A DNA stretch of 55,658 bases from contig JAQVSV010000006.1 of the NCBI GenBank assembly GCA_028700325.1, positions 1 to 55,658 on the forward strand, in the 5' to 3' direction. Source of the DNA: Elusimicrobiaceae bacterium (GTDB taxonomy: Bacteria; Elusimicrobiota; Elusimicrobia; Elusimicrobiales; Elusimicrobiaceae). Within the stretch, counting starts at the first letter, position 1, and each line of letters starts with the position of its first letter. The position numbers were made by a program, and so were the translations under genes. This document shows, one piece after another, positions 1-55,658 of this stretch. The notes beneath the pieces were generated by a model that saw only the letters and a program-made list of their open reading frames with translations, did no database searches and was not told the DNA's origin.

Positions 1-189
1 CACCGCGTTGGAAAATTTCGCCGCCAGCGCGGAAGCGACCTTATGCGCCAGATGCGGATACTGCATCAGCAGCGCGGTCTGCACATAACTCTGGCTGTGA
101 AACCCGCTCGGCAGCTGGAAATGCCCGTTAAGTATAGCGTCATGCTCCTGCAAAAGCCCCACGACGTCCAGATTATTTAGTTCCGACAT
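1..189 (-). CDS. pyrE: Orotate phosphoribosyltransferase, N-terminal part
   Basis: The 63 visible residues begin MSELNNLDVVGLLQEHDAIL and continue with LNGHFQLPSGFHSQSYVQ, the typical N-terminus of bacterial orotate phosphoribosyltransferase (the 'GHF.L.SG.HS..Y' signature). The enzyme joins orotate to PRPP to give OMP in pyrimidine synthesis. The gene runs off the left edge, so the PRPP-binding loop is not seen. The ATG at 189 is preceded by a good GGAGG ribosome site (complement of 194-198). It overlaps the end of the upstream AsmA-like gene by 17 bases, so the two are probably co-transcribed. Identification rests on the N-terminal motif only. Confidence 0.88.
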   Translation of the reverse strand, partial: MSELNNLDVVGLLQEHDAILNGHFQLPSGFHSQSYVQTALLMQYPHLAHKVASALAAKFSNAV

Positions 190-2506
190 TTTTCCTCCCT
201 GACGCCGCAGCGGCCTCGCGCTTCGGCTTTTCCATATTAAGATATTGCTGTATTTCCTTGAATTCAGCGCTGATCCCGGCGGCTGCCGCCGCGCTTATTT
301 TCCTGCCCACATCGTCCGGCGAACGCATCGTCACTTTCGGAGCGAGCATCGAATTTTTTATGTTGAACGACAGCGCCGGATTGCCGCTGGAGTCGGTAAG
401 ATTCTCCGACAGCCCGCCCATGCCGCGCCGGGCGGTGAACCGGGTATACACATTCAAATCCAGCTTTTCACCGGGCCAGTCCACCATGCCGTCCATATAA
501 GCGGACATGACACCGCCGTCCAGATAAAAAGAGTTGATCCACATCCCGCCGTATCTCCAGTTCGTGGAAGCTGCCATCGAATTGAACCCCACGTCGCGCA
601 GCACCGACCCGATCTGGAACGCGCCCGAAGTTTCCATCCGGTGCATCGCCAGAAACGGCCTGAACGCCACGTTCAGCGCCGGGCTCTGCTCGGCCATCCG
701 CTCCAGCTGGTACACCACGCCCTCGTCCAGCTTCGCGTAGACCTTGCCGTGAAGCCCCCGCATGCCCCTGCCGATCCCCCTGAGATTGAACTCGATTTTA
801 AGATTGCGCCCGGAAATAACCGGCGTCACCAGTTTTTCGGCGTAAATAGAGCCGTGGAACCGCGGCATGAAGTCCGGCATGCGCCGGCGGAAGTTTCTAA
901 GCCATGCCAGCTTTCCTTCAAAAGGCTTGGGCGCCGGCCTGGAACTGACCCCGTGCGCGATACTGCGGATCGTGCCGATCGTTTCACCCACATCTATATG
1001 ATTCATCCTGACTACGGAATGGATATCGCGCTTTTTAACGTCTTTGAGATTGGCGATTTCGGTCTTGAGGCGGAATCTGCTGTCATTATACCTGCCGGAA
1101 AGATCGCCGACGGTAAGGGTTGAACCGTCATAGGTCGCGCTCCCTTTCAGGCTTGAAAACACCGTGTCGCCGACTTTGACCGTGGCGTTATTGATTTTGA
1201 GCGCTGAATTCGCGCCGTCCATTACGGCGGAAAAATCGGCTTTCGAAACCATGAACCCGAGAAATATGCCTTTGGCGTTTTTGGAATAAAGCCGCAGCGC
1301 CTCGACAGCCGGCTGCCCGGCCCGCTCCGACACGGTCAGCGTCATGGAAACCTTGCCGCCCAGCAGATACTCTTTCGCTCCGCCCCAATATTTCGACAGA
1401 CTGCCCAGATCTATGCTGTTGGACCGGAATTCCACATTATAAGCGGGCATCGCGGTGGAAAAAGCCACGCTCCCGCGCGCACGCAATGCCATGCCGCCCA
1501 GCGAGATATTCAGATCCGACAGATCCAGCCTGCCGCCCGCATACCGGGCCGTGCCCGTCACCTTCGACTTCGGCAAATTAAGACCGAACGGTTTGCCCGT
1601 GAACGGATACAGATCCTTGTCGCTCAAAGCGGGCAGCGCGGCGGACAGCGTAACCACGGGCTCCAGAAAATTTTCCGCGTCCAGTTTTAAATATGCCGGA
1701 CCGCGAAACGCGTTCACCCGCACATCCGTGTCCGACAAAGTCGCTGACGACAGATTCAGCCCCGCAAGATTGAAAAAACCTTCCGCGTAAACTCCGGCGT
1801 GCACCGGCCGCGGGCCGGACCCGCCGTCATATTCAAACGCGAGCCGGAACGGCGTGTTTTTATCAACGCTGAAATCCCACAAATGCAGTTCCGGCAGCGA
1901 ATAAACGCGCTTTTCGCCGCCCGCCGGATCGCGCACCGCAAGCACGGCGTTGCGCACGCTCACGTTGGCGGAACTGATCATCCTCAGAAGAGTCGCGGCG
2001 GAATTCCGGCCGCTTCTGTTACCGGAACCGTAATCGCCATGCGGCAAATCGCCCAGCCGCCAGGCGCCGCTGCTGTCAACCACGGCATTAACACGGATAT
2101 CCTCGATAACGGCGTCATCCACCTCAAGCTGGCGTCTAAGCAGCGGCATCCAGCGATACGAAATTTCCAGCGGCCCGGTTGAAACAAGATCTTCCCGCTT
2201 GCCCAGCACCCTGATGCTGCCGACTTTAAGGCCCTTGAAAACCAGAAGCCGCGCGTTTTCCACCACTACCGGCCGGTGCAGCGCTTCCTGGAGTTTATAG
2301 CTGATGAGCATGGTGATATGCTGCGGAGTGAACATGGTCTGCACGATGTACGCGCCTACGGCAACGGCAAGCGACACCAGAAGCGCCAGCAATACCGCGC
2401 CCCTTAAAATCCATCTGGTGGAAAGCATGACGCGCCCGTGCCGTTTCAGCGGTTTCAAGGGCCTGATCTGCTTTACCGACTTCAATTCCGAAGAAACACT
2501 ATTCAT
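173..2506 (-). CDS. AsmA-like envelope protein (777 aa)
   Basis: A 777-residue protein with a short basic cytoplasmic N-terminus, one membrane segment at about residues 31-55, and a long repetitive periplasmic part rich in beta-strand patterns, ending in a short K/R/A-rich tail. The layout matches the AsmA/TamB-like group, thought to help move phospholipid or outer-membrane components across the periplasm. The start MNSVSSEL (ATG at 2506) is chosen because it forms an ATGA overlap with the stop of the M50-like gene, so translation is probably coupled; in-frame sequence further upstream lies inside that gene. A shorter paralogue with the same 'FTP..(I/M)..(I)..(K/R)..L' opening after the membrane segment is at 10373-11608. 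The exact substrate cannot be told from sequence. Confidence 0.75.
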   Translation of the reverse strand: MNSVSSELKSVKQIRPLKPLKRHGRVMLSTRWILRGAVLLALLVSLAVAVGAYIVQTMFTPQHITMLISYKLQEALHRPVVVENARLLVFKGLKVGSIRVLGKREDLVSTGPLEISYRWMPLLRRQLEVDDAVIEDIRVNAVVDSSGAWRLGDLPHGDYGSGNRSGRNSAATLLRMISSANVSVRNAVLAVRDPAGGEKRVYSLPELHLWDFSVDKNTPFRLAFEYDGGSGPRPVHAGVYAEGFFNLAGLNLSSATLSDTDVRVNAFRGPAYLKLDAENFLEPVVTLSAALPALSDKDLYPFTGKPFGLNLPKSKVTGTARYAGGRLDLSDLNISLGGMALRARGSVAFSTAMPAYNVEFRSNSIDLGSLSKYWGGAKEYLLGGKVSMTLTVSERAGQPAVEALRLYSKNAKGIFLGFMVSKADFSAVMDGANSALKINNATVKVGDTVFSSLKGSATYDGSTLTVGDLSGRYNDSRFRLKTEIANLKDVKKRDIHSVVRMNHIDVGETIGTIRSIAHGVSSRPAPKPFEGKLAWLRNFRRRMPDFMPRFHGSIYAEKLVTPVISGRNLKIEFNLRGIGRGMRGLHGKVYAKLDEGVVYQLERMAEQSPALNVAFRPFLAMHRMETSGAFQIGSVLRDVGFNSMAASTNWRYGGMWINSFYLDGGVMSAYMDGMVDWPGEKLDLNVYTRFTARRGMGGLSENLTDSSGNPALSFNIKNSMLAPKVTMRSPDDVGRKISAAAAAGISAEFKEIQQYLNMEKPKREAAAASGRKNVGTK

Positions 2507-3198
2507 CTTCCGCCTGCACCCGCATATATCCTGCCTAAAAACTCCGCCGCGGCATTGAGCGCCCGGCTCCAAAACTCCACAGTGCCCTGCGCGACATGCT
2601 GCGCGCCCGCCCGCACCGCCACGGTTTCCGGAAACAGAAACTTAAACGCCGCCAGCAGCACAACGCAGTTCGACAACACTATAACCGCCGTGGAAAACAC
2701 CGTTCCGCCCGCCGCATCGAGATCGCTCTGCCCCGCGGCGCACAGCACTTCCACGGTATTGACAAGATGAAACGCCAGCAAAAACCCCAGTCCCGGCATA
2801 AAATAAACCGTCCACGGCGTCAGATCGTAAAACAGGCCCGCTACCGCATAGCAGATGGCGAACATCGCCGCAAACAGCGGCAGACAATACGGCGCAAGCG
2901 CGACAAACGCGTTGGATCCGTCCAGCACCACAGACCCGCTGTCCTTCCCGATCCTCATGCGCCGGACGTTAAAACCGCTGCTCCACGCCGCCGCCGCGTG
3001 TGTCAGCTCATGCGTAAGCACATACAGCTTCTGCGGCCGGTAAACCAGATAATGAAGCACGGTGTAAGCCGCCATGCCGCCAAGAAACGGAAACCCCTGC
3101 CGGAACACCGAAAAAATTCTCACAAACGCCGCGCCCGTTTCATAAAGCACCAGCGCAACAGCCGGCAGCGCGGCCACGCCCGCCAGAAACTTGATCAT
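2503..3198 (-). CDS. M50-like membrane zinc metalloprotease (231 aa)
   Basis: A hydrophobic protein with about five membrane segments. HELTH at residues 63-67 is an HExxH zinc motif placed at the end of a hydrophobic stretch, as in M50 (site-2 protease-like) enzymes. A later 'NTVEVL...GQSDLDAAGG' segment near residues 150-166 provides a plausible third ligand (Asp). It lacks the PDZ domain of RseP and is only 231 residues, so it fits the short M50B-like group rather than RseP. The ATG at 3198 has a weak ribosome site. It is directly upstream of, and overlapped by, the AsmA-like gene, suggesting an envelope role; the substrate is unknown. Assignment is from motif and topology, not from a search. 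Confidence 0.6.
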   Translation of the reverse strand: MIKFLAGVAALPAVALVLYETGAAFVRIFSVFRQGFPFLGGMAAYTVLHYLVYRPQKLYVLTHELTHAAAAWSSGFNVRRMRIGKDSGSVVLDGSNAFVALAPYCLPLFAAMFAICYAVAGLFYDLTPWTVYFMPGLGFLLAFHLVNTVEVLCAAGQSDLDAAGGTVFSTAVIVLSNCVVLLAAFKFLFPETVAVRAGAQHVAQGTVEFWSRALNAAAEFLGRIYAGAGGR

Positions 3199-3291
3199 GC
3201 CGCCGGGCGGCCGTTAAAAACGCGCACCGCTATTGCGCCGGAACATGCGAACCGGAAAAAACCGATGCCGTTCACCTTGCCGCCCATCCGT

Positions 3292-3522
3292 TCAGAAATT
3301 GGTGGTGACCAGAGTTTCAGTGCTCTGCACGCCGTGCGTGCTGCGGATCTCGCGCACGACCATGGAACTGAGCTTGTCCATGGTGGGCGCCTCGGCTATC
3401 ACCACGGCGTCCCACGCGCCGAACGTAAGATACACGTCTTTCACCGCCGGAATGCCGCGGATGTGCGCCACCGCCTTGTTTTCCAGCCCGACAGTAAGTT
3501 TGCAGACAACGAATGCTATCAT
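3292..3522 (-). CDS. Stand-alone Lrp/AsnC ligand-binding (RAM) domain
   Basis: A 76-residue protein consisting only of the Lrp/AsnC C-terminal effector domain: MIAFVVCKLTVGLE at the start, a central 'GAWDAVVIAEAPTMDKL' and the closing 'GVQSTETLVTTNF', which are hallmarks of RAM-domain proteins. There is no helix-turn-helix, so it cannot bind DNA alone. Such proteins form ring oligomers that bind amino acids. It sits just after the lipoate ligase at the end of the glycine cleavage block (19-base gap), so an amino-acid sensing role linked to glycine is plausible but is inference. Confidence 0.82.
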   Translation of the reverse strand: MIAFVVCKLTVGLENKAVAHIRGIPAVKDVYLTFGAWDAVVIAEAPTMDKLSSMVVREIRSTHGVQSTETLVTTNF

Positions 3523-3541
3523 CTCGATTCTCCGTAACCGG

Positions 3542-4231
3542 CTAGAGTTTCCTTATCCACTGGGACGAAATGTACTTTTCCCGCAAAGCGCCCGCCGCGG
3601 CAAGCATCGCTTCATCCGCGCGGCGGCTTGCCCACTTCAGCTCCCATTGCGCCGCCAGGCAGCGCAGTATCACCAGCTCAAGCTCTTTGGCGCGGGCCCG
3701 CGCGCCAGGCAGCTGCAGCGAACCCTGATACAGCACTGTATTGCCGAACCGGCGGATCGCACCGCCCAGAATCTTGCTTCCGCCCGACATGAGATCCTGC
3801 GCCACCGGTTTCTCGAAACACCGGCTCGCGCCCTGCGGACCGGACGGCGCATAGTCCGCCGCGCCGCTATACAGCTCCGCCCCTATCCCGCGCAGGCACA
3901 GGCCCGCGCTGATGGCGGAATGCAACCGCGCATACAGTTGCGCCGGGCTCAAAACCCCGCCGTCGGGAAACACGCACGAGAAAGTCAGATCCGAAAAATG
4001 CGGCACAATTCCGCCGCCGGTCGGCCTGCGCGTGTAATTTGTGCCCGTGCCGGGCGGCAGCGCGCGCTCGACTTCGCTCACCGTCTGGGCGTAACCGAAC
4101 GTCGCGCCGGCACCGGACCAGTCAAAAAACCGCACCGCGAACTCCTCAGGCCGGGACACCGCGACAGCTTCATCCGCCGCCATCTGCCCGAACACGTCCA
4201 GCGCGGGCCACTCCAGTATGATACCGCGCAT
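3542..4231 (-). CDS. Lipoate-protein ligase A family protein (229 aa)
   Basis: Carries the BPL/LplA catalytic fold signatures: 'RRPTGGGIVPHFSDLTFSC' (substrate loop) and 'GGSKILGGAIRRFGNTVLYQGS', where the Lys of KILGGAIRR is expected to contact lipoyl-AMP. It should attach lipoate or octanoate to lipoyl domains such as GcvH, encoded three genes upstream. The ATG at 4231 (MRGIILEWPALD) was chosen because it lies 13 bases after the gcvPB stop; an in-frame TTG three codons earlier is an alternative. The family also includes octanoyltransferases (LipM) and ligase homologues, so the exact activity (scavenging or transfer) is open. It ends with TAG. Confidence 0.8.
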   Translation of the reverse strand: MRGIILEWPALDVFGQMAADEAVAVSRPEEFAVRFFDWSGAGATFGYAQTVSEVERALPPGTGTNYTRRPTGGGIVPHFSDLTFSCVFPDGGVLSPAQLYARLHSAISAGLCLRGIGAELYSGAADYAPSGPQGASRCFEKPVAQDLMSGGSKILGGAIRRFGNTVLYQGSLQLPGARARAKELELVILRCLAAQWELKWASRRADEAMLAAAGALREKYISSQWIRKL

Positions 4232-4244
4232 GACGGGCAAACCA

Positions 4245-5723
4245 CTACCGCCAGCGCACGTCGGGATTGCGGGCCGCGCCCACTTCGTCCAGCCGGTTGA
4301 CCGGCAAACCCTCCGGCGCGTTTTTAACAAGCGCCGGATCCGCCAGCGCTTCCGCGGCGATCGCGCGCATCGCGCCGATAAAAGCGTCGAGCGTTTCCCG
4401 GGTTTCCGTTTCAGTCGGCTCGATCATAAGCGCTTCATGCACTATCAGCGGAAAATATATCGTCGGCGCGTAGAACCCGTAGTCGAGCAGCCGCTTGGCC
4501 ACGTCGAGAGTTTTAATGCCGTTAAGCCGCTCCGGCACCGTGGTCAGCACGCATTCGTGCATGCAGTGCTCGTCGTAAGCGCAGGGAAACAGGTCTTTGA
4601 GCTTCACCCGCACATAGTTGGCGTTGATTATAGAGTTCTCGGCTATCGAGCGCAGCGTGCCGCCGTCATGCATCCGCAGGTAGCAGTAGCCTTTGAGCAC
4701 CACGCCCGTGTTGCCCAGGAAACTGCGCACCCGGCCGATGCTGCCCGGCCGGCCGGTTTTTATTTTATAGGCCCCGTTTTCGCAAACAACACGCGGAACC
4801 GGCAGAAACTTCTCCAGTTCCCTGACCACGCCCACCGGGCCCGAACCGGGCCCGCCGCCGCCGTGCGGCGTGGAAAACGATTTATGCAGGTTCAGATGCA
4901 TGATATCCACGCCGAACTGCGCGGGTTTGGCGATGCCCATTACGGCGTTAAAGTTCGCGCCGTCCATGTAAAACAGCGCGCCCGCGTCGTGCGCCGACCT
5001 CGATATTTCAAGAATTTCGCTTTCAAACAGGCCCACCGTGTTCGGCACAGTCAGCATTACCATCGCGGTCTTCGGGCCAAGCGCGGCTTTCAGCGCGCCC
5101 AGATCAACCCGCCCGTTCGGTTTGGATTTCACCGTCACCACCGAAAATCCGCCCATCGCCGCCGAAGCCGGATTGGTGCCGTGCGAGGAATCGGCCACTA
5201 CGATCTCGGTGCGCGCGCGATCTTTGCGGGAACGGTGATAGGCAGCAGCAACAAGTATCCCGGTGAACTCGCCGTGCGCGCCGGCCGCCGGCGCGAGAGT
5301 GAACGCGCCCAGCCCGGTAATTTCGCACAGCAGCTGTTCCATGCCGTAATAAAACCCGAGCGTGCCCTGCATCGCCGCTTCCGGCGCGTATGGATGGACG
5401 TTGGCAAAACCCGGCAGCGCGGCCATATCCTCGTTGACGCGCGGATTGTATTTCATGGTGCAGGAACCCAGCGGATAAAAATGCGTGTCGAGGCAGTAAT
5501 TCCTGCGCGACAGGCCGGTGTAATGCCGCACCGTCTCAAACTCGCTGAGCTCGGGCAGCCTGGGCGGGGTTTTTCTCAAAAACCGCTCCGGCAGATAGGC
5601 GCCGGCGTGCTTCTCCGGCCTGGGAAACCGGATGCCGCGCCGGCCGGCTGCGCTTCGTTCGATCGAAAGAATCATCGGTTCGGTTTTCAGTTCGGCGGGT
5701 TTGCAGTTCATTGCGGTCGTCAT
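4245..5723 (-). CDS. gcvPB: Glycine dehydrogenase (decarboxylating) subunit 2
   Basis: The 492-residue C-terminal half of the two-subunit P-protein. It decarboxylates glycine with PLP and passes the aminomethyl group to lipoyl-GcvH. The PLP lysine is in 'HLNLHKSFSTPHGGGGPGSG', and 'CLDTHFYPLGSCTMKYNPR' near the N-terminus is diagnostic for this subunit. The ATG at 5723 overlaps the gcvPA stop as ATGA, so the two subunits are translationally coupled. Stop codon is TAG. The split into subunits 1 and 2 is the form usual in anaerobes, Firmicutes and archaea rather than the single long GcvP of enterobacteria. Confidence 0.96.
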   Translation of the reverse strand: MTTAMNCKPAELKTEPMILSIERSAAGRRGIRFPRPEKHAGAYLPERFLRKTPPRLPELSEFETVRHYTGLSRRNYCLDTHFYPLGSCTMKYNPRVNEDMAALPGFANVHPYAPEAAMQGTLGFYYGMEQLLCEITGLGAFTLAPAAGAHGEFTGILVAAAYHRSRKDRARTEIVVADSSHGTNPASAAMGGFSVVTVKSKPNGRVDLGALKAALGPKTAMVMLTVPNTVGLFESEILEISRSAHDAGALFYMDGANFNAVMGIAKPAQFGVDIMHLNLHKSFSTPHGGGGPGSGPVGVVRELEKFLPVPRVVCENGAYKIKTGRPGSIGRVRSFLGNTGVVLKGYCYLRMHDGGTLRSIAENSIINANYVRVKLKDLFPCAYDEHCMHECVLTTVPERLNGIKTLDVAKRLLDYGFYAPTIYFPLIVHEALMIEPTETETRETLDAFIGAMRAIAAEALADPALVKNAPEGLPVNRLDEVGAARNPDVRWR

Positions 5724-7051
5724 TTGGAAAACCTCCCCAGTTCGGCGGCGAACTGCCTCATTTCCTCGTCGGTGCGCTTTTCGGTGGCGCAGACGAGCAG
5801 GCAGTTTTTCATTGACTTGTCAAAATTGCCGAGCGGCACGCCCGCCAGAATGCCTTTTTTAAGCAGCCGGCTGCGCACCTTTTCGGCGGGCACGGGACAC
5901 TCGAGCACGAACTCGTTGAAATACGGCCCGGAATATTTGACGCTGAAGCCCGGCGCGGCGGACAGCAGCGCCGCCAGCCTGTGCGCTTTTTCAACGCACA
6001 GTTCAGCCGCTTCCTTAAGCCCGGCAGGCCCGAGCAGCGCCAGATGGATTGTAGCCGACAGCGCGCACAACGCCTCGTTCGAGCAGATGTTGGAGGCCGC
6101 GCGTTCGCGCCGGATATGCTGTTCCCGGGCCTGCAGGGTAAGCACGAACCCGCGCCGGCCGTTGTGATCCTTTGTCAGGCCGCAGATGCGGCCCGGCATA
6201 TGGCGCATATGCTCTTTTTTGCACGCGAAAATGCCGAGGTAAGGACCGCCGGCCGACATGGGATTGCCCAGGCCCTGCCCTTCCGCGACGGCGATATCCG
6301 CCCCGTAACTGCCGGGCGCGGCCAGCACGCCAAGGCTTACCGGATTGACGGTCGCCACAAGCAGTGCGCCGCAGGAGTGCGCTTTGTCGCTCACGGCCTG
6401 CGCGTCTTCGATAACGCCATAGAAATTGGGCGTGGCAAGCACAACGGCCGCCGTATCGCCGCCCAGCATGGAGTCCAGCGCGGCCATGTCCATCTGCCCG
6501 CCGGCGCAGGGAATATCGGCAAACACCGCCGCGCCTGTCACGCCGAAATAGGTTTTGAGCGTGGCTTTGTACTCCGGATGCAGCGCGCCCGTCAGCAGGA
6601 TTTTCTTCCTGCCGGTTATGCGGACGGCGGCGTTAACCGCTTCCGCCAGCGCGGTCGCGCCCTCATACATGGAAGCGTTCGCCGCGTCCATCTCAAACAG
6701 CGCGCAAATCGAACTCTGAAACTCGTAAATCGCCTGCAGCATGCCCTGGCTGGCTTCGGCCTGATAGGGCGTGTAGGCGGTGAGAAACTCGCCGCGCTGG
6801 ACAATATGGCGGATGGCCGACGGAATGTAATGGTCATACGCGCCCGCGCCGGCGAAACACGCCAGCGGCGTGTTTTTCGCGGAGAGCCGGGTCACATGCT
6901 CCACCAGTTCCTGTTCCGTCAGCGCCGGCGGCAGATTGTAAGCGGGATTGAGCAGCTCCGCCGGCACCTGCGCCGTCAGTTCCTCTACAGAGGAAACGCC
7001 GATGGCCTTGAGCATCTCCTCCCGTTGCTTTGTGGTGTGTGGACTGAACAT
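5720..7051 (-). CDS. gcvPA: Glycine dehydrogenase (decarboxylating) subunit 1
   Basis: The 443-residue N-terminal half of the P-protein, recognised by MFSPHTTKQREEMLKAIGV, 'CFAGAGAYDHYIPSAIRHIV' and 'FLTAYTPYQAEASQGMLQAI'. It partners GcvPB in the glycine cleavage P-protein. The start at 7051 is the family start, preceded by a GGGG ribosome site and 10 bases after the gcvH stop; an in-frame ATG at 7093 would run back into gcvH and is not needed. The stop overlaps the gcvPB start. Confidence 0.95.
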   Translation of the reverse strand: MFSPHTTKQREEMLKAIGVSSVEELTAQVPAELLNPAYNLPPALTEQELVEHVTRLSAKNTPLACFAGAGAYDHYIPSAIRHIVQRGEFLTAYTPYQAEASQGMLQAIYEFQSSICALFEMDAANASMYEGATALAEAVNAAVRITGRKKILLTGALHPEYKATLKTYFGVTGAAVFADIPCAGGQMDMAALDSMLGGDTAAVVLATPNFYGVIEDAQAVSDKAHSCGALLVATVNPVSLGVLAAPGSYGADIAVAEGQGLGNPMSAGGPYLGIFACKKEHMRHMPGRICGLTKDHNGRRGFVLTLQAREQHIRRERAASNICSNEALCALSATIHLALLGPAGLKEAAELCVEKAHRLAALLSAAPGFSVKYSGPYFNEFVLECPVPAEKVRSRLLKKGILAGVPLGNFDKSMKNCLLVCATEKRTDEEMRQFAAELGRFSK

Positions 7052-7061
7052 TTTGCGCCCC

Positions 7062-7442
7062 TTACTTGCCGGCCGATTGCTGGTAAGCCGCAAAATCCAT
7101 CAGCCCGGCCAGTTCCGCCGGCTTGGAAAGTTTCAGCTTGAAGAACCAGCCTTCGCCATGCGGCGCCTTATTAGCAAGCGACGGCTCGTCCACCAGCGCT
7201 TTGTTCACCTCGGTCACGGTGCCGGAAACCGGCGCGTAGAAATCAGACGCCGCTTTGACCGACTCGATTACCGCGCACGCCTTGCCCTGCTCCACCGCCG
7301 CCCCTGCTTTAGGAAGCTCCACAAACACGATGTCGCTTATCTCATGCTGCGCGAAATCGCTGATGCCTACTGTTGCCGTATCGCCTTCAACATGCGCCCA
7401 TTCATGGCTTTTTGCGAATTTGCAATTTTCTGCGTTGAACAT
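7062..7442 (-). CDS. gcvH: Glycine cleavage system H protein
   Basis: A 126-residue lipoyl carrier, the usual length of GcvH. The lipoyl lysine is Lys63 in 'VIESVKAASDFYAPVSG'. The opening 'KFAKSHEWAHVEGDTATVGI' is characteristic. It shuttles the aminomethyl group between P-, T- and L-proteins and is the likely target of the lipoate ligase at 3542-4231. The ATG at 7442 has a strong AAGGAG site (complement of 7449-7454), seven bases upstream. It lies 53 bases after gcvT. Confidence 0.97.
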   Translation of the reverse strand: MFNAENCKFAKSHEWAHVEGDTATVGISDFAQHEISDIVFVELPKAGAAVEQGKACAVIESVKAASDFYAPVSGTVTEVNKALVDEPSLANKAPHGEGWFFKLKLSKPAELAGLMDFAAYQQSAGK

Positions 7443-7495
7443 ATACCGCTCCTTGTAATTAATTGATTTTTTCAGGCCGGCCAAATCCGGCGGAT

Positions 7496-8593
7496 TCAAA
7501 CCTTGTTGTCGTAAAACGGCGTTTTGGCGACTTCCGCCGCCACCCGCGCTCCGTGGATTTCTATTTCCACCTTGTCGCCCGGCTCGAGATTGACCGGAGT
7601 CACATAGCCGACTCCGATCCCGGCGTTGAGGCTGGGCGAGAAAGTCGCGCTGTTAAGCGCCCCGATCCTGACACCGTCTTTATAAACCGCGCAGCCGTGC
7701 CGGGGCACCCCGCGGCCGGTCAGTCTGAAACCGGTGAGCTTTTCGCGCAGGCCGGCATCTTTGCGGCGGAGAACGGCGTCCCTGCCTATAAACTCGCCTT
7801 TCTTGGGTTTGACCACCCAGCCGCAGCCGGCTTCGTAGGAAGTGTGGTCTTCGTCCGCGTCGGAGCCGTAAAGCAGATAGCCGGCCTCCAGCCGCAGCGT
7901 GTCGCGGCTGCCCAGCCCGCACGGAAGCAGGCCGTAAGCGCCGCCGCGCCTGAGCAGTTCGTCAAAGAACGCGTTGATCCCTTTAGGGGAAGCTGCGACC
8001 TCAAAGCCGTCCTCGCCGGTATAACCGGTACGGGTGACGACCGTGTATTCGCCCCCGAATTCGGTTTCCAGTATGCCGAACCGGGGCAGCCTGAGCGCGG
8101 CGGGGAATATTTCGCCGGCCAGCGCGGGCGCTTTCGGACCCTGCACCGCGACCATGCCGAACCGGTCGCTCGCGTTTTCCAGTTTCACATTGAAACCGGC
8201 GGACTGTTTTTCAAACCACGCGAAATCCTTGGCAAGCGTCGCGGCGTTGACCACGATCAGAAACCGCTCCGGCTCGATACAGAATGAGATGGCATCGTCT
8301 ATAATGCCGCCGTTGTCGGCCAGAATATGGGAATAAACGCCTTTGCCCGGCTCGCATTTGATGTTATTGCTGTTAACGTACTGCACAAACCTGTGCGCGT
8401 CCGGCCCGGTTACGAAAACCTGGCCCATATGGGAAACGTCAAACACGCCGCAGGCGTTTCTGACGGCTTTATGTTCGGCTACGATCCCGGAAAACTGCAC
8501 CGGCATTTCCCAGCCGTGAAAATCAACCATGCGTCCGCCGACTTTGACCAAAGCGTCGAAAAGCGGAGTCCTCCTTAATGTTATGCTTGTCAC
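7496..8593 (-). CDS. gcvT: Aminomethyltransferase (glycine cleavage T protein)
   Basis: A 365-residue folate-binding T-protein: 'RRTPLFDALVKVGGRMVDFH' followed by 'GWEMPVQFSGIVAEHKAVR', and 'VFDVSHMGQ' and 'RTGYTGEDGFEV' later. It transfers the methylene group from H-protein to tetrahydrofolate. A GTG start at 8593 (VTSITLRRTPL) is preferred because a perfect AGGAGG lies directly upstream; the longer in-frame version starting at 8617 would cover that ribosome site. First gene of the gcvT-gcvH-gcvPA-gcvPB-lipoate ligase transcript, with a TATAAT box about 45 bases upstream. Confidence 0.95.
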   Translation of the reverse strand: MTSITLRRTPLFDALVKVGGRMVDFHGWEMPVQFSGIVAEHKAVRNACGVFDVSHMGQVFVTGPDAHRFVQYVNSNNIKCEPGKGVYSHILADNGGIIDDAISFCIEPERFLIVVNAATLAKDFAWFEKQSAGFNVKLENASDRFGMVAVQGPKAPALAGEIFPAALRLPRFGILETEFGGEYTVVTRTGYTGEDGFEVAASPKGINAFFDELLRRGGAYGLLPCGLGSRDTLRLEAGYLLYGSDADEDHTSYEAGCGWVVKPKKGEFIGRDAVLRRKDAGLREKLTGFRLTGRGVPRHGCAVYKDGVRIGALNSATFSPSLNAGIGVGYVTPVNLEPGDKVEIEIHGARVAAEVAKTPFYDNKV

Positions 8594-8636
8594 AAAACCT
8601 CCTGGTTTTACTGGCAACTGTCCCGACTATATACAT

Positions 8637-8642
8637 ATTATA
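8637..8642 (-). promoter_or_regulatory. gcvT: -10 box of the gcv operon
   Basis: The minus strand reads TATAAT here, 44 bases before the gcvT start. No convincing -35 hexamer stands at 16-18 bases. The leader between the box and the start is too short for a glycine riboswitch. Confidence 0.5.
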
Positions 8643-8846
8643 TGTTTGAAGCGACATTTTCCAGCGCAAAAAGCAACGCTGTCACGCCGCGCCGGAGTCT
8701 AGCCGGACATGAATCTCCCCCGCCTGTGCCATTGGCCTGCCGGTTGTTATTACGCTTTACCGGCAAGCCGGGGATTTCTTTTGGTCCAGACTTCGTTTGC
8801 CCTGCTTGCGCAGGGTTACGCACTCCATCCCCCCTGCCTGAGCCAT

Positions 8847-8908
8847 GCCGGCAATCATTATGCCGTGCCTGCCAGCGCCGGGTTTTCGTGAGCGGAATTT
8901 ATAAAAAA
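8847..8908 (-). repeat. Dispersed CATAAT-hairpin element, copy A
   Basis: On the minus strand it runs from the T-tract of the lpd terminator through AAATTCCGCTCACGAAAA, then CCGGCGCTGGCAGGC, the loop core CATAATGATT and GCCGGC. It is about 85% identical to copy B (27301-27363) and clearly related to copy C (41027-41094). Here the long stem has mismatches, but a local CGGCA/TGCCG stem closes around the same loop. Confidence 0.65.
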
Positions 8909-8933
8909 CCGCGGCCCGTAAAACGGGCCGCGG
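8903..8933 (-). terminator. Rho-independent terminator after lpd
   Basis: A perfect 10-bp stem (CCGCGGCCCG at 8909-8918 with CGGGCCGCGG at 8924-8933, loop of five) followed on the minus strand by six T residues (8903-8908). It lies 21 bases past the lpd stop. Confidence 0.92.
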
Positions 8934-8954
8934 CGCAAAACGTCAAGCCGGCTA

Positions 8955-10325
8955 TCAGCGGCTGAGCGCTTCTTTGATCGTTTCGGACATAGTAGGATGG
9001 GCAAACATGACCTTTTTCAGCTCGGGCACAGTCAGCCCGGCCCGGATTGCCACGGAAAAAATGTGGATCAGCTCGGTGGCGGTATGGCCGACGATCTGTC
9101 CGCCGAGTATTTTGCCGGTTTTCTCGTCCGAAACAACCTGCACAAACCCGTCCGGCTCATCCTGGCTCAGAGCGCGCCCGGAGCTCAGGAAAAACGCCCG
9201 GCCAACCTTGACTGTATGGCCCTTCTTTTCCGCCCGTTCCCTGTCCAGCCCCACGCAGGCGGCTTCCGGACGCGTATAAATGCAGCCCGGCACCAGTTCG
9301 TTGTCATATTCCTCGCTGTGGCCCAGCGCGTTGCAGGCGGCGATATCGCCCTGATGTTCCGCCGCATGGGCAAGCAGCGCCAGCCCGTTCACATCGCCGA
9401 CGGCGTAAATGTGCGGTTTCACGGTGCGAAGCCGGCTGTCCACCTTAATGCCGCGCCTGTCCCACTCAAGCCCGGCCTTCTCGAGCGCGAGTTCACCCAG
9501 TTCCGCCACCCGTCCGACCGCGACAAGCACCTCATCCGCATGCAACTGCGTGCCGTCCGAAAGGTGCAGGAGTTTCTTCCCGTTTTCCAGGGCAACGGAG
9601 TCGGCGCTCACACCCAGATGCAGATTAATGCCTTTCTTTTTGAATGCCGCCGCCACGGCGCGGCCCACGCCCGGATCCATGCCGGGCAGCACGCCGGGCT
9701 GAAGCTCTACCAGATGAGTCTGCACGCCAAACGAGTGGAACACGCACGAAAATTCCGCTCCGATCGCGCCAGCGCCGATAATCGCAACCGACCCCGGCAG
9801 CTTCTCCAGCCCGAACACGCTGGTGTTATCAAGCAGTTCCGCGCGCAGCGCGTCAAAGGGTTTCGGGAAAAACGGCCGGGTGCCCGCTGCGATGATGGCC
9901 GCGTCGAACGCAACGGTCCGCCGGCCGCCGCCGGTCTCAATTTCGGCTTCCCGGTCCGACAAAAACCGCGCCGTACCCTGCACATAATCAATCCCGAGCG
10001 ACTTGAACAGCCTCATCAGGTTGCCGCGCAGTTTTTCTATAAGAGCCTGCCTGCGCGCCGAAATTTTCGCCCAGCTGAGATGCGCGGCCACATCGGACAG
10101 CGCGGCTTCCGCGCCCGGCTCAAGCAGCGCCGGCAAATCATGCAGCACTTCAAACCGGTGCGCCGCGTCAAGCAGCGATTTCGACGGAATGCAGCCCCAG
10201 TTCAGACAAACCCCGCCGGGATGCGCCTTTTCAACAAGCGTCACCTCCGCGCCAAGCGCCGCCGCCTTTGCCGCCGCGGGGTACCCGCCCGGACCCGCTC
10301 CTATCACAAGAATTTTTTTTGTCAT
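8955..10325 (-). CDS. lpd: Dihydrolipoyl dehydrogenase
   Basis: A 456-residue FAD flavoprotein disulfide reductase. It starts MTKKILVIGAGPGGYPAAAK (FAD-binding GxGxxG), has the redox disulfide in 'GGVCLNWGCIPSKSLLDA', a second Rossmann motif 'SVAIIGAGAIGAEFSCVFHS', and the C-terminal catalytic 'FAHPTMSETIKEAL'. It reoxidises dihydrolipoyl-GcvH with NAD+. The start has a GGGAGC site. It lies directly upstream of the gcv block on the same strand but is separated from it by a strong terminator, so it is probably a separate transcript from the AsmA-like gene side. Confidence 0.95.
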   Translation of the reverse strand: MTKKILVIGAGPGGYPAAAKAAALGAEVTLVEKAHPGGVCLNWGCIPSKSLLDAAHRFEVLHDLPALLEPGAEAALSDVAAHLSWAKISARRQALIEKLRGNLMRLFKSLGIDYVQGTARFLSDREAEIETGGGRRTVAFDAAIIAAGTRPFFPKPFDALRAELLDNTSVFGLEKLPGSVAIIGAGAIGAEFSCVFHSFGVQTHLVELQPGVLPGMDPGVGRAVAAAFKKKGINLHLGVSADSVALENGKKLLHLSDGTQLHADEVLVAVGRVAELGELALEKAGLEWDRRGIKVDSRLRTVKPHIYAVGDVNGLALLAHAAEHQGDIAACNALGHSEEYDNELVPGCIYTRPEAACVGLDRERAEKKGHTVKVGRAFFLSSGRALSQDEPDGFVQVVSDEKTGKILGGQIVGHTATELIHIFSVAIRAGLTVPELKKVMFAHPTMSETIKEALSR

Positions 10326-10372
10326 AACAAGCTCCCGTTCAAATTATTCCCGCCATATTCCGCGCCGCACGG

Positions 10373-11608
10373 TCAGTCCGCCGTGCTTACAGGGTAGCGC
10401 GTGTCCAGAAACATGCGCAGGCTGCGCAGCGAATCCCGCAGAACGCTTCCGACTGTCGAAGAAACTTCCGGCTTGAATTCCGGGTTATCAAGCGGACCCC
10501 ATACCGCCAGCTCCAGCCCGGCGCTGCCGGCTTTCATATCCAGTTTGAAATCGCCTTCCTTTCTGCCCGGATCAACACAGCCCTCGAAGTCCAGCTTCAG
10601 ATCCGGGCCGGCGGCGGCGAATTCCATCGTTTCCCATTGCCGGGCGCGCTGGCGGAACCTGGTTTTAAGGCTGTCCACTTTAAACGCGTTCAGATCCGGA
10701 ACGCTCGCGCCCTGCAGACTGGAAAGCGTTTTAAACGGCATGGCAAGCCAGTACGTCCATTCTCCGTAACCGGCGCGGCCCAGCCCCTTGAGCGTAACGC
10801 CTCCGGCGTAAAACGCGGCGTCAATGCCGCGTTTGTAAAGCGGACCCTCGAAATCCCTTAATTTCCAGTCTAAATCCAGCTGGCTGGCCTCCATGGCGCC
10901 GGACACAAGGCCGGAAACTTTCACCGCGCCGTCAGAACCGGAGAATCTGCCGCCTTTAAAATTCACCGTGCAGATGACGCTTACCCCGCCGCTTATCTGC
11001 GCGCCGCGAAACAGCCCGTCCGCACGGGCTTCCAGCCGCATGTAATCGGATCCGCCGTATCTGTAAATTCCGTTAACGTTTGTAAAGATCAGCCTGGTGC
11101 CGTCCAGTCCGTCCTCATACTGAAGCAGACCGTTTGCGATCACCATTTCCGTCACCGGCCGGCCGGTTTTATCCGGATCGCGCAACGCAAGAATATCGTC
11201 GAAATTCCACACGCCACGGTCCGTGCGCTTTATCAGAAGCGAGCCGTCGGTCACCGTCAGTCTGTCAAACTCGGCCCGGCCCGCCAGAAGCGCGCGTAAA
11301 TTCGTGTCAATCATCACGCTGCCGGCGCGCAGGAAATCTCCGCCGGAACGCCTGCTGTTTTCGTTCAGCGCAACACCTTCAAATTCCAGCCCGTGCGCGC
11401 GGGTAAGCCGGACGGCACGGAACGAAAAATCACGCGCCAGATGTTTCTTTATCCGCGCCGTGATTATGGCCGACATCCGTTCCGGAGTAAAATACCGCAC
11501 GCGGGCATAATACAGCCCGCCCACGGCTCCCGCCGCCAGAACCAGCGCTGCGCCCGCCGTCACGGAAAGTTTTTTATGTTCGCGAACAAACCGCATGAAG
11601 CTGGTCAT
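10373..11608 (-). CDS. AsmA-like envelope protein (411 aa)
   Basis: Shorter paralogue of the protein at 173-2506: basic N-terminus, one membrane segment at about residues 16-35, then 'RYFTPERMSAIITARIKKHL' as in the AsmA N-terminal region and a long beta-rich periplasmic part. Expected to be an inner-membrane-anchored periplasmic protein involved in outer-membrane lipid homeostasis; the family role is still loosely defined. A TAGAAT box ends seven bases before the ATG at 11608 and there is no ribosome site, so the mRNA may be leaderless; a second ATG four codons in is an alternative start. It lies 47 bases before lpd. Confidence 0.68.
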   Translation of the reverse strand: MTSFMRFVREHKKLSVTAGAALVLAAGAVGGLYYARVRYFTPERMSAIITARIKKHLARDFSFRAVRLTRAHGLEFEGVALNENSRRSGGDFLRAGSVMIDTNLRALLAGRAEFDRLTVTDGSLLIKRTDRGVWNFDDILALRDPDKTGRPVTEMVIANGLLQYEDGLDGTRLIFTNVNGIYRYGGSDYMRLEARADGLFRGAQISGGVSVICTVNFKGGRFSGSDGAVKVSGLVSGAMEASQLDLDWKLRDFEGPLYKRGIDAAFYAGGVTLKGLGRAGYGEWTYWLAMPFKTLSSLQGASVPDLNAFKVDSLKTRFRQRARQWETMEFAAAGPDLKLDFEGCVDPGRKEGDFKLDMKAGSAGLELAVWGPLDNPEFKPEVSSTVGSVLRDSLRSLRMFLDTRYPVSTAD

Positions 11609-11650
11609 ATCAGCAATTCTATCTTATTCGGCAATTCCTTAAAATATCCT

Positions 11651-11674
11651 GCCGGCGCACAGGCCGGCGCACAG
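11651..11674. repeat. Tandem 12-bp duplication
   Basis: GCCGGCGCACAG occurs twice head to tail in the gap between the AsmA-like gene and the clostripain-like gene. Probably a simple slippage product; no function seen. Confidence 0.7.
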
Positions 11675-11824
11675 GCGGCGAATACGTTGCGGCGGGCGCA
11701 TAACACCAGTCCCAGCGCGCCCGGCTAATGGAATCACGGCTTGCCGGATTTTACCGCGGCGGGACTTTTTATACCGCCCGACCTTTCAGGCGGGCCGGAA
11801 ACACCTGCCCCGCCAAACCAAAAA

Positions 11825-11858
11825 CGGGAAAGCCCCGGAAAATTCCGGGGCTTTCCCG
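11825..11858 (-). terminator. Terminator after the clostripain-like gene
   Basis: A 16-bp perfect inverted repeat, CGGGAAAGCCCCGGAA at 11825-11840 with its complement at 11843-11858, followed on the minus strand by a TTTT run. It lies 21 bases past the stop of the gene at 11880. Confidence 0.85.
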
Positions 11859-11879
11859 TGCTGCATAAACAAATGCGGT

Positions 11880-13190
11880 TTAACGTCTTTTTCGCATGGC
11901 CTCGTCAAACCCGCTGCCGTCGCGGGACAGATTTACCCAGCGGAGGAAACCGCCCCACTTGGATGCGCCGAACGGATTGCTGGAATAAGAGTCCATAATC
12001 CTGTGGTTTTTGCTCGGCATATAAACCGACACACCGCTGGTCAGCCGGGAGCGGGCACTGTCTTCCTGAGCCGCAGTTACGACATAGTCTTTATAAATGA
12101 CGGTCAGAAGGGCTTTCGCCGCACTTCTCACCTTTTCCGATCCGCTCGCACTCGCCTGCAATTGGATAAAATGGCCGAGATCGCAGTAATCGTTATACAT
12201 GCTCGACGTGTCGCTGTCCATCCGCAATACTTTGTCGCGGGCAAAAAGCGACGACTGCAGATCGTGTTCGGAAATTATCGCGCTGACATATTCGTTCAGC
12301 GCCGCGATCACGTTCTTCAACCCGCTCGGTCTTACCACCGACAGCGTGAACACGGGATCAGCCCTGCCGAGCCGGGTGTCGTTTTGAGCCACGGCTTTGA
12401 AAATCCCGGCGGCCATGCCTTCCGCGCCCTGATAAGCGTTTTGCTGGACCGCCTCAAACATATCGGTGAAAGGCACGTTGGTAAGCATGGAAGTTTCCGA
12501 ACCGATTATCAGCTTCGCGCCGTCAAGCCGCGCCGAAACCTCAGCCATCTGCATCAGGCAGGAGTAAAAGAAAAGCACATCCACGCCTTTCGCGGCCCTG
12601 AGCACAAACCCAAGATCGGGTATGGACATGCGTGAATGTCCTCCGTTCTGGTCGCCGGCCGAAGTGCCCAGCATCCCCGCGCCGTGACCGTACATCATAA
12701 GCAGATAATGGTCTGCCGGATAAGCGCTTTTGCCCCACCGCATGAAATCGAGCAGGGTGGCGGGCGAAGCGGGGTCGGCATCAGTAACCATGGCGAAAGA
12801 GATAACCGCCGAATTGCTGTCTTTGGTCACATGATAACGCGCGGAACCGCCCACCACGTCATCCATGGTCACTATTTTGTTGGTGGGCACGATAAGCCCG
12901 GACTTGAGCTGCTTGTACTGGGCCGGCGGAGTAAGATCCTTGGTGCTTCTGGCCATATGCACAACCATCTGCACATCGGAGTTCGAACCGGTCTGTTCCA
13001 TTTCGTTGACAACACGCAGTATATCGGGCGCAAGGTTGTTGTTGCCGTTGAGGTAGACCATCACGGTCCACCTGGCGTGCTTTCTGACGCCCGCGTCCTG
13101 CCCGGCGGCATATGCGCTGAAAGACACCAGCCCGGCCAGACAAAGCGCCGCGACCGCCGCGATCAAAAACCTTTTCATCATCGTTTTCAT
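11880..13190 (-). CDS. Secreted clostripain-like cysteine peptidase (family C11)
   Basis: A 436-residue protein with a signal peptide (basic MKTMMKRF, hydrophobic core, cleavage near AYA-AG at about residue 29). The C11 catalytic pair is visible: His169 in 'YLLMMYGHGAG' and Cys211 in 'DVLFFYSCLMQMAEVSARL'. The opening 'ARWTVMVYLNGNNNLAPDIL' is typical of the family. C11 peptidases cleave after Arg or Lys and often mature by self-cleavage. The ATG at 13190 was chosen over an upstream GTG because GGTGG stands at the right distance. It is transcribed away from the amidase gene from a shared intergenic region. Confidence 0.88.
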   Translation of the reverse strand: MKTMMKRFLIAAVAALCLAGLVSFSAYAAGQDAGVRKHARWTVMVYLNGNNNLAPDILRVVNEMEQTGSNSDVQMVVHMARSTKDLTPPAQYKQLKSGLIVPTNKIVTMDDVVGGSARYHVTKDSNSAVISFAMVTDADPASPATLLDFMRWGKSAYPADHYLLMMYGHGAGMLGTSAGDQNGGHSRMSIPDLGFVLRAAKGVDVLFFYSCLMQMAEVSARLDGAKLIIGSETSMLTNVPFTDMFEAVQQNAYQGAEGMAAGIFKAVAQNDTRLGRADPVFTLSVVRPSGLKNVIAALNEYVSAIISEHDLQSSLFARDKVLRMDSDTSSMYNDYCDLGHFIQLQASASGSEKVRSAAKALLTVIYKDYVVTAAQEDSARSRLTSGVSVYMPSKNHRIMDSYSSNPFGASKWGGFLRWVNLSRDGSGFDEAMRKRR

Positions 13191-13230
13191 ATTTTCCACC
13201 GTTCAGTCCAGCGAGTTTCAATTATGGTAT

Positions 13231-13260
13231 ATTCTATACAACGGCATCCGCCTTACGCAA
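13231..13260 (-). promoter_or_regulatory. Promoter of the clostripain-like gene
   Basis: On the minus strand TTGCGT (13255-13260), 18 bases, then TAGAAT (13231-13236), about 40 bases before the start codon. A TATAGA reading with 16-base spacing is also possible. Confidence 0.45.
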
Positions 13261-13337
13261 GGACCGAAAAGCACCGCCTGACCCGGTCCATAAGACCTAA
13301 TATTATCCCGGCCGCCAGACTGCGGTTTGGCGCAGAA

Positions 13338-13346
13338 TGCTATAAT
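13338..13346 (+). promoter_or_regulatory. Extended -10 promoter of the amidase gene
   Basis: TGC followed by TATAAT (13341-13346), 30 bases before the ATG, with no good -35 hexamer; the TGn extension usually compensates for that. Confidence 0.5.
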
Positions 13347-13376
13347 ATTTTAATATATTCGTTCACTGGGATAGCC

Positions 13377-15455
13377 ATGAAAAAACATTTTTTAACCGCT
13401 TTGCTGTTCACCCTGTCCGCGCCCTGCGCCAGCGCGCAGAAAATAGACATCGTGTATCCTGTAGAAGGACACATAATGTCAGGCGGCTCTGCCGCATACC
13501 TGTTCGGCAACATCAAACCGCCGAAAGGCAAATTGAAAATCAATGAAGTATCCGTAAAAGTGCATTCGAACGGCGCGTTTATCACATATCTGCCGGTCAA
13601 GCCGGGCCCGTTCGCTTTCAACTGCGAGCTTACGGCGGGCACGCAAACGGTGAAAGCCGTGCGCAATATCGTGGTGGGATCATCATTTAAAAAACCCGAT
13701 AACGCCGCCGTGTATATTGACACTTCCTCCCTGTCGCCGTGGGCCGACATCATAGCGCGCCCCGGCGACTGGATATACGCCTCGTTCAGCGGCACGATCG
13801 GGCAGAAAGCGTTTTTCAGGATACGCGGACTGTCCGGCGAGCTCCCGATGCCGGAAACCGCGCCGGGCAGTTACGCTGGCGCCTATCTGGCGCAGAGCGC
13901 CGATAAAGCGGAAAAAGCCGAAATCCAGTTCCGGCTGACCGGCGCGCTTGGCGAGGCGACGGCGCTGGCTGGCGGGAAAGTGTCCGTCAGGCCGGATTTC
14001 AGCCCGGTCGTGGAAATCACCACCGATTCGGTAGGCACGCGCACCGCCAGCGGAGCCGGCTACATGCTTTTTCTTTCCGCCGGACAGCGACTGATGGCAA
14101 CAGCGAAAACAGGCCGCACGCTCAAACTGAAACTTTCGGAAACGCTTGACGGCTGGGTGGACGAAAGCTATGTGCGGTACCTGCCGGACGGCACTCCGCC
14201 GCCGTCCAGCGAGATGACTACGATAAACACGGTCTGCAGCGCAACCGGCACCGCGGTCGTCATCGCGGGAGTAGGCTCCGCGCCGTGGCGGGCGGTGGAA
14301 ACGGAAAACGGGCTGGAAGTCACGTTCTTTTACACGAAAAACCATACCAACTGGATCGTGTATGACTCGTCCGACACCATGATACGCGACATCCGCTGGC
14401 GGCAGGACGACAATAACACCTGCACCGTATCAGTCAATCTGCAGCCGGGGCTGACTCTGTGGGGTTATGACGTGACCGGCTCGCAGGACAGCGCGATCAT
14501 TTCCCTCAGCCGCAAACCGCTTTTGAAAAGCAGGCCCGGCCGCAAACTCGCGGGCCTTAAGGTTATCATTGATCCCGGTCATTCGCCCACCTCCGCTCCG
14601 CCGTACGACGGCGCGATCGGGCCCATGCGGACGATGGAATACCAGCACACGCTGGAAATCGCGCAGATGCTCAAAACCGAGCTTGAAAAACACGGCGCGG
14701 TCGCGCTGACCACCCGCAAAAGCTCCGAAACCGTGCCCCTGCGCGAACGGCCCCGCATGGCCGCGCGCGAAAACGGCAACCTGTACATAAGCATTCACGC
14801 CAACGCGCTGGTGGACACCGCCGATCCCTACGCCACTCCGCGCGGATACTCGCTTTACTACTATTTCCCGCACAGCCGCAGCTTCGCCTCGAACATGCAC
14901 AGGGGCATGCAGAAATTCATTCCCCTGCCGGACGAAGGGCTCCGTTACGGCGATTATCATGTGATCCGCCTGACCGCCATGCCGGCCGTGCTTATCGAAA
15001 CCTCGTATCTGATCCTGCCGGAGCAGGAAATGCTCTTGAATGACGAAGCGTTCCGCATGAAAGTGGTGAACGCCTGCATGTACAGCATTTTCAGCACTTT
15101 CGGCCAGCGTTACACCGCGCCGCCTTTTGTCAGAACAAAACCGAAACCCGGCCAGGAAACCGGCAAACCCGGCCGCAAACCCGGGGAAACAGCCATAAAA
15201 AAACCGGGCGGAACAACCGCGCCCGGAAAAACCGGTTCCGCTAAAAAAGAACCGGTTCCCTCGGCCAAAACCGCCGCAACACCAGCCGCGCAAGCCGGTT
15301 CCGCGGCTAAAAAACCGGGCAAAACCTCCTCTGACAAACAGACAAAAGCATCAAGAGAGAAGCCCGCCGCAATGGAAAAACCAGCCGGAAAAACCTCCGC
15401 AAAAAACAAACCTGCGGCAAAAACGCCGGCTTCCGGCAAAAAACAAGCAAAATAA
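13377..15455 (+). CDS. Secreted N-acetylmuramoyl-L-alanine amidase (Amidase_3) with basic tail
   Basis: A 692-residue protein that cuts the amide between MurNAc and the stem peptide of peptidoglycan. MKKHFLTALLFTLSAPCASA is a signal peptide. A beta-rich N-terminal part of about 390 residues, probably substrate or wall binding, precedes the zinc amidase domain: 'VIIDPGHSP' (His402), Glu421, 'ISIHANAL' (His474) and the catalytic 'LIETSYL' (Glu541). After about residue 580 comes a low-complexity tail of over 100 residues made of K, P, A, G, S and T, strongly basic, perhaps holding the enzyme on anionic envelope polymers. The ATG at 13377 is preceded by GGGA and fits the signal peptide. Confidence 0.88.
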   Translation: MKKHFLTALLFTLSAPCASAQKIDIVYPVEGHIMSGGSAAYLFGNIKPPKGKLKINEVSVKVHSNGAFITYLPVKPGPFAFNCELTAGTQTVKAVRNIVVGSSFKKPDNAAVYIDTSSLSPWADIIARPGDWIYASFSGTIGQKAFFRIRGLSGELPMPETAPGSYAGAYLAQSADKAEKAEIQFRLTGALGEATALAGGKVSVRPDFSPVVEITTDSVGTRTASGAGYMLFLSAGQRLMATAKTGRTLKLKLSETLDGWVDESYVRYLPDGTPPPSSEMTTINTVCSATGTAVVIAGVGSAPWRAVETENGLEVTFFYTKNHTNWIVYDSSDTMIRDIRWRQDDNNTCTVSVNLQPGLTLWGYDVTGSQDSAIISLSRKPLLKSRPGRKLAGLKVIIDPGHSPTSAPPYDGAIGPMRTMEYQHTLEIAQMLKTELEKHGAVALTTRKSSETVPLRERPRMAARENGNLYISIHANALVDTADPYATPRGYSLYYYFPHSRSFASNMHRGMQKFIPLPDEGLRYGDYHVIRLTAMPAVLIETSYLILPEQEMLLNDEAFRMKVVNACMYSIFSTFGQRYTAPPFVRTKPKPGQETGKPGRKPGETAIKKPGGTTAPGKTGSAKKEPVPSAKTAATPAAQAGSAAKKPGKTSSDKQTKASREKPAAMEKPAGKTSAKNKPAAKTPASGKKQAK

Positions 15456-15510
15456 AAACCGGCCGGGAAAACCATAAAAAGAAACCGGCCGCAAACCCGG
15501 CAAATAAATA

Positions 15511-15540
15511 ACCGCCCCGCCGCGTATTGCGGCGGGGCGG
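15511..15540 (-). terminator. Terminator after nth
   Basis: ACCGCCCCGCCGC and its near-perfect complement GCGGCGGGGCGGT enclose a short loop; the minus strand then reads TTATTTATTTG. It stands between the convergent amidase and nth genes and may also slow plus-strand transcription. Confidence 0.7.
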
Positions 15541-15556
15541 TTCGCGTGCCAATCAG

Positions 15557-16195
15557 CTATTTATTCACATCACGGCGCAGGCAAAAATCAATTACCGGGC
15601 ACTGCGCGCAGCGCGGCGCGCGCGCCTGGCAAACCCGGCGCCCGTGCAGAACCAGCGCCATGGAAAACCAGCGCCAGTCGGCCCGGTCAAGCTGCCGCAT
15701 GAAATCGCGCTCGATTTTAACCGGATCCGCACTGCCGGTAAACCCCATGCGCCACGCCAGCCTTTTAACATGCGTGTCAACCACAAACCCCTCGGTCTTT
15801 CCGAACGCCTCGCCAAGCACGACATTGGCGGTCTTGCGGGCGACTCCGCGCAGGCTTAAAAGCCCGTCCATGGTATCCGGCACGCGCCCGCCGAATTTTT
15901 CCATGATTGCCGCGGCGGACTGTTTCAGCGACAGCGCCTTGCTGTGATAAAACCCCGCCGAATGAACAAGCCGCTCGATCTCGCCGAGCGGAGCCGCCGC
16001 CAGTTCGCGCGGACCGGGGTATCGCCCGAAAAGCTCCGGCGTCACCGCGTTAACCCGCGAGTCCGTGCACTGGGCCGATAAAATGACCGCGCCCAGCAGC
16101 TGAAAAGGCGTTTTGTAAACCAGCTCGGTGCGCGCGCCGAAATACAGCGGCCGCAGTATTTCCGTTATTTCAGCCAGCCTCTCTTTTTTATTCAC
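15557..16195 (-). CDS. nth: Endonuclease III
   Basis: A 212-residue base-excision DNA glycosylase/AP lyase, the normal length. The helix-hairpin-helix 'LLSLRGVARKTANVVL' holds the Schiff-base Lys121, the catalytic Asp140 is in 'FVVDTHVKRLAWRMG', and the 4Fe-4S cluster ligands C-x6-C-x2-C-x5-C close the protein ('CQARAPRCAQCPVIDFC'). It removes oxidised pyrimidines. Start overlaps the end of the upstream VOC frame by four bases. Confidence 0.96.
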   Translation of the reverse strand: MNKKERLAEITEILRPLYFGARTELVYKTPFQLLGAVILSAQCTDSRVNAVTPELFGRYPGPRELAAAPLGEIERLVHSAGFYHSKALSLKQSAAAIMEKFGGRVPDTMDGLLSLRGVARKTANVVLGEAFGKTEGFVVDTHVKRLAWRMGFTGSADPVKIERDFMRQLDRADWRWFSMALVLHGRRVCQARAPRCAQCPVIDFCLRRDVNK

Positions 16196-16590
16196 GGTTT
16201 ATCCGCCGTTATTTCCACGCGGTTGCCGTCCGGGTCAAGAACACAGCACTCGTAATACCCGTCGCCCGTGCGGCGCGGCCCGTCACAAATCACATACCCG
16301 TCGGACTTAAGCCGCGCGGACAGCAAATCAACCGCCCGCTCGTCGCCTGCGGCAATCGCCACATGCGCGTAACCCGCAAAGCGCTCCGCCTTGCCGCTTT
16401 GCCGGGGCGCAAGCGTGGAAATATTCATCAGTTCAAGCCTGGAACCGGACTCAAATTCCAGGAACCGCGATGAAAAACCCGTCGCCCCGTTGCGGTATGC
16501 CCGCCCCGCCGCCGCGCCGAACTACCTCTCGTAAAACCCGGCCAGTCTTTCGATATCGCCGGTCCAGATCCCGACATGTTCTATTTTCAT
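16192..16590 (-). pseudogene. VOC/glyoxalase-fold protein interrupted by in-frame TAG
   Basis: Reading from the ATG at 16590 gives MKIEHVGIWTGDIERLAGFY, then ER, a TAG codon at 16522-16524, and without any frame change FGAAAGRAYRNGATGFSSRF followed by LEFESGSRLELM and the rest of a vicinal-oxygen-chelate domain ending in 'DPDGNRVEITADKP'. Both halves fit one small (about 131-residue) VOC protein; relatives usually have Tyr or His at the interrupted position (FYxxYFG). Downstream of the TAG a 78-residue product could start at ATG 16428, but it would lack the first beta-alpha-beta module. Either a recent nonsense mutation or a sequencing/assembly error. Function of the intact form unknown. Confidence 0.75.
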
Positions 16591-16679
16591 GCTCCGTCAT
16601 CCCGTCCCGCCTGCCAATCCCGATATATGATAATATTTTGCGGGGGTAGCGCGTCCGCATCCTGGCGAACACAAAACGA

Positions 16680-16707
16680 TTGACCGCACCGACCTATTAT
16701 ATATAAT
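16680..16707 (+). promoter_or_regulatory. hcp: Promoter of hcp
   Basis: TTGACC (16680-16685), 16 bases, TATAAT (16702-16707): the best sigma-70-type promoter in the window. It is followed by a roughly 50-base leader and a strong AAGGGGG ribosome site. I see no clear FNR- or HcpR-type palindrome around it. Confidence 0.75.
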
Positions 16708-16760
16708 GTAAAGCGGCGCGCCATTAAAATCCGGGCGGGCCGCACAGCAAGGGGGATATA

Positions 16761-18392
16761 ATGTTCTGTTATCAATGTCAGGAAACATCCAAAAACACGG
16801 GCTGCACAATCGCCGGAGCATGCGGAAAGAAAAACGGCACTTCCGACATTCAGGATCTGCTGATCTACACGCTGATGGGCATGGCGCGTTACGCCTATGA
16901 ACTGCCCGCGCCGCGCGACCGGAAATACGGGGATTTCATAACGGCGGCGCTGTTTTCCACCATAACCAACGCCAATTTCGACGATACCGCGCTTCTGCGT
17001 CTCGTGCGCCAGGCCCTGGCATTGCGAGCGGAACTGGCCCGCGGTCTGGACGGCAAACTGGCCGGGCCAGCGCATGACTCAATGATCTGGTCGGCGGCCG
17101 GTGACGCGGAAATGCTCGCCAAAGCCGGCACCTGCGGCATCATGGCTCTGAGCGAAAACCCCGATCTGCGCTCGCTTAAATCGCTGGTGCTGTACGGGCT
17201 CAAGGGCATATCGGCCTACGCGCATCACGCCGCCGTGTTGGGCTGCGTAAGCGATGAAATTTATGATTCCGTGATCAAGGGCCTGGCCGACTGCACCCGC
17301 GAGCTGCCCGCCGATACACTGACCGCGCTTGTTCTGGAAACGGGAAAAACCGCGGTATCGGCAATGGCGCTGCTCGACAAAGCCAACACCGTCACCTACG
17401 GCCACCCGGAAATAACCAGGGTGGAGCTGAGCGTCCGCAAAAACCCCGGAATCCTTATTTCCGGGCATGACCTGAAAGATCTGCACGAACTGCTCATCCA
17501 AACCAGGGGAACCGGCGTGGACGTGTACACCCACAGCGAGATGCTGCCGGCGCACTATTATCCGGCGTTCAGGAAATTCGCGCATTTCGCCGGCAATTAC
17601 GGCGGCTCATGGTGGCACCAGAACAAGGATTTCGAAACATTCAACGGCCCTGTCCTGATGACCACCAACTGCATCATCCCGGTCAAGGATTCCTACGGGA
17701 ACAGGATTTTCACCACCGGCATGACGGGTTATCCCGGCGTAAAACATATCGAAGACCGCCAGCCCGGAAAAACCAAGGATTTTTCGGAGCTGATCGCGCT
17801 GGCAAAGACCTGCGCTCCGCCTCTGGAACTGGAAACCGGCGAGCTGGTGGGCGGTTTCGCCCATAATCAGGTTGCCGCCTTGGCGGACAAAATAGTCGCG
17901 GCGGTGAAATCAGGCGCGATCAGACGGTTCGTGGTCATGGCCGGCTGCGACGGCCGCCAGCCCGCGCGCGGTTATTTCACGGAAGTGGCCCGGCAGCTGC
18001 CGCCGGACACAGTCATACTCACAGCCGGCTGCGCCAAATACCGCTACAACAAACTGAAGCTGGGCGATATCGGCGGCATTCCGCGTGTGCTGGACGCGGG
18101 CCAGTGCAACGACTCCTATTCGCTGGCGGTAACCGCACTCGCGCTGAAAGACATGTTCGGGCTGAAAGACGTCAACGAACTGCCGCTTTCATTCGATATC
18201 GCTTGGTATGAACAGAAGGCGGTTGCGGTTCTGCTGGCGTTGCTGGCGCTCGGGTTTAAGGGAATCAGGATGGGTCCGACACTGCCGGCTTTCCTGTCGC
18301 CGCAGGTCGCCGCGACTCTGGTTGAAAAATTCGGCATAAAACTTGCCGGGCAGGCCGCCGAGGACGTGGAAAAAATGATGACGGGCAATTAG
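16761..18392 (+). CDS. hcp: Hydroxylamine reductase / hybrid cluster protein
   Basis: A 543-residue hybrid cluster protein. The N-terminal cysteines Cys3, Cys6, Cys15 and Cys21 ([15 protein letters not shown]...ACG) have the spacing of the 4Fe-4S-containing class found in Desulfovibrio-type anaerobes, not the E. coli 2Fe-2S type. Hybrid-cluster ligands are seen in 'VVMAGCDGR', '[11 protein letters not shown]' and '[10 protein letters not shown]'. The protein reduces NO and/or hydroxylamine and has been linked to S-nitrosylation; in anaerobes it is a nitrosative-stress enzyme. No partner reductase (hcr) is adjacent. It has its own promoter and ends in TAG, followed by a GC-rich hairpin (18401-18428). 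Confidence 0.96.
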
Positions 18393-18400
18393 TCGCTCGC

Positions 18401-18428
18401 GGCCGGGCAGGCTTGAGCCTGCCCGGCC
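18401..18428 (+). terminator. GC-rich hairpin after hcp, without T-tract
   Basis: Perfect 12-bp stem GGCCGGGCAGGC / GCCTGCCCGGCC with a TTGA loop, eight bases after the hcp stop. There is no T run after it, so termination is uncertain; it could stabilise the 3' end. Confidence 0.45.
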
Positions 18429-18481
18429 GCACCGCGCATTGCGCCGTGCGGCGGGAAACGCTACAATAATCCTGCCACCGT

Positions 18482-19687
18482 ATGACCAATACCAGGAAAC
18501 TGGCTGTTATCGTGTTCGGCGGCCTGATTGCCGCCTGCCTCTATCACTGCGCGCTGATGGGGGCTTTGCTGCATCGCGACTACCCCCAAAACACTTTTCT
18601 GTTCAACAACGACTGGCTTTTTTCCGATTTCTACGAAACCGTCAAACTGGCCTCCACCGGCAATCCCTATTCCGGCGCGGCGGTGCTCAACAGCGTATAT
18701 CCGCCGGCGCTTAACCTGGCGGCGCTGCTGCTTGCCAGACAGCCGTTCCTGCGCCCGAGCGACTTATACCTGCTGCTGGCCGCGCTGGTTATCGGCGCGG
18801 CCGGCTGGCTGGTTTTCAGGGAAAAGGATCCCGCGAAAACCGCGCTTAATGTGCTGGGCGGCGCGTTCGCGTCGTACCCGGTTATTTACTTGCTGCACCG
18901 CGGCAATCTGGAGCTGATTGCGTTTCCGTGCCTGTTCGCCGGCATATATTTTTACGACAAAAAGAAATACGCCGCCGCCGCGCTGGGCATAGGGCTGGCG
19001 GCGGCCTGCAAGGTTTATCCGGCGATATTTTTCTTTTTATTCGTGACGGACAGAAAAATGCGCTGGGCAGCGCTGTCCGCCGCGATCTGCGCGGCGGTCA
19101 CGGTCGCGGGCTTCATGTATTTCCATAACGGGCTCGCGCAAAACATCTCCGCCATGCTCGCCACGATGCGCGCGTATAACGCGGAATATGTAGGCAAGGG
19201 GTACGGACTGGTGTTCGGGCACAGCCTCTACGGCGCGCTTCAGGCGGTGCGGTGCTGGATTCTGGGCATAGAACCTGTTTACTCAAGCCCGCGGCTGATC
19301 AAATTCTATCCGTATATCGCGGCGGCGCTGGGGCTTTTCACGCTGCGGCGGGTGTGGCTGGAAAAAGAACTGTGGAAAAAAGTCGCGCTGCTTACGGCGG
19401 CAATGCTGGCGCTGCCGTATGTGTCGGCGGATTACCGGCTGATCAGCCTGTTCGCGCCATTGTACCTGTATTTCAAAGCGGGCTATAACGGCAGGTACGC
19501 TTGCGCATATCTGTGGATTTTCGGGCTGCTGCTTGTTCCGAAAAACTTTTTATATTTCTGCGAACCGGAAGTGTCTTTGTCCGCCGCGCTTAATCCGCTG
19601 CTGCTGGGCGCGCTGGCCGCGCTTATCGTGCGAGAACAGATTGCCGGGCGGAAAGCAACCGTCCCGGACGGCGCGCCGCCGTCGTGA
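18482..19687 (+). CDS. GT87-like membrane glycosyltransferase (DUF2029)
   Basis: A 401-residue polytopic protein with about ten hydrophobic segments. 'FSDFYETVKLASTGNPY' in the first loop (the acidic residue typical of GT-C enzymes), 'YLLHRGNLELIAFP' and 'GLAAACKVYPAIFF' match polyprenol-phosphate-mannose-type GT87 transferases. It would move a sugar from a lipid carrier to an envelope acceptor on the outer face of the inner membrane. A TACAAT box ends 14 bases before the ATG and there is no ribosome site, so the leader is very short. Neighbouring genes give no hint of the acceptor. Confidence 0.72.
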   Translation: MTNTRKLAVIVFGGLIAACLYHCALMGALLHRDYPQNTFLFNNDWLFSDFYETVKLASTGNPYSGAAVLNSVYPPALNLAALLLARQPFLRPSDLYLLLAALVIGAAGWLVFREKDPAKTALNVLGGAFASYPVIYLLHRGNLELIAFPCLFAGIYFYDKKKYAAAALGIGLAAACKVYPAIFFFLFVTDRKMRWAALSAAICAAVTVAGFMYFHNGLAQNISAMLATMRAYNAEYVGKGYGLVFGHSLYGALQAVRCWILGIEPVYSSPRLIKFYPYIAAALGLFTLRRVWLEKELWKKVALLTAAMLALPYVSADYRLISLFAPLYLYFKAGYNGRYACAYLWIFGLLLVPKNFLYFCEPEVSLSAALNPLLLGALAALIVREQIAGRKATVPDGAPPS

Positions 19688-19690
19688 AAT

Positions 19691-19718
19691 TTGATTTGGC
19701 GGAGATTTGTACTATAAT
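19691..19718 (+). promoter_or_regulatory. Promoter upstream of the ATP-grasp operon
   Basis: TTGATT (19691-19696), 16 bases, TATAAT (19713-19718), placed directly after the GT87-like gene. The nearest downstream recognisable gene starts at 20095, so the transcript would carry a leader of about 370 bases. Confidence 0.65.
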
Positions 19719-20094
19719 ATCATCAGACGCCGGAAATCATGGCGCGCAGCAAATTTCTTTCTCATAAGGAAGAAACACAAAGACTATGGTTCTCGAACCT
19801 AAGGCTGAGCCGGACGGAAGTGGCAGTAAAAATCAAGCAGCACCGGAGCGGACGCAACAGACTCTCCAAAACAGCAGTGCCGCAGCAAACCTTCACATCG
19901 GGATGAACGACTGCGCTGAAAACGCCGGCCGTATATATCCCTTCTTTAAGCGGTGCGTTCGCGCCGCGCGAAAACCTGCCGTAATAAAAGGGAAAGTTTC
20001 GGGCCCGCAATTTTTAATCCGCGGCGCTTCGCCCATGCCCGCATGGCTTGAGCGGTAACCGATACCAATACCGAACGGACAATAAAAAACATCA
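19719..20094 (+). other. 376-bp leader region before the ATP-grasp operon
   Basis: No recognised gene. Two overlapping open frames follow the promoter: one from ATG 19739 (55 codons, MARSKFLSHKEETQRLW...) and one from ATG 19786 (90 codons, MVLEPKAEPDGSG...WLER, ending at 20058). Neither has a well-spaced ribosome site (AAGGA stands 15 bases before 19786), a membrane segment or a family match that I recognise. A small hairpin CCATG/CATGG lies near 20033-20046. It may be an untranslated leader or encode a small peptide. Confidence 0.35.
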
Positions 20095-21177
20095 ATGACC
20101 GAAAAACAGCTGTGCCTTGAAGAAGCACCCGGTAAAGACTCCGCCGAACCTCCATCCTCCGGCGGGCAGAAAACACTTAACACCATAGGGCTGGCCTTCA
20201 ACCTGCGCAAGGAAGGCTGCGTGAACGAAGCGTACGAGGAATACGACGATATTCACACGATAGAAAGCCTCAGGCGCGAAATAGAGAAATACGGCTACGA
20301 GGTCCTCCTGTACGAACAGGATGATGATTTTCAGGCGCGGCTTCGCGAGCGGCGGCCTGATCTGATGATTAACATAGCCGAAGGGATCGGCACCGGCCGA
20401 AGCCGCGAGTCGCAGGTGCCCTGCCTGCTGGAAAGCATGGGGATTGCGTACAGCGGATCCGACCCGGTGGCGCTGGGCATAACGCTGGACAAGTATGTCA
20501 CGTCCGCGCTGCTCGATCACGCGAAAATCCCGGTTCCGGCGATGCATCTGGTCAGCGCCGCCGAAGATCTCGCCGGCTTGCCGCGGATTTTCCGCGACGG
20601 GCGGCGTTACATTGTAAAGCCGCGCTGGGAAGGCTCCTCGAAAGGCGTGCACGACAATTCCGTGGTGGATAATTTCGCGGATCTCAAGGCGCGCGCCAAA
20701 GACGTATTGAAAAAACACAGCCAGCCGGCGGTTATCGAAGAATTCATGCCGGGCGACGAAATCACCGCCGGGATCTGCGGCAATAACCGGCCGGAACTGC
20801 TCGGCATGATGAAAATCGAACCCACAGTCAGGGAAAAGGATTATTTCCTCTATTCAATCGAGTACAAACGAGAATGGGAAACTAAAATCGTCTACCGGCG
20901 GCAGGACACGCTCGGCCGGAAAGTGCGCCAGGCCGTTGAGAAATACGCGCTCGCGGCGTTCCGCTGCCTGGAACTGCGGGACATGGCGCGGATTGATTTC
21001 CGGCTCGACAGCAAAGGCGTTCCTCATATAATAGACGTCAATCCGCTGCCCGGCATGTCGCCCGAGTACAGCGATCTGCCCATCCTGGTGCGCCTTAACG
21101 GCGGCACCTATACCCAGCTGTTCGAGCGGTTTCTCAGAACCGCAATCACCCGGCACGGCTTCGCCGTGAAATTCTAA
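20095..21177 (+). CDS. D-Ala-D-Ala ligase-like ATP-grasp enzyme (360 aa)
   Basis: C-terminal two thirds have the ATP-grasp ligase core: 'YIVKPRWEGSSKGVHD' (ATP-binding lysine and Ser-rich loop), 'VIEEFMPGDEITAGICG', and 'ARIDFRLDSKG...IIDVNPLPGMSPEYSDLP' with metal-binding D and N. The N-terminal domain begins 'IGLAFNLRKEGCVNEAYEEY' and lacks the GGxSxEHEVS motif of true Ddl, so it is probably not the cell-wall ligase. The family links a carboxylate to an amine through an acyl phosphate. It is followed by a second ATP-grasp gene after one base and then a GNAT gene. The start has only a weak ribosome site and could lie a few codons later. Confidence 0.82.
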   Translation: MTEKQLCLEEAPGKDSAEPPSSGGQKTLNTIGLAFNLRKEGCVNEAYEEYDDIHTIESLRREIEKYGYEVLLYEQDDDFQARLRERRPDLMINIAEGIGTGRSRESQVPCLLESMGIAYSGSDPVALGITLDKYVTSALLDHAKIPVPAMHLVSAAEDLAGLPRIFRDGRRYIVKPRWEGSSKGVHDNSVVDNFADLKARAKDVLKKHSQPAVIEEFMPGDEITAGICGNNRPELLGMMKIEPTVREKDYFLYSIEYKREWETKIVYRRQDTLGRKVRQAVEKYALAAFRCLELRDMARIDFRLDSKGVPHIIDVNPLPGMSPEYSDLPILVRLNGGTYTQLFERFLRTAITRHGFAVKF

Positions 21178-21178
21178 A

Positions 21179-22195
21179 ATGCAGACAACAACCCCCACCG
21201 GCGTTTCACCCGCCGGCAGAAACATCGTCATCGCCTACGCTTACGAAAAGACCCAGCGGGAGGACGTGAAAGCCTGCGCGACCTGCTGCAGGCTGCTTTA
21301 CAAGGAACTGGCCTCGATGGGCTTTAAAACGCGCCGGATGAAAGTGTCCGACAGGAATCTGACCCGGCCGCACGAACTGCGCAAACGCCTCAGCCGGGAC
21401 AACCCGCTGTGCATTTTCAACCTGTTCGAGGGATTCTCCTACAACACCAAAACGGAATCCGTTTTTTCCAGAATTCTGGAAAGCGCTAAAATTCCGTTCA
21501 CCGGCAACAGCACCAGCGCGCTGGAACTGTGCCTGGACAAACAGGCGGTCAAGGAACGGCTCGCCCTGCACGGCGTAAAGGTGCCGGCGGGCGTGCTGGC
21601 GAAATCGCCGGAGGACGTGGAAAACGCGGGCCTGCGGCTGCCTGCGTTCATCAAACCCTGCTACGAAGACGCGAGCGTGGGAATCGGCAAAGACTCGCTG
21701 GTCAGCACGAGGGAGGAACTGCTTGCCACCGTGCGGAACCGGCTGGCGGCCTTTCCGTCCGGCGTGATAGCGGAGGAGTTCATACCCGGCGTGGAATACA
21801 CCGTCGGGCTGATCGGCACGCCGCCGTACGAGGTGATAGGGATATCATCGCTCCAGTACAATCCCGCCGCCGGGAACGAACTGCGGTTCCTGCATTACGA
21901 ATCGAAGTGGGACACGGAATCGGAATCCTTCCGCATGCTCATGCCGCAGGTGCGGCCGCTGCCGCCCGAAATCAAGGCGGAGCTTGAAGATATCGCCATC
22001 CGTGCGGGCAAAGCGGTCGGGTGCAATGGGTATTTCCGCGTTGACGTGCGCGAACGCAACGGGGAGTACTATGTGCTTGACATCAATCCGAACCCCGATA
22101 TAAATTCCGACAGCGGCTTCATAAAACAGGCCCGCAAAAGCGGCTACACTTACGGGCAGGTGCTGACCAAGATCATAGCGGCGGCCACATGCTGA
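21179..22195 (+). CDS. Second ATP-grasp ligase, Ddl/RimK-related (338 aa)
   Basis: A different ATP-grasp branch from its neighbour: 'CIFNLFEGFSYNTKTESVFS' in the N-terminal domain, 'FIKPCYEDASVGIGKDSLV' where the usual GSS loop is EDAS, 'EEFIPGVEYTVGLIG', and 'FRVDVRERNG..YVLDINPNPDINSDSGF' with the metal-binding D and N. Short N-terminal part contains a CATCCRLLYKEL segment with two adjacent-type cysteines. It starts one base after the first ligase stop and overlaps the GNAT gene by seven bases, so the three are one translation-coupled unit. Product unknown; peptide or amino-acid amide bond formation is expected from the family. Confidence 0.8.
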   Translation: MQTTTPTGVSPAGRNIVIAYAYEKTQREDVKACATCCRLLYKELASMGFKTRRMKVSDRNLTRPHELRKRLSRDNPLCIFNLFEGFSYNTKTESVFSRILESAKIPFTGNSTSALELCLDKQAVKERLALHGVKVPAGVLAKSPEDVENAGLRLPAFIKPCYEDASVGIGKDSLVSTREELLATVRNRLAAFPSGVIAEEFIPGVEYTVGLIGTPPYEVIGISSLQYNPAAGNELRFLHYESKWDTESESFRMLMPQVRPLPPEIKAELEDIAIRAGKAVGCNGYFRVDVRERNGEYYVLDINPNPDINSDSGFIKQARKSGYTYGQVLTKIIAAATC

Positions 22196-22656
22196 AACAG
22201 ACGGTCAATGCGGCGGAGTTCGCGGCAACCGCGGAAGGGACCGGCGTTTTCGCGCGCCATGAAATTGATGTTCTGAAAGAAATCCTGCGCGACTGCGAAC
22301 ACGATCCCGCCAATACTTACGTTATTGACGCGGAGCGCGACGGCTCCGCGCTGCGCGGATTCTCTATTTACGGCAGAACCCCCATGACCGATTTCGGCTG
22401 GGATGTCTACTGGATAGTCGTGGCGAAAAACCAGCAGGGCCGAGGTTTGGGAAAACAGCTGCTGGACCGCGCCGAACAGGCCATTATGGCGCATGACAAA
22501 CGCGCGGTGTTGAGAATTGAAACCTCATCGCTGCCGGAATACGCGCCCGCGCGGAAGCTGTACCTGAAATGCGGCTACGAAAAAACCGGCACGATCCCCG
22601 ACTTCTACAAGGCGGGCGACTCGCTGATGCTGTTTCACAAACTCATTTCACGCTGA
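22189..22656 (+). CDS. GNAT family N-acetyltransferase (155 aa)
   Basis: A single GNAT domain: 'VYWIVVAKNQQGRGLGKQLL' supplies strand 4 and the acetyl-CoA pyrophosphate loop (QQGRGLG), followed by 'LPEYAPARKLYLKCGYEKTG' near the C-terminus. It transfers an acyl group from acyl-CoA to an amine. Overlap with the preceding ATP-grasp gene argues that it modifies the same product. An analogy with established knowledge is N-acetylglutaminylglutamine amide synthesis, where a GNAT domain and an ATP-grasp domain act together; that link is my inference. Confidence 0.85.
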   Translation: MLKQTVNAAEFAATAEGTGVFARHEIDVLKEILRDCEHDPANTYVIDAERDGSALRGFSIYGRTPMTDFGWDVYWIVVAKNQQGRGLGKQLLDRAEQAIMAHDKRAVLRIETSSLPEYAPARKLYLKCGYEKTGTIPDFYKAGDSLMLFHKLISR

Positions 22657-22671
22657 CACATATCAGGCGGC

Positions 22672-22708
22672 AAAGCGCGCCGGCGGATTCTATCCGGCGG
22701 CGCGCTTT
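22672..22708 (+). terminator. Possible terminator after the ATP-grasp/GNAT operon
   Basis: A 16-bp stem with one mismatch (AAAGCGCGCCGGCGGA / TCCGGCGGCGCGCTTT) around a 5-base loop, 15 bases past the GNAT stop. The T run is only three long. Confidence 0.5.
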
Positions 22709-22827
22709 AAGCTGCAACCCGCTGACGGTATCGCTTTCTCAACGAGAACCCTCAAAACAACACGCAACTGCCAATTTGAGTTAATTAAAATTTTGCCCGG
22801 CTCCGAACCTGCGCCCCGGCCCGTTTT

Positions 22828-25800
22828 TCAGGCGCGTAACCAGCCGGCCGACGGTGAGGAAAGCTCGGCGGCAAGCTGTCTGGCCCGCGCGATGTCAATC
22901 TTGCCCGACCCCAGAAACGGGAGCTCCGGCACGCTGAAAAAACAGTCCCGCGCGGGAACCCATAAAGGCGGCAGCCCGGAATCTTTCAGCCGGGCATGAA
23001 GCGCGTCCGTATCGCCGATCGCCCTGCACAGCACGGCCAGCTTTTCGCCGCGTTTTTCATCAGGCAGCGAAACCACCACGAACGTGCGCTCGATCACTCC
23101 GGCAAGCTGGTGCAGCTTTTCCTCAATCTTGATATGGGGCACCATTTCGCCGGCTATTTTGGAAAACCGGGACAGCCGGTCGGTAATGGTAACGAATCCG
23201 TCCTCGTCTATCGAGGCGATATCGCCGGTGATATAATACCCGTCGCGCATTACGGCGGACGTTTTTTCCGCGCTGTCCAGATAGCCTTTCATAACGTTGG
23301 GGCCCTTCACCAGCAGCAGGCCCGGCGTGTCGGCCGGCAAAGGCTCGAATGTTTCGGGATTCACCACCTTCATGGCGATACCCGGCAGCGGCGCGCCGAT
23401 GGTGCCCGGCTTGCCGCCGGTCTGGTGCAGGCCGTCCATATCCACGTCGGGAATATTGAGCGAGGCGGCGGGCGACAGCTCGGTGCAGCCGTATCCTTCC
23501 AGCGGCATGATCCCGAATTTATCGCGGAACGACAGCGCTATTTCTTCGCGCAGCTTCTCGGCCCCGGTAACAGCCAGCCGCAGGGTTTTGAAATCCGCCG
23601 TTTCGATTTTGCGGATATACGCCACAAAAAAACCCGGCGTGCCAAGCAGCATTGTCGCGCGGTAGCGGCGGGCGAGCGCGCCGATCGTGCGCGCGTCAAG
23701 CGGGTTGTAGTGGTAAACGACCCCGAACCCGGCAACCAGCGGCAGCCATAAGGTGACGGTATACCCGAACGAATGAAAAAACGGCAGAACACCCACCAGC
23801 CGGTCATGCGGAGTAAGCTGGTAAATCTGGGCCGCCGCTTCAATGTTTGAATGGATATTGGCATGCGACAGCATCACGCCCTTGGGTTCGCCGGTGGAAC
23901 CGCTGGTGAAGATAATCGCGGCGGTAGCGTCAAGCGGCACGTCCGCGCGGGCGAGCAGGGTTTTACGCAGCATGAACATGGGATAGATAAACAGGACAAT
24001 CGCGGAGGCCAGGCCCTCCAGTTTAGAGATTCCCGCCGTCAAATCCTCCAGAAAAACCATGTTTTCCGACACCTGCCAGCCGCGGGCCTGCGCCAGTTTT
24101 TTCGACACGATTATTTTTTCCAGTCCGGCCTGCCGGGCGCAGGCGGCGATATTTTCAAACGGCGTGGTGTAATTAAGATTGACCGGCACCTTGCCCAGCA
24201 GCGAAACCGCTATGTTGACCAGCGCGCCCGCGGCCGACGGCGGCAGCAGAATTCCCACGTTGGACGCGGCCGGAAGTATTTTATCCAGAATTTTCGACAG
24301 CACCACCGCGCGCGTAAGCGCGGACCCCATCTTTATTCTGCGGACTCCGGAATCAGCCATGCAGAACCGGAACCAGTGGCGTTTGGCCTCCTCCGCAAAC
24401 GCCAGCGGCAGCGGCAGTTTAGAGTCAAGCCGGTTCCTGAAGGCTTCCGCGCCCAGTTCCTGCATGGCAAGCCGGATGGTTGAGGAATCGGTATCCGCCG
24501 GCATAGCGCGCCCGAAACTGACAGTCACCGGGTAACCCAGCCGCTTCGGCCACTTGAAAACCGCGCGGCCGCCCTCGAAACTGAACAGTCTTCCCCACAC
24601 CCCGTCAATATGTACCGGCAGGATGGGCGCGTCCAGCCCTTCGGCAATCCGCTCATAGCCTTTTTTGAAACGCAGCAGCTGGCCGTGGCGTGAAATCTCG
24701 CCTTCGATAAAAATGCAGACCGCGTCGCCGTTTGCAAGCGCGTCCTTGGCCATGCGCAGTGACCGCACGATTTCGCGCGGCCCGCTGGAATGCGAAATGG
24801 GAATGCATTTGGCCATCCGGAAAAACCAGTTCAGCACCGGCATGTCATAAAACTTTTTATGCATTATGAAACGGATGGGCCGCTGGCACGCGCCGGTGAG
24901 AAGAAGCGCGTCAACAAAAGAAATATGGTTGGAAACCAGCAGAACAGGCCCGTCCGGCGGAAAATTGCCGCCGCCCTTGGTTTCAATGTGATAGGCGATA
25001 TTGACCACCGGATAAGCGATAAACCGCAGCAGAAACTCCGGCAGCACGGTTATGATATAGGCGGCCACCGCCAGAGTCATCGCGCCCAGCACGATAAACA
25101 CCTGCGCGGGATTAAGCTTGAACCAGCTGTCCGTCGTCCACAGCACGGCGGAAGCGACAATAACGCCCGTAAACGCCATAATGTTTCCGGCGGCTATGAA
25201 TGTGCCGCGCCGGGCCTCGGGGCTGCGGTACTGCACATAGGTTTCCAGCGGCAGTTCAAACAGCCCGCCCGAAAGCCCCAGCAGAAACAGCAATACCCCG
25301 GTCGCGAACACCGAATCAAAACTGAAAGCGAGCGCGGCGGAAAACACCACCAGCCCCAGCGCGCCGACCGGCACCAGCCCCAGCTCCACCCGGTTCCTGG
25401 ACAGCCGGCCCGCCAGCACGCTGCCAACGCCTATGCCGAGCGCGACCATCATCTGAAACACGCTCAGCGCGGCCGCGGTTTCGTGCATCATTTCGCGCCC
25501 GTAAACCAGAATGTTCATCTGGAACATCGCACCCACAAACCAGAAATAAGCGCTGCCCATAAGCGCGAGAAAAATTTTGCGGTGTCCGGAAACTTCCCTG
25601 ATATCGGAGTAAATTCTTCCCGCCACATCCAGCTCGAACCGCTGCGAACCCGCGGCGGCCGGCACCTTGCCCACCAGCAGGCTGGCCGCCAGGCCCAGCC
25701 CGGCGACCGCCAGGAAAAACGGCACCGCCTGATAGAATTTCCCGTGCGTGAACTCCAGCAGCAGGCCAGCCGCAGCCGCGCCGAGAATGATGCCGCCAAA

Positions 25801-26250
25801 CCCGGTCATTGACATAAGCCCGTTGCCGTTTGACAGATCGTTCGACTCCAGCAGTTCCGGCAGGATCGCCAGCTTCACCGGGCTTAACAGCGCGCTGTGA
25901 ACACCCATCAGAAACATCAGCGCCAGCAGCGCCGGCACGCTTTGAAAATACAGCGGCAGAAAACTGACCGCCATCAGGCCCAGTTCCACCGCTTTAAGCG
26001 CGATGATTGTTTTATGCTTGCAGAACCGGTCGGCCAAAGCGCCGGCAAAACTGGAAAACAGTATATAAGGTATTACGAAACAGACACCCGCCAACGCTAT
26101 AACGTGCGCCGTTCGGGCCTGCGGCAGAGTTACCGCCGCCATCAGCATGATGAATGTTTTAAAGGCGTTGTCATTGGCCGTGCCAAGCAGCTGCACGGCC
26201 AGCAGGCTCACAAATCCGGGACTGGCGGTTGAAATTTTAGCGTTCTTCAC
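22828..26250 (-). CDS. MFS transporter / acyltransferase / acyl-ACP synthetase fusion (1140 aa)
   Basis: Three modules in one chain. Residues about 1-410: twelve-segment MFS (LplT-like lysophospholipid flippase; 'LLGTANDNAFKTFIMLM'). About 420-640: PlsC acyltransferase with the NHxxxxD motif 'LLVSNHISFVDALLL' and 'FIEGEISR'. The remainder: AMP-binding acyl-ACP synthetase with 'AAIIFTSGSTGEPKGVMLSH' and 'YITGDIASIDEDGFVTITDR'. Together these bring 2-acyl lysophospholipid inward and re-acylate it, as LplT and Aas do in E. coli. The GTG start at 26250 has AGAGGGG upstream and begins the MFS part directly; the frame stays open far upstream, but that stretch lies opposite the hydrolase gene and has no family features. 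Ends in TGA. Confidence 0.9.
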   Translation of the reverse strand: MKNAKISTASPGFVSLLAVQLLGTANDNAFKTFIMLMAAVTLPQARTAHVIALAGVCFVIPYILFSSFAGALADRFCKHKTIIALKAVELGLMAVSFLPLYFQSVPALLALMFLMGVHSALLSPVKLAILPELLESNDLSNGNGLMSMTGFGGIILGAAAAGLLLEFTHGKFYQAVPFFLAVAGLGLAASLLVGKVPAAAGSQRFELDVAGRIYSDIREVSGHRKIFLALMGSAYFWFVGAMFQMNILVYGREMMHETAAALSVFQMMVALGIGVGSVLAGRLSRNRVELGLVPVGALGLVVFSAALAFSFDSVFATGVLLFLLGLSGGLFELPLETYVQYRSPEARRGTFIAAGNIMAFTGVIVASAVLWTTDSWFKLNPAQVFIVLGAMTLAVAAYIITVLPEFLLRFIAYPVVNIAYHIETKGGGNFPPDGPVLLVSNHISFVDALLLTGACQRPIRFIMHKKFYDMPVLNWFFRMAKCIPISHSSGPREIVRSLRMAKDALANGDAVCIFIEGEISRHGQLLRFKKGYERIAEGLDAPILPVHIDGVWGRLFSFEGGRAVFKWPKRLGYPVTVSFGRAMPADTDSSTIRLAMQELGAEAFRNRLDSKLPLPLAFAEEAKRHWFRFCMADSGVRRIKMGSALTRAVVLSKILDKILPAASNVGILLPPSAAGALVNIAVSLLGKVPVNLNYTTPFENIAACARQAGLEKIIVSKKLAQARGWQVSENMVFLEDLTAGISKLEGLASAIVLFIYPMFMLRKTLLARADVPLDATAAIIFTSGSTGEPKGVMLSHANIHSNIEAAAQIYQLTPHDRLVGVLPFFHSFGYTVTLWLPLVAGFGVVYHYNPLDARTIGALARRYRATMLLGTPGFFVAYIRKIETADFKTLRLAVTGAEKLREEIALSFRDKFGIMPLEGYGCTELSPAASLNIPDVDMDGLHQTGGKPGTIGAPLPGIAMKVVNPETFEPLPADTPGLLLVKGPNVMKGYLDSAEKTSAVMRDGYYITGDIASIDEDGFVTITDRLSRFSKIAGEMVPHIKIEEKLHQLAGVIERTFVVVSLPDEKRGEKLAVLCRAIGDTDALHARLKDSGLPPLWVPARDCFFSVPELPFLGSGKIDIARARQLAAELSSPSAGWLRA

Positions 26251-26325
26251 TTGCCCCTCTGTTGAAATACTGTAAAAGTATAACAAAAACCCGGCATGCG
26301 TTGTATCGCCCGGCCGGAAAAACAC

Positions 26326-26331
26326 TATAAT
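26326..26331 (+). promoter_or_regulatory. -10 box of an apparent leaderless promoter
   Basis: TATAAT, then six bases, then the ATG of the hydrolase gene at 26338. TTGTAT at 26301-26306 could act as -35, at a wide 19-base spacing. The transcript would start at or within a base of the A of ATG. Confidence 0.6.
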
Positions 26332-26337
26332 ATCGGT

Positions 26338-27105
26338 ATGAAAAAGAAACTCATTGCCGCAGCCGCGCTGTGCTGCGCGCTCGCTTGCACAATCGTGCCC
26401 GCGCATGCGGGCACAAAGATAAAACGCGCGGCGACCGGCAACACCGCAAAGACCGTTGCACTCGACGAAACCGGCGCGGCGGCCGGCACGCTGACGGACA
26501 AAACCGAATATATCCTCTATATTCCGGCGGGCCTGAAACCCGGGACAAGGCATCCCCTCGTCGTCGCGCTTTCGCCCGGCGGCGAGCCGTATTCCATGCT
26601 TAACGCCTGGCGTTCGGCGGCCGACCGGCATAAATGGCTGGTATTCGCGTCGAAAGTGTTTAGCAACGGCGGCGACGCGGACAAAAAACTTGCCGCCGTT
26701 TCCAGCGCGCTGTATAACGAGATCTGCCTGCGGCCGGACACAGACTGCACAAAAACGATCGTCACCGGCATGTCCGGCGGCGCGATGGGCTCTTACATAC
26801 TCGCCATGATGGAGCCGGGCATGATAGCCGCCGTTGTCGCCAACACCGGCATGATGCACGAAAACGAGAAACGGGCGAATTATCCGCGCGGCAAGGCGGC
26901 GGTGTTTCTCGCCAGCCCAGCGGACTTCCGCTATGACGCGATGAAACAGGACCGCGGATTTCTTGAAGAAAGAGGCTGGAAAACCGAATGGCTGGAATTT
27001 GCCGGCGGGCACACCATCGCACCCGCCGGCATCTATGAGCGGGCCGCGCAATGGGTGCAAACCAACGTATTCAGCACACCGCAGCCGCCGCAAGAGAACC
27101 GGTAA
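26338..27105 (+). CDS. Secreted alpha/beta-hydrolase (255 aa)
   Basis: A signal peptide (MKKKLIAAAALCCALACTIV, cut near AHA-G at about residue 24) followed by an esterase/PHB-depolymerase-like hydrolase: 'YILYIPAGLKPGTRHPLVVA', the nucleophile elbow 'TGMSGGAMGSYILAMM' (GxSxG), and a C-terminal His in 'FAGGHTIAPAGIYERAAQW'. Likely an ester hydrolase in the periplasm or outside; substrate unknown. The Cys in the signal region is not in a clear lipobox. The ATG at 26338 gives a clean signal peptide and matches the -10 box six bases upstream; no ribosome site is present. Confidence 0.75.
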   Translation: MKKKLIAAAALCCALACTIVPAHAGTKIKRAATGNTAKTVALDETGAAAGTLTDKTEYILYIPAGLKPGTRHPLVVALSPGGEPYSMLNAWRSAADRHKWLVFASKVFSNGGDADKKLAAVSSALYNEICLRPDTDCTKTIVTGMSGGAMGSYILAMMEPGMIAAVVANTGMMHENEKRANYPRGKAAVFLASPADFRYDAMKQDRGFLEERGWKTEWLEFAGGHTIAPAGIYERAAQWVQTNVFSTPQPPQENR

Positions 27106-27410
27106 AACCCGATCAGGCTGTATCCGCGGCTTTTGCGCCGCGCAGTCGGCGTGTGCCGGCTGACGCGCCGGCGCCAAGTCCGCCGGAGATGAGGACACGC
27201 GGCTTTCCGCGCACGGATCCGGTTTTCAATGTTGAACGTGCCTGCCACCCGCTTTCCTGAAAGCCGCAAACAGGCGCAAAAATCCGCACGAAATGTACCG
27301 GGCCGGCAATCATTATGTCGTGCCGGCCGGCGCCGGATTTTTGTAAGCGGAATTTATTAAAAACGGGCGCCGGTTACCCGTCACCCGACCCGGTCTGGCA
27401 CAAATCCATT
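27106..27410. other. 305-bp gap between hydrolase and radical SAM gene (convergent)
   Basis: Contains copy B of the dispersed CATAAT-hairpin element (27301-27363) and a weak minus-strand stem CGGG/CCCG (27364-27381) followed by TTTTTAATAAATT that may end the radical SAM transcript. The remaining 190 bases hold no gene that I can support. Confidence 0.55.
27301..27363 (-). repeat. Dispersed CATAAT-hairpin element, copy B
   Basis: Minus strand: TTTTTAATAAATTCCGCTTA, then CAAAAATCCGGCGCC, GGCCGGC, ACGACATAATGATT, GCCGGCC. Stem GGCCGGC/GCCGGCC is seven perfect pairs. Nearly identical to copy A over 60 bases although the two lie 18 kb apart. Confidence 0.7.
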
Positions 27411-28235
27411 TTAATTCGGCGCGCGGAATCCGCAGGTTTTGCAGCAGTCCGGTCTATCGTCAGGTGAAGCGATTGCGCGGCGCAGCCGCATGGCGGCGGG
27501 CCCGGCCAGAATCTCATCAAGCGGCGAATCGGCTATTGAACCGAGCGTCATACGCCCGTCAAAATCCGCACAGCACGGCACAACCCTCCCGTCAGACAGA
27601 ATGGCGCAGTTGTGCCGCAGCCCAAGGCACCCGCCCGGCGGTCTTTCCGCGCGGGCCGAGCCGGGCCATTCGAAAAACGGGCCGGAATTAAAATACACGC
27701 CGGGCGCAAGTTTCACGGCGCCGCGCTCAAGCGCGGACGCCGTCACGCCAAATTCCGCAAAAACGCGGCCGGCTGTTTCGCGCTCGAAAACTCCGCGCAA
27801 ATCGCCGCGCAGCCGAAAAGAAGCGATCACGCGCGCCGGACGGGCGCGTGCAAAACGCAGAATGGAAAGCAACGCCGCCTCCCGGCCGCGCGTTTCAAGC
27901 GAGGCCAGCGCGTGCAGCGAAATCGAAACCTGCTTAAGGCATGGCTCTTCAAACAGCGCCGGACCGAATTTATCCAGCAGAGTCGCGTTGGTGACCAGAT
28001 TCACGGCAACGCCCGCCGCCGAGCAGATTTTCAGAATTTCCGGCAAATCCGGGTGCATGAACGGCTCGCCCAGCACATGCAGCGACACCACTCCCGCCAG
28101 CGGCCCGGCCCGCCGCAGCGTCATCCGGAAAAATTCAACTGTCATCCGCCTCGGTTCACGCGCGGAAACCGCGCAGAACCCGCACGCCAGATTGCATTCA
28201 TTGGTGATTTCTATAAATACGCGGCGGAATTTCAT
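27411..28235 (-). CDS. Radical SAM protein with SPASM-like C-terminus (274 aa)
   Basis: The radical SAM cluster motif Cys14-x3-Cys18-x2-Cys21 ('ITNECNLACGFCAVS') binds a 4Fe-4S cluster and SAM; 'LHVLGEPFMHPDLPEIL' is the GE motif region. The C-terminal half has 'CLGLRHNCAILSDGRVVPCC', then 'DFDGRMTLGSI' and 'CCKTCGF', the pattern of SPASM/twitch auxiliary cluster domains. Such proteins modify peptides or act as maturases for other enzymes. The gene lies 56 bases after the sensor-kinase gene on the same strand. No obvious peptide substrate lies next to it, so the role is open. Confidence 0.82.
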   Translation of the reverse strand: MKFRRVFIEITNECNLACGFCAVSAREPRRMTVEFFRMTLRRAGPLAGVVSLHVLGEPFMHPDLPEILKICSAAGVAVNLVTNATLLDKFGPALFEEPCLKQVSISLHALASLETRGREAALLSILRFARARPARVIASFRLRGDLRGVFERETAGRVFAEFGVTASALERGAVKLAPGVYFNSGPFFEWPGSARAERPPGGCLGLRHNCAILSDGRVVPCCADFDGRMTLGSIADSPLDEILAGPAAMRLRRAIASPDDRPDCCKTCGFRAPN

Positions 28236-28291
28236 AAGTGTTTTTCAAAAAGCGAACCGGCCGCAATCACGGCAACCCGCTGACACGGCCT

Positions 28292-29875
28292 TCAAACCGA
28301 GCCGCGCTCCTCTCTGTATACAGGCAGGGTGAAAGCGAATTTCGCGCCTTTGCCTTCGCCCTCGCTTTCCATCCACATCCGCCCGCCGTGCAGCTCCACA
28401 ATATCCCTGGAAATACACAGCCCCAGCCCGGTGCCGCCGTATTTTCTGCCGGGGCCTTTGGCCAGCTGCTCAAACTGGCGGAAAATCCGCTCCTGATCCT
28501 CCGACGCAATGCCTATGCCGGTGTCGGAAACCGCTGTTTCGACAAATTCGCCGGCCCGGAACATGGAAATTTTTATCGTTCCCCCGTCCGGCGTGAATTT
28601 CGCGGCGTTTGAAAGCAGATTATACATTACCTGCCGCACCCGCATTTCATCCGCCAGAACGGGCGGCACGTCCGGCGCAAGGTCCATTTCGAGTTTTAAT
28701 TTGTGCCGGACGGCTTTTTCGCGTATCATCACAAGACTGTTTTCAACCAGTTCCGTCAGCGCGACCCGCTCAGGTTCAAGCACCATCTTCCCGGACTCTA
28801 TTTTCGCCAGATCAAGAATATCGTTTATCAGCAGCAGAAGATGCCTGCCGCTTTCCTGAATATCGTGCGCGAATTCCCGCTGCTGCCGGCTGAGTCCGCC
28901 GAAACTTTCATCCGCCAGCACCTGCGCAAACCCGATTATCGAATTAAGCGGCGTTCGCAGTTCATGCGACATCGTAGAAAGGAATTCGGTTTTCGCGTGG
29001 CTGGCGGTTTCCGCGGCTTCCCGTGCGCGGACAATCTCCTCCTCGCTGCGCTTTAGCCTGGTAATATCTATTATCGTCCCGGTCATCAGCATGGCGCGGC
29101 CCCTGTCATCGCGGGTGGGGACATCGGCGCGAGAGTCAAACCATTTGACGCTGCCGTCGCGCATGGCGATCGGGTAGACGCTGCGGAACGCGTCGTATTT
29201 GCCGGAAATCGTGCCGAAAAACCGCTCGATACTATCGTTGACCGCAGCGGTATATTCCGGGAACCGTTTTTTTGTTTCAACCAGCAGGGCATGCCAGTCG
29301 CTCAGGAGGTAAGTCCGGCGCTCGGACCCGGCTGTTTCAAGCCCCATCATCCTCATCGTGATATCCAGCGCATGAAAAACGTCAGACTCGCGAAAATCTA
29401 TCCACCACGCGCCCACATCCGCCGCCTCCAGCGAATCGTGCACCAGCTGATTAAGCAACGCCAGTTCCTCCGTGCGGGCCCAGACCATTTCCTCCAGCTG
29501 TTCCCGGTGCCGCGCCAGTTCGGCCTCAGCCTGCTTGCGCTCGGTGACATCGGAAAACATCACCAGCCTTTTCTCGCCGATGCGGGTGCCGAACATTTCC
29601 ACAACCCGCGTCACTCCGTTTTTGCAGATGATGTTATATTGCTGCGGTTCAATGTCGGTGCCGTCGCGCCTGGCGCGCTCGCCCGCCGCGCGCCACGACT
29701 CCATCGCCCGGCGGCGATATTCCTCGTCGGCAATGGCCAGCCGCCAGAAATCCCGTGCGTTGGGAATATCTTCGGTTGTATAGCCGAAACTGCTTACGAA
29801 CCGGTCGTTAAGGAATTCGATATCGCCATTTTCCTTCTTTATAGCGATCGGAACCGGCGCGCACTGCGTGAGCAT
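28292..29875 (-). CDS. Sensor histidine kinase, C-terminal part (527 aa)
   Basis: Two PAS domains (about residues 1-115 and 140-255; 'FLNDRFVSSFGYTTEDIPNA', 'VFHALDITMRMMGLE'), then a full kinase core: H-box 'KTEFLSTMSHELRTPLNSII', N-box 'MYNLLSNAAKFTPDGG', G1 'VSDTGIGI', F-box 'IFRQFEQL' and G2 'YGGTGLGLCISRDIVELHGG'. The chain starts inside a PAS domain and is in the same frame as the gene just upstream, separated only by a TAG and two codons, so it looks like the second part of one kinase. No receiver domain or adjacent response regulator is present. Confidence 0.88.
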   Translation of the reverse strand: MLTQCAPVPIAIKKENGDIEFLNDRFVSSFGYTTEDIPNARDFWRLAIADEEYRRRAMESWRAAGERARRDGTDIEPQQYNIICKNGVTRVVEMFGTRIGEKRLVMFSDVTERKQAEAELARHREQLEEMVWARTEELALLNQLVHDSLEAADVGAWWIDFRESDVFHALDITMRMMGLETAGSERRTYLLSDWHALLVETKKRFPEYTAAVNDSIERFFGTISGKYDAFRSVYPIAMRDGSVKWFDSRADVPTRDDRGRAMLMTGTIIDITRLKRSEEEIVRAREAAETASHAKTEFLSTMSHELRTPLNSIIGFAQVLADESFGGLSRQQREFAHDIQESGRHLLLLINDILDLAKIESGKMVLEPERVALTELVENSLVMIREKAVRHKLKLEMDLAPDVPPVLADEMRVRQVMYNLLSNAAKFTPDGGTIKISMFRAGEFVETAVSDTGIGIASEDQERIFRQFEQLAKGPGRKYGGTGLGLCISRDIVELHGGRMWMESEGEGKGAKFAFTLPVYREERGSV

Positions 29876-29881
29876 TTGGAA

Positions 29882-31237
29882 CTAATGGCTGCTCTCGCGC
29901 AAAGCCAGCTCCGTGCGCTTCTGCTCGATCATCATTCTGGAAAGCCGGGTATTGCTGAAACTCAGGCGCGACACCAGCGCCGACAGCTTGATAAGGAAAT
30001 CCATCGCCGTTTTCACGCGCCCGGAACTGACATGCGGCACCCCGGCCAACGCCTTGAGATAGCCGGCCCTGTCAAAGCCGAAACGCCCGGCGGCGCGCCC
30101 GTAATTTTCCGGATCAGGCTTTTCGTCATCAAGAAAGAACTGGCTGGTGACTATCATGCCCTTATATGCGCCTTCTATATAAAGCGGAGTGGCCACATTC
30201 CACAGCCCCCGCTCGCATTTAAGCGAAGCGTATTCGCCGGGTTTGATCATGGCGGCCAGCTGTTCGTTGCAGGCAAGACAGTCGCTGGCCGTTTCCGGAT
30301 TGATGCGGTGGTATTTCGCGCAGATGTCTCGCCATCCGGCCGCGACGACAATCCCGTTATGTTCGTCCAGAATGCTGGCGTTAAGGCCCGTCAGGCTGGC
30401 AAAATCGTTCAGCAAAGACTGCATGGCGGGCACATCAATAATATCGCCCAGTTCGCGGTCGGGCGAGGACGGAAGCTCCGGCACATGATTCTCCGCCAGC
30501 AGCGCGAGCGTTCTTTTCTGGGCCTCACGGTATTCGGTAAGGTCGCGCCCGACGACCGAACAGCCCAGCGTTTCCCCGCCCGCGCCGGTAATGCGCGAGA
30601 GCGCATATTCCATCGGGACGAACTCGCCTTTTTTTGTTTTCAGTTCGGCTTCAAGCGTGGCTGTTCCCTCACGCCACACTTTGTCCAGCGTTTCCATTAT
30701 GCGCGGCGCGTCCGACGGCCGGAAAAAATCCGTGGGCCGCATGCCGGCGACCTCCGCATTGCCGTAGCCGGTCAATCTGTGCAGCGCGCTGTTGCATTTG
30801 ATAAGCCGGCCGTTTAAATCAAGCACGCAGAATAGATCCCTGATAGAATCGGCCACAAGACCGGCCGCGTCCACAATATCCAGACCGCACGTTACGGGCC
30901 TGTCTTTCAAAAAATAAAGAATCCAGCCGGACCAGCCGGGCAAGCGTGCGGCCGTGAAATCCAGCGTGTGCGGCTTGCCGTTTTTTCCGGTCAGCGCAAT
31001 CTCTCCGCGCCCGCCGGACACCAGCCCGGCTCGAAACTCCGCCAGCTTTCCGGCCTCTTCGAAAAAAGTTTCCGGCCCGGCGCGTTCCATTTCGGATACG
31101 CAATAGCCGAGCAATGCGGCCATGGCGGGGTTAACCGCCTCGGTTTTGCCGCCGTCATCAATAATCCAGACCCCGTAAGGAGCCTGCCTGAAAATATCCA
31201 GAAAAAGATTGTTTGCGCCAGACATACCGATCCCCAT
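29882..31237 (-). CDS. PAS-PAS-PocR sensor protein, N-terminal part of the split kinase (451 aa)
   Basis: Two PAS domains (about residues 10-115 and 125-235; 'IFRQAPYGVWIIDDGGKTEA', 'VADSIRDLFCVLDLNGRLIK') and a PocR ligand-binding domain at about 270-420 ('SLLNDFASLTGLNASILDEH', 'CLACNEQLAAMIKPGEYA', 'CERGLWNVATPLYIEGAYKG'). PocR domains bind small hydrocarbon derivatives or redox cofactors. The chain ends 'EQKRTELALRESSH' and TAG, exactly where a linker normally enters the next PAS domain. No transmembrane segment, so a cytosolic sensor. Start at ATG 31237 or at 31225 (MSGANN), the latter better spaced from GGGGAT. Confidence 0.85.
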   Translation of the reverse strand: MGIGMSGANNLFLDIFRQAPYGVWIIDDGGKTEAVNPAMAALLGYCVSEMERAGPETFFEEAGKLAEFRAGLVSGGRGEIALTGKNGKPHTLDFTAARLPGWSGWILYFLKDRPVTCGLDIVDAAGLVADSIRDLFCVLDLNGRLIKCNSALHRLTGYGNAEVAGMRPTDFFRPSDAPRIMETLDKVWREGTATLEAELKTKKGEFVPMEYALSRITGAGGETLGCSVVGRDLTEYREAQKRTLALLAENHVPELPSSPDRELGDIIDVPAMQSLLNDFASLTGLNASILDEHNGIVVAAGWRDICAKYHRINPETASDCLACNEQLAAMIKPGEYASLKCERGLWNVATPLYIEGAYKGMIVTSQFFLDDEKPDPENYGRAAGRFGFDRAGYLKALAGVPHVSSGRVKTAMDFLIKLSALVSRLSFSNTRLSRMMIEQKRTELALRESSH

Positions 31238-31434
31238 GCGCCTTCACGCGCGCCAGCCGCCGATACAAATTTGCCGTCTCGCAATTCCGTCTCACCCAGA
31301 ATACAGTTTACCTATATTACTGCCGTGAAGCAATACTCCTCCGGCGCGGCACGCCCCTGTTTTGCCGGACAGGAATTTAATATCATGTTGAATCGGCGGG
31401 CGCAGGCTGCGCCCGTGCCCGCCGCAGCGGCACT

Positions 31435-32013
31435 ATGAAAAATCCAGTACAGCCGGCGCAAGACCGGGAATTTGAGGCACGGGACTTTGCAGGACAGGTT
31501 CTGCCGGTTCGCGAATTTGCGCGGTGCCGCTTTAAAGCCTGCCTGTTCGCCAGAACCGACTGCACGGGAGTTTTATTTTCCGACTGCGTTTTCGAGTCCT
31601 GCGATTTTTCCGGCGCGATATTAAAAAACTGCCGCCTGCGCGGCGCGGAATTTAACAGCTGCAAATTCATGGGCGTGGATTTCACGCCCGTAAACACCAT
31701 GCTTTTAAGCTGGAAATTCACCAGCTGCAAGCTGGGGTTCTGCAATTTTTCCGAACTCAGGATAAAAGGAACTCTTTTCAAAAACTGCATCCTGCGCGAC
31801 ACGGATTTTATCAAGACCGACCTGAAAGACTCGTCTTTCTCCGCAACCGACCTAAAAGCGACAGTATTCCGCGGCGCGGACCTGCGGAAAGCGGATTTTT
31901 CCGGCGCGTTCAATTATTACCTCAATCCGGCGGAGAATCTGGTTGACAAGGCGGTTTTTTCCATGCCGGAAGCAGCCGTTCTGCTCGATCCGTTCGGCAT
32001 AAAACTGGTTTAG
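31435..32013 (+). CDS. Pentapeptide repeat protein (192 aa)
   Basis: Built from A(D/N/C)(L/F)xx-type pentapeptides, for example 'CRFKACLFARTDCTGVLFSD', 'CVFESCDFSGAILKNC' and 'DLKATVFRGADLRKADFSGA', which form a right-handed quadrilateral beta-helix. Central and C-terminal details ('NYYLNPAENLVDKAVFSMPE', 'LLDPFGIKL') resemble the Qnr/McbG-like group that mimics DNA and protects gyrase, but many pentapeptide proteins have other roles, so gyrase protection is only a possibility. No good ribosome site before ATG 31435. The gene has its own upstream region facing the sensor kinase. Ends in TAG. Confidence 0.85.
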   Translation: MKNPVQPAQDREFEARDFAGQVLPVREFARCRFKACLFARTDCTGVLFSDCVFESCDFSGAILKNCRLRGAEFNSCKFMGVDFTPVNTMLLSWKFTSCKLGFCNFSELRIKGTLFKNCILRDTDFIKTDLKDSSFSATDLKATVFRGADLRKADFSGAFNYYLNPAENLVDKAVFSMPEAAVLLDPFGIKLV

Positions 32014-32035
32014 CGCAGCAAACACAGGAGACGCC

Positions 32036-32341
32036 ATGAAATTTGAGACTCTCGCCATACACGCAGGCCTGCAGGCGGATCCGGCAACCGGAGCGGTCAG
32101 CGTTGCGGTGTATCAGATTTCCACCTTCAAGCATGACACGCTCACCACCAACCGCGGCTGGAGTTATTCCCGAACCGGCAATCCAACGCGGGCCGCGCTG
32201 GAAAACTCGGTCGCGGCACTGGAGGGCGGGAATTCCGGGCTGGCATTCTCGGCGGGCCTGGCCGCGGAAACAACCGTTTTGAGCATATTAAATCCCGGCG
32301 ACGAAGCGCTCGCCGATCTTGTGCAGGCCCTGCCACGCTGA
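32036..32341 (+). pseudogene. Remnant of a cystathionine gamma-synthase/lyase-type gene (internal deletion)
   Basis: The first 87 or so residues are a textbook N-terminus of the Cys/Met metabolism PLP family: 'KFETLAIHAGLQADPATGAV', 'WSYSRTGNPTRAALENSVAA', 'LEGGNSGLAFSAGLAAETTV', 'LSILNPGDE'. The frame then jumps to ALADLVQALPR and a stop. That last stretch resembles the extreme C-terminus of the same family (xxDLIADLxQAL). About 280 residues, including the PLP lysine, are missing, so no enzyme activity is possible. A good AGGAG precedes the ATG. It lies seven bases before a TauE/SafE gene, consistent with a former sulfur-metabolism operon. Confidence 0.8.
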
Positions 32342-32348
32342 AACAACC

Positions 32349-33176
32349 ATGACATTGACCGCGTTATCGCTTCTGGCCGCGCTGGGCGCGGCGGTGGGAC
32401 TGCTGGGCTCGGTATTCGGGCTGGGCGGCGGTATTTTTATCGTGCCGGTGCTGGTGCTTTATTTCAAACTGCCGATCCACAGCGCGATAGCCGCGTCGCT
32501 GGTAACCATCATCGCCACGTCAAGCGCGGTGGCCTCCGTCAACGTCGAACGCGGACTGGCCAATATGCGCCTGGGCCTTTCGCTGGAAGTGTCAACCGCG
32601 GCAGGCGCTGTGGCGGGCGCGTTCACGGCGGGCGCGTTATCCCCGAAGATATTGCAGTTCTGTTTTTCGCTGCTGCTTTTTTTCGCGGCGGCCGCGATGT
32701 TCAGAAAAGGCATCGCAAAACCGGCGCCTGAAAGCTCCGGCGAACCGCCGCCGGGCGGCGACTATGAATACACCGATCCCGCAACGGGGCGCGTGTGCCG
32801 TTATGCCGTGAAGAATCTGCCGGCGGCTTCGGCGGTTTCGGTCTTCGCCGGGGCGGTTTCCGGGCTGCTGGGCGTGGGCGGCGGCATTATCAAGGTGCCG
32901 CTAATGCATCTGGTGTGCGGCATTCCCATAAAAGCCGCGGCCGCGACCAGCAATTTCATGCTGGGCGTTACGGCGGCAACCAGCGCGGTCGTCTATTTCC
33001 GCAAAGGCCTGGTGCCGCTGGAACTGACGGCGGTGCTGGTGCTGGGCGTACTGGCCGGCTCGGCGGCGGGAATGCGAATACTGGCCAAAACCTCCTCAAA
33101 CCGGCTTCAGCTGGTTTTCAGCCTGATCGCTTTTTTGATGGCGGCCAAAATCCTGTCCGCCGCGTGGGACTTATGA
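32349..33176 (+). CDS. TauE/SafE family anion permease (275 aa)
   Basis: About eight membrane segments with the two-fold 'GLLGSVFGLGGGIFIVPVLV' and 'GLLGVGGGIIKVPLMHLVCG' repeats that define the TauE/SafE (sulfite exporter) family; each half carries the (F/V)GxGGG motif. A cytoplasmic loop near residues 120-150 separates the halves ('PPGGDYEYTDPATGRVC'). Expected to move sulfite, sulfoacetate or another small organic or sulfur anion. The stop overlaps the DUF1634 start. It follows the trans-sulfuration remnant, hinting at sulfur metabolism. Confidence 0.88.
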   Translation: MTLTALSLLAALGAAVGLLGSVFGLGGGIFIVPVLVLYFKLPIHSAIAASLVTIIATSSAVASVNVERGLANMRLGLSLEVSTAAGAVAGAFTAGALSPKILQFCFSLLLFFAAAAMFRKGIAKPAPESSGEPPPGGDYEYTDPATGRVCRYAVKNLPAASAVSVFAGAVSGLLGVGGGIIKVPLMHLVCGIPIKAAAATSNFMLGVTAATSAVVYFRKGLVPLELTAVLVLGVLAGSAAGMRILAKTSSNRLQLVFSLIAFLMAAKILSAAWDL

Positions 33177-33454
33177 AACACGACAAGGCTATTGCGGTTC
33201 TGATTTCCAGAACCCTTTATTGCGGCGTCACGCTCAGCGCCGCCGCGCTGATGGCGGGCCTGTGCGCGGTGCGGCTTTGGCCTTCCGCAGGCAAACACCT
33301 GCTGACGGCGGGACTGCTGATCCTGCTGCTGACTCCGATCGCGCGCGTTATAATGCTTGCGGCGGGATACGCACTAGCCGGCCGGCCGCGCTTCGCGGTC
33401 ATGGCCGGCGCCATACTGATTATCATGCTGATCGGCTATTTCATCGGCGGATAA
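33173..33454 (+). CDS. DUF1634 small membrane protein (93 aa)
   Basis: Three hydrophobic segments ('LISRTLYCGVTLSAAALMAG', 'LLTAGLLILLLTPIARVIML', 'VMAGAILIIMLIGYFI') with the 'GLLILLLTPIARV' signature of DUF1634. Its ATG overlaps the TauE/SafE stop (ATGA). DUF1634 proteins are commonly encoded next to TauE/SafE permeases, which suggests an accessory subunit; the molecular role is not established. Confidence 0.8.
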   Translation: MKHDKAIAVLISRTLYCGVTLSAAALMAGLCAVRLWPSAGKHLLTAGLLILLLTPIARVIMLAAGYALAGRPRFAVMAGAILIIMLIGYFIGG

Positions 33455-33469
33455 CCGCATTTTCTTTTA

Positions 33470-33475
33470 TATAAT
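33470..33475 (+). promoter_or_regulatory. -10 box of an apparent leaderless promoter
   Basis: TATAAT followed by six bases and the ATG of the GIY-YIG gene at 33482. No ribosome site fits between them. The -35 region is not recognisable. Confidence 0.6.
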
Positions 33476-33481
33476 CACAAT

Positions 33482-33745
33482 ATGGCTGACTGGACGGTCT
33501 ACATGGCGCTTTGCGCCAACAACGCGCTCTACACGGGCATCACAACCGATCTGGAGCGCAGAATGCGCGAGCATAATTCCGGCAAAGGCGCGAGCTATAC
33601 CCGGTCGTTCGGACCGGTGAAGCCGGTCTGGAGCGAACCATGCCGGACAAAAGCCGACGCGCTCAAACTGGAGGCCCTGATCAAGCGGCTCGGCCGCGCC
33701 GCGAAACTGCGGCTGTGCGGAGGAAACGGAAAATGGCGACACTGA
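33482..33745 (+). CDS. GIY-YIG nuclease-like protein (87 aa)
   Basis: A single small GIY-YIG domain of the UPF0213/YhbQ type: 'WTVYMALCANNALYTGITTD' holds the VYM and YTG motifs, followed by 'LERRMREHNSGKGASYTRSF' (conserved Arg and His) and 'KLEALIKRLGRAAK'. Function of the family in DNA metabolism is not settled; structure-specific or damaged-DNA nicking has been reported for relatives. The last 13 bases overlap the start of the beta-CASP nuclease gene, so both are probably on one transcript. Confidence 0.88.
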   Translation: MADWTVYMALCANNALYTGITTDLERRMREHNSGKGASYTRSFGPVKPVWSEPCRTKADALKLEALIKRLGRAAKLRLCGGNGKWRH

Positions 33746-35118
33746 CATTCGCGGGCGCGGCGGGCAGCGTCACCGGCTCGCGCCACCTGCTGAACCTGAC
33801 CGGCGGAAAAATGCTGCTCGACTGCGGACTTTTTCAGGGCCACCGCCGCGACGCGGACTCGAAAAACCGGACTTTCCTTTTCACGCCGGCCGATCTGACC
33901 GCCGTACTGCTTTCCCACGCGCACCTCGACCACACCGGCAATCTGCCACGCCTTGTAAAACAAGGCTTTGCCGGGAAAATTTACTGCACCCGCGCAACCG
34001 CGGAACTGGCGGAAGTGCTTTTGCAGGATTCCGCCAACATACAGCAGAAAGACGCCGAATTCTATAACAGGAAACACCCTGCCGGGCCGATAGAACCGCT
34101 GTACACGGCGGACGATATCGCGCCGGTTATCGCCCGGTTCTGTCCGGTGGAATACGAAGACCGGTTCGAACCCGCGCCGGGCGCAAGCGCGCGGTTCATC
34201 GAAGCCGGGCATATACTGGGTTCGGCGCAGATCGAGCTGGACTGGCAGGAAAACGGCTCCGCGCACCGACTTGTTTTCACCGGCGATCTCGGCCGCAAAA
34301 ACATGCCGCTCGTGCGCGATCCCGCCCAGCCGCACGCGGCTGACACGGTGATAATGGAATCAACCTACGGCAACCGCCTGCACGCCGCAGGCGGCAACGC
34401 CTCGGCGCATCTTGAAACGGTAATACGGCGCACCGTAAAACGGGGCGGAAAAGTGTTCATCCCGGCATTCGCGCTGGGACGCGTGCAGGAAATCGCCTCA
34501 TTGCTGGAAACCCTGCACAACCGGGACTCAATCGGGCGCGTGCCGGTTTACGTTGACAGCCCGCTCGCCGAAAAAACAACAGCCGTGTTTTCAAAAAACC
34601 GCCGCATCCTCGATCAGGACTTCGGCCGCCAGTCCGGGCAAAGCGATCCGTTCGGAGCAGGCTGGGTTCAATATATTTCCCGGCAGGCTGACTCGGTAAA
34701 GCTAAACGCGCTTGACACTCCGGCCGTTATCATCGCGCCGTCGGGCATGTGCGAAGGCGGCAGGATACTGCATCACCTGCGCCATAATCTTTCCGACCCT
34801 AAAAATTCGGTCGTGCTGGTCGGCTATCAGGCGGAAGGCACGCTCGGGCGGCGCCTGTCCGAAGGAAAACGCGAGGTTCTCGTGTTCGGCCTGCCGGTGA
34901 AAGTGCGGGCCGAAATCGTCACCGCGCACGAATACAGCGCGCACGCCGATTATAAGGATCTGACGCAATATCTCAAAGCGTTCGCCCTGCCGCCGCGCAA
35001 AGTGTTCCTGGTGCATGGCGAGGCGGATTCCGCCCGCCCGCTCGCGGCCCGCCTCGGCCGGGCGGGTTGCGCCGAACACATTCATGTGGCGGCTTACGGC
35101 GAAACTGTCACAATATAG
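33733..35118 (+). CDS. Metallo-beta-lactamase/beta-CASP RNA-processing nuclease (461 aa)
   Basis: Starts 'MATLTFAGAAGSVTGSRHLL' and has MBL motif II 'LLSHAHLDHTGNLPRL', motif III/IV histidine and aspartate ('EAGHILGSAQIEL', 'FTGDLGRKNMPLV'), and beta-CASP motifs 'TYGNRLH', 'IPAFALGRVQEI', 'APSGMCEGGRILHHLRH', and 'VHGEADSARPL'. This is the CPSF73/Ysh1-like bacterial group, likely a metal-dependent RNase. Distinct from RNase J, which is longer. ATG 33733 has GGAGG-type site (cggaggaaacgga). Stop TAG. Overlap with the GIY-YIG gene links them in one transcript. Confidence 0.9.
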   Translation: MATLTFAGAAGSVTGSRHLLNLTGGKMLLDCGLFQGHRRDADSKNRTFLFTPADLTAVLLSHAHLDHTGNLPRLVKQGFAGKIYCTRATAELAEVLLQDSANIQQKDAEFYNRKHPAGPIEPLYTADDIAPVIARFCPVEYEDRFEPAPGASARFIEAGHILGSAQIELDWQENGSAHRLVFTGDLGRKNMPLVRDPAQPHAADTVIMESTYGNRLHAAGGNASAHLETVIRRTVKRGGKVFIPAFALGRVQEIASLLETLHNRDSIGRVPVYVDSPLAEKTTAVFSKNRRILDQDFGRQSGQSDPFGAGWVQYISRQADSVKLNALDTPAVIIAPSGMCEGGRILHHLRHNLSDPKNSVVLVGYQAEGTLGRRLSEGKREVLVFGLPVKVRAEIVTAHEYSAHADYKDLTQYLKAFALPPRKVFLVHGEADSARPLAARLGRAGCAEHIHVAAYGETVTI

Positions 35119-35149
35119 GCTACAATATATGGGAAAGGAGCCGGACACC

Positions 35150-35866
35150 ATGAAAAAACTTTTACTCAGGCTGCTCGCGCTGCCGCTGCTTGCCGCGCCG
35201 GCCTTTCCGGGAGTGACGATACGATACGACGTGTTCCAGTCCATAGGCCCGGCCGGAAACGCCATCCAGACACGCCACACCCATTCCTACACCCGCTCCG
35301 CCATGCGCGCGGATGTTGTCATGCAGGGCCCTATCCAGCTCGATATCGCCGACGCCATTATCAGGGCGAAACAGCCTTATCTTGTCATGAAACTCGGCTC
35401 CGACTCGCCGCAACGCAATAATATACACGATTACGAGGATGCGGCGCTGCCCGACGCCGCGGTAACCCCGCTCGGCAAAACCAAAACCATCATAGGCTGC
35501 AACACCCAAGGCTATAAATTCAAGAGCGCCCGCATTTCCGGCACTTTCTGGATCTGCCGGAACAGGAAATGGGCGGATGCGTACAAATTTACAAACACCC
35601 TTTTAAAAACGCTGGACGCCGGTTCCGACGAATTCGGCCTGTATTCCCGGCTTCTTAAAATCCTGCCCAAAAACGGAGTGGTGTTCGAAGCCGAAGCCGT
35701 AAAAGGCAAAAAAACGCTGTTTCACGCTGTGGCGGTGTCGGCTGAAAAAGAGAAACACCCGGCGCATCTGTTCGACAGGATGGACGGCAAACCCATACCC
35801 GCCGGCGAAAAGGACACGCCCCCGCCCGGCTCCGCAAAAGACACCGGCACAAACCCGGATTTCTGA
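35150..35866 (+). CDS. Secreted DUF4412-like protein (238 aa)
   Basis: Signal peptide MKKLLLRLLALPLLAAPAFP followed by a domain of about 160 residues with 'HSYTRSAMRADVVMQGP', 'GKTKTIIGCNTQGYKFKS' and 'TFWICRNRKWADAYKFTN', the pattern of DUF4412 periplasmic proteins (beta-rich, with 'GCxTxxY' core). The C-terminus is a short P/G/D/K-rich tail. Function unknown. The ATG at 35150 has a strong AAAGGAG site; a TACAAT box lies about 30 bases upstream. A strong terminator follows. Confidence 0.7.
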   Translation: MKKLLLRLLALPLLAAPAFPGVTIRYDVFQSIGPAGNAIQTRHTHSYTRSAMRADVVMQGPIQLDIADAIIRAKQPYLVMKLGSDSPQRNNIHDYEDAALPDAAVTPLGKTKTIIGCNTQGYKFKSARISGTFWICRNRKWADAYKFTNTLLKTLDAGSDEFGLYSRLLKILPKNGVVFEAEAVKGKKTLFHAVAVSAEKEKHPAHLFDRMDGKPIPAGEKDTPPPGSAKDTGTNPDF

Positions 35867-35881
35867 TTGTCCGCCTTTTGC

Positions 35882-35914
35882 AACCCGCGGCGCATGCCAT
35901 GCGCCGCGGGTTTT
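35882..35914 (+). terminator. Terminator after the DUF4412-like gene
   Basis: Perfect 14-bp stem (AACCCGCGGCGCAT / ATGCGCCGCGGGTT) with a GCC loop and a TTTT run, 15 bases past the stop codon. Confidence 0.9.
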
Positions 35915-36123
35915 CAGGCGGCAACATATATGATGCCGGCCTCGGCAGGTTACGCCGTGGCGGCCCGGTTCATGCGGTTATTGAAAGCTTCCATATCAAG
36001 GCTTATTAAGCGGAACAATTAAGGACGTGCTGCCGGTAAAAACGCTTTCCGCCACGACACGAAACACCGTCAGCGCGAGCCCGGCCGGTTTCACCGCGCG
36101 CCAGCGCGGTACGGAGCTGTCAT

Positions 36124-36148
36124 AAAAAACCGGGCGCCGATCGGGCGC
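36124..36148 (-). terminator. Terminator after folE
   Basis: On the minus strand GCGCC, loop CGATC, GGCGC, a short CCGG and then six T residues, about 35 bases past the folE stop. The stem is short but the T-tract is good. Confidence 0.6.
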
Positions 36149-36181
36149 GTCTGTCATATTGTTTAAGGAAAATGCAGGAAC

Positions 36182-36799
36182 TTACAACCCGAGCAGGCTG
36201 AAAAATTCAGCCCGGTGCGCCTGCTGCTTAAACAGCCCGCGCGCGGCGGTGGCAACCATTTTCGTGCGCTGTTTCTGCACGCCGCGCGAAGTCATGCAGA
36301 AATGCTGGGCCTGCGCGGTGACAATCACGCCGCGCGGCTCAAGAAATTTTTCGATATCGTCGGCAATATCACTCACCAGCCGCTCCTGAAGCTGCAGTCT
36401 GCGCGCGTGCAGTTCGGCAAGCCTGGCCAGCTTTGAAATGCCGGTAATCTTTCCGTCCGGAAGATACCCGATGTGCAGCTCCCCGAAAAACGGCAGCAGG
36501 TGGTGCTCGCAGGTGCTGTAGAAATCTATGTTTTTAAGGATCACGATATCGCTGTTTTCCGGGCACTCGAAAAACCGGAAAATTCTCGCGGGATCCTGCC
36601 GGTATCCGCCGAACAGCTTGTCCCAGCTGCGCAGAACCCGCCCGGGCGTATCCGCGAGCGAGGCGCGGGCGGGATCGTCGCCCACGTATTCCATGAAATC
36701 CGTAACGTACCGTTTCATCCTGTCGGCGGCACAGTCCCGCTTCTCCGGCGCCGCTAGTTTATTTTCAAGTACTTGTGCAGTTGAACGCTTAACCGCCAT
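36182..36799 (-). CDS. folE: GTP cyclohydrolase I
   Basis: A 205-residue type IA enzyme: 'DTPGRVLRSWDKLFGGYRQD', zinc ligands Cys and His in 'FYSTCEHHLLPFFGELHIGY', 'KITGISKLARLAELHARRLQ' and the third ligand in 'AQHFCMTSRGVQKQRTKMVA'. It makes 7,8-dihydroneopterin triphosphate, the first step for folate and for the queuosine precursor. It is the third gene after queC and queE, so the operon context points to 7-deazaguanine synthesis. ATG 36799 has AAGGAG eight bases upstream, although this places 46 bases inside the end of queE. Confidence 0.96.
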   Translation of the reverse strand: MAVKRSTAQVLENKLAAPEKRDCAADRMKRYVTDFMEYVGDDPARASLADTPGRVLRSWDKLFGGYRQDPARIFRFFECPENSDIVILKNIDFYSTCEHHLLPFFGELHIGYLPDGKITGISKLARLAELHARRLQLQERLVSDIADDIEKFLEPRGVIVTAQAQHFCMTSRGVQKQRTKMVATAARGLFKQQAHRAEFFSLLGL

Positions 36800-37302
36800 T
36801 GGGGATGCTCCTTTATATATGCCAGCGTGGCCTGCTCGGTGCAGCCGAACACGGGCTGTAAAAATTTATGCCCGAACCCGCCGCAGTCATAAGCCGACAG
36901 ATCCTGCCCTTCATACACTATTTTTATTTCGCTGCCCGTTCGCTGCCTGAAATCCGGGGTTTTGGGGCTGACGGTTATCCAGTCGAGCCGGCCGGCGCAG
37001 GCAAGCGCTACGGTGCCGTTCGTTTCAATCGCCGTGTACCAGCCGGGGAACAGGTCCAGCAACCCGGCATCGAGCTGCAGTGCCGGCTCGCCGCCGGTAA
37101 ACAGGATGTTCTCGCAATTGTGCGGCGATACCCTGGCCGCTATTTCCGGGCCGGTCATTTCCATGAAACTGCTGGTATCCGTATCGCACCAGCCGCACCG
37201 CAGATTGCAGCCGGAAAACCGCACAAACACGAACGGCCGGCCGGCGTTGCCGCCTTCGCCCTGCACCGAATAAAAAATTTCATTTACACGGTAAGATTTC
37301 AT
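36754..37302 (-). CDS. queE: 7-carboxy-7-deazaguanine synthase
   Basis: A 182-residue radical SAM enzyme of the queuosine pathway: 'NEIFYSVQGEGGNAGRPFVF', cluster motif C-x3-C-x2-C in 'FSGCNLRCGWCDTDTS', and 'ILFTGGEPALQ'. It rearranges carboxytetrahydropterin to CDG. The start MKSYRVNEIF at 37302 is the family start; upstream in-frame residues lie within queC. The ribosome site is weak. Stop is TAG, inside folE. QueD is not in the window. Confidence 0.94.
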   Translation of the reverse strand: MKSYRVNEIFYSVQGEGGNAGRPFVFVRFSGCNLRCGWCDTDTSSFMEMTGPEIAARVSPHNCENILFTGGEPALQLDAGLLDLFPGWYTAIETNGTVALACAGRLDWITVSPKTPDFRQRTGSEIKIVYEGQDLSAYDCGGFGHKFLQPVFGCTEQATLAYIKEHPQWRLSVQLHKYLKIN

Positions 37303-37330
37303 ATAAAAACCGGCTGGCAACTCCCTTCGC

Positions 37331-37996
37331 TCACGCCGAGCGGACAAGTTCGCCGTACCGCGTGAGATCCGGCAGCCCGGCGTTAACGAACGCTTCCCTG
37401 CGCTCTGCGCAGGTGGCGCAGGTTCCGCACTGCGATTCACCGCCCCGGTAACAGCTCCACGAGTCATACATCTGCCGCTCGATTCCCAGCTTTTTGCCCA
37501 GCGCAACTATATCCGTTTTATTGATTTCCGAAAACGGGCTGAGAATGCCCACTTTCGAATAAGTGCCCAGTGCCACCGCCCCGTTCAGCGCGGTGATGAA
37601 TTCGGTGCGGCAATCAGGATAGAGCGCATGGTCCCCGCTGTGATTGGCTATGGCGATTTTACGGCAGTCGCTGCTTTCCGCAATCGCCGCCAGATAACTC
37701 AGCATGATCCCGTTGCGGAACGGCACTACCGTGCTTTTCATGCCGATTTCATGATAATGCCCGTCCGGCACAGGCCCGCCGCTTAACAGCAAATCACTTT
37801 TTATCTGCGAAAAATCCAGCTCCAGCTTCAGGAGCCCCGGGCAAAGTTTTTCGGCCGCAGCCCGCTCCCGGGCGTTATGCTTCGAGCCGTAACTGAAATT
37901 CACTCCGCGAACGGCGTATCCCAGCGACTGAAGATAAAAATAACACACGCAACTGTCCAATCCGCCGCTCAGGCTGAGTATAACGGTTTCTGTCAT
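37331..37996 (-). CDS. queC: 7-cyano-7-deazaguanine synthase
   Basis: A 221-residue ATP-dependent preQ0 synthase. PP-loop 'ILSLSGGLDSCVCYFYLQSL' and the C-terminal zinc-binding cysteines in 'SWSCYRGGESQCGTCATC' are diagnostic. It converts CDG to preQ0 with ammonia and ATP. First gene of queC-queE-folE. A TATACT box lies exactly six bases before the ATG and there is no ribosome site, so the mRNA appears leaderless and no preQ1 riboswitch can precede it. Confidence 0.96.
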   Translation of the reverse strand: MTETVILSLSGGLDSCVCYFYLQSLGYAVRGVNFSYGSKHNARERAAAEKLCPGLLKLELDFSQIKSDLLLSGGPVPDGHYHEIGMKSTVVPFRNGIMLSYLAAIAESSDCRKIAIANHSGDHALYPDCRTEFITALNGAVALGTYSKVGILSPFSEINKTDIVALGKKLGIERQMYDSWSCYRGGESQCGTCATCAERREAFVNAGLPDLTRYGELVRSA

Positions 37997-38069
37997 AATT
38001 CAAGTATATAAAATCGCACCGTTTATTTCCGTACTTACTAACGGTTAGGAATTTAGCTAGAATTAATTT
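37997..38069. promoter_or_regulatory. Divergent leaderless promoters with central palindrome
   Basis: 73 bases separate queC (minus) from the small membrane protein gene (plus). The minus -10 box is TATACT (complement of 38003-38008) and the plus -10 box TAGAAT (38058-38063), each six bases from its ATG. Between them CTAAC-G-GTTAG (38038-38048) is a perfect 5-1-5 palindrome, a candidate operator. Confidence 0.55.
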
Positions 38070-38378
38070 ATGAACCCACGCGACATGATTGAGCAGGTTG
38101 TGGCGAACTCGTCCGCGACAGCGGCATTGATAGGAACGGATTCTTCCGGCGGCGGACTGTTGGGGAACCTTACTCCCGGCAGCATTTTTGTTATGGTCAT
38201 GCTCTCGCTTGTCGGATTCGTCTACTTCCGGTACGGGAAAACACAGCAGGACATCGCCTCCATCGTCTGCGGCATCGCGCTGATTGGGTTCCCTTATCTC
38301 GTGTCGGACACGCTATATATGACTATTATAGGAATAGCCATAATCGTGGTCCATTTTTTCATTAAAAAATGGATGTGA
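38070..38378 (+). CDS. Small membrane protein (102 aa)
   Basis: Residues 36-57 ('GSIFVMVMLSLVGFVYFRYG'), 63-80 ('IASIVCGIALIGFPYLVS') and 82-98 ('LYMTIIGIAIIVVHFF') are membrane segments; the N-terminal 30 residues are polar. The 'GFVYFRYGKTQQDIASI' loop and 'GFPYLVSD' are reminiscent of a conserved small membrane family seen in Deltaproteobacteria-like genomes, but I cannot name it. Transcribed divergently from queC from a leaderless-type promoter; no ribosome site. Confidence 0.65.
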   Translation: MNPRDMIEQVVANSSATAALIGTDSSGGGLLGNLTPGSIFVMVMLSLVGFVYFRYGKTQQDIASIVCGIALIGFPYLVSDTLYMTIIGIAIIVVHFFIKKWM

Positions 38379-38505
38379 TTTCCGCGCGGCGGCACACGCG
38401 CTAGAGCGCGCCGGGCAGCCGTTACCGGTCGAGCCTGCCCGCAGGAGCGGCGCTCCGCCGGGGCTGTCCGGCCGAAAACCGGGCAAATCAAAAATCCGTG
38501 AAAAA

Positions 38506-39459
38506 TCAGTTCCGGTTATCGGCCCGCGCTATGCAGCACCGGATCCGGCACAGGTCCGGGCATTGCGGCCTGCGGCAAGGCTCGACATGAACCGTTACCA
38601 GCGCATCCGGGAACACATCGCCGATTTTGTCGGACATCAGATCGGTTATCCGGTGCGACTCCTCGACCGTCATTTCCGCCGGCATAACCGCGTCTATTGA
38701 AATAAAGCGCATATGCCCGGCCTTGCGGGTGCGCAAATTCTTGAAACTGACAAGCGCGGGCCGCAACGCGGTCATGCGGTGAAGGATTTCGGCCTCCTCC
38801 GATTCCGGCAGCCGGTGGTCCAGCAGATCTTTCGACGATTCCAGCGTCAGTTCCAGCGCGGCCTTCATGATCATCAGCGCAACCACGATCGCCGCCACCG
38901 GGTCAACCCAGCCCAGATTGACCGATGGCGCAAATATCCCGCCGGCCCAGATAACCGCCAGCGCGAACATTACGCCCGCCGATGTATAAACATCGGTCAG
39001 CAGGTGCCATGCGTCGGCCACCAGCGCCACGGAATCGGTCTGCTTGCCAACCCTGAAAAGAAGCCTCGACACCATTATATTGGCCACGGCTGAAACCGCC
39101 ATGACACCGGCCGCCAATCCCGCCGCCTCGACCGGGCGGGGATTAACCAGCTTATGCACCGCCTCGTAAATAATCCAGACTGCGGCGATAAAAATCAGCA
39201 GCGCTTCCGCCACGCCTGACACGTTTTCATATTTCCCGTGCCCGAAACTGTGCTCCGCGTCCGCCGGCTTTGACGAGGTTGACACCGCGAAATACGCGAT
39301 CAGTGCGGCCAGCAGATCCACCGCCGAATGGATCGCCTCCGAAATCACCGACACCGAACCCGACACCAGCCCGATCATCAGTTTTGCCGACACCAGCGTC
39401 AGGTTGGAACACACCGACACCGCCGCCGCGCGCTTTTTCAGTTTTACAGTTTCGGACAT
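38506..39459 (-). CDS. Cation diffusion facilitator (CDF) metal efflux protein (317 aa)
   Basis: Six membrane segments followed by a cytoplasmic domain. Metal-site motifs are 'SEAIHSAVDLLAAL' in segment 2 (HxxxD) and 'ALVADAWHLLTDVYTS' in segment 5 (DxxxHxxxD); 'HSFGHGKYENVSG' is the conserved loop. CDF proteins export Zn2+, Fe2+, Mn2+ or similar in exchange for protons. The last 20 residues are rich in Cys ('CRRPQCPDLCRIRCC'), possibly a metal-sensing tail. The ATG at 39459 has AGGTGA upstream. Confidence 0.92.
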   Translation of the reverse strand: MSETVKLKKRAAAVSVCSNLTLVSAKLMIGLVSGSVSVISEAIHSAVDLLAALIAYFAVSTSSKPADAEHSFGHGKYENVSGVAEALLIFIAAVWIIYEAVHKLVNPRPVEAAGLAAGVMAVSAVANIMVSRLLFRVGKQTDSVALVADAWHLLTDVYTSAGVMFALAVIWAGGIFAPSVNLGWVDPVAAIVVALMIMKAALELTLESSKDLLDHRLPESEEAEILHRMTALRPALVSFKNLRTRKAGHMRFISIDAVMPAEMTVEESHRITDLMSDKIGDVFPDALVTVHVEPCRRPQCPDLCRIRCCIARADNRN

Positions 39460-39623
39460 GTTTTCACCTGAAAAAATACCGCGGAAACACCCGGCTCTCC
39501 CAAGAAACCCATCTGAGAAAAGTCTGTGGTCCCGCGGTGAAATCGTTCTCCGCTGCCGCATTGCGGCCCGGCCGCGTCCGCACCAGCGCGGATCAGGCCT
39601 GTATATCCATTTTACATAAAAAC

Positions 39624-39649
39624 AGCAAAAACAGTCCGCCTCGGCGGGC
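39624..39649 (-). terminator. Terminator after the uracil/xanthine permease gene
   Basis: Minus strand GCCCGCC, GA, GGCGGAC, then TGTTTTTG, about 15 bases past the permease stop. Confidence 0.65.
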
Positions 39650-39662
39650 CCAAACAGCGAAC

Positions 39663-40988
39663 TTAAACGCCGGATCCGGATTCAAGGCAGGCTTTCGCCT
39701 CCTCGGCCGTCAAACCGGCGGATCCGGCGGAAAGCGCCCAGTTCATCACTACGGCAAACACCGTGCCGAACGCTATGCCGGCTATATTCACCGTGCCGAC
39801 GGTAATGCCTTTCACGCCCAGTCCCGTTGCGATCATCAGCGTCGCGCCCGCCACGATCAGATTGCGCGGACTGCACAGGTCCAGCCTGTTATCTATCCAG
39901 ATCTTCACGCCCATCAGCGTGATAAGCCCGCACAGCAGCACCGACACACCCCCGATAACCGGCATCGGAATGGCATGAGTCGCCGCCCCGAATTTGGGAC
40001 ACAGGCCCAGCAGCGCCGCAAAACCCGCCGCCACGGCGAACATCCGCGTGGCGAACACTCCGGTAATCGCCATAACGCTCATATTCTCGGCGTAAGTGGT
40101 CTGGGGAGTGCCGCCGCCGCACGCCGACAGCAGCGTAGCCAGCGCGTCGCCCAGATACGCGCGCCCGAGGCTGGGCGTAAGATCGCGCTTCATATACGCC
40201 GATATCGCGTCAATATGCCCTTTATTTTCCGCCACCAGCACCACAAAAAGCGGCGCAATCACCAGAACCGCGCCCCAGTCGGGCACCGGGGCGATGAAAC
40301 GAGGCAGCCCGAACCAGGCGGCCTGCCGGACAGTTTCCAGCGACTGCTGACTGACAAGCCCGGCCGCCCAGGCCGCGACACAGCCGACCAGCACCCCGGT
40401 CAGAATCGGGATCAGCCGCAGCATTCCGCGCGCGTAAATCGCGGTTATTCCCGCGCTTGTGAAAGTTATGGCCGCCACGGAAAAATTAAGCCAGTCCTGC
40501 CGGCTCGCCAGTTCAAGGGAACCGCTCATCGCCTCGTTCACCGCGCCCGGCGCAAGGTTCAGGCCGATAATGGCGACAACGCTGCCGGTAACAAGCGGCG
40601 GCATCAGCCGGTCAATCCACGCCGACCCTTTCCTTATTGTATAGACAGCCGCGCCCAGGTAACATACCGCCGAAGCCGCTATCCCGAACAGCGCGTGCGG
40701 AATGAATGCCGGATTGCCGCCCGTAACCGCCAGCACCGGCCCGATATAGGAGAAACTGGAACCAAGATAACTGGGCACCTTGAATCTGGTCACCACCAGA
40801 AAAATCAGGGTGCCCACGCCCGAAAAAAACACCGCGGTCTGCGCGTTGAAACCCATCAGCACCGGAGCCAGCACTGTCGCGCCGAACATGGCGATGACGT
40901 GCTGCATTCCAAGCGGAATTATTCTGGAAACTGCAATTCTGTCCTCGGGGTAGTAAATACCGGCCGGCGCGGACTCGGTTTCCGCCAT
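39663..40988 (-). CDS. Uracil/xanthine permease (NCS2 family)
   Basis: A 441-residue transporter with about 14 membrane segments. 'LGMQHVIAMFGATVLAPVLM' and 'GGGTPQTTYAENMSVMAITG' (the QxxxxxN/NxG motif region) are NCS2 signatures, and the latter resembles uracil permease UraA more than xanthine permeases. It imports a nucleobase with protons. ATG 40988 is chosen because AGGAG stands eight bases upstream; ATG 40994 would be too close to it. A second promoter-like region is not evident. Confidence 0.9.
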   Translation of the reverse strand: MAETESAPAGIYYPEDRIAVSRIIPLGMQHVIAMFGATVLAPVLMGFNAQTAVFFSGVGTLIFLVVTRFKVPSYLGSSFSYIGPVLAVTGGNPAFIPHALFGIAASAVCYLGAAVYTIRKGSAWIDRLMPPLVTGSVVAIIGLNLAPGAVNEAMSGSLELASRQDWLNFSVAAITFTSAGITAIYARGMLRLIPILTGVLVGCVAAWAAGLVSQQSLETVRQAAWFGLPRFIAPVPDWGAVLVIAPLFVVLVAENKGHIDAISAYMKRDLTPSLGRAYLGDALATLLSACGGGTPQTTYAENMSVMAITGVFATRMFAVAAGFAALLGLCPKFGAATHAIPMPVIGGVSVLLCGLITLMGVKIWIDNRLDLCSPRNLIVAGATLMIATGLGVKGITVGTVNIAGIAFGTVFAVVMNWALSAGSAGLTAEEAKACLESGSGV

Positions 40989-41026
40989 AAGCATCGCTCC
41001 TGTGTTTATGAAACTCCCGCCGCTCG

Positions 41027-41094
41027 GGCCGGGCAGGCTCTTATTATGGCCTGCCGGCCAAAACCGGGGTTTTGCGAACGCAATTTCAATGAAA
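41027..41094 (-). repeat. Dispersed CATAAT-hairpin element, copy C
   Basis: Minus strand: TTTCATTGAAATTGCGTTCG, then CAAAACCCCGGTTTTGG, CCGGCAGGC, loop CATAATAAGA, GCCTGCCCGGCC. The stem GGCAGGC/GCCTGCC is perfect and differs from copy B by paired changes on both arms. It follows directly after the tdh terminator, as copies A and B follow terminators or ends of their minus-strand genes. Confidence 0.6.
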
Positions 41095-41122
41095 CGGCGG
41101 CGCGCAAAAACACGCGCCGCCG
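41095..41122 (-). terminator. Terminator after tdh
   Basis: 10-bp perfect stem (CGGCGGCGCG / CGCGCCGCCG) with an eight-base loop, followed on the minus strand by TTTCATT, 12 bases past the tdh stop. Confidence 0.8.
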
Positions 41123-41134
41123 CGGCAATTCAAA

Positions 41135-42163
41135 CTATTTCTGCCAGGATAATATGATTTTCCCGGATTTGCCCGACAGCATCAGCTCGAACGCTTCCTT
41201 ATAATCCCGCACGTCGTAATGATGCGTGATGATGCCGCTTACGTCCAGCCCGCTTTGCAGCATCGCCGACATCTTGTACCAGGTTTCGAAAATCTCGCGC
41301 CCGTAAATCGCTTTCATCAGCAGGCCCTTGAAAATCACGGAACCCCAGGGGATCCGGGTGCTGTCCGGCAGCAGGCCCAGCAGCGCGACCTTGCCGCCCA
41401 TCCGCACATTTTCAAGCATATCGTTGAACGCGACCGCGCTGCCCGACATTTCCAGCCCCACGTCAAACCCCTCGGTCATGCCCAGCCCGCGCATGACGTC
41501 CTCGAGTTTTTTATTACGCACATCCACAACGGTTTTCACTCCGAGATTTTCCGCCAGTTCCAGCCGGTAATCGTTGAGATCGGTGATCACCACATTACGC
41601 GCGGCGACGTGCCGGGCTATCAGCGCGCCCATAATGCCGATCGGGCCTGCTCCGGTAACCAGCACGTCCTCGCCGATAAGATCAAACGAAAGCGCGGTAT
41701 GCACGGCGTTGCCGAGCGGGTCCAAAATGGCGGCGATATCATCCGTGATATGCTCTCCGAGCGGAAACACGTTGGCGGCCGGCATCGCCAGATATTCGGC
41801 GAACGCGCCGGGCCGGTTCACCCCGATCCCTTTCGTGTTGATGCACAGATGTCGCGCGCCGGCCCGGCAGTTGCGGCAGAACCCGCACACCACATGCCCT
41901 TCGCCGGAAACCCGCTGCCCGACCCTGATGCCGGTAACCGCGCTGCCCGTTTCCACCACTTCGCCCACGAATTCATGGCCGACATGCATCGGCACCGGAA
42001 TGGTTTTTTTAGCCCAGTCGTTCCATTCGTAGATATGCGCGTCGGTGCCGCAGATCGCGGTTTTGGATATTTTTATCAGCACATCGTTTTCGCTTATTTC
42101 CGGTTCCGGCACCTGTTCCAGCCATAAACCGGGTTCGGCGTATTTTTTTACAAGCGCTTTCAT
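41135..42163 (-). CDS. tdh: L-threonine 3-dehydrogenase
   Basis: A 342-residue zinc-dependent medium-chain dehydrogenase closely matching Tdh: '[20 protein letters not shown]', '[14 protein letters not shown]', structural zinc cysteines '[15 protein letters not shown]', NAD-binding '[20 protein letters not shown]' and '[20 protein letters not shown]'. It oxidises threonine to 2-amino-3-ketobutyrate, which Kbl splits to glycine and acetyl-CoA; kbl is not in the window. Glycine could then feed the gcv system at 4-9 kb. ATG 42163 has GGGAG upstream; a TACAAT box stands at 42210-42215. Stop is TAG. Confidence 0.95.
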
Positions 42164-42209
42164 AAAGGTACGCTCCCGAAATTTGAAAACCTCAACTGCA
42201 TCTAAAGGC

Positions 42210-42215
42210 ATTGTA
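42210..42215 (-). promoter_or_regulatory. tdh: -10 box of tdh
   Basis: Minus strand TACAAT, 47 bases before the ATG and immediately after the T-tract of the terminator at 42217-42247. Confidence 0.45.
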
Positions 42216-42216
42216 C

Positions 42217-42247
42217 AAAAACCCGCCGGCAAAAAATATGCCGGCGG
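42217..42247 (-). terminator. Second terminator between rubredoxin gene and tdh
   Basis: Perfect 9-bp stem CCGCCGGCA / TGCCGGCGG, A/T-rich loop, then GTTTTT on the minus strand. Confidence 0.8.
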
Positions 42248-42283
42248 AGGTGCCGCTGCGCCAGCCCGCAGGTTTTATGAAAA

Positions 42284-42315
42284 GCCGGGCCGGACCGGCG
42301 TTTTCCCGGCCCGGC
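42284..42315 (-). terminator. First terminator after the rubredoxin gene
   Basis: Perfect 10-bp stem GCCGGGCCGG / CCGGCCCGGC, 12-base loop, followed by TTTTCAT on the minus strand; 38 bases past the rubredoxin stop. Confidence 0.75.
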
Positions 42316-42353
42316 CCTGGCATACCGGCTGCAGCCAAACCGCGCGTGCGGCC

Positions 42354-42515
42354 TCAGTCCAGCAGCTTGAACTGATCCTTGCCCACACCGCACACGGGGC
42401 AAACCCATGTGTCCGGCAGGGCTTCCCATGGCGTCGCGGCGGCTACGCCGCCGTCAGGGTCGCCCAGCGCAGGATCATACACATAACCGCACACATCGCA
42501 CACATATTTCTGCAT
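42354..42515 (-). CDS. Rubredoxin (53 aa)
   Basis: Starts [20 protein letters not shown] and ends '[17 protein letters not shown]': the two C-x2-C-G knuckles (Cys6, Cys9, Cys39, Cys42) hold a single FeS4 iron. Length is standard for rubredoxin. It carries electrons to flavodiiron protein and rubrerythrin, both encoded just upstream. A strong AAGGAGGG precedes the ATG. It is the last gene of the redox block before two terminators. Confidence 0.97.
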
Positions 42516-42557
42516 ACACTCCCTCCTTACCCGTTAACTGAAACCGTTTCCGCGCAT

Positions 42558-43070
42558 TCAGGAATTGTAAGTCGTCGCGTTTTTCTGGGTCTTGCCTTTT
42601 AAAACGTTATGATAATAGCTGTAGGTTAACGGCTCGCCCTCGGCAATCTTTTCAGCGCCCGCTATCGTGCCGATAAACAGCGTGTGCGTATCCAGCTCAA
42701 CCGTTTTTTCAACCAGCACTTCCAAAACCGACAGGGTGTGTTCTTTGGGAACCGGCAGGCCGGACGCGGTTTTGCCGTGTCCGGCAACGGCGAACTTGTC
42801 GGTATCGCGCCCGCTCCTGAAACCGAACAGCCCGATAAAAGTCATAGGCGCGCTCTGCGCCAGCGCAGCCAGCGTATAGCGGCCCGTTCTGGTTATATAG
42901 TCGTGCGTAAGATTTTTCCTGTTGATTCCCACAGCAATCCGCGCCGGTTCGGCCGTCACCTGAAAAGCGGTATTCACAATCTGGCCGTTAAGCCGGTCGC
43001 CATCACGGGAGGAAACAATATAGAGGCCGTAAGTCATGTCGCACAGGCTTTTGAGGGTCACGCTATCCAT
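42558..43070 (-). CDS. Flavin reductase-like FMN-binding protein (170 aa)
   Basis: FMN-binding split-barrel of the flavin reductase-like family: 'LCDMTYGLYIVSSRDGDRLN', 'GQIVNTAFQVTAEPARIAVG', 'NLTHDYITRTGRYTLAALAQ', 'IGLFGFRSGRDTDKFA'. In anaerobes this domain is fused to, or encoded with, rubredoxin (high-molecular-weight rubredoxin) and acts as NAD(P)H:rubredoxin reductase. Here it lies between the flavodiiron protein gene (12-base gap) and rubredoxin gene, so the three form a likely NADH to rubredoxin to O2/NO chain. GGAGAATGAT precedes the ATG. Confidence 0.9.
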   Translation of the reverse strand: MDSVTLKSLCDMTYGLYIVSSRDGDRLNGQIVNTAFQVTAEPARIAVGINRKNLTHDYITRTGRYTLAALAQSAPMTFIGLFGFRSGRDTDKFAVAGHGKTASGLPVPKEHTLSVLEVLVEKTVELDTHTLFIGTIAGAEKIAEGEPLTYSYYHNVLKGKTQKNATTYNS

Positions 43071-43082
43071 ATCATTCTCCGG

Positions 43083-44279
43083 TCAAACAGCTGTTTTAAG
43101 GCGGGCGGAAACCGCGCGGCCGAGCTCAAACGCTTTCATCAGGGCCGCATGGTCCGGCACATACCGGCATTCCGCCGCTTCGCCCGCAAATTCAATTCCC
43201 ATATCTTCGAAATATCCGCGCAGTTGCGCGGTGCCGTGCGGCGCCCAGCCGTAGGAACCGAATACGTTGCCGGTAAGGCCTTGGGGTTCCAGCCCTTTTA
43301 TATACGTCATGAAATCCGCCATGACCGGATAGATGCCCTTGTTAAGGGTCGGCGTGCCGGCGAGCAGCGCGCCTGCGTCGAGCAGCTCGACCGCGATATC
43401 GCTGCGGTGATGCGATTTAAGCGGCATGACCCTGACCGGCGTACCGCCGTCCAGCAGGCCTTCGGCAACCGCGCGGGCGAGTTTTTCCGTGCTGTTCCAC
43501 ATGGTGTCATACACCACCACCGCCCGGTCAGCGCGCTTCTGCGCGGCGAATGCGCCGTACAGCTCGACGATCTCGCGCGTATTCCCGCGCCACACCGGCC
43601 CGTGGTCGGGCGCGATAAGCGCCGGCTTCAGACCCGAAGCCGCGAATTTCTTTAAAAACGCCGTCACAACCCCGGAATACGGCAGGATGATGTTGGCGTA
43701 ATATTTGGCGGCTTCGTACCGCCAGTCCGGCACTTCGTCAATAAACCGCCCGGAAGAAGCCAGATGCATCCCGAAAATATCGTTTGAAAACAGTATTTTC
43801 TCCGCTTCCAGAAACCCGATCATGCTGTCAGGCCAGTGCAGCATGCGCGACTCCAGAAACGTCATGCTGGAACTGCCGACCGGCAGAACCGCTCCGTCCG
43901 CCACAGCCTCGATTTTCCAGTCCTCGTGGAAATGCGCCCTGAGCGCCTGCGCGCCCATGACCGACGCGTAAATCTTTTCCGGCCGGATCGCGCCGATCGC
44001 CATTGGCAGTCCGCCGCTGTGATCCATTTCCGAATGATTGGAAATGACGGCCTTGATGTCCGCCGGCGCGATTACCGACGCTATCCGCTCAAGCATTTCC
44101 TCCGCAAACGGAGCTTTCACCGTGTCAATCAGCGCCGGCCGCTCACCCAGAACAAGATAAGCGTTATAGGTGGTGCCGCGGTTGGTGGAGTAGCCGTGAA
44201 AATCGCGCACGTTCCAGTCAATCGCGCCCACCCAGTAAACGTCACCGGCTATATGAACGGCTTTGCAGGGTCCTGTCAT
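43083..44279 (-). CDS. Flavodiiron protein (O2/NO reductase, 398 aa)
   Basis: N-terminal metallo-beta-lactamase-like diiron domain with the ligand motif H-x-E-x-D ('AVISNHSEMDHSGGLPMAIG'), 'ESRMLHWPDSMIGFL' and 'LIAPDHGPVWR', then a flavodoxin-like domain from about residue 250 ('RAVVVYDTMWNSTEKLARAV', 'GTPTLNKGIYPVM', 'FGSYGWAPHGTAQL'). It reduces O2 to water and/or NO to N2O using rubredoxin electrons. Standard length. Together with rubredoxin and flavin reductase downstream it makes a complete chain. Confidence 0.96.
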   Translation of the reverse strand: MTGPCKAVHIAGDVYWVGAIDWNVRDFHGYSTNRGTTYNAYLVLGERPALIDTVKAPFAEEMLERIASVIAPADIKAVISNHSEMDHSGGLPMAIGAIRPEKIYASVMGAQALRAHFHEDWKIEAVADGAVLPVGSSSMTFLESRMLHWPDSMIGFLEAEKILFSNDIFGMHLASSGRFIDEVPDWRYEAAKYYANIILPYSGVVTAFLKKFAASGLKPALIAPDHGPVWRGNTREIVELYGAFAAQKRADRAVVVYDTMWNSTEKLARAVAEGLLDGGTPVRVMPLKSHHRSDIAVELLDAGALLAGTPTLNKGIYPVMADFMTYIKGLEPQGLTGNVFGSYGWAPHGTAQLRGYFEDMGIEFAGEAAECRYVPDHAALMKAFELGRAVSARLKTAV

Positions 44280-44300
44280 AAGATCTGTCCCGAACTTTCG

Positions 44301-44330
44301 CCCGGGACCCGGCTCAGGCCGGATCCCGGG
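44301..44330 (-). other. Intercistronic hairpin between ferritin and flavodiiron genes
   Basis: CCCGGGACCCGG and CCGGATCCCGGG form an 11-of-12 stem without a T-tract on either side. It lies in the 59-base gap inside the redox block, so an RNA-processing or stabilising role is more likely than termination. Confidence 0.5.
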
Positions 44331-44338
44331 TAAACAAA

Positions 44339-44866
44339 CTAATTAGCCGCGGCGGCCGCAACCGGCCACGGTGTAATGCTTGTCCGGGCGCCCAGCTCCC
44401 GGTCAATAAGCACAAGCCCGTCGCCGCTGGCGCCGATACGGGTGAGATCATCCACGATTTTAGAGGCGGTTTCCTCCTCTTCCACCTGCTCGCGCACAAA
44501 CCACTGCAGAAATTCAACAGCAGCGTAGTCGCTTTCCTCGTGGGCCAGTTTCATAAGGTAATTGATGCGGACGGTGATATGCTCCTCATGCGCCAGCGCG
44601 GCCCTGAACGCCGCGAGCGGACTCTCCCATGTATGCTCCGGAATTTCCAGATTCCCGATAAACGGATACCCGCCGCGCGCCGAAATATGGCTGTAAAATT
44701 TATAAGCGTGCAGGCGTTCCTCGTCGTGCTGGGCCAGCATCCAGACGCTCATGCCATTCAGCCCCAGCGACACGAAATACCCGGCCATCTGCATATAAAG
44801 GTATGCAGAAACCAGTTCCTCGGCGATCTGGTCGTTAAAACCCTGTTCAATTTTTTTGCCGATCAT
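44339..44866 (-). CDS. Ferritin (175 aa)
   Basis: Bacterial non-haem ferritin: four-helix bundle with 'GFNDQIAEELVSAYLYMQMA', ferroxidase residues in 'LAQHDEERLHAYKFYSHISA' and 'AHEEHITVRINYLMKLAHEE', and 'FLQWFVREQVEEEETASKIV'. It oxidises and stores iron, limiting Fenton chemistry beside the peroxide- and superoxide-reducing enzymes. The ATG at 44866 has GGGGGG upstream and lies within the last 20 bases of the superoxide reductase gene. Stop TAG. Confidence 0.95.
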   Translation of the reverse strand: MIGKKIEQGFNDQIAEELVSAYLYMQMAGYFVSLGLNGMSVWMLAQHDEERLHAYKFYSHISARGGYPFIGNLEIPEHTWESPLAAFRAALAHEEHITVRINYLMKLAHEESDYAAVEFLQWFVREQVEEEETASKIVDDLTRIGASGDGLVLIDRELGARTSITPWPVAAAAAN

Positions 44867-45254
44867 TATTAAAGCCCCCCTGCCAGTATCCGTGTATGTT
44901 GCAGTAGGCGCGCGCCTCAATGCCGGCATCGCCGTCCGCCCGGAAGCTGAACACCGCTTCAGGCTTGTCGCCGGGCTTTAACTGTTTGCGGTAAACCCGC
45001 CCGCCGCCGCGCAGCTCAATCCATTCGATAAAATGCTTTTCTTCCATCGGGTGCGCCACTTCCCCAACGCGCACTATGAAACCCGTTTCGATCTTTTCAA
45101 GAACCGGGATATGCTTTTCATGCGCCGCCTCGACCGTATTTTCAGCCAGCAGATCCATCGGCTTGCCGCAGCACACCAGCTGCCCGCCGCCCACGTGCGT
45201 CACCTGCACGATATTGCCGCATACCCCGCACCTGTACAGTTCATTCAGTTCCAT
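44847..45254 (-). CDS. Desulfoferrodoxin / superoxide reductase (2Fe type, 135 aa)
   Basis: Two iron centres. N-terminal desulforedoxin-like FeS4: 'YRCGVCGNIVQVTHVGGGQL' and 'VCCGKPM' (Cys9, Cys12 and the Cys-Cys pair). C-terminal active site FeHis4Cys: 'NTVEAAHEKHIPVLEK' with the catalytic E-K-H, 'VGEVAHPMEEKHFIEWIEL' and 'ARAYCNIHGYW'. It reduces superoxide to peroxide without making O2, as expected for a strict anaerobe; electrons come from rubredoxin. AAGGGGG precedes the ATG. It overlaps the ferritin start by 20 bases. Confidence 0.97.
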   Translation of the reverse strand: MELNELYRCGVCGNIVQVTHVGGGQLVCCGKPMDLLAENTVEAAHEKHIPVLEKIETGFIVRVGEVAHPMEEKHFIEWIELRGGGRVYRKQLKPGDKPEAVFSFRADGDAGIEARAYCNIHGYWQGGFNNDRQKN

Positions 45255-45269
45255 TGTGTTCCCCCTTGT

Positions 45270-45785
45270 CTATAACGCCGCTCTGGCGGCTTCAATTATT
45301 CCGGCGTAGTCCGGTTCGTCTTCCACATTGGGCGTGATTTCGGTGTAGCGGATCACGCCGGCCCGGTCCACCACGAACGCCGAACGAGCCAGCAGATACA
45401 ACTCTTTTATGAAAACACCGTAGCTTCTGGCGAATTCCGCTCCGCGATAGTCCGACAGGGTCCGCACCCTGTCAATCCCGGCGGCGGCGCACCAGCGTTT
45501 CTGCGCAAACGGCAGATCCATGCTGATTGTCAGCACCGCGATTTTATCCGACAAAGCCGCCGCCTCTTTATTAAACCGGCGCGTTTCCATGTCGCATACC
45601 GGAGTGTCAAGCGACGGCACACCCAGCAGCACCAGCGTCCGCCCGGCGTAATCTTTCAGCGAAACAGGCTTCATGTCGTTGGCGGCAAGCATGAAATCCG
45701 GCGCCCGATCGCCGACCTTCAGTTCCGGCCCGACAAGCGTCAGCGGGCTGCCGCCGGCTTTGGTAATGCCTTTCCTTTCGGTCAT
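45270..45785 (-). CDS. tpx: Thiol peroxidase (Tpx-type peroxiredoxin, 171 aa)
   Basis: 'GVPSLDTPVCDMETRRFNKE' carries the peroxidatic Cys64 and 'AQKRWCAAAGIDRV' the resolving Cys99, the Cys pair spacing of atypical 2-Cys Tpx. It reduces H2O2 and organic peroxides with thioredoxin electrons. Starts MTERKGITKAGGSPLTL after GGAGG. Twenty bases separate it from rubrerythrin upstream and fifteen from desulfoferrodoxin downstream, so it belongs to the same transcript. Confidence 0.95.
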   Translation of the reverse strand: MTERKGITKAGGSPLTLVGPELKVGDRAPDFMLAANDMKPVSLKDYAGRTLVLLGVPSLDTPVCDMETRRFNKEAAALSDKIAVLTISMDLPFAQKRWCAAAGIDRVRTLSDYRGAEFARSYGVFIKELYLLARSAFVVDRAGVIRYTEITPNVEDEPDYAGIIEAARAAL

Positions 45786-45805
45786 GAGTGCCTCCTGCGG
45801 TCAAA

Positions 45806-46381
45806 TTACCAGTTTTCCGCGAGCAGTTCGAAATAAGCCTGGGGATGCGCGCAGGCGGGGCAGGTTTCCGGCGCACTCTCGCCCTCGTGCAGGTACCCGC
45901 AGTTCATGCACCGCCAGACCACTTTTTCGTCTTTTTTAAACACCCGGGCGGCTTCAATGTTTCCGAGCAGCCCGAGGTAACGTTTCTCATGCTGTTTTTC
46001 CGCCACCGAAACCGCTTCAAAAACCTTGGCTATCGCTTCAAAACCTTCCTTGCGGGCGATTCCGGCAAAAGCAGGATACATCGAACCCCACTCGTGATTT
46101 TCACCGGCGGCCGCCGCTTTCAGGTTCTGCGCGGTCGTGCCGATCACGCCGGCCGGGAAAACGGCGGCAATCTCAAGATCTCCGCCCTCGAGAAACTTGA
46201 AAAAACGCTTGGCGTGTTCTTTTTCCTGATCGGCGGTTTCCTCGAAAACCTTTGAAATCTGGAAATAACCCTCGTTTTTCGCTTTGGACGCGAAATAAGT
46301 GTAGCGATTGCGCGCCTGCGACTCGCCAGCAAACGCTTTAAGCAGATTGCTCTCGGTTTGTGTTCCTTTCAGTTTTGCCAT
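45806..46381 (-). CDS. Rubrerythrin (191 aa)
   Basis: N-terminal diiron four-helix domain ('LKAFAGESQARNRYTYFASK', 'QKEHAKRFFKFLEGGDLE' type helices, 'EKQHEKRYLGLLGN') and C-terminal rubredoxin domain ('WRCMNCGYLHEGESAPETC' followed by 'PACAHPQAYFE'). It reduces H2O2 using rubredoxin electrons. It is the first gene of the stress block; the promoter region 46428-46453 contains a palindrome over the -10 box. GGGAG precedes the ATG. Confidence 0.97.
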   Translation of the reverse strand: MAKLKGTQTESNLLKAFAGESQARNRYTYFASKAKNEGYFQISKVFEETADQEKEHAKRFFKFLEGGDLEIAAVFPAGVIGTTAQNLKAAAAGENHEWGSMYPAFAGIARKEGFEAIAKVFEAVSVAEKQHEKRYLGLLGNIEAARVFKKDEKVVWRCMNCGYLHEGESAPETCPACAHPQAYFELLAENW

Positions 46382-46427
46382 GTTATTTCTCCCTGTCGGG
46401 TGCTGTTTTCAATCCCCCGAACATTCT

Positions 46428-46453
46428 AGTATATTTTACGCTTTCCAAAATAT
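46428..46453 (-). promoter_or_regulatory. Palindrome over the -10 box of the rubrerythrin operon
   Basis: ATATTTT-N9-AAAATAT (46431-46453) is a perfect 7-bp inverted repeat. The minus-strand -10 box TATACT (complement of 46428-46433) overlaps one arm. A repressor bound here would block transcription; the upstream Rrf2 protein is the natural candidate. Confidence 0.5.
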
Positions 46454-46457
46454 GTTT

Positions 46458-47387
46458 TCATATTACCTTTATATATGCGGATAACCGCTCATAATCCAGG
46501 TCATCGCGTATTCCGAACCTGGTAAGCGCGAAGTCGTACTTGACCGGATCGCGCGGACTGAGCCGCGCAAACCCTTCCGTAATTTCAAGCGCCGTTTTAA
46601 GATCGCCCTGCCGGCGCGCGGTAAGCCCCAGTTTTAAAGCTATATGGTGCATATGCGTGTCAAGCGGCACAATAAGCGACGAGGCCGGCACCCCCTTCCA
46701 CCCGCCGGGATCAACCGCGTCGCTGCGCACCAGCCAGCGCAGATACAGGTTAAACCGTTTGAACGCGCTGCCGGCCTGCGGATCAGGCAGTAAAGTGGAA
46801 ACATCTCCGCCGAGCGCGCAGATGCGGCGGATAAAACCGCGCGTAAGCTCCAAACCGCACCCGGGCCCCGCAAGATAGCAGGCTTGAAGTCCGCCGTAAT
46901 CCGTTATCGCGGCCTTCGCGCCGCGCATAAGCGCGGACAGCTTTCTGCCTTCCGTGAACCGGTACTTAAACCCCGAGAACGCCGCGTCAATTCTGGCGGG
47001 CGAGCTGCGCTCAAGCCAGCCGCGCGGACTGGCGCCCGGCACCGCAAGCGCAGCTTCAACGGCACGCAGAATCTGTTTGACGTTGCCGTAGGCAAGGCTG
47101 GAAGCGACAAGTCCGGCAATTTCGCGGTCGCGAATATCATCATACCGATAAAGAAACTCCAGCGGATCGGGGTGCACCAGTTCCCGGCGGTTATAATCGC
47201 GATAAATCTTTTCAAGCGCGGGCTTGAGAACTTGCCCGGCAGCTCCGGCTGCCGGAGCTGCCGGAGTTTTTCTCCCGTGCCCGCCTGTCCCCGCGCGCCG
47301 CGCGGCGCATGAACGCGACTTGAAAACACCGTTCGTGCCGGGCGGGCGGAAATTATTGCGGTCACCGTATTTATCATGTGTCAGCAT
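46458..47387 (-). CDS. TIGR02757 family protein (309 aa)
   Basis: From about residue 52 the protein follows the TIGR02757/DUF2400 pattern: 'LEKIYRDYNRRELVHPDPLE', 'YDDIRDREIAGLVASSLAYG', 'LYLRWLVRSDAVDPGGWKG', 'LIVPLDTHMHHIALKLGLTA'. Function of the family is unknown; its helical fold has features of HhH DNA glycosylases ('PLDTHM'). The first 50 residues are basic and contain an A/G/P-rich stretch from a short DNA repeat; this extension may not be translated, but no better start was seen. Starts two bases after the rrf2-type gene, so co-transcribed. Confidence 0.8.
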   Translation of the reverse strand: MLTHDKYGDRNNFRPPGTNGVFKSRSCAARRAGTGGHGRKTPAAPAAGAAGQVLKPALEKIYRDYNRRELVHPDPLEFLYRYDDIRDREIAGLVASSLAYGNVKQILRAVEAALAVPGASPRGWLERSSPARIDAAFSGFKYRFTEGRKLSALMRGAKAAITDYGGLQACYLAGPGCGLELTRGFIRRICALGGDVSTLLPDPQAGSAFKRFNLYLRWLVRSDAVDPGGWKGVPASSLIVPLDTHMHHIALKLGLTARRQGDLKTALEITEGFARLSPRDPVKYDFALTRFGIRDDLDYERLSAYIKVI

Positions 47388-47389
47388 AA

Positions 47390-47809
47390 TTATTCGCCCA
47401 AAGAGGCCCGCCCCGCCGCAACAGCCAGAGTAACCGAAAGCATTTTGCCCAGTTCCAGCGCGGTGCGGTGCAGAAAATCGCCGAGCAGGCATGTGCCGGG
47501 CCTGCACCGCATTTTTCCAAGCAGACACTCGTCGAACCGCGGTTTGCCCTCTATGATTTCATAAATCTTCAGCAGGCGGATTCGGGCGGCCCTGTCCGCC
47601 AGTAAAAACCCTCCGCCCGGCCCGCGCCGCGAAATCAAAACACCCGCCCGCACCAGCCGCTGCAGCACCTTCGACAGATGCGCGGCGGACACGCCCAGCC
47701 GGTCCGCCAGCCCTTGCACACTCTGCGGCTCGCAGGGCCGTTTTGCCAGCAGGATGCATGCGTGCAGAGCCAGTACAGCCGCATCCGATATCCGTAATAT
47801 CGAATTCAT
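47390..47809 (-). CDS. Rrf2 family Fe-S-type transcriptional regulator (139 aa)
   Basis: Winged-helix DNA-binding N-terminus ('AVLALHACILLAKRPCEPQS', 'VQGLADRLGVSAAHLSKVLQ', 'RLVRAGVLISRRGPGGGFLL') and three cysteines C-x6-C-x4-C in 'DECLLGKMRCRPGTCLLGD', the Fe-S binding region of Rrf2 proteins such as IscR, NsrR and RsrR. A sensor of Fe-S status, NO or redox state. It heads the oxidative-stress island and has a strong promoter with a symmetric element. Starts MNSILRIS at 47809. Confidence 0.93.
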   Translation of the reverse strand: MNSILRISDAAVLALHACILLAKRPCEPQSVQGLADRLGVSAAHLSKVLQRLVRAGVLISRRGPGGGFLLADRAARIRLLKIYEIIEGKPRFDECLLGKMRCRPGTCLLGDFLHRTALELGKMLSVTLAVAAGRASLGE

Positions 47810-48147
47810 TTTTACCCATCCCGGCTTGTTTTGCCGTACCTGCCGTTTCCGCCGGCAGGCCGTTCCCCGTTCTTCCCGGGGGCCCTGTCCGGCCCGCCGG
47901 TTTTTACAAAAACTTCCGCCGGCGCAATGACCGATTTATTCGGTATTTAAGTATCAGTATACCAAAATATAATCCGCCCTGTCAAACCGTTTTAACGCCT
48001 TCCGGCGAACCCCTGCGCGCCCGGTTCAAACTTGCCTGTTCCGCGCGGCTTGCCGCGCGGAAATTCATTCCGGTCCCGAGCCCGGCACGCAGGCCTTAAA
48101 TCCGGTTTTTACCCGGATCGCGCATTTTCCGGTTTAAATAAATTGGT
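47810..48147. other. 338-bp divergent gap between Rrf2 and restriction genes
   Basis: Holds the Rrf2 promoter (47956-47985) and, on the other side, an A/T-rich TAAATA box seven bases before the endonuclease ATG. About 100 bases in between have no supported feature. Confidence 0.5.
47956..47985 (-). promoter_or_regulatory. Promoter of the Rrf2 gene with symmetric element
   Basis: TTGACA (complement of 47980-47985), 18 bases, TATACT (complement of 47956-47961). The -10 box lies in GGTAT-N13-ATACC, an imperfectly symmetric stretch, and shares ATATTTTGG with the rubrerythrin promoter, suggesting the regulator controls both. Confidence 0.65.
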
Positions 48148-49257
48148 ATGATTGATAATGTCGGTTTTGCCAGAGGTCTTGAAATTGATATCCGTCTGGC
48201 CGCTGCGCGCACCAGGTTAACAGCGCGCGGGCAGGACGGCAGTCAAAACGGCCGGATATTTGCCAATGAAAACCGCTACTCTGACGGAAAATTTCAATGC
48301 CTTAAAAACGAGATTCATATGCACTTGTTTGAACAACAGCTTATTGTCCCGGTTGAAAACATTGAGCTCGAATGCGGCGGCATGGCCCAGCTGCCCTGGG
48401 CGGAATTCCTGCTTAATCCAAGAAGATTAAGGGGGAGCGATTTTCTCATGCGCTGGTCGCAGGGAGTCTGGAGCGAACAGCGCCTGACGGAGGCGCTTAA
48501 CTCCTCCGGCGATTTTTTTGCTATTCCTTATGGCCCGAGCGGAACGGCTCCGCATAATAACGTAAGAGAATTCGAATTGTATTTTGAAAGGCTGGAAGCG
48601 GCCGGACTGGGCAACATCAAAAGGCCCGACCTGCTGGTTTTTAAAAAAGAGCAAACGGAAAAAGTGCGCGTTTTCCTTGAAAGAACAGGCGGCGTGGCGG
48701 AATTGCCGTTTACCCGCGAAGAAAATCTGCGGGAACTGCTCGCCCTGGCCATTATCGGAGTGGAATGCGAAAACAGTTTATGGAAAGCCTCGAAAATGCC
48801 GGACTTTAACACGGAATTCACGGCGCAGCGACGGCTGGGCGGCAAGCACGGCCTGAAAAAAACCGCCATCCTTCCCACAATAATCATCAAAGATGAAGAT
48901 ATGAGCCCGCTGAAGAACTGGCAGACGAACAATAATTTGCCCATACATATCTGGCATGTATTTTACGACCGGGCATACGGAATTTCTTTTAGTGAAGCCG
49001 AACGTCTGATAGCCGGGGGATTTATACTTCCCACCGTTCAGGTTTTTCAGGCGCCGGGCGGCGCGACCACCAGAAAGAGCATTTATAAAATCTACCACCG
49101 CTATGGTTACCCGCTTGGTATTTCCGCCAGAGAACCGCAGCTGCTGCCCGCGTTCGTTGAAGACAGAAACGGGCACATTCTGCCTTATGTGAAATTTGAC
49201 GGCGGCCAGCTGGAGATTTCGGAAAAATGTCTGGACATTCTGAGGAGCATCACATAA
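48148..49257 (+). CDS. Type II restriction endonuclease, AccI-like (369 aa)
   Basis: The 369-residue length, the 'IGVECENSLWKASKMPDFNT' block (a PD-(D/E)xK-type E-x-E...K arrangement), and pairing with an N6-adenine methyltransferase point to a type II restriction enzyme; the overall pattern recalls the AccI endonuclease family (GT^MKAC), but I could not search it. 'MAQLPWAEFLLNPRRLRGSD' and 'IPYGPSGTAPHNNVREFELY' are its other notable segments. Start is uncertain: ATG 48148 lies after an A/T-rich box; ATG 48319 (MHLFEQQLIV) would give 312 residues. The stop TAA overlaps the methyltransferase ATG by one base. Confidence 0.65.
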   Translation: MIDNVGFARGLEIDIRLAAARTRLTARGQDGSQNGRIFANENRYSDGKFQCLKNEIHMHLFEQQLIVPVENIELECGGMAQLPWAEFLLNPRRLRGSDFLMRWSQGVWSEQRLTEALNSSGDFFAIPYGPSGTAPHNNVREFELYFERLEAAGLGNIKRPDLLVFKKEQTEKVRVFLERTGGVAELPFTREENLRELLALAIIGVECENSLWKASKMPDFNTEFTAQRRLGGKHGLKKTAILPTIIIKDEDMSPLKNWQTNNNLPIHIWHVFYDRAYGISFSEAERLIAGGFILPTVQVFQAPGGATTRKSIYKIYHRYGYPLGISAREPQLLPAFVEDRNGHILPYVKFDGGQLEISEKCLDILRSIT

Positions 49258-50780
49258 TGCCCGCCGCGGATAGTCGGCAAACAGCCCGTTTGCGGCAATT
49301 CGGCCAGTTCTGGACACCGGAACCCGTTGCGCGGGCCATGATCGCCTGGCTCCTGACTCATGCGCCGGAACGTATTTTTGATCCGGCCGTAGGCAAAGGC
49401 GTTTTTTACAGCGCGCTGAAAGAACTTGACGTCGCGAAAAAAACCGGCTTTTATGGCATTGATATTGACCGGGAAATAATTGAAACTGCCTGGGCAGACC
49501 GAATTTTTGACAGGAGAAGCACAATCGAGGTTCGGGATTTCATAAAAAATCCGCCAAGACAGCTTTTTCAGGCTGTTGCAGCCAATCCGCCGTACATTAG
49601 ACATCACCGGATTCCGCTCTCCACCAAACAGCTCCTTCAGGCGATCGCGCATAAACATACCCGCACTAAAATTGACGGCCGTGCGGGCATGCATGTTTAT
49701 TTTTTGATCCAGTCATTAGGACTGCTGGCAAAAAACGGCAGGCTTGTTTTCATTATGCCGTCAGACACCTGCGAGGGCGTGTTCGCCGGCAACCTATGGG
49801 CTTGGATTGCCGGCAATTACCGCATAGAGCGGGTCATCTCTTTCGACCACCCCGCCTCGCCTTTTCCCGGGGTGGACACCAATCCCTTGATTTTCTGCAT
49901 CTCTAACCGCCCGCCGAACCCGGCGTTCGACTGGGTGAAGGTGAAAAAACTTTCCGGTCATCTTTTTGATTACATGGCCGGGACGGAACACCCGCGCCGG
50001 CTGACGGATCTGGAAATAACCAGTCGGGACATAAAGGAAGCGCTGGCTAACGGCTTTTCCCGGCCGCCCGCAAAAATCGTGCACAGCCGGTACAAATTAA
50101 AGGATTTTGCCACCGTGCGGCGCGGCATTGCCAGCGGAAGCAACGAATTCTTCTTTTTAACGAAAGAGCAGATTGACCGATTGGCCATTCCCGCGCAATA
50201 TTTTAAAACCGGAATCGGCAGGACACGCGATGTGCGGGGCTCGGTTATCACCGAAAAGGATACTTTGGCGCTTGAGGGAAAAGGCCGGCCAACCTTCTTG
50301 CTGTCGCTGGACAAACAGACAAAAGATGAGCTTCCAAAACCGCTACGCGAATATCTGGCGTATGGCGAAAAAATCGGACTGCATAAAAAAGCGCTCATCT
50401 CCACCCGCCGGCCCTGGTATAAAATGGAAAAAAGAGTGCCGCCGCCTTTCCTGTTCGCCTATCTGGGCAGGCGCAGCGCACGGTTTATAAAAAACGAGGC
50501 CGGGGTTATTCCGCTGACGGGTTTTCTCTGCATTTATCCCAACATCAGCACCAGGCAGTATCTGGCCAAACTGTGGAAACTGCTAAGCGATCCCCGAACC
50601 GTGGAAAATCTGGGACTGGTAGGCAAAAGCTACGGATCCGGGGCAATCAAGGTGGAGCCCGGCGCCCTGGCGAATTTGCCCGTGCCGGACGAATTGGCAA
50701 ACCGTCTGAGGCTTATCCCGCCCTCGCCGCGCCAAACCTTGCCTTGCCTGAAACCGCAAAGCAGGCCAGCCCGCAAATAA
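49257..50780 (+). CDS. N6-adenine DNA methyltransferase (507 aa), partner of the AccI-like nuclease
   Basis: A gamma-class methyltransferase: SAM motif I 'IFDPAVGKGVFYSAL', motif II acid in 'FYGIDIDREIIETAW', and catalytic motif IV NPPY in 'AVAANPPYIRHHRIPLST'. The C-terminal half after about residue 260 is a target-recognition region ('YKLKDFATVRRGIASGSNEF', 'LVGKSYGSGAIKVEPGALAN'). It protects host DNA from the adjacent nuclease. ATG shares a base with the nuclease stop (TAATG) and GGAG stands ten bases upstream, so nuclease and methylase are coupled in the order R then M. Confidence 0.9.
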   Translation: MPAADSRQTARLRQFGQFWTPEPVARAMIAWLLTHAPERIFDPAVGKGVFYSALKELDVAKKTGFYGIDIDREIIETAWADRIFDRRSTIEVRDFIKNPPRQLFQAVAANPPYIRHHRIPLSTKQLLQAIAHKHTRTKIDGRAGMHVYFLIQSLGLLAKNGRLVFIMPSDTCEGVFAGNLWAWIAGNYRIERVISFDHPASPFPGVDTNPLIFCISNRPPNPAFDWVKVKKLSGHLFDYMAGTEHPRRLTDLEITSRDIKEALANGFSRPPAKIVHSRYKLKDFATVRRGIASGSNEFFFLTKEQIDRLAIPAQYFKTGIGRTRDVRGSVITEKDTLALEGKGRPTFLLSLDKQTKDELPKPLREYLAYGEKIGLHKKALISTRRPWYKMEKRVPPPFLFAYLGRRSARFIKNEAGVIPLTGFLCIYPNISTRQYLAKLWKLLSDPRTVENLGLVGKSYGSGAIKVEPGALANLPVPDELANRLRLIPPSPRQTLPCLKPQSRPARK

Positions 50781-50865
50781 CTGCCGGCGCTGCCGCATTT
50801 ACCGCGGCGTATTGCCTCATCCGGCCGGAAATACCTTTTCAAATTAGGTAAAATATACGCAAGGT

Positions 50866-52359
50866 ATGCTTCTCTCGGATATAATTGCAGGCTTTCAACT
50901 GTCCGCTCCATCCGCCAATCCGGAAATCAGCGGACTGTCGCTCAACTCGGCCCGGATCGGGCCCGGCTGTCTGTTTTTCGCCATACAGGGCGCGAAAACC
51001 GACGGACATGTTTTTATTCCCGATGCCCTTGCGCGCGGCGCGGCGGCAATAGCCGCAACCCGGCCGCCGGAAAAGGAATTCGGGGCGCCGTATCTGCAAG
51101 TCGCCGACATGCCGGGCTTCATGGCGCATTGCGCCGGGACATTTTACAAACATCCATCGGCCGCGCTGAGACTGACCGGGATAACCGGCACGAACGGCAA
51201 AACCACCACATCCTATTTTTTTGAGTCCATCTGCTCGCAGGCGGGCGAAAAACCCGCCGCGGTCGGCACGATAAATTACCGGATAGCGGGCAAAGTAATT
51301 TCGTCCGCGCCAAACACAACGCCGGTAATAGTGGAACTGTCGGAACTGCTCGCCAAAGCGCGGGACGCGGGTTCAGGCTCGGCGGTTATGGAAGTGTCAT
51401 CGCAGGCGATCGAGTCCGGCAGGATACTGGGGCTGGAGTTTGACGCGGCGGTGTTTCTCAACCTGTCGCAGGACCATCTGGACCATCACCGCACGATGCC
51501 CGCCTATTTCGCCGAAAAGAAAAAGCTTTTCTTGCAGCTTAACCAAAGCCCCAAGCAAAACAAAATCGCAGTGCTTAACGCCGACTCGCCGGAATCCGGC
51601 GCAATAGAGCGGGCGCTGAACCGGTCGGTGCGGCCGGTGTGGTTCGGGCTGAAAAACGGCAGGGGTTATTCCATCGCCGCCGTGAAACACACGCTGGACG
51701 GCTCGAGTTTTCAGATAACCGCTCCGGCCGGGAAAGCACTTTCCGCGCGCATAAACCTCTGGGGCGATCATAACGTGTCAAACGCGCTGGCGGCGTTCGC
51801 CTGTGCCGTGGAATCCGGCATAAAGCCGGAAACCGCGCTGGCAGGGCTGGCCGCCCTGCCCTGCGTGCCGGGCCGGATGCAGCGCATTGACCGGGGCCAG
51901 AATTTTCATGTGTTCGTTGATTTCGCGCACACGCCCGACGGACTGGAACAGACGCTGGCCAGCATCGCCCGCCTGAAAACCGCTAAAGTTTACACCGTGT
52001 TCGGCTGCGGCGGCGACCGCGACCGCGCCAAGCGCCCGCTTATGGCGCGCGTGGTGTGCGGCAGAAGCGATTTCGCGTTCATCACGTCCGATAACCCGCG
52101 CACGGAACCCCCGGAGCGGATTTTCGCGGATATCACCGCAGGGCTGGCGGAATCCGGCGCAACAGATTTCAGCGTCATCGATGACCGCCGCCGCGCCATC
52201 GCCGCCGCGCTGGCGCGGGCGCGGGAAAATGATATCGTGCTTATCGCGGGCAAAGGCCACGAACAGGGCCAGCTGCTGGCTGACCGGGTGCTCCCGTTCT
52301 GCGACGCCGCGGTCGCCCGCGAGGAACTGGACAAACTTGGAGGCGCTCATGCCGTTTAA
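50866..52359 (+). CDS. murE: UDP-MurNAc-tripeptide synthetase
   Basis: A 497-residue Mur ligase: ATP loop 'RLTGITGTNGKTTTSYFFES', 'FLNLSQDHLDHHRTM', 'GDHNVSNALAAFA' and 'VFVDFAHTPDGLEQTLA'. The C-terminal 'ITSDNPRTEPPERIF' contains DNPR, the motif that selects meso-diaminopimelate, so the wall is DAP type. In the usual MEVSSHAL motif, position 180 is Gln (MEVSSQAI). ATG 50866 lies after AAGG; a TAAAAT box is 11 bases upstream. It overlaps murD by 11 bases. Confidence 0.96.
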   Translation: MLLSDIIAGFQLSAPSANPEISGLSLNSARIGPGCLFFAIQGAKTDGHVFIPDALARGAAAIAATRPPEKEFGAPYLQVADMPGFMAHCAGTFYKHPSAALRLTGITGTNGKTTTSYFFESICSQAGEKPAAVGTINYRIAGKVISSAPNTTPVIVELSELLAKARDAGSGSAVMEVSSQAIESGRILGLEFDAAVFLNLSQDHLDHHRTMPAYFAEKKKLFLQLNQSPKQNKIAVLNADSPESGAIERALNRSVRPVWFGLKNGRGYSIAAVKHTLDGSSFQITAPAGKALSARINLWGDHNVSNALAAFACAVESGIKPETALAGLAALPCVPGRMQRIDRGQNFHVFVDFAHTPDGLEQTLASIARLKTAKVYTVFGCGGDRDRAKRPLMARVVCGRSDFAFITSDNPRTEPPERIFADITAGLAESGATDFSVIDDRRRAIAAALARARENDIVLIAGKGHEQGQLLADRVLPFCDAAVAREELDKLGGAHAV

Positions 52360-53731
52360 TCCGGAAACCGTAAAAGGACTGAAAGGCTGCGTGATAGGGT
52401 ACGGGAAATCCGGAATTTCCTGCGCGCAGCTGCTACGCGACAACGGCTTTGAGGTTCTGCTTACGGAAGCGCGCGACTGGCAGCCCGGCAACCCGGACCC
52501 GGCAGAACTCGGCCCCGGCATAAAAACCGAATTCGGCGGCCATTCGGACGAGGTGCTGGAATGCGGCTTCGCCGTCAAAAGCCCCGGCATTCCGATGAAC
52601 CGCCCGATTATCAGGAAACTGCTCGCCGCCAATATTCCCGTATTGAGCGAAATTGAAATCGCGCTCGCATTCGCGCCGGAAATAAAAATTTTCGCCGTAA
52701 CAGGCACAAACGGCAAAACCACGACCACCACCCTGCTCGGCGACATCCTTAACCTCGCCGCGAAAAAATCCGGCCGGTTTCGCGTGCATGTGGCGGGCAA
52801 TATCGGCACGCCGGTTTCGGTGCTGGCGCGCGAAATGCGCGAGGGCGACTGCCTTGTGATAGAAACCTCCAGCTACCAGCTGGAGGATTCGTCGGGTTTC
52901 CGCCCGAACGCCGCCTGCATCCTCAACATCACGCCCGACCATCTCGAGCATCACGGCACGATGACCGGGTATATCGCCGCGAAAAAAAAGATTTTCCGCG
53001 AGCAGACCCCGCAGGACTGCTGCGTGTTCAACGCGGCGGACGCGGTCTGCCTTGAAATTTCAAACGAATGCCCTTCGGAAGTGCTTTATTTCGCGCGCGA
53101 ATGCATGGAATCCGTCCGGCTCGACGCGTTTTACGAAAACGGCAGGATAATATTCAACCTGCCGTCGGGCCGGCATGAAGCGGAGCCGCCGAAACTGCCG
53201 GGCATCCATAACATAGAAAACGCGATGGCGGCGGGGTTGATGGCCATTAACCGCGGCATTCCGCTCGACTGCGTGGAGGAAGTGTTCAGTTCGTTCCAGG
53301 GCGTGGAGCACCGCATCGAAACTGTCGCGGTGGTCAACGGCATAAAGTGCATTAACGACTCAAAAGCCACCAACGTGGACTCCACCAAAGTCGCGCTGGA
53401 ATCGCTTGTTTCTGAAGAAAAGAATATCTGGCTGATCATGGGCGGAACCGACAAAGGCAACCCCTACGCGCCGCTGGAGCCGCTTATCCGCCAGTCGGTG
53501 CGGAAAATCCTCACCATCGGCCAGGCGGCGGACCGCATCGAGCACGAGCTCAACCTCTCCGCCGAAGTGGAAAACTGCGAAACCATGGAAAACGCCATTG
53601 AATTCGCTTTTGAAAACGCGAAAGAAGGCGATATCCTGCTGCTGTCGCCGGCCTGCGCTTCATTCGACCAGTTCACCAATTTCGAGGAACGCGGAGAACA
53701 CTTTAAAAAACTTATTCAGGCGCGGCTGTAA
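52349..53731 (+). CDS. murD: UDP-N-acetylmuramoylalanine-D-glutamate ligase
   Basis: A 460-residue Mur ligase: 'VIGYGKSGISCAQLLRDNGF' (UDP-binding N-domain), ATP loop 'VTGTNGKTTTTTLLGDIL', 'CILNITPDHLEHHGTMTGY', and 'VNGIKCINDSKATNVDSTKV' which is typical for MurD. It adds D-Glu to UDP-MurNAc-Ala. GGAGG stands seven bases before ATG 52349, which overlaps the end of murE. MurF and MraY are not adjacent, so the dcw cluster is partly dispersed. Confidence 0.97.
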   Translation: MPFNPETVKGLKGCVIGYGKSGISCAQLLRDNGFEVLLTEARDWQPGNPDPAELGPGIKTEFGGHSDEVLECGFAVKSPGIPMNRPIIRKLLAANIPVLSEIEIALAFAPEIKIFAVTGTNGKTTTTTLLGDILNLAAKKSGRFRVHVAGNIGTPVSVLAREMREGDCLVIETSSYQLEDSSGFRPNAACILNITPDHLEHHGTMTGYIAAKKKIFREQTPQDCCVFNAADAVCLEISNECPSEVLYFARECMESVRLDAFYENGRIIFNLPSGRHEAEPPKLPGIHNIENAMAAGLMAINRGIPLDCVEEVFSSFQGVEHRIETVAVVNGIKCINDSKATNVDSTKVALESLVSEEKNIWLIMGGTDKGNPYAPLEPLIRQSVRKILTIGQAADRIEHELNLSAEVENCETMENAIEFAFENAKEGDILLLSPACASFDQFTNFEERGEHFKKLIQARL

Positions 53732-53758
53732 CCTGCCTCAAAACCTGAAAAAGAACCT

Positions 53759-53827
53759 CCGCGCGGCAAGCCCGCACTGTAAAACCTTATCCGGCAGAAA
53801 AAAAGGCGGGCACGGCAAGCCGCGCGG
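53759..53827. repeat. Long inverted repeat between convergent murD and murC
   Basis: Outer arms CCGCGCGGC / GCCGCGCGG (53759-53767, 53819-53827) and inner arms GCCCGC / GCGGGC (53770-53775, 53806-53811) would fold into one large hairpin with about 30 loop bases. It probably works as a bidirectional transcription barrier. Confidence 0.6.
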
Positions 53828-53913
53828 AATAACCGGCTTTAAAAAAGCCGCTCTCGCGCAAGCGCGCCCCCTTATTCCGGCCAGAACTCCGGCCGCCGGG
53901 GAGCCCTGCCGCG

Positions 53914-55320
53914 CTAGCCTTGCGAATTGGGATTAAGCAGACACTCGGCGCAGCGATACCCGGCGCGCCCCTTCTCAAGAACTCCCAGCACCTGCCGGGC
54001 GTATGCCGTAAGGGTAGGGTCACGCGCGCCCATCACCATGACCACGTCGCCGGGACGGGCGGCGGCGGCCAGATCGGAAATAATCTCCTCGCGGCACGCG
54101 ATGAACCGCGCGTCGCGCCCGCGCCGGGCCAGTTCGGAAGCGAGAAAAGCCGACGAGATATCCTTCTCCACCGTGCCGCCGATATAATAAATCTCCGGGA
54201 ACCAGACAATATCGTCCGCGGTAAGGCCGCGTTCGAACGATTCCACAAGTTCGTCGCGCAGCAGCTTCACCGGCGCATAGCCGTGCGGCTGATAAACCGT
54301 CAGCACCCGCTTGCCGCGCAAATGCGCGGCCGACAAAGCGGCTTCTATTTTAGCGGGATTATGCGCAAAATCGTCAATCACCTCCACCCCGCGGCTCACG
54401 CCTACGCTGTTAAACCGCCTGGCCACGCCGCTGAACCGGGCCAGCGCGCGCGAGCAGGTTTCCAGATCCGCGCCCAAAGCCGTGCAGACCGCCACGGCGG
54501 CCGCCGCGTTCTCGACGTTGTGCCTGCCGGGCTGAGATATTTCGAACTCCACCGTGCCGATCGAAAATCTGCTTTTAAAACCGTCCAGCCGGATGTTCAC
54601 GGCCCGCGTGTCCCCGCCGTTGAGGCCGAACGATTTGGCGTGCTGCGCATAGCGGGCCAGATTCCGGGCGTCGGCGTTTATTATGAAATTGGCGCAGTTG
54701 GCGCGGAATCTGTCGAAATAGCCGTAGAGCACGTCCATTTCCTTGTGATCTTTGGTGATGTTGAGAAGCACCGCCGTCCGCGGATGATAATTGACGAACG
54801 ACCCGTCAGACTCGTCCGCCTCTATCACCATGATATCGCTCTCGCCTCTGGCTACGTTGCCCACATAGCCGGCCTGCACAAGACTGATAATCGCCCCGCC
54901 CGTTATGACCGACGGGGATTTGCCGGCGAATTTCAGAATTTCATAAATCATCGCGGTCACGGTGCTTTTGCCGCTCGTGCCCGACACGGCCACCGTTTTA
55001 TACCGGTTCACATGGGAGGCCAGCAGCTCCGCGCGGTGCACCACCTTCACGCCGAGTTCCCTGGCGCGGATGAAATCAGGGTTGTCCTTTTCTATCGCTG
55101 ACGACAGCACCAGATAATCCAGCTCTTTCGTCACGCCCAGCCCGTTCTGTCCGCAGAGCCTGATATTGAGCGCGGCCAGCTTTTCCCACATCGGCAAGGC
55201 CGAAAAACCTTTATCGAGCAGCCGGTCGGACCCGGAAACCGTGTCCCCCCCCATGGCATGCAGCTGCGCCAGCGCGCTCATCCCTATGCCGCCTATTCCG
55301 GCGAAATGTATTTTAGCCAT
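53914..55320 (-). CDS. murC: UDP-N-acetylmuramate-alanine ligase family (MurC-like, 468 aa)
   Basis: Starts MAKIHFAGIGGIGMSALAQL (MurC N-domain), followed by 'VSGSD', 'EADESDGSF' and 'IDDFAHNPAKIEAAL' of the Mur ligase C-domain. It would add the first L-Ala to UDP-MurNAc. The ATP loop at 114-120 reads GTSGKST instead of the usual GTHGKTT, and 'NITKDHKEMD' replaces NIExDHLDxY, so it is a divergent MurC and a paralogous role cannot be excluded. The C-terminal 'CAECLLNPNSQG' tail is unusual. ATG 55320 is the family start; ribosome site is weak. Confidence 0.82.
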   Translation of the reverse strand: MAKIHFAGIGGIGMSALAQLHAMGGDTVSGSDRLLDKGFSALPMWEKLAALNIRLCGQNGLGVTKELDYLVLSSAIEKDNPDFIRARELGVKVVHRAELLASHVNRYKTVAVSGTSGKSTVTAMIYEILKFAGKSPSVITGGAIISLVQAGYVGNVARGESDIMVIEADESDGSFVNYHPRTAVLLNITKDHKEMDVLYGYFDRFRANCANFIINADARNLARYAQHAKSFGLNGGDTRAVNIRLDGFKSRFSIGTVEFEISQPGRHNVENAAAAVAVCTALGADLETCSRALARFSGVARRFNSVGVSRGVEVIDDFAHNPAKIEAALSAAHLRGKRVLTVYQPHGYAPVKLLRDELVESFERGLTADDIVWFPEIYYIGGTVEKDISSAFLASELARRGRDARFIACREEIISDLAAAARPGDVVMVMGARDPTLTAYARQVLGVLEKGRAGYRCAECLLNPNSQG

Positions 55321-55366
55321 AAAATCCGGTGAAAAACGCCGCGCCTTGGCGCGGCGGAAATTGAAA

Positions 55367-55658
55367 TTAAAATTCCAGCTTGGACAGATACGCCCGGCCG
55401 GAATCGCCCAGCACGGCAACACCCAGATCGCCTTTCTTCATATGCGCGGCGGCGTACTGCGAAACGCCCCACACCACCGCCCCGGATGACAGACCCCCGA
55501 ATATGCCGCTGCCGGCGGCAAGCGGCCCGATGGCTTCAAAAGCGGGCTCGTCGGCGATGCCGATAATCTCGTCAATATACCGTTTCATCAGAACCGGCGT
55601 GTCGAAATCAATGCCCATACCCTCGATCCTGTAATGCCGGGGATGGCCGTTGGTGGAA
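55367..55658 (-). CDS. Cysteine synthase/cystathionine beta-synthase family, C-terminal part
   Basis: The visible 96 residues, ending at 55367, read STNGHPRHYRIEGMGIDFDT, then a 'DEIIGIADEPAFEAI' helix, 'GSGIFGGLSSGAVVWGVSQY' and 'GVAVLGDSGRAYLSKLEF'. The 'G.SSGA' PLP-phosphate/active-site loop and 'L.DSGRxYLS' end are diagnostic for the fold type II O-acetylserine sulfhydrylase/CBS family. It makes cysteine from O-acetylserine and sulfide or cystathionine from serine and homocysteine. It runs off the right edge. Transcribed toward murC with 46 bases between them. Confidence 0.85.
   Translation of the reverse strand, partial: STNGHPRHYRIEGMGIDFDTPVLMKRYIDEIIGIADEPAFEAIGPLAAGSGIFGGLSSGAVVWGVSQYAAAHMKKGDLGVAVLGDSGRAYLSKLEF

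Follow-up and report, generated by a model that had tools for sequence, protein, structure and literature searches.

A small hairpin with a constant loop, repeated directly behind unrelated genes, may be a regulatory RNA or the trace of a mobile element. This question is raised by the sequence at positions 8847-8908 of the window, by which we mean the whole stretch of 55,658 nucleotides analysed here (contig JAQVSV010000006.1 of an Elusimicrobiaceae bacterium). An initial annotation, made from the sequence alone, described three copies of an element of about 65 bases with a variable stem and a CATAAT loop, suggested either a 3´-end RNA element selected for its fold or a REP/MITE-like repeat, and proposed a genome-wide covariance-model search. 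We consider it highly probable that the repeat is a non-autonomous family of the IS200/IS605 superfamily, of the PATE/MITE type, that arose by internal deletion from the lineage's own IS200-like element, which carries tnpA only. The pattern can be explained without invoking a host function.

Copies and anatomy of the repeat

The three copies, at 8847-8908, ~27301 and ~41027, are indeed related and all on the minus strand, and each begins at the T-tract end of the terminator of a minus-strand gene, as described. A pattern search of the genome revealed many more, and their alignment extended the repeat well beyond the 62 bases first noticed, which make up just its left end. The 2.2 Mb genome (128 contigs) holds approximately 50 copies, far more than chance would give. 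With a 201-nt query that joins TTTAT to 196 bases of element, genome-wide blastn returned 40 at E<=0.001 and 48 with relaxed scoring. A left-end covariance model matched 57 sites at E<=0.01, and about 50 of these passed E<=1e-7. In its complete form the repeat spans ~196 bp and folds into a hairpin near either end. Its left boundary lies between TTTAT and AAATTCCGCTCACAAAAACCCGG, and its right boundary follows CCGGGGGAGTTTCAT; similarity between copies ends at both. These boundaries are sharp and common to dozens of copies, directly after TTTAT on the left and directly after TTTCAT on the right. Terminal inverted repeats are absent, the tips being unlike (AAATTCCGC vs AGTTTCAT), and the hairpins are subterminal at both ends.

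Copy A is a complete non-autonomous element of 192 bp (8709-8900, minus strand; left end at 8900, right end at 8709) with 93.6% identity over the full query. The CATAAT loop module of its left-end hairpin (8850-8869, minus strand) belongs to the hairpin seen initially; the length of about 65 bases missed a second hairpin at the right end (8716-8774, minus strand), whose loop holds a homologous CGTAAT module and after which comes the right tip GAGATTCAT. Upstream lie the hairpin and T-tract of the lpd terminator (8901-8935, minus strand; CGCCGCGGCCCGTTTTACGGGCCGCGGTTTTTTAT), with the TTTAT target (8901-8905) at their end. Copy A separates lpd from gcvT in a run of glycine cleavage genes ordered lpd, gcvT, gcvH, gcvPA, gcvPB (4245-10325, minus strand), where Rfam finds no glycine riboswitch; riboswitches before gcvT or the nucleobase permease gene mentioned below were rejected for want of any Rfam match.

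Copy B (27302-27355, minus strand; 91.5% identity to query positions 1-59) is a left end with its hairpin only, and no right end is found downstream of it. Directly ahead of it, the radical SAM gene has a terminator-like hairpin with a T-tract (27356-27392, minus strand), of which the final TTAAT is the target of this copy. A reading of CATAAT as part of a sigma-70 or sigma-54 promoter was dismissed, as the spacing is unfit and the genes on either side of copy B converge. The neighbouring very long open frame (22828-27198, minus strand) is an apparent Aas-like fusion of MFS transporter, acyltransferase and AMP-dependent ligase, judged by eye from the translation. Copy C, identified by the covariance model (E 6e-10) and by sequence, is a 79-bp mini copy (41008-41086, minus strand) consisting of the left tip, one hairpin (41027-41059) and the right tip AGTTTCAT. 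It follows the tdh terminator hairpin (41087-41125, minus strand), and its target has drifted to CATTG. It is a single divergent copy with the stem in a different register. Its right tip is ~14 bases from the start of a nucleobase permease frame (40994) and thus within the 5´ region of that gene.

In this genome, the loop of the left hairpin is enlarged by an extra module of ~40 nt containing the CATAAT hairpin. A homologous CGTAAT module occurs in the majority of complete right ends, the short form being kept in a few. Alignment of the left with the right module scores 15.5, compared with 3.8 +/- 1.7 for shuffles. The CATAAT core is, as was claimed from three copies, near-constant (90% or more over 44 copies), and conservation within the element is highest in the right-end module (94.6%). 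In relatives, the end hairpins are short, with a GTAA or GTGA loop and neither module. Among 90 genomes of Elusimicrobiaceae, only this one matches the left-end model more than marginally; the exact core of the left-end module has zero matches in public genome and viral contigs, and plasmids gave no match. The module is not an independent mobile repeat, as all 37 CATAAT and all 24 CGTAAT pattern matches fall inside element copies, including the internally deleted copy C74 described below.

Transposase remnants, relatives and the terminator target

The Y1 (IS200-like) transposase family has one match in the genome, directly inside a left end of the repeat. This copy, C68, consists of the left end and the 5´ part of tnpA; DNA from other insertion sequences stands in place of the 3´ part. 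The tnpA remnant has DHVY as its HUH motif, scores 69.8 bits on the NCBIfam IS200/IS605 model (cut-off 55) and resembles TnpA of ISHp608. Another copy, C74, combines the left end, the start of tnpA, the end of tnpA with an RKYIDMQ region, and the right end in one internally deleted unit. A relative has an intact tnpA (DHIH, KYIDMQ) between matching ends, also behind a terminator. Because remnants lie between the same ends in C68 and C74, and an intact tnpA has matching ends in a relative, the repeat is best understood as an internally deleted, non-autonomous IS200-type element, and its hairpins are accounted for as IS200-type end hairpins. These sequences form a series of steps, from an intact IS200 element in relatives to an internally deleted copy and on to mini copies of ~200 bp and ~80 bp. 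The DNA that interrupts tnpA in C68 (L031, ~1800 to 2284) resembles two more insertion sequences, with the beginnings of a zinc-ribbon transposase and of an IS3-like orfA, and reaches the contig end.

Named records place the close relatives in Elusimicrobiaceae or uncultured Elusimicrobia. In one assembly the 3´ end of tnpA occurs on ten contigs, and the six inspected share the same right end with differing flanks, as expected for a multi-copy element. The right-end motif is present in 26 of the 90 family genomes (reversed control, 0). A different short element in relatives (L144, L148, L151 and L157) has the same right end after a common upstream sequence containing GCGGGCAAAATCAAGCGAAGCTGAGATTTTGGA, and is apparently a second non-autonomous family with the same ends. 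Similar tnpA elements with GTAA-loop end hairpins are found in Uhrbacteria, Parcubacteria and Paracaedibacteraceae (L161, L164 and L165; 62-67% protein identity), which suggests cross-phylum transfer or assembly mixing. No active transposase was found in the present assembly; since the only tnpA found is broken, the family is probably immobile now, and the mobility that we infer belongs to its past.

TTAT directly precedes the left end in 29 of 44 copies, with near variants in most others, and no repeat of the target after the right end was seen in the copy listing. A terminator-like hairpin immediately precedes the left end in 35/44 copies. By comparison, 132 of 1166 other TTTAT sites follow such a hairpin, as do 26/222 (12%) intergenic TTTAT sites (odds ratio 29, P 4e-19); these backgrounds were computed on 454 kb of the 2.2 Mb genome, with intergenic regions defined by a simple codon-usage gene finder made for this analysis rather than by curated annotation. 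In relatives, single-hairpin or mini copies and autonomous copies are likewise located behind terminators.

By analogy with IS608, a Y1/HUH transposase supplied in trans would bind the left-end and right-end hairpins on single-stranded DNA, the element would be excised as a single-stranded circle, and it would be rejoined 3´ of a new TTTAT, with the T-tracts of intrinsic terminators as putative favoured targets. In IS608, a guide tetranucleotide on the 5´ side of either hairpin selects the cleavage site by pairing with it, the pairs being CL TTAC with GL AAAG and CR TCAA with GR GAAT (PMC5934647). In our repeat, TTAT stands with AAAA and TCAT with GAAA; by our own reading of the two IS608 pairs, the one-base difference between the two cleavage sites is mirrored at the expected guide base, and in relatives the left-end sequences TAAA and AGAA agree less closely with this rule. 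The guides AAAA and GAAA may pair with the cleavage sites TTAT (left) and TCAT (right).

The terminator association may reflect either true targeting or the survival of harmless insertions. One possibility, which we hold only tentatively and at somewhat less than even chances, is that the Elusimicrobiaceae IS200 lineage has evolved true targeting of intrinsic terminators, recognizing hairpin and T-tract beyond the TTTAT word, together with a coordinated rebuilding of both end hairpins with the same loop module in this species. True targeting would make insertions nearly harmless, and landing right behind gene terminators points to a strategy of safe sites in a single-strand transposon. A literature search found no report of IS200/IS605 insertion at terminators, which does not prove that there is none, and the association is strong enough for a bench test.

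Alternative explanations

The genome-wide analysis bears out the abundance of the repeat and its position, with about 50 copies and 35 of 44 behind terminator hairpins, but not the covariation of its stems. In the 7-bp stem, both sides of a pair are changed in 1 of 284 cells over the 44 copies, compared with 1.1 in shuffles; the paired changes reported between copies of the window are therefore not general, and the stem of copy C is in a different register. An alternative 5-bp register has 3 double changes in 203 cells, and 4 of 500 shuffles are as high, too few for a claim. Family-wide selection on an RNA fold is not supported by covariation. A cis-acting 3´-end RNA element under such selection, serving in processing, stability or backup termination, would agree with the position behind gene terminators, with a consensus fold more stable than shuffles (z -4.1 as RNA) and with the high conservation of the right-end module. 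We nevertheless regard it as very unlikely: the copies are variously truncated and absent from relatives, there is no Rfam match, the elements contain transposase remnants and transposon-like ends, recognition by a transposase accounts for the hairpins without RNA, and the choice of TTTAT at terminators as target explains the position at gene ends. In genomes of this kind, a conserved hairpin downstream of a gene is not necessarily a regulatory RNA.

The suggestion of a REP/MITE-like repeat fared better, in that the element is mobile, non-autonomous and palindromic; it is not a REP. If a domesticated REP-associated tyrosine transposase (RAYT) had spread a REP/BIME family, the result would likewise be a dispersed, extragenic, palindromic repeat in a genome with a Y1 transposase relative. 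This origin is highly improbable here, as the remnant matches the IS200/IS605 model and not REP_Tyr (its relative scores 21.9 on the latter, cut-off 80), the hairpin is preceded by AAAACCC and not GTAG, and the transposase lies between the ends in the manner of an insertion sequence, in a complete unit of ~196 bp with unlike ends. Group IIC introns insert just behind intrinsic terminators, and the repeat sits at exactly such places. A fragment of a group IIC intron or other retroelement has, however, a negligible probability, because Rfam has no match in the window, which includes a complete copy, and the coding remnant inside the element comes from a Y1 transposase and not from a reverse transcriptase, so that tnpA in C74 and C68 refutes this origin.

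Relation to known systems

Like the IS200 group of the IS200/IS605 superfamily (reference IS608, Helicobacter pylori), the non-autonomous IS200-type element has remnants of a Y1 transposase between its ends, no inverted repeats, and subterminal hairpins preceded by guide-like tetranucleotides, and it is inserted 3´ of a short, AT-rich target. It differs in that most copies are without a transposase, the target is TTTAT and mostly at terminators, and the hairpin loops are enlarged by the CATAAT/CGTAAT module, which is unusual for IS200 ends in general. REP sequences with TnpA-REP (RAYT) (PMC8266576) share dispersed extragenic palindromes and single-strand processing by a Y1 enzyme, whereas our repeat lacks GTAG before the hairpin and has an IS200-type transposase located inside the unit. 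In Borrelia lipoprotein genes, free-standing IS605 stem loops are solo IS605-type end hairpins at gene 3´ ends (PMC2775950), as here; their author argues for later conservation as RNA, of which the stem in our family has no sign.

A further close parallel is provided by the palindrome-associated transposable elements (PATEs) of Haloquadratum walsbyi (PMC3119063). In the part of their description drawn on here, PATEs are too short for a transposase, have near-terminal palindromes without inverted repeats, and derive from IS605-type elements by deletion of the core, with terminal-only mini copies as well; other small repeats also insert into their palindromes. The present repeat has the features that mark a PATE, being short, without transposase, and with near-terminal palindromes that are related to the ones in an IS605-type element. 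Sequence and host are different, and a terminator preference does not figure in that part of the description. We thus add the family as a new member to the PATE kind of IS200/IS605 derivatives; its strong preference for terminators is the interesting part.

What the first reader, a model, noticed from the sequence alone, without database searches (positions are those of the whole stretch)
19691..22656. Uncharacterised operon: two different ATP-grasp ligases plus a GNAT acetyltransferase
Three translationally coupled genes (gaps of +1 and -7 bases) join a Ddl-like ATP-grasp enzyme without the Ddl N-terminal motif, a second ATP-grasp enzyme with an EDAS loop in place of GSS, and an acetyltransferase. 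No peptidoglycan gene is adjacent. ATP-grasp pairs of this kind with a GNAT are a natural way to build an N-acylated di- or tripeptide; the precedent is N-acetylglutaminylglutamine amide synthesis. The product here is unknown, so this is the strongest candidate in the window for an undescribed small-molecule pathway.
Basis: partly seen in the sequence, partly recalled or inferred. Interest (0 to 1): 0.6.

Follow-up and report, generated by a model that had tools for sequence, protein, structure and literature searches.

The report
Twin ligase operon for β-lysine peptides
Three neighbouring genes, two peptide-bond-forming enzymes and an acetylating enzyme, belong to an operon found in several bacterial phyla that usually also carries the enzyme making the unusual amino acid β-lysine, so they probably build an acetylated β-lysine peptide whose identity is still unknown.

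Summary
The three coupled genes are real: P1 20095-21177, P2 21179-22195, P3 22189-22656. P1 and P2 are Ddl-fold ATP-grasp ligases with intact catalytic residues; neither is the cell's Ddl, an ordinary gene elsewhere in the genome. P3 is a GNAT.

The decisive new fact is a fourth partner. Among the 80 best relatives of P1 in public genomes, a lysine-2,3-aminomutase-type gene (KamA) lies within 1.5 kb in 40; in 57 Ddl-type control loci, in none. The full set KamA-P1-P2-GNAT recurs in Omnitrophota, Auribacterota and Chloroflexota; KamA is fused to P1 in two Omnitrophota. All 50 KamAs examined keep the two aspartates that bind lysine's ε-amine. The window operon has no KamA of its own, but the genome encodes one in a lysine-fermentation cluster.

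Best reading: synthesis of a β-lysine-containing, N-acetylated small peptide, combining the logic of the abl osmolyte operon with NAGGN-like ligation. Product, order of steps and role remain inferred. A conserved EEPPG/EEPPS tail on operon KamAs, with a similar tail on window P1, is unexplained.

The parts
19691..19718 (+). promoter-like site (TTGATT, 16 nt, TATAAT) before a leader of about 370 nt
   Evidence: consensus match 10 of 12; not evidence of function
20095..21177 (+). P1: Ddl-fold ATP-grasp ligase, the core ligase of the aminomutase-linked family
   Evidence: PF07478 1.6e-26; 53% identity to the P1 half of a KamA::P1 fusion in Omnitrophota; AlphaFold2 pLDDT 92.5; best folds Ddl
20095..20154 (+). 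disordered N-terminal tail of P1 (EEAPG...AEPPS), resembling the EEPPG/EEPPS tails of operon KamAs
   Evidence: mean pLDDT 48-49 over residues 1-20; resemblance to tails of L191, L192, L194 reached by 13, 7 and 4 of 1000 shuffles, not significant against L179, L180, L181, L184, L195
21179..22195 (+). P2: second Ddl-fold ATP-grasp ligase with EDAS loop
   Evidence: PF07478 3.7e-22; 38-42% identity to P2 of the six nearest operons; pLDDT 91.6; best folds Ddl
22189..22656 (+). P3: GNAT acetyltransferase
   Evidence: PF13508 7.2e-11, PF00583 1.2e-10; 38-43% identity to GNATs of the five nearest operons that have one; nearest solved chain 2r7h, 'Putative D-alanine N-acetyltransferase of GNAT family'
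22672..22708 (+). 17-nt near-perfect inverted repeat (one mismatch, loop of 3) after P3, possible transcript end
   Evidence: read directly from the sequence; no run of T follows, and the terminator scan did not list it

Best explanation
The operon encodes two non-ribosomal peptide ligases and an acetyltransferase of a pathway that turns β-lysine into a small N-acetylated peptide. L-lysine is isomerised to β-lysine by a radical-SAM lysine 2,3-aminomutase (KamA). In many relatives KamA sits in the operon; in this genome β-lysine must come from the KamA of the lysine-fermentation cluster. P1 joins β-lysine to a partner amino acid by acyl-phosphate chemistry of the Ddl type, P2 makes a second amide bond, and P3 acetylates a free amine, most simply one that would otherwise leave the product cationic. 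A compatible solute or a reversible, polyamine-like role is the most likely use. Shown: gene order, family membership, catalytic residues, aminomutase linkage, lysine-type aminomutase active site. Inferred: β-lysine as substrate of P1, the other building blocks, order of steps, site of acetylation, physiological role.
For: KamA within 1.5 kb of P1 relatives in 40 of 80 loci against 0 of 57 Ddl-type control loci; in the same-strand run in 39 of 80. KamA fused in frame to P1 in L179 (743 aa, domains by Pfam) and L180 (724 aa, by similarity). Full KamA-P1-P2-GNAT order in Omnitrophota, Auribacterota and Chloroflexota, and in a bin labelled Deltaproteobacteria. 50 of 50 KamAs keep the residues aligned to D293 and D330 of solved lysine 2,3-aminomutase 2a5h, and the lysine after the GGGG stretch (PLP lysine, recalled); one (L210) passes NCBIfam's lysine 2,3-aminomutase cut-off, 527.5 against 525.4. 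In the window's phylum, 18 of 22 genomes with a close P1 relative (E 2e-37 or better, cut-off chosen after seeing the list) have a KamA at 1e-60, against 50 of 318 others, Fisher 1.3e-10. The host's only KamA passes the same cut-off (604.7) and lies among CoA-transferase, Kce-like and Kdd-like genes (the last names are my reading). P1 and P2 keep the ATP-grasp lysines, the Ddl R255/D257 counterparts and the metal-ligand D/E-x-N (numbering recalled). Five relatives carry a deacetylase-domain gene next to the set (L183, L191, L192, L197 in two pieces, L199), fused to another GNAT domain in the three scanned, which would fit reversible acetylation.
Against: The window operon has no KamA and no relic of one was found in 19400-20200. 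P3 matched neither the β-lysine acetyltransferase AblB nor any NAGGN family in NCBIfam (8 families, all shown). 25 of 80 P1 relatives have none of the tracked partners in their run. The double ATP-grasp form in G183, G185, G186 and G188 goes with no KamA at 1e-60 in those genomes, so part of the family uses something else. No lysine riboswitch was found in the window stretch or in 12 relatives. No substrate has been measured.
Confidence: 0.6

Rival explanations
1. The ligases of this window now use ordinary α-lysine or another diamino acid, because the operon lost its aminomutase; the rest of the pathway (two amide bonds plus acetylation) is unchanged.
For: No KamA in the window operon; P1 relatives without KamA exist (25 of 80 with no tracked partner in the run). 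A plasmid relative of P1 in Thioflavicoccus sits with diaminobutyrate transaminase and SbnA (2,3-diaminopropionate) genes, though a KamA gene is next door there too.
Against: The genome still has a lysine-type KamA, and P1's nearest relatives are the KamA::P1 fusions (89/93). L184, the other near relative with no KamA in its run, also has a KamA of the ordinary type about 4 kb upstream.
Confidence: 0.2
2. The enzymes modify a protein or carrier peptide rather than free amino acids: β-lysine is ligated to a glutamate side chain, possibly of the EEPPG/EEPPS tail itself.
For: EEPPG/S motif in 15 of 23 KamA tails with a P2 gene nearby against 5 of 27 others; 0.03 of 23 expected after shuffling. 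Window P1 has a similar disordered tail. ATP-grasp enzymes acting on glutamates of carrier proteins are known (LysX/LysW, recalled, no call).
Against: P1 and P2 are nearest by fold to Ddl, a free amino acid ligase. Many KamA-P1 sets lack the motif (none in the ten Omnitrophota P1-P1'-KamA loci). A docking motif explains the tails as well.
Confidence: 0.08
3. P1 and P2 are divergent D-Ala-D-Ala-type ligases for peptidoglycan or its modification, and P3 is a D-amino-acid N-acetyltransferase.
For: Fold and profile similarity to Ddl; the solved relative of P3 is named a putative D-alanine N-acetyltransferase.
Against: A separate classic Ddl is encoded; scores of P1 and P2 are far below the Ddl and Van cut-offs shown; relatives sit with an aminomutase far more often than Ddl genes do.
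Confidence: 0.07

Closest known systems
abl operon (AblA lysine 2,3-aminomutase plus AblB β-lysine acetyltransferase), Nε-acetyl-β-lysine osmolyte
   Same: A lysine-type aminomutase in one operon with a GNAT, in many relatives of the window operon
   Different: Two ATP-grasp ligases stand between them, P3 does not match AblB, and the window itself lacks the aminomutase gene
NAGGN operon (asnO-ngg plus peptidase), N-acetylglutaminylglutamine amide osmolyte
   Same: Peptide ligation joined to GNAT acetylation, with a hydrolase nearby in some relatives
   Different: No amidotransferase beside the genes, ligases are Ddl-fold and separate proteins, and the substrate clue is lysine, not glutamine
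D-alanine--D-alanine ligase (Ddl) family
   Same: Fold, ATP-binding lysines, catalytic arginine/aspartate and metal ligands
   Different: N-terminal motif, gene neighbourhood; profile scores far below cut-off
EpmA/EpmB β-lysylation of elongation factor P
   Same: β-lysine made by a KamA-family enzyme and then attached by an ATP-dependent enzyme
   Different: EpmA is a lysyl-tRNA synthetase relative (recalled), not ATP-grasp; the three operon KamAs of the full type that were scanned (L179, L181, L191) score 233-252 against the EpmB cut-off of 369, and 435-471 with the lysine 2,3-aminomutase model

Membership tests
D-alanine--D-alanine ligase | score above a curated Ddl/Van cut-off | tested here: not met
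   P1 best 133 against 243, P2 best 120.5 against 243
D-alanine--D-alanine ligase | ATP-grasp fold with catalytic and metal-binding residues | tested here: met
   alignments; Foldseek's 50 listed matches are all Ddl or the related D-Ala-D-lactate ligase; residue roles recalled from Ddl literature
D-alanine--D-alanine ligase | is the cell's only Ddl | tested here: not met
   separate classic ddl in G000:C106
abl operon (Nε-acetyl-β-lysine) | lysine 2,3-aminomutase in the operon | tested here: not met
   absent in the window; present in the run in 39 of 80 relatives; host has one elsewhere
abl operon (Nε-acetyl-β-lysine) | GNAT is an AblB | tested here: not met
   no AblB model among the 8 NCBIfam families matched by P3
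NAGGN biosynthesis | ATP-grasp/GNAT synthetase of the Ngg family | tested here: inconclusive
   none among families shown for P1 and P2 (25 of 35 and 25 of 40 shown) nor for P3 (all 8 shown)
NAGGN biosynthesis | AsnO-type amidotransferase next to it | tested here: not met
   upstream GT87-like and hydroxylamine reductase genes, downstream MFS/acyltransferase/AMP-binding gene
operon family KamA-P1-P2-GNAT (described here) | P1, P2 and GNAT homologues in this order | tested here: met
operon family KamA-P1-P2-GNAT (described here) | product contains β-lysine | not testable with these tools
   needs biochemistry

The most novel reading that the evidence does not exclude
The EEPPG/EEPPS tails are not docking motifs but carriers: the ATP-grasp ligases build the β-lysine peptide on glutamates of a disordered tail carried by the aminomutase or, where that gene was lost, by the ligase itself, so that the tail had to be kept. 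This would be a self-tethered assembly line for β-amino-acid peptides that needs neither tRNA nor an NRPS.
Probability: 0.07. Interest if true: 0.85.

Novelty: new variant of a known kind. Interest (0 to 1): 0.62.

Why it matters
β-Lysine is known as an osmolyte precursor, a fermentation intermediate and the modification of EF-P, plus antibiotic side chains. An operon found in several mostly uncultivated phyla that feeds it into paired peptide ligases and an acetyltransferase would be a new route to β-amino-acid peptides, made with two ATP-grasp enzymes and no NRPS. It is directly testable: four genes, a cheap substrate, a predicted mass class. If the product is a compatible solute it could also help explain stress tolerance in groups that cannot be cultivated. 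I found no description in print with the searches, which cover only open-licence papers; the listings were read, not the papers, except as stated.

Tried and rejected
KamA relic upstream of P1: a profile of 17 operon KamAs against six frames of 19400-20200 gave nothing. The 90-aa ORF 19786-20058 has a codon composition unlike its neighbours (0.62/0.51/0.56) and no relative in held loci except the window's own copies. Viral contigs: no relative of P1. Plasmids: P1 and P2 relatives at 32.3% identity or less in the 25 listed rows each; of eight plasmid records with a P3 relative I looked at five, and none has the ligases beside it, so P3's family is broad and P3 alone says little. Lysine riboswitch or other RNA element: none relevant. 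NifA-controlled genes in Paraburkholderia (passages of PMC8305402): an ATP-grasp gene and a D-Ala-D-Ala ligase gene are listed far apart, not this operon. Shared start MTEKQLC of P1 and the genome's Ddl: 18 of 21 bases agree and the flanks do not, judged coincidence. I considered calling the tail of P1 a proven remnant of a KamA::P1 fusion; the tree favours it (89/93) but tail alignments to L179 and L180 are not significant, so it stays a suggestion.

My ORF caller favours ORFs with hits; the first version failed. Some contigs end close to the gene, so misses include cut-offs. The 57 Ddl-type control loci come from two searches (plus L003), include the same gene more than once, and hold only 2.5-3.9 kb each. 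Only some of the loci and stretches were given to later calls: the P1 tree holds 32 proteins chosen by me from 80 loci. Related genomes are not independent, so Fisher values overstate certainty. Iyer and co-workers 2009 on amidoligases (recalled) could not be read; it may mention related operons. The 2003 abl paper was also not held; abl facts come from passages of PMC1224877 and PMC3543383, NAGGN facts from passages of PMC8070244.
Full report
What is in the sequence. Three plus-strand genes, P1 (20095-21177), P2 (21179-22195) and P3 (22189-22656), are separated by +1 and -7 bases. The reported start, 19691, is a promoter-like match, not a gene start. P1 and P2 both match Dala_Dala_lig_C and P3 matches GNAT models. 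P1 and P2 score far under the curated Ddl and Van cut-offs (133 and 120.5 at best against 243). AlphaFold2 models of both are confident (pLDDT 92.5 and 91.6) and nearest to solved Ddls, at 16-24% identity in the listed rows. Residues 1-20 of P1 form a disordered tail. Upstream lie a GT87-like gene and a hydroxylamine reductase gene; downstream is a convergent MFS/acyltransferase/AMP-binding gene. Nothing here ties these to the pathway.

They are not the cell's Ddl. The genome's ordinary ddl, with its N-terminal EHDIS and GSS loop, lies on another contig (G000:C106; L003 1183-2262). In 60 relatives searched with P1, hits were at 23-30% identity, the level of Ddl-type genes. In 340 genomes of the phylum, P1 relatives at 1e-18 appear in 71 and P3 at 1e-9 in 1, the window's own genome, so the set P1-P2-P3 was found only here.

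The missing partner. An alignment headed by P1 was scanned against 84,980 species genomes; 547 relatives were found and the best 80 kept. The six nearest (47-53% identity) are four Omnitrophota, one Auribacterota and one Synergistetes bin. All six have a P2-type gene directly after P1 and five have the GNAT after that. Directly before P1, in five of six, stands a radical-SAM gene of lysine-2,3-aminomutase type (LAM_C domain in those scanned); in L179 and L180 it is fused in frame to P1. Over all 80 loci, KamA is in the held stretch in 44 and in the same-strand run in 39; P2-type genes in 31 and 29; GNAT in 20 and 19. KamA lies within 1.5 kb in 40 of 80, against 0 of 57 Ddl-type control loci. 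In the window's phylum, 18 of 22 genomes with a close P1 relative have a KamA, against 50 of 318 others (cut-off chosen afterwards; relatedness not corrected).

What the aminomutase is. Aligned to solved lysine 2,3-aminomutase 2a5h (361 bits), the operon KamAs keep Asp293 and Asp330, which bind the ε-amine of lysine (role recalled), and the PLP lysine (recalled), in 50 of 50. Their best NCBIfam model is lysine 2,3-aminomutase in all five operon cases scanned, one above cut-off and four below it. So the likely substrate is lysine and the product β-lysine.

The window lacks this gene. Its genome has one KamA, above the lysine 2,3-aminomutase cut-off, in a cluster with CoA-transferase subunits, a Kce-like and a Kdd-like gene, that is, lysine fermentation (the last names are my reading of the proteins). 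β-Lysine should therefore be available. L184 looks the same: no KamA in its run, an ordinary one about 4 kb upstream. In a tree of 32 P1-type proteins the window groups with L179 and L180, the KamA::P1 fusions (89/93), inside a seven-row clade with full support. Loss of the KamA part from such a fusion is a natural guess, but no relic was found.

Variants. Besides KamA-P1-P2-GNAT, some with MarC or a deacetylase gene, there is P1-P1'-KamA in ten Omnitrophota loci, P1 with KamA alone (eight runs, and six genomes of the window's phylum with KamA in the held stretch), and long proteins with two ATP-grasp regions, several beside an S58 peptidase. S58 includes β-peptidyl aminopeptidases (recalled), which would suit a β-peptide, but four genomes of this type in the phylum have no KamA at 1e-60. 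The commonest minimum is P1 with KamA, so I take P1 as the ligase that handles β-lysine.

An unexplained tail. KamAs with a P2 gene nearby often begin with a disordered-looking stretch carrying EEPPG or EEPPS, sometimes twice: 15 of 23, against 5 of 27 KamAs without P2, all five from loci labelled planctomycete or dehalococcoid; shuffled tails give 0.03 of 23 on average. Among proteins called in these loci, the motif otherwise occurred in one unrelated ORF. Window P1 begins with LCLEEAPGKDSAEPPSSGG after MTEKQ. Its resemblance to three of eight tails tested is reached by 4-13 of 1000 shuffles, to the other five not significantly. Docking, carrier function and relic all remain open.

Mechanism, with what is shown. 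Shown by sequence: three tightly coupled genes; two intact ATP-grasp active sites; conserved partnership with a lysine-type aminomutase. Inferred: β-lysine enters P1, two amide bonds are made, and P3 acetylates an amine. The nearest working models are the abl operon, where aminomutase and acetyltransferase make Nε-acetyl-β-lysine for salt tolerance (passages of PMC1224877; PMC3543383), and NAGGN, where ligation plus acetylation makes a neutral dipeptide osmolyte (passages of PMC8070244). By the tests made, the window is not an abl operon and lacks the NAGGN amidotransferase. The deacetylase genes beside five relatives would allow recycling.

Verdict. The substrate clue is new. I rate it a new variant of a known kind, widespread and directly testable, with product and purpose unproven.

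Noticed in passing
   Followed up: partly
L144 7258-9432 (minus): An ATP-grasp region of this family appears fused to a peptidase-like C-terminal half (my reading; not scanned).
   Followed up: no
L115, L116, L117, L213, L217, L231, L238, L251, L255, L256: P1-family proteins, mostly with two ATP-grasp regions, have an S58 (DmpA-like) peptidase gene next to or near them, suggesting an unusual peptide that is made and cleaved.
   Followed up: partly
L078 4533-10014 (Thioflavicoccus mobilis plasmid pTHIMO01): A P1-like ATP-grasp gene follows diaminobutyrate transaminase, SbnA-type and ornithine cyclodeaminase-like genes, with a KamA gene convergent next door: possibly another diamino acid peptide pathway.
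   Followed up: no
window 20095-20115 and L003 1183-1203: P1 and the genome's true Ddl both begin MTEKQLC; DNA agrees at 18 of 21 bases but flanks differ, probably coincidence.
   Followed up: yes
window 19719-20094: An unusually long (about 370 nt) stretch between the promoter-like site and P1 holds a 90-codon ORF with an AAGGAAG before it but a codon composition unlike its neighbours; no RNA family matched.
   Followed up: partly
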